NCBI GenBank assembly: GCA_900557355.1
Contig: USSR01000191.1
Location: forward strand, 1 to 10,472
Length of the DNA stretch: 10,472 bases
Source of the DNA: an uncultured Bacteroides sp.
Lineage (GTDB): Bacteria > Bacteroidota > Bacteroidia > Bacteroidales > Bacteroidaceae
Direction: 5' to 3'
Numbering within the stretch: position 1 is the first letter of the stretch; every line of letters begins with the position of its first letter. The notes under the pieces are model-generated. The model was not told the origin of the DNA and did no database searches. It saw only the letters and a list, made by a program, of their open reading frames with translations. This document shows, piece by piece, positions 1 through 10,472 of the stretch. Both the position numbers and the translations under genes were made by a program.

Positions 1-44
1 AAGCTGCTTGTCAGATTCTGGAAATCCTAATGGATGAAGAATAA
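1..44 (+). CDS. C-terminal tail of an unidentified upstream gene (partial)
   Basis: Frame 3 is open from the window edge and ends in TAA at 42-44, encoding AACQILEILMDEE. Frames 1 and 2 stop at 28-30 and 35-37. The peptide looks like the end of an amphipathic helix. A strong terminator lies 60 bases downstream, which fits a gene ending here. Thirteen residues are too few to assign a family. The opposite strand is also open across this stretch, so the call is tentative. Confidence 0.3.
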   Translation, partial: AACQILEILMDEE

Positions 45-103
45 GGAAAACTTTCTTATTGACAGATTGTATATGCAATAAGTGGGAAACCATGAATTAA
101 TAG

Positions 104-132
104 AAAAAAGGGTCAGTTACTGACCCTTTTTT
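104..132 (+). terminator. Strong intrinsic terminator (bidirectional)
   Basis: A perfect stem pairs A6-GGGTCAG (104-116) with CTGACCC-T6 (120-132) across a TTA loop, and the T run extends to 133. The A run on one side and T run on the other would let it work in both directions. It separates the upstream gene from the sigma-factor transcription unit. Confidence 0.8.
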
Positions 133-226
133 TGTATCCTATTATTGAAAACTTCCTTTTTGGCGTTTTATAAAAAAGTACCTCAAATTTGATTTATTGA
201 AAAAATATTCATAATATTGTCATCAC

Positions 227-253
227 TTTGTTAACTGTTGACCCGTACCTTTG
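227..253 (+). promoter_or_regulatory. Housekeeping-type Bacteroides promoter of the sigma gene
   Basis: TACCTTTG at 246-253 is an exact match to the Bacteroides -7 consensus TAnnTTTG. A TTTG at 227-230 is the nearest -33 candidate, but its spacer is only 15 bases, shorter than usual, so the -33 assignment is weak. Transcription would begin near 260, giving a very short leader before the ATG at 272, or about 24 bases before the in-frame ATG at 284. The 40-bp motif found upstream of the anti-sigma and susC genes is absent here, so the sigma gene appears not to be controlled in the same way. Confidence 0.6.
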
Positions 254-271
254 CGCATAAATTTCTAAACT

Positions 272-892
272 ATGGTAGATTTCATGGATGATAAACAATT
301 ATTGGGAGAGCTGAAAAGAGGCAATAATGCAGCTTTTGAGTTTCTGTTCAAGAGTTATTATCCTCGTTTGCGAGGGTATGCTATTCGTTTTATAGAAGAT
401 GAAGAAACGGTTCGTGATATTATTCAAGAGTGTTTCTTACGATTTTGGGAACGTCGCGAAATGTTATCTGCCTTCTCACTTACTTCTCTTCTTTTTTCTA
501 TGGTCCGCAATGGATGTCTAAATTATCTGAAGCATCGCTCGATTGTTGAAAAGTACCGGGTGGAGTACCTGGCAAAGGTGGATGGGGAAGAAAGACTCTA
601 CTATGCAGACTTTATGCAGGATGCAGAACATAAATTATTATACAAGGAATTGCAGGAGCAGATTGCCCTTGTGCTTAATCAGTTGCCGGACAGGTCGCGT
701 GAGATTTTTTTGTTAAGCCGTTTCAGGGGATTGAAGAACAGAGAAATCGCAGAAAAACTACAAATATCTACCACAGCAGTCGAAAAGCATATAGCAAGGG
801 CTTTGCAATATTTCTCCCGGCATTTCAGCGAACGCTATCCGGTGGATCTGTATATAGTGATATTGGCATGGCTGATGATGGAGCAGAAATAA
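272..892 (+). CDS. FecI-type ECF RNA polymerase sigma factor
   Basis: This is an RNA polymerase sigma-70 factor of the extracytoplasmic-function type, about 206 residues, the usual size for Bacteroidetes FecI-like factors. Sigma region 2 covers about residues 20-90 (SYYPRLRGYA, then DIIQECFLRFWERR), and region 4 covers about 125-183 (LNQLPDRSREIFLLS, then the helix-turn-helix NREIAEKLQISTTAVEKHI). The start at 272 is the longest; M5 at 284 is a good alternative because the predicted transcript begins only about 12 bases before 272. The anti-sigma gene follows, then a TonB-dependent receptor with a signalling domain, the classic trans-envelope arrangement. The likely targets, by inference, are the repeated motifs at 962-1001 and 3229-3268. 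The C-terminus has an odd hydrophobic tail (VDLYIVILAWLMM, residues 191-203) beyond region 4. Family assignment is secure; the regulated genes are inferred. Confidence 0.95.
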   Translation: MVDFMDDKQLLGELKRGNNAAFEFLFKSYYPRLRGYAIRFIEDEETVRDIIQECFLRFWERREMLSAFSLTSLLFSMVRNGCLNYLKHRSIVEKYRVEYLAKVDGEERLYYADFMQDAEHKLLYKELQEQIALVLNQLPDRSREIFLLSRFRGLKNREIAEKLQISTTAVEKHIARALQYFSRHFSERYPVDLYIVILAWLMMEQK

Positions 893-921
893 TCAATGCA
901 CTCTTCGATTATATAAAGAAT

Positions 922-951
922 AAGAAGCAGGAAAGTTTTTTTCTGCTTTTT
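922..951 (+). terminator. Intrinsic terminator after the sigma gene
   Basis: The AAGCAG arm (925-930) pairs with CTGCTT (943-948), extendable outward to 922/951 with one G-T pair and inward through GAAA/TTTT. It is followed by a T-rich run (947-953). It lies between the sigma and anti-sigma genes, so the two are probably not simply co-transcribed. Confidence 0.7.
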
Positions 952-961
952 TTGTTTCAGA

Positions 962-1001
962 GGTTGGGTAAAAGAAATATGGGTTGTTACATCTTATAGA
1001 A
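962..1001 (+). promoter_or_regulatory. Putative ECF-sigma promoter, copy 1 (anti-sigma operon)
   Basis: The pattern is GGTTGGG (962-968), 14 bases, GTTGTT (983-988), 2 bases, ATCTTATAGAA (991-1001). The same pattern with identical spacing stands before susC at 3229-3268, with 32 of 40 positions matching. If GGTTG is the -35 and GTTGTT the -10, the spacer is 16 bases, normal for ECF promoters, and transcription would start near 995. That leaves only about 17 bases before the ATG at 1012. It follows directly on a terminator, as the second copy does. Assignment to the neighbouring sigma factor is inference from conservation and context. Confidence 0.65.
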
Positions 1002-1011
1002 AGTGAATATA

Positions 1012-1995
1012 ATGAAGCAAGAAGAAAATATCCGTGAATTGGCTATTCAGTATTTTGAAGGACGCATATCAAGAGCTGACGAAAAGAATCTGTTCGAATA
1101 TATCGAACAGGTGGAAGGTGGCTATGGCAGGTTCCGTCAATGGGAGAGAGAATGGATGAATCACCGGAATACCGATTCGGAGACAGATGCCGAATGGGAA
1201 GCTTTGAAGCATAAGATGTATACGCAGGAAGCGATTGTCCCGTTATTGAAAAAGTCGAAACCTGGTATATGGAAGATAGCCCGTATCGCTGCCGTTATAG
1301 CATTGATTGTCGGTACTACGTTGGGTATTCAACAGGCTATTTACTTGTTTACGCCAAAGACTTTTTTTGTTTGCGAAGCTCCGTTGGGGGATAAGAGTAA
1401 GATACAGCTTTCGGATGGTACAGTTGTATGGCTGAATGCAGGTTCCGTATTAAGATATTCGAATCATTTTAATACAGCCGACCGGGTGGTGGAGCTGGAA
1501 GGAGAGGGGTATTTTGAGGTGACTAAACAGAATGGAAAGCAATTTACAGTAAAGACGCATGAATATGATGTGGTGGTAAAAGGTACGAAATTTAATGTAT
1601 CTGCCTATTCAGACGATTCGTATATAACAACCACCTTGCTGGAAGGAGCAGTAGAGTTGAATTATAAAGAAGATCAGATACGGATGTCTCCGGGAGAATC
1701 TATTTCTTTGGATTTGGTAACAAGACAGTTGAAAGGAAAGAAAGTAAATGCACGTCAGGCAATGGCGTGGGCGGAAGACAGGATTGAATATGATGACATT
1801 ACGTTAGGAGAGATGGTGAAGAAGCTTTCACGTCAGTACGATGTGCATATTCAGTTAGAGTCGGAGAAATTGGGCGATATGAAGTTCCGTGTTTCGTTGC
1901 GTAATAAAGAGACAATCGTAGATGTAATGGATGCACTGAAAGAAATCATACCTATCAAAGTAGAATATAAGGAAAAGGATATATATATAAGATAA
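1012..1995 (+). CDS. FecR-type anti-sigma factor with DUF4974 domain
   Basis: A single-pass inner-membrane anti-sigma factor predicted to hold the adjacent ECF sigma factor until signalled by the outer-membrane receptor. I start at ATG 1012 (MKQEENIREL). A GTG at 1003 is in frame but would almost abut the predicted transcription start. Counting from ATG 1012, a cytoplasmic sigma-binding region covers about residues 1-85 and one membrane helix about 88-107 (KIARIAAVIALIVGTTLG). The periplasmic FecR domain covers about 118-220 with the family hallmarks QLSDGTVVWLNAGS, GEGYFEV, GTKFNV and TTLLEGAVEL. The DUF4974 domain (about 255-327, ITLGEMVKKLSRQYDV onwards) is a relative of the STN domain found at the N-terminus of the SusC here. 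The gene is 32 bases upstream of the lipoprotein gene and probably shares its transcript. With an inducible-looking promoter of its own, it likely gives negative feedback on the circuit. Confidence 0.93.
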   Translation: MKQEENIRELAIQYFEGRISRADEKNLFEYIEQVEGGYGRFRQWEREWMNHRNTDSETDAEWEALKHKMYTQEAIVPLLKKSKPGIWKIARIAAVIALIVGTTLGIQQAIYLFTPKTFFVCEAPLGDKSKIQLSDGTVVWLNAGSVLRYSNHFNTADRVVELEGEGYFEVTKQNGKQFTVKTHEYDVVVKGTKFNVSAYSDDSYITTTLLEGAVELNYKEDQIRMSPGESISLDLVTRQLKGKKVNARQAMAWAEDRIEYDDITLGEMVKKLSRQYDVHIQLESEKLGDMKFRVSLRNKETIVDVMDALKEIIPIKVEYKEKDIYIR

Positions 1996-2027
1996 GAACT
2001 CAATGTTTAATTGTAAAGAAATCAAGT

Positions 2028-3173
2028 ATGAATATTACTCAAATAGGCAGATTTGGGATGCTGTTGATGATGGCATCTGTTGCAATCTCGTGTTCTGACC
2101 CTAATCCTTTGGACTCATACACTCGTGTTCCGTTCGAAAAAACGGAAACGGATGACGGAAATAGTGATGGTGACGGAGACGGTGCCGGCGGTTTGTTCGA
2201 GAAAGGAAACGGAACGGACAGCAAACCTTATATGATAATGAATGCTACGCAGATCAGAAATATGCGTAGTGTGTTGAAATCGGGAATGAAAGTTTATTTC
2301 CAGTTAGGTGCTGATATTGATATGGCAGGCATTGATGACTGGCAGTCGTTGAATGGTTCCGGTGATTTTCCTTATGAAATAGATTTTGACGGAGACAGCC
2401 ATGTCATTAAGAACTTCAAATGTTCTGCCGGTGATTATCCAAGTTTCTTCGGAGTATTGTGCGGTGATTGTCGTAATGTGGGCTTTGTGAATGCTTCTGT
2501 ATCATCTGCTCGGCAGGGGATTGGAATTATTACCGGTTATCTCGGACTTAAAGATAAAGGTAACGGAAATAAGACAGGAAGAATTGTGAACTGCTATACG
2601 ACCGGCGAAGTAATCGGTTCTGGTGCGGCAGGTGGAATAGCCGGTGTATTGGCAAATAGCTATGATGGGCAAGAAAGTTATATAAAGAACTGTTATTCAA
2701 ATGCAACGGTCAGCGATCAGGCGGCAAGTGGCGGAAAAGCAGGCGGTATTGCCGGACGGAAAGTAGGTGTCGGCGGATTTATTGAGAACTGCTATGCATA
2801 CGGAGCAGTCAGTGCAACTAAAGGAGGCGTAGGCGGTATTTTGGGACAAATCGACAAAAGTTGTGACATTGCTATCAAGAACAGCGCAGCATGGAGTAAC
2901 TTGACCGGAGTGGATGCTTCGTCAACCGTAGGACGCATTGTTGGGGTCTCTGCTTCATTAGGCAGTTATGAGAATTGTTACGCCTGCGAAAGTATTGTAC
3001 TCAAAGTGAATGAAAAAACGATTACCGCATCAGACGAATCATCAGCCACGGGAACAACTTTTCACGGAGTGGCGAAGTCAGCGGAAGAACTGGGGAATAT
3101 CATCGTAGCCTGGAATCCGAATCTTTGGAAAAAAGGAACGAACGGTTATCCGATATTCCAGTGGTCTGAATAA
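2028..3173 (+). CDS. GLUG-type beta-helix surface lipoprotein
   Basis: A 381-residue lipoprotein of unknown ligand. The signal peptide ends in a lipobox with Cys22 (SVAISC), so it is probably lipid-anchored in the outer membrane. An Asp/Gly-rich linker at residues 41-55 (TDDGNSDGDGDGAGG) follows and could act as a surface-export signal or bind calcium. From about residue 62 comes a lead-in typical of right-handed beta-helix proteins (KPYMIMNATQIRNM, FQLGADIDM, then DGDSHVIKNF). Next are imperfect GLUG-like repeats of the form I-x-NCY-x(3)-G-x-V ... GGIAG at about 151-320, and a C-terminal YPIFQW closing strand seen in such proteins. No catalytic motif is visible. GLUG proteins are usually adhesins or surface binders, so a binding role is inferred. 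Unusually, it sits between the anti-sigma gene and susC, is coupled to the anti-sigma gene (32-base gap), and is cut off from susC by a terminator and second promoter. Confidence 0.85.
   Translation: MNITQIGRFGMLLMMASVAISCSDPNPLDSYTRVPFEKTETDDGNSDGDGDGAGGLFEKGNGTDSKPYMIMNATQIRNMRSVLKSGMKVYFQLGADIDMAGIDDWQSLNGSGDFPYEIDFDGDSHVIKNFKCSAGDYPSFFGVLCGDCRNVGFVNASVSSARQGIGIITGYLGLKDKGNGNKTGRIVNCYTTGEVIGSGAAGGIAGVLANSYDGQESYIKNCYSNATVSDQAASGGKAGGIAGRKVGVGGFIENCYAYGAVSATKGGVGGILGQIDKSCDIAIKNSAAWSNLTGVDASSTVGRIVGVSASLGSYENCYACESIVLKVNEKTITASDESSATGTTFHGVAKSAEELGNIIVAWNPNLWKKGTNGYPIFQWSE
2580..2987 (+). repeat. Degenerate GLUG-like protein repeats
   Basis: The encoded protein repeats a unit of roughly 30 residues. 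Clear copies begin at RIVNCYTTGEV (185), YIKNCYSNATV (218) and FIENCYAYGAV (251). Weaker ones are at AIKNSAAWSNL (282) and SYENCYACESI (313). Most units are followed by a glycine-rich GGIAG or GGILG turn. The units are similar in protein but clearly diverged in DNA, so this is an old repeat rather than a recent expansion. Confidence 0.75.
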
Positions 3174-3190
3174 ATAAAGCCAGTCGATAC

Positions 3191-3217
3191 AAAAAAGCAG
3201 AAATAATCTGCTTTTTT
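3191..3217 (+). terminator. Intrinsic terminator after the lipoprotein gene
   Basis: A perfect 11-bp stem, A6-GCAGA (3191-3201) pairing with TCTGC-T6 (3207-3217), encloses an AATAA loop. It lies 18 bases after the stop codon. It should end the anti-sigma/lipoprotein transcript before the second promoter and, being symmetric, could act on both strands. Its GCAGA...TCTGC core resembles the terminator after the sigma gene. Confidence 0.8.
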
Positions 3218-3228
3218 GCTTTTATAGG

Positions 3229-3268
3229 GGTTGGGCAGATGAATGATGAGTTGTTTTATCTTATAGAA
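3229..3268 (+). promoter_or_regulatory. Putative ECF-sigma promoter, copy 2 (susC operon)
   Basis: The second copy of the 40-bp motif: GGTTGGG (3229-3235), GTTGTT (3250-3255) and ATCTTATAGAA (3258-3268), at exactly the spacing of copy 1. The invariant blocks total 24 bases. The 14-base spacer matches at 8 positions and the 2-base gap at none. Transcription would start near 3262, leaving an AT-rich leader of about 90 bases before susC, much longer than the leader of copy 1. No housekeeping TAnnTTTG box was noticed in this gap. Confidence 0.65.
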
Positions 3269-3352
3269 GCGATTCAGAGAAATACTACAATCGAATATAT
3301 ATATCCTTAAATATAAATCACTTTAAATTGTAACAACTTAATTGATAAAATT

Positions 3353-6300
3353 ATGAATGACCGAAGAAACTCATTTTTTAGACTGTTTCTCCTGATTCTG
3401 TTGTGTTTGGGCGTCCAGTCACTACGGGCGCAGACAGTTACAAAGGTCTTTAAAAATGAGCCGCTGAAGGCGGTATTGAAAGAAGTTGAGCGGCAGACGA
3501 AGTACTCCATTATCTATAAAACGGACGAGGTTAATGAAAACAAGAAGATAACGGCTTCCTTTCAGCAGGCAACTGTTAATAATGTGCTTGCTACTGTTTT
3601 GGATAAGGATGTAGAGTATAAACTACAAAACCGGATGATTATCATCACAAAGAAAACAGAACGTAATACTACTGCCGTCCCATCGCAGCCTTTACATCGG
3701 GTTAAGGGGAAAGTGGTCGATGTGAACGGTGACCCGGTAATCGGTGCCAGTGTACAGGTGATGGGACAGTCTATGGGAACGATCACGAATTTGGATGGTG
3801 AATTTACATTATCTTCGGTTCCGGCCAATGCCCTAGTCGTTGTGTCCTATATTGGATTTCAGAAGAAAGAAATTAAAGTCTCCGACTTGCAGAAATCTTC
3901 GAGAGTAATACTCCGGGAGGATACGGCTACGCTGGAAGAAGTGGTGGTGGTAGGCTACGGTACTCAAAAGAAAATAAACCTGACGGGAGCTGTTGCAGTA
4001 GTAGACAGTAAAGCGATGGAAGACAGACCCGTGCCGAGAGCCTCACAGATGTTGCAAGGGACTGTGCCCAATATGAATGTAACTTTTGGGTCTGGGTATC
4101 CGGGAGCTTCGGCAACTATCAATATCCGTGGTGTGAATTCTATCAGTGGCAATGCATCGCCATTAGTGCTGATTGACGGAATAGAAGGGGATATCGACCG
4201 CTTGAATCCGAATGACATCGCTTCCATTTCCGTATTAAAAGATGCATCTTCGGCCGCTATTTACGGGGCTCGTGCTTCTTATGGTGTTATCCTCGTGACT
4301 ACCAAGGAAGGCTCCGCCCGCAAGACTACCGTTTCGTATGATGGAAGATATTCATGGAGCAATCAGACGACTTCTACTGATTTTGAAACCAGGGGATATT
4401 ATTCGGCAGGCATCAACGACTTGTTTTATACCAATTATAACGGAAAGCCTTATACCAACTATACGGAAGAAGACTACCGCCAGCTTTGGTTGCGCCGGAA
4501 TGATAAAACGGAGAATCCCGAACGTCCCTGGGTAGTTACCGACCAACGTGACGGAAGAGATACATACGTCTATTACGGTAACTTCGACTGGTATAATTAT
4601 CTTTATCGTAAAAACAGACCGATGTGGGAGCACAATATCAGTGTCAGTGGGGGAAATGAAAAGTTGAACTATTATTTATCAGGAAATACAGTTGACCAAA
4701 CGGGTATCTTCAGACAGAATCCTGATAAATACAAGGTGTATAATTTCAGAAGTAAAATCTCGGCAAAGATCACTCCACGACTGACAATCAGCAATAACAC
4801 GAAGTACCATTATAATAGTTACTCTTATCCGGGATTATCGGGTATTAATAACAACTTCAATACTGCGGTGAATCATGCACTGGCGAGCTTTGTACCCATT
4901 AATCCGGATGGCAGTGCGGTGTATCTGACTTCGTTGAGCAATTCTGCTGTTTTGGATGGCATGGGAGCTATCCTTGCTTATGGAAAACATAAGAATGAAG
5001 ACCAGCGATATGAGTTTTCCACGACTTTCGAAGCAAGTTTCAATGTAATGAAGAACCTGAATGTCCGTGCAAACTACAGCTACCTGCACTATAACTATCA
5101 GACCATGAACAGAACAGTAAATGTACCATATTCCAAATATCCGGGTGAGATATCCTATCTGACTACCGGAAGCGGTGTGAATCAGTTGAAGGAAACACAG
5201 ACCAATCATTGGTATCAGGCTTTCAATGTTTATGGTGATTATATGCTGGATATTGCGTACCATCAGATAAAAATCATGGCAGGTTACAATTATGAAACCA
5301 AGCGTCTGAAAGATATCAAAGTCTCCCGCCAGGGTTTGCTCTCCGATGACTTGAATGACTTAAATCTGGCAGTCGGAGATGCGATGACTATGTCCGGCGG
5401 ACAGAATGAATATGCGCTTTTGGGAGCATTTTATCGTCTTAATTACTCCTATAAAGGAGGTCGTTACCTATTTGAGACAAGCGGACGTTATGACGGAAGT
5501 TCACGTTTCAGAAGCGGACACCGTTTCGGTTTCTTCCCCTCGGCTTCCGTAGGATGGAGAATCAGTGAAGAACCGTTTTTCGGGAATTTAAAGAAGAATA
5601 TTGATAATGTGAAATTGCGTCTCTCATACGGTTCGTTAGGAAATCAGCAGGTAGGATATTACGATTATATCCAAACCATTAATACCAACGGTACAATGAA
5701 TTATATCTTTGGCGATCAGAAGAAAGGCTCTTATGCAAGTGTCTCCGACCCGAATTCCGCCGACCTGACCTGGGAAACCGTTTCGACTTGGAACGTAGGA
5801 CTGGATCTCGGATTCCTGAACAACCGCCTGAACCTGACTGCCGATGCCTATGTTCGTGATACTAAAGGTATGCAAACTTCCGGCAAAAAGCTTCCCGGTG
5901 CTTATGGAGCCAACGAGCCCAAGCAAAATGCAGCCAACTTGCGTACCAAAGGCTGGGAATTGATGCTGACTTGGAATGATGCTTTCAAACTGGCAAACAA
6001 ACCTTTCCGTTATAACCTGTCCGTAGGCTTGGCAGATAATACATCGGAAATAACCAAATTCGATAATCCTTCCAAGATATTGAGTGATTATTATGTAGGT
6101 CAGAAATTGGGAGATATCTGGGGATATGTAGTAGACGGACTTTTCAGGACAGACGAAGAAGCGGCAAACTATAACGTCGACCAAACAGCAGTCAACTTCG
6201 TTATCAATACAGCGCAGGTGAATCCGGGACTTCACGCCGGTGATATGAAATTTGTTGATTTGGACGGCGACCATACAATATCTTCCGGCTCGAACACGGC

Positions 6301-6874
6301 AGATGATCCGGGCGACCGCAAAATAATCGGAAACTCATTGCCGCGCTATACATACAGTATTCAAGGTGGTTTCGACTGGTATGGATTCGACTTCTCCATC
6401 TATCTTCAGGGAGTAGGACATCAAGACTGGTATCCGGGTACTAATTCTGTATTCTTTTGGGGACCATACGCTCGTCCGTATTCATCGTTCATTCCACGCG
6501 ATTTCTTGAGCCAGGTATGGAGCCCGGAAAATCCCGATGCTTATTTCCCACGTCCGATAGGGTATCTTGCCCTCGGCAATAACCGTTCTTTGGGAGTGGT
6601 GAACGACCGTTATTTGCAGAATCTGGCTTATTGCAGAGTGAAGAATATCACAGTAGGCTATACGATTCCCGCCGTATGGACGAAGAAGGTAAAGATAGAA
6701 CGCCTGCATATCTATTTCAGTGGTGAGAATCTGTTTACCTTCTCTCCGCTAAAGAGCGACTACATTGATCCGGAACAAGCATCGGCAGAAAATTCCATCC
6801 AATCGGCAAATGGTAACGCAAAGTTGTATCCCTGGTCAAAGACCTATTCTTTTGGAGTGAACGTAACTTTTTAA
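3353..6874 (+). CDS. susC: SusC-family TonB-dependent outer-membrane transporter with STN signalling domain
   Basis: The outer-membrane barrel of a SusCD importer, energised by TonB, 1173 residues. A signal peptide covers about 1-26 (FFRLFLLILLCLG core, SLRA before Gln27). An STN domain follows at about 30-100 (LKAVLKEVERQTKYSIIYK to MIIITKK), which marks a receptor that signals to an anti-sigma factor. A carboxypeptidase-regulatory-like beta-sandwich is at about 116-189 (VKGKVVDVNGDPVIGASV, GTITNLDGEF), then a TonB box with LEEVVVVGYGTQKK (194-207). The plug is at about 212-325 (TINIRG, LVLIDGI, SVLKDASSAAIYGARAS), and the beta-barrel runs to the terminal aromatic residue (SFGVNVTF). The susD gene begins 19 bases later. 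The pairing with the FecR-type regulator upstream implies substrate-triggered induction. The symbol denotes the family; the substrate is unknown and need not be starch. Confidence 0.96.
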   Translation: MNDRRNSFFRLFLLILLCLGVQSLRAQTVTKVFKNEPLKAVLKEVERQTKYSIIYKTDEVNENKKITASFQQATVNNVLATVLDKDVEYKLQNRMIIITKKTERNTTAVPSQPLHRVKGKVVDVNGDPVIGASVQVMGQSMGTITNLDGEFTLSSVPANALVVVSYIGFQKKEIKVSDLQKSSRVILREDTATLEEVVVVGYGTQKKINLTGAVAVVDSKAMEDRPVPRASQMLQGTVPNMNVTFGSGYPGASATINIRGVNSISGNASPLVLIDGIEGDIDRLNPNDIASISVLKDASSAAIYGARASYGVILVTTKEGSARKTTVSYDGRYSWSNQTTSTDFETRGYYSAGINDLFYTNYNGKPYTNYTEEDYRQLWLRRNDKTENPERPWVVTDQRDGRDTYVYYGNFDWYNYLYRKNRPMWEHNISVSGGNEKLNYYLSGNTVDQTGIFRQNPDKYKVYNFRSKISAKITPRLTISNNTKYHYNSYSYPGLSGINNNFNTAVNHALASFVPINPDGSAVYLTSLSNSAVLDGMGAILAYGKHKNEDQRYEFSTTFEASFNVMKNLNVRANYSYLHYNYQTMNRTVNVPYSKYPGEISYLTTGSGVNQLKETQTNHWYQAFNVYGDYMLDIAYHQIKIMAGYNYETKRLKDIKVSRQGLLSDDLNDLNLAVGDAMTMSGGQNEYALLGAFYRLNYSYKGGRYLFETSGRYDGSSRFRSGHRFGFFPSASVGWRISEEPFFGNLKKNIDNVKLRLSYGSLGNQQVGYYDYIQTINTNGTMNYIFGDQKKGSYASVSDPNSADLTWETVSTWNVGLDLGFLNNRLNLTADAYVRDTKGMQTSGKKLPGAYGANEPKQNAANLRTKGWELMLTWNDAFKLANKPFRYNLSVGLADNTSEITKFDNPSKILSDYYVGQKLGDIWGYVVDGLFRTDEEAANYNVDQTAVNFVINTAQVNPGLHAGDMKFVDLDGDHTISSGSNTADDPGDRKIIGNSLPRYTYSIQGGFDWYGFDFSIYLQGVGHQDWYPGTNSVFFWGPYARPYSSFIPRDFLSQVWSPENPDAYFPRPIGYLALGNNRSLGVVNDRYLQNLAYCRVKNITVGYTIPAVWTKKVKIERLHIYFSGENLFTFSPLKSDYIDPEQASAENSIQSANGNAKLYPWSKTYSFGVNVTF

Positions 6875-6893
6875 ACTAACTAATATTTGAATT

Positions 6894-8651
6894 ATGAAAC
6901 CTGTTTATATAGTATCTTGGTTGTTCGCGTTGGCGATATCTTTCGTGTCTTGCGACGATTGGTTGGATAAGACACCCAAAGACCGCCTGTATCCGGATGT
7001 ATATTTCAAGACTGAAGATGAGTTGCGATTATTTACGAATCAGTTTTATAACAATCTGGTTCCGTCCGCTGTCGATATTTATTCCGAGTCGTCCGATTTG
7101 ATTGTCAAGTCCGACTTGATGCTCGAAATGTCCGGACAGCGCATCATACCCGATGAAGGAAACGGTTGGAATTTTACGGCACTTCGCGATATTAATTTCT
7201 ATCTGCAGTATTCCCATAACTGCACGGAAGTGAATGCCCGTAACCGTTACGATGGTGTTGCCCGTTTTTTCAGAGCTTATTTCTACTTTGAGAAGGTGAA
7301 GAGATATGGCGATATTCCCTGGTATGACAAAGCACTCGACTCGGATGATCCCGAATTGTATAAAGCCCGGGACTCACGTGAATTTGTCATGCAGAAAATG
7401 AGGGAGGACCTGGATTTTGCGATAGCCAATCTTCCGAAAACGAAGAATGCGTATGTACTGACCCGGTGGACGGCATTGGCACTGAAATCCCGTGTCTGCC
7501 TGTTTGAGGGTACTTTCCGCAAATATCATGGACTGGAGGATTGTGAAAAATACCTGAATGCTTGTGTCTCGGCTTCTGAAACCTTTATGAACGAAAGCGG
7601 ATATACACTCTATAAATCGGGCAGCACACCTTACAGGGATTTATTCGCTTCCATAAATCTACAAGCGGATGAAGTGATTTTCGGGCGTGACTATGAAGCT
7701 TCTCTTTCTGTGCTTCATAATGTGCAGAATTATGAGAACTCCACCACAATGGGACGTCCGGGAATGAACAAGAAGATTGTGAATTCTTATCTGATGGCGG
7801 ACGGAAGCCGTTTCACGGATAAAGCCGGTTATGAAACGATGACATTCGATCAGGAATGTCAGAATCGGGATCCACGACTGGCACAAACCATTCGTACCCC
7901 TGGATATACGAGAATCGGAAGTACAAAGAAAGAAGCCCCGAACCTGGCTTATACTATGACCGGATATCACCTGATAAAATATTCGATGACGGCTAACTAC
8001 GATGAATATAATAAATCGTGCAACGATATTCCCCTGTTCCGCACGGCAGAGGTGTATCTGAATTTTGCAGAAGCAAAAGCCGAACTAGGCACTTTGAAGC
8101 AAGCCGACATCAATAAATCTATTAAATTACTTAGAGACAGGGTAGGAATGACTAATCTGGATATGGAACTGGCAAATTCAAAACCCGACCCGTATTTGAT
8201 GAGTGCCGCCACAGGTTATCCGAATGTGAAAGGAGCCAATCAGGGAGTAATCCTTGAAATCCGTCGCGAACGAACCATCGAACTGGCAATGGAGGGTTTC
8301 CGTTATTACGACATCATGCGTTGGAAAGAAGGTAAACTATTTGAGAACGATCTGCTGGGAATCTATGTTCCCGGGCCCGGAACTTACGATTTAGATAAAG
8401 ACGGTACGGATGATGTCTGTTTCTACGTAGGAACAAAACCTGCCGGAAATGTACCTTTATATTTAGAGATCGGCGAGCAGATTCGCTTGTCGAATGGCGA
8501 AAGTGGTTATATCATCTGTCATAGTCTGATTACCAAGAAATGGAATGAAGACAGAGATTATTTGTACCCTGTTCCTATCAGCGAACGTACTTTGTCCAAT
8601 GGTGTGATAACACAGAATCCCGGTTGGAATGACGGATTGAACTTTAATTAA
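6894..8651 (+). CDS. susD: SusD/RagB-family outer-membrane substrate-binding lipoprotein
   Basis: The surface lid and ligand-binding partner of the SusC barrel, 585 residues. A lipoprotein signal peptide ends at Cys20 (ISFVSC) and is followed by the acidic DDWLD stretch typical of surface-exposed SusD proteins. The N-terminal region (TPKDRLYPDVYFKTEDELR) and the TPR-type helices (RFFRAYFYFEKVKRYGDIPW, LTRWTALALKSRVCLFEGTF) match the family. So do the C-terminal hallmarks (FRTAEVYLNFAEAKAELG, LEIRRERTIELAMEGFRYYD, IMRWKEG) and the ending YLYPVPISER. An Asp-rich DLDKDGTDD segment at 499-507 resembles a calcium-binding loop. It is 19 bases from susC and 24 bases before the EEP gene, so the three are surely one operon. 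The ligand cannot be read from the sequence. Confidence 0.96.
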   Translation: MKPVYIVSWLFALAISFVSCDDWLDKTPKDRLYPDVYFKTEDELRLFTNQFYNNLVPSAVDIYSESSDLIVKSDLMLEMSGQRIIPDEGNGWNFTALRDINFYLQYSHNCTEVNARNRYDGVARFFRAYFYFEKVKRYGDIPWYDKALDSDDPELYKARDSREFVMQKMREDLDFAIANLPKTKNAYVLTRWTALALKSRVCLFEGTFRKYHGLEDCEKYLNACVSASETFMNESGYTLYKSGSTPYRDLFASINLQADEVIFGRDYEASLSVLHNVQNYENSTTMGRPGMNKKIVNSYLMADGSRFTDKAGYETMTFDQECQNRDPRLAQTIRTPGYTRIGSTKKEAPNLAYTMTGYHLIKYSMTANYDEYNKSCNDIPLFRTAEVYLNFAEAKAELGTLKQADINKSIKLLRDRVGMTNLDMELANSKPDPYLMSAATGYPNVKGANQGVILEIRRERTIELAMEGFRYYDIMRWKEGKLFENDLLGIYVPGPGTYDLDKDGTDDVCFYVGTKPAGNVPLYLEIGEQIRLSNGESGYIICHSLITKKWNEDRDYLYPVPISERTLSNGVITQNPGWNDGLNFN

Positions 8652-8675
8652 TTAGATTCAGAAATATAAATTCTT

Positions 8676-10235
8676 ATGAAAAATATGATTTCTTATATAT
8701 GTCTTTTGGCAACCGTGTTTGCCAACTTGTCCTGTGCCGACGATATGGACAACTCTAAATTCGATAATATGATACCTTACGGTAAACAGGAAGTTTCCTA
8801 TACTTATCCGAAAGGGGAGGGGAACCTTAGAGTGTTGACCTTTAATATAAGGCATTGTGCCGGTAACGATGACGTGATTAATTATGACAGGACAGCCGCT
8901 GTTATCAACGGAATGGAACCCGATGTCGTTTGCCTGCAGGAAGTGGACTACATGACTACCCGCAGTAATAAAGTCGACCAACTGAAAACCTTGGCGGATA
9001 AAACAGGCATGAATTACTATTTTAGTAAGTCAATCGCTTACCAGGGTGGTGAATACGGTAATGGCCTTTTGTTCAAAGGGACGCCGATCAGCACGAAGAC
9101 TTATCCCCTTCCCGGTGCCGAACTCCGTTCTGCTGCCATAGCCGAATTTGAGAACTATGTAGTTATCTCCACCCACTTGGCTTTGGAAGAGAATAATAGA
9201 GTTGAATCTGCAAAACAGCTCACAGACCTTGCCAAAACATATAATAAAGTGGTTTATATGGCTGGTGACTTTAACGAGGACTTGATGAATGGCACATTCT
9301 TTACGGAACTGAAGAAAGAATGGGAGGTTGTCAGTTCTACAGAAAACACTTTTCCTACCGGACAGGCTACCAAACGGATTGATTTTGTCGTTACTTTGAA
9401 AACTCCACCTACCACTGTGGTAAAATCGAATGTAATATACAACCTGGATGGTGTCAACGTAGCAATAACTTCCGACCATTATCCACTTTATTGTGATTTT
9501 AAGAAGCCGACCGGACTTGAAGAATATCCGAAGGCAGAAGGTGACCTGCGCATAGGTAACTATTTCCTGACCTATTGTAAAGGTACAGATGGCGTGATTG
9601 ATTACGACCGGACAGGACGTATTATCGCCAAAATGAATGCGGATATTGTCTGCTTGCAGGGACTGGATAAGGAGACGGAACGTTCGGAAGGTATCGACCA
9701 GTTGAACGTACTGGCACAGAAAGCAAATATGTATGATTACTTTGCTAAAGCCATTGATTATAAAGGCGGTGAATTCGGTGTTGGTATACTGACAAAAGAA
9801 GAACCTGTAAGTGTAGACAGATACCAAATGGCGGGAAAGAGCGAGATGCGTGCAGCCATGGTAGTGGAATATGAAAAGTTTGTAGTAGCCAGTACCAACT
9901 TCGATACGGATATGGCAAAGCGTATAGAGGCCCTTCAAACGTTAGAAACGAAACTGTCTGCCTATAATAAACCTGCATTCTTGTTAGGATACTTCAATGA
10001 GGGCGACTTGGAAAGCGAATTTTTCCAAATGGTGAAGAGTAACTGGAATCTTCTTAGTGCCGATAAGTCTACCGAAGTCAGTGGTAAGAAACGTCGCCTT
10101 GACTTTATCGTGTCTTTGAAGAGTCACAACGTAAATGTGACACAGGTTGATGTGATAGAAAGTCTGTCGGGAGTAGATGTGACCGTTGCTTCTACACATT
10201 ATCCTCTTTTTTGTGATTTCTCCGGTTTAAAATAG
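8676..10235 (+). CDS. Tandem EEP-fold (DNase I/phosphodiesterase-like) lipoprotein with degenerate second domain
   Basis: A 519-residue predicted lipoprotein: signal peptide to Cys20 (FANLSC), then ADDMDN, acidic as in surface-exported lipoproteins; the Asn at -3 is atypical. Residues 51-275 form an endonuclease/exonuclease/phosphatase domain with every expected motif. These are FNIRH (Asn57), LQEVD (Glu89), YGNG (Asn129), STHL (His167), AGDFNED (Asp198, Asn200), RIDF (Asp236) and TSDHYPL (Asp267, His268). By family knowledge it should hydrolyse a phosphodiester or phosphomonoester with a divalent metal; nucleic acid, a phospholipid head group or a phosphorylated sugar are all possible. Residues 291-515 repeat the fold but lose most catalytic residues: Asn57 to Phe297, Glu89 to Gly329, His167 to Asn408, Asp198 to Tyr439, Asp267 to Thr507. 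It keeps Asn441, Asp476 and His508. The second half is probably a pseudoenzyme used for binding or support. It is the last gene of the susC operon and the only enzyme seen in the locus. Confidence 0.88.
   Translation: MKNMISYICLLATVFANLSCADDMDNSKFDNMIPYGKQEVSYTYPKGEGNLRVLTFNIRHCAGNDDVINYDRTAAVINGMEPDVVCLQEVDYMTTRSNKVDQLKTLADKTGMNYYFSKSIAYQGGEYGNGLLFKGTPISTKTYPLPGAELRSAAIAEFENYVVISTHLALEENNRVESAKQLTDLAKTYNKVVYMAGDFNEDLMNGTFFTELKKEWEVVSSTENTFPTGQATKRIDFVVTLKTPPTTVVKSNVIYNLDGVNVAITSDHYPLYCDFKKPTGLEEYPKAEGDLRIGNYFLTYCKGTDGVIDYDRTGRIIAKMNADIVCLQGLDKETERSEGIDQLNVLAQKANMYDYFAKAIDYKGGEFGVGILTKEEPVSVDRYQMAGKSEMRAAMVVEYEKFVVASTNFDTDMAKRIEALQTLETKLSAYNKPAFLLGYFNEGDLESEFFQMVKSNWNLLSADKSTEVSGKKRRLDFIVSLKSHNVNVTQVDVIESLSGVDVTVASTHYPLFCDFSGLK
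8796..10232 (+). repeat. Internal tandem duplication of a ~240-residue unit
   Basis: Residues 41-280 and 281-519 of the EEP lipoprotein align end to end at an offset of 240-241. Examples are YPKGEGNLRV / YPKAEGDLRI, VINYDRT / VIDYDRT, DQLKTLADKTGMNYYF / DQLNVLAQKANMYDYF, GGEYGNG / GGEFGVG and HYPLYCDF / HYPLFCDF. The duplication covers the whole domain including its linker. Similarity is plain in protein and only patchy in DNA, so the event is not recent. Confidence 0.9.
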
Positions 10236-10250
10236 AAACGTTATAGAGAG

Positions 10251-10293
10251 GCTGCACAGAGCTATGCACATATCGTGTGTAGAACTGTGCAGC
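10251..10293 (+). terminator. Nested hairpin after the EEP gene, probable operon terminator
   Basis: An outer perfect 9-bp stem pairs GCTGCACAG (10251-10259) with CTGTGCAGC (10285-10293). Inside it, a second stem pairs TGCACA (10265-10270) with TGTGTA (10276-10281), with one G-T pair and a TATCG loop. It starts 15 bases after the stop codon. No run of T follows (TTCATTATAT), so it may be a weak or factor-assisted terminator or a 3'-end stabiliser. Confidence 0.5.
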
Positions 10294-10332
10294 TTCATTA
10301 TATAGCTTATCAAACATCAAATGGAGTGGTAT

Positions 10333-10392
10333 AAAAAAGGAGAAAGCGGTACATCTTGAAAACTATTCAGTTGAAGTTATCATTCTTTCTCC
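10333..10392 (-). terminator. Possible intrinsic terminator on the minus strand
   Basis: Read on the minus strand, GGAGAAAG (10392-10385) pairs perfectly with CTTTCTCC (10346-10339) and is followed at once by six T (10338-10333). The loop is 38 bases, with weaker internal pairing possible. The T run on this side only indicates leftward transcription, fitting a gene that ends at 10404. Confidence 0.4.
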
Positions 10393-10403
10393 GATCTATG
10401 CCT

Positions 10404-10472
10404 TTATGGACTTTTTTCTCTCTTCATGCGGTCAATGAGAAATAATCGTGTAACTTTGTAAGCTGTTAGTGT
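10404..10472 (-). CDS. Possible C-terminal tail of a convergent gene (partial)
   Basis: One minus-strand frame is open from the window edge to a TAA at 10406-10404. It encodes 22 residues ending LFLIDRMKREKSP, while the other two minus frames stop within this stretch. A terminator-like hairpin with a T run lies just beyond the stop. The stretch is short, no family is recognisable, and a plus-strand promoter-like box overlaps it, so it may not be a gene. Confidence 0.25.
   Translation of the reverse strand, partial: TLTAYKVTRLFLIDRMKREKSP
10451..10458 (+). promoter_or_regulatory. Possible Bacteroides -7 promoter box for a gene beyond the window
   Basis: TAACTTTG is an exact TAnnTTTG match on the + strand, 15 bases from the window end. 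No TTTG stands at the -33 distance, so support rests on the -7 box alone. It would start a rightward transcript near the edge of the window. It conflicts with reading the same bases as the end of a minus-strand gene. Confidence 0.35.

Follow-up and report, generated by a model that had tools for sequence, protein, structure and literature searches.

The last gene of a SusC/SusD operon in the window, by which we mean the whole 10,472-nucleotide stretch of DNA analyzed here, encodes a gut Bacteroides lipoprotein in which an EEP domain with a complete catalytic site is joined head to tail to a second copy of itself. This second copy has lost five of the eight site residues, and yet it keeps the predicted fold and evolves under purifying selection. 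At a little short of an even call, we read the protein as an active surface phosphoesterase whose second domain would be a pseudoenzyme that binds substrate or product.

A lipoprotein with one intact and one altered EEP domain

The gene (8676–10235, forward strand, as are all features below) has a 519-residue product, P0001, that matches the EEP profile PF03372 in two stretches (E 1.1e-21), scoring 78 bits against a gathering score of 24.5. This places it in the EEP superfamily, whose enzymes are very widespread. Its first 20 residues (8676–8735) read as a signal peptide and a lipobox ending with Cys20 (ANLSC), followed by A-D-D-M-D, and S19 and C20 are invariant in nine aligned sequences. According to the available portion of PMC6222051, acidic residues after the lipid-bearing cysteine are a surface-export motif of Bacteroides lipoproteins. 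Since the acidic stretch behind Cys20 resembles that motif, P0001 would be an outer-membrane lipoprotein that is likely exposed at the surface. Fold comparison predicts an EEP fold in both halves, and EEP structures were matched both by this comparison and by profile search, whereas searching solved structures with the full-length P0001 sequence returned none up to E 0.1. The predicted model of the entire protein has a pTM of 0.62, with uncertain placement of the domains. A tandem-repeat scan of the gene gave no match, and we attribute to superfamily cross-talk two NCBIfam identities that fell below their cutoffs, exodeoxyribonuclease III and CdtB (27.8 bits, where 189 is required).

Domain 1 (residues 45–279; 8808–9512) and domain 2 (residues 285–519; 9528–10232) align over 231 columns, 97 of which are identical (42%), with a score of 499 against a maximum of 53 over 200 shuffles. 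This bears out the head-to-tail EEP duplication proposed in an earlier, sequence-only reading of this DNA, which had also pointed to segments that we find in both halves (YDR, DQL, GGE, and HYPLxCDF). The residue pairs at the eight site positions are likewise as that reading gave them: N57/F297, E89/G329, H167/N408, D198/Y439, N200/N441, D236/D476, D267/T507, and H268/H508. Domain 1 thus has all eight residues of the catalytic site (N, E, H, D, N, D, D, H), while domain 2 has three, with F297, G329, N408, Y439, and T507 standing for N, E, H, D, and D. On this pattern, the most likely function of domain 1 is that of a metal-dependent phosphoesterase.

Loss of the site across the family

We surveyed 195 EEP domains in the proteins and loci that we had retrieved, each covering at least 85% of the profile. 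All eight residues are present in 170 of them, hereafter the intact domains. Four or more changes are seen in 20, all of which are second or third copies of the P0001 family or fragments thereof. The remaining five have one or two changes, four through gaps and one (in P0045) through a D-to-H replacement. Another 113 domains, added later with a similar length cut, comprised 111 intact and two dead ones. P0045 is a two-EEP protein of 701 aa, with one copy intact and the other carrying the single D-to-H change at the Asp198 position.

We used 10 nonredundant members of the P0001 family, namely 7 two-domain proteins like that of the window (P0001, P0003, P0004, P0005, P0007, P0011, and P0015), P0038, which also has two domains, and 2 proteins with three (P0010 and P0013). 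In all 10, the first domain is intact and each later domain is dead, so that P0010 and P0013 are active+dead+dead, and these later domains are the 12 dead copies compared below. Homologs with an intact second domain, which would speak against a selected dead copy, did not turn up among these relatives. Truncated or foreign-fused versions of the gene (P0006, P0008, P0009, P0012, P0014, and P0016) were kept outside the 12 dead copies, with the second domains of P0008 and P0014 counted within the 195. One of these entries, P0009, represents 263 sequences, and all six entries could reflect strain frameshifts, contig ends, or assembly errors. P0010 and P0038 may be neighbors, as both records give a longest contig of 5992 bases. 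Of 158 genomes in the genus of the nearest genome (whose named members are Bacteroides), 5 have a full-length match to P0001, as does 1 in an order-wide sample of 393 genomes in which at most two candidates per genome were scored. A profile of the dead domain only, used at 1e-30, gave matches in 6 genomes out of a class-wide sample of 395, the nearest genome at 7e-112 and the next at 9e-51.

The loss of residues is uniform at some positions and variable at others. Asn57, Glu89, and Asp198 are gone from all 12 dead copies, Asp267 from 10, His167 from 9, Asp236 from 5, and Asn200 from 3, while His268 is never lost. The question raised by the sequence-only reading, whether the same residues are always lost, can hence be answered affirmatively for N57, E89, and D198 but not for H167 and D267, which are kept in three and two dead copies, respectively. 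Replacements are nonrandom as well. Glu89 has become Gly in 11 of the 12 copies (G329 in P0001; codon 9660–9662), Asn57 has become Phe or Tyr in 10 (F297; 9564–9566), and Asp198 has become Tyr or Phe in 11 (Y439; 9990–9992). Across the 232 columns, those of positions 57 and 198 are the only ones to hold F, Y, or W in at least seven of nine diverse dead copies (taken out of the 12) and in at most two of 10 first domains. Asp410 (9903–9905; Ala169 in domain 1) is present in all 12 dead copies. We had considered it as a residue new to them, but Asp also occurs there in 28 of 170 intact domains, which makes it fixed rather than new, and it says little in favor of a new pocket.

Eight residues, R52, Q88, D91, R96, E149, R151, R175, and the site residue H268, are kept in all 12 dead copies and in all 10 first domains. 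In the 170 intact domains, Arg151 (169) and Gln88 (167) are almost universal, Glu149 (160), Arg96 (153), Arg175 (152), and Asp91 (144) are common, and Arg52 is found in only 114. The Arg and Glu residues that are kept may have a structural role. With 42% identity between the two halves of P0001, finding five of any eight columns changed would not be unusual. The changes in domain 2 count as nonrandom because active relatives show no variation in those columns. Of the columns conserved to 95% or more in the intact domains, domain 2 of P0001 alters five of eight site columns versus none of six others (Fisher p 0.028), and at an 80% threshold it alters five of eight versus 6 of 25 (p 0.059). Mean retention in the dead copies is 0.97 for the six nonsite columns conserved at 95% or more versus 0.34 for the site (permutation p 0.002). 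All three p values are guides only because related sequences were counted as independent and because membership in the intact set was decided by the eight residues, which renders the site columns fully conserved by construction.

Two origins for dead copies, in opposite order

In maximum likelihood trees of the domains, the second and third copies of the P0001 family that were used form one clade, with support of 100/96 for 15 rows in one tree and 98/96 for 10 rows in another. The first tree leaves out L001, L002, L061, and P0045 and uses 30 hand-picked single-domain rows; the second uses 27, also hand-picked, four of which were trimmed at fixed positions. In the three-domain proteins, the dead copy was duplicated once more. 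Relatives with a single, intact domain (P0039, L031, P0040, P0017, and P0041) are found among or beside the branches of the family, at places that differ between the trees.

A second lineage, represented by P0143 and P0144, has the reverse architecture, with the dead EEP first (SAHLNSDY at the eight positions) and the intact EEP second (NEHDNDDH). Here the dead copy groups with the active copy it is joined to (94/94). A tree constrained to a single clade of dead copies is worse by 58.6 log units (p-AU 0.000345), and a single origin is therefore rejected: dead and active copies became paired on at least two occasions. Both lineages lack the site residues at 57, 89, and 198. The replacements differ, with no aromatics in P0143 and P0144, whose dead copy additionally lacks the site residues at 236 and 268. 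When P0143 was compared with 393 Bacteroidales genomes (E 1e-45), all 11 matches listed covered the second, active domain only.

Operon and probable class of substrate

The gene for P0001 is preceded by genes for an ECF sigma factor (272–892; PF08281, E 1.7e-15), a FecR anti-sigma factor (1003–1995; PF04773, E 8.6e-17), a GLUG-like repeat lipoprotein (2028–3173; no Pfam match), SusC with an N-terminal STN signaling domain (3353–6874; TIGR04056, E 6e-270; PF07660), and SusD (6894–8651; PF07980, E 8.2e-48). It is the last gene of this operon, which very probably ends there because the next same-strand gene downstream in the nearest genome encodes topoisomerase III. Just 3' of the stop codon lies a strong hairpin (10242–10302; 28-nt arms, 75% complementary; −36.9 kcal/mol, z −6.1), a likely operon end that a simple terminator scan did not report. 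All six genes are present in each of the four relatives read at full span (L021, L022, L023, and L081). Its lipobox and its position next to susC and susD make P0001 a SusCD-associated lipoprotein. None of the six window proteins scanned against Pfam matched a glycoside hydrolase family, and a megablast search of plasmids returned no match.

Several observations concern the neighbors. The lipoprotein encoded at 2028–3173 resembles the GLUG part of P0040, a weak likeness from a single comparison of repetitive sequence (34 of 122 residues identical, E 3e-05). P0040 is a 637-aa protein from a Rikenellaceae MAG in which an EEP domain is fused to GLUG repeats, an arrangement that recalls the separate gene in the window and suggests that the GLUG-like lipoprotein and the EEP enzyme may work together. 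In Bacteroides sp. GM023, another ECF-FecR-SusC set, followed by one more lipoprotein-like gene, starts just past the EEP gene (L021:11699-18511). SusC and SusD are 96–98% identical in the comparisons with L021, L022, L023, and L081. Against the last three, divergence is much greater in the EEP gene than in the neighboring genes of the operon, with a dS of 0.86–1.42 (highest in domain 2) versus 0.44–0.60 for SusD and 0.60–0.68 for SusC; allelic replacement is a possible cause.

A phosphoester as the class of substrate is suggested by the gene context of EEP relatives, together with the phosphodiester SusCD loci of Flavobacterium taken up at the end. Many EEP relatives bear phosphatase domains in precomputed Pfam annotations. 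L029, from another family, has a syntenic ECF-FecR-SusC-SusD locus (SusC 49–52% and SusD 56% identical to those of the window) in which a single-domain EEP protein is followed by a DUF5689 protein, a GH3, a GDSL esterase, and a GDPD. SusC is split there across two reading frames (L029:1949-5508; 773 + 393 aa). Another SusC/SusD locus (L025:2-8134) encodes a single EEP lipoprotein and an EEP domain fused to NAGLU (alpha-N-acetylglucosaminidase, GH89 type), with a second NAGLU gene further on, and in L077 an EEP gene lies amid genes for GH2, alpha-L-fucosidase, and GH3.

Role of the second domain

We propose the following scenario. Domain 1 would be a divalent-metal-dependent phosphoesterase, and its substrate would be a ligand of the adjacent SusC/SusD pair that is phosphorylated or carries a phosphodiester. 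Domain 2, which stems from duplication of the catalytic domain, appears to have had its metal site rebuilt, with Gly for Glu and aromatics for Asn and Asp, while four Arg, one Glu, and the terminal His were retained. It would be a conserved pseudoenzyme whose cleft, free of metal, most likely serves to hold substrate or product, and it could concentrate the ligand at domain 1 or pass it on to SusD. Among the roles put forward in the sequence-only reading, substrate capture fits best. Binding is favored over packing because the number of dead copies varies, the Arg, Glu, and His residues are kept, and aromatics are paired at two site positions. Contact with SusC/SusD and dimer-like packing, the other roles put forward, appear less favored in view of the single-domain relatives discussed next but may still apply, the placement of the domains in the model being uncertain (pTM 0.62).

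The strongest rival, which we consider rather unlikely, is that domain 2 is structural, packing on domain 1 or docking on SusC/SusD, with aromatics that only fill the metal cavity. The aromatics could indeed merely fill an emptied cavity. However, P0039, L031, and the EEP protein of L029 are intact single-domain relatives, which argues that such an EEP domain folds without a partner, and the last of these adjoins a syntenic SusCD pair. Moreover, the two dead copies of P0010 and P0013, which are what an add-on module would be expected to show, and the longer, proline-rich linker of P0015 suit a tethered module better than a structural partner.

Returning to a ligand-binding pseudoenzyme, the loss of catalysis itself may be questioned. 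Domain 2 might work through a different site, either metal-bound (e.g., D410, N441, D476, and H508) or metal-free, and the presence of D410 and H508 in all 12 dead copies and of N441 in 9 is compatible with such a site. We nevertheless find this improbable since D476 is present in only 7 of the 12 and since none has retained Glu89, a metal ligand in EEP enzymes.

That a noncatalytic second copy should be under selection, as was proposed from the sequence, is upheld by the substitution rates. The pairwise dN/dS (Nei-Gojobori) of domain 2 between the window and L021, L022, L023, and L081 is 0.050, 0.056, 0.052, and 0.110, respectively, next to 0.062, 0.055, 0.056, and 0.085 for domain 1. These domain 2 values rest on about 67 to 176 substitutions, and those ratios for which dS exceeds 1 (both domains in L022 and L023, domain 2 in L081) are rough. 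It is very improbable, and the least probable of the readings, that domain 2 is a relic being lost without any selected role: its amino acids do change faster than those of domain 1 in three of the four comparisons (81.7% versus 88.9% identity between the window and L022; L021, with 96.2% for the dead and 95.7% for the active copy, is the exception) and in P0143 versus P0144 (168 of 232 identical residues in the dead domain, 197 of 233 in the active one), and the nearest genome, L024, differs in domain 2 by three nonsynonymous changes and one synonymous change (ratio 0.87, with too few sites to tell), but the low dN/dS, the 25 columns that do not vary among nine dead copies (mean identity 44%), and the lack of internal stops in the full-length copies of five genomes all speak against it. 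With its fold kept, its catalytic residues lost, and purifying selection acting on it, domain 2 has the features of a pseudoenzyme whose inactivity is predicted from its residues.

The larger picture is more speculative. We put forward, as a possibility that is on balance doubtful, that in Bacteroidales and related bacteria a duplicated EEP phosphoesterase was converted, on two or more occasions, into a recognition domain that is free of metal, lined with aromatics, and still joined to the active copy, which would make this "pseudo-EEP" a recurring phospho-ligand–binding module of nutrient-uptake loci; aromatics are seen in the P0001 family only, the P0143/P0144 lineage having other replacements. 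If true, the pseudo-EEP would be the counterpart, for phosphorylated ligands, of carbohydrate-binding modules. That the pairing arose independently in both orders suggests that it has been favored repeatedly. The idea of binding is directly testable through F297, G329, and Y439, together with D410, and the ligand would tell which phosphorylated nutrient is taken up by this SusCD operon, in which the six scanned proteins include no glycoside hydrolase.

Comparison with known systems

Both EEP enzymes and pseudoenzymes are already known. Our literature search, judged by titles and the beginnings of abstracts, found among the matches listed no description of a tandem or dead EEP protein, nor of an active EEP domain joined to a selected dead copy, which establishes this absence weakly. 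P0001 shares with the EEP superfamily (PF03372) the fold predicted in both halves and the complete site of domain 1. It differs by the missing metal site of domain 2 and by its tandem arrangement with a dead copy. The mannosyl-6-phosphatase BT3783 of B. thetaiotaomicron (PDB 4c1r) is a single-domain protein, unlike P0001, to which it is 20% identical with a partial profile match only (E 2.2e-4). EEP domains are also joined to a second module in the fusions with purple-acid–type metallophosphatases (P0021 and L026), where the EEP part is 36–40% identical to domain 1 of P0001, but the partner there is an unrelated hydrolase rather than a dead EEP domain. Yeast Ssd1, as portrayed in the available part of its description, is a pseudonuclease, that is, an inactive protein of nuclease fold recruited for binding, as we propose for domain 2. 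It belongs to the RNase II family, binds RNA, and is not in tandem with an active copy, in contrast to P0001.

A parallel in gene organization is offered by the PusCD loci of Flavobacterium, in which, according to the available portion of PMC8115612, a SusCD-like pair stands beside phosphoesterases thought to scavenge phosphodiesters. In the same portion, the enzymes of these PUS clusters are of the PF00149, PF16670, and PF00245 types, and the single EEP protein is marked as an orphan. PusCD is described in it as being under phosphate-starvation regulation, whereas the window has an ECF/FecR pair. What the two share, as judged from their genes, is a SusCD pair placed beside a phosphoesterase-type gene.
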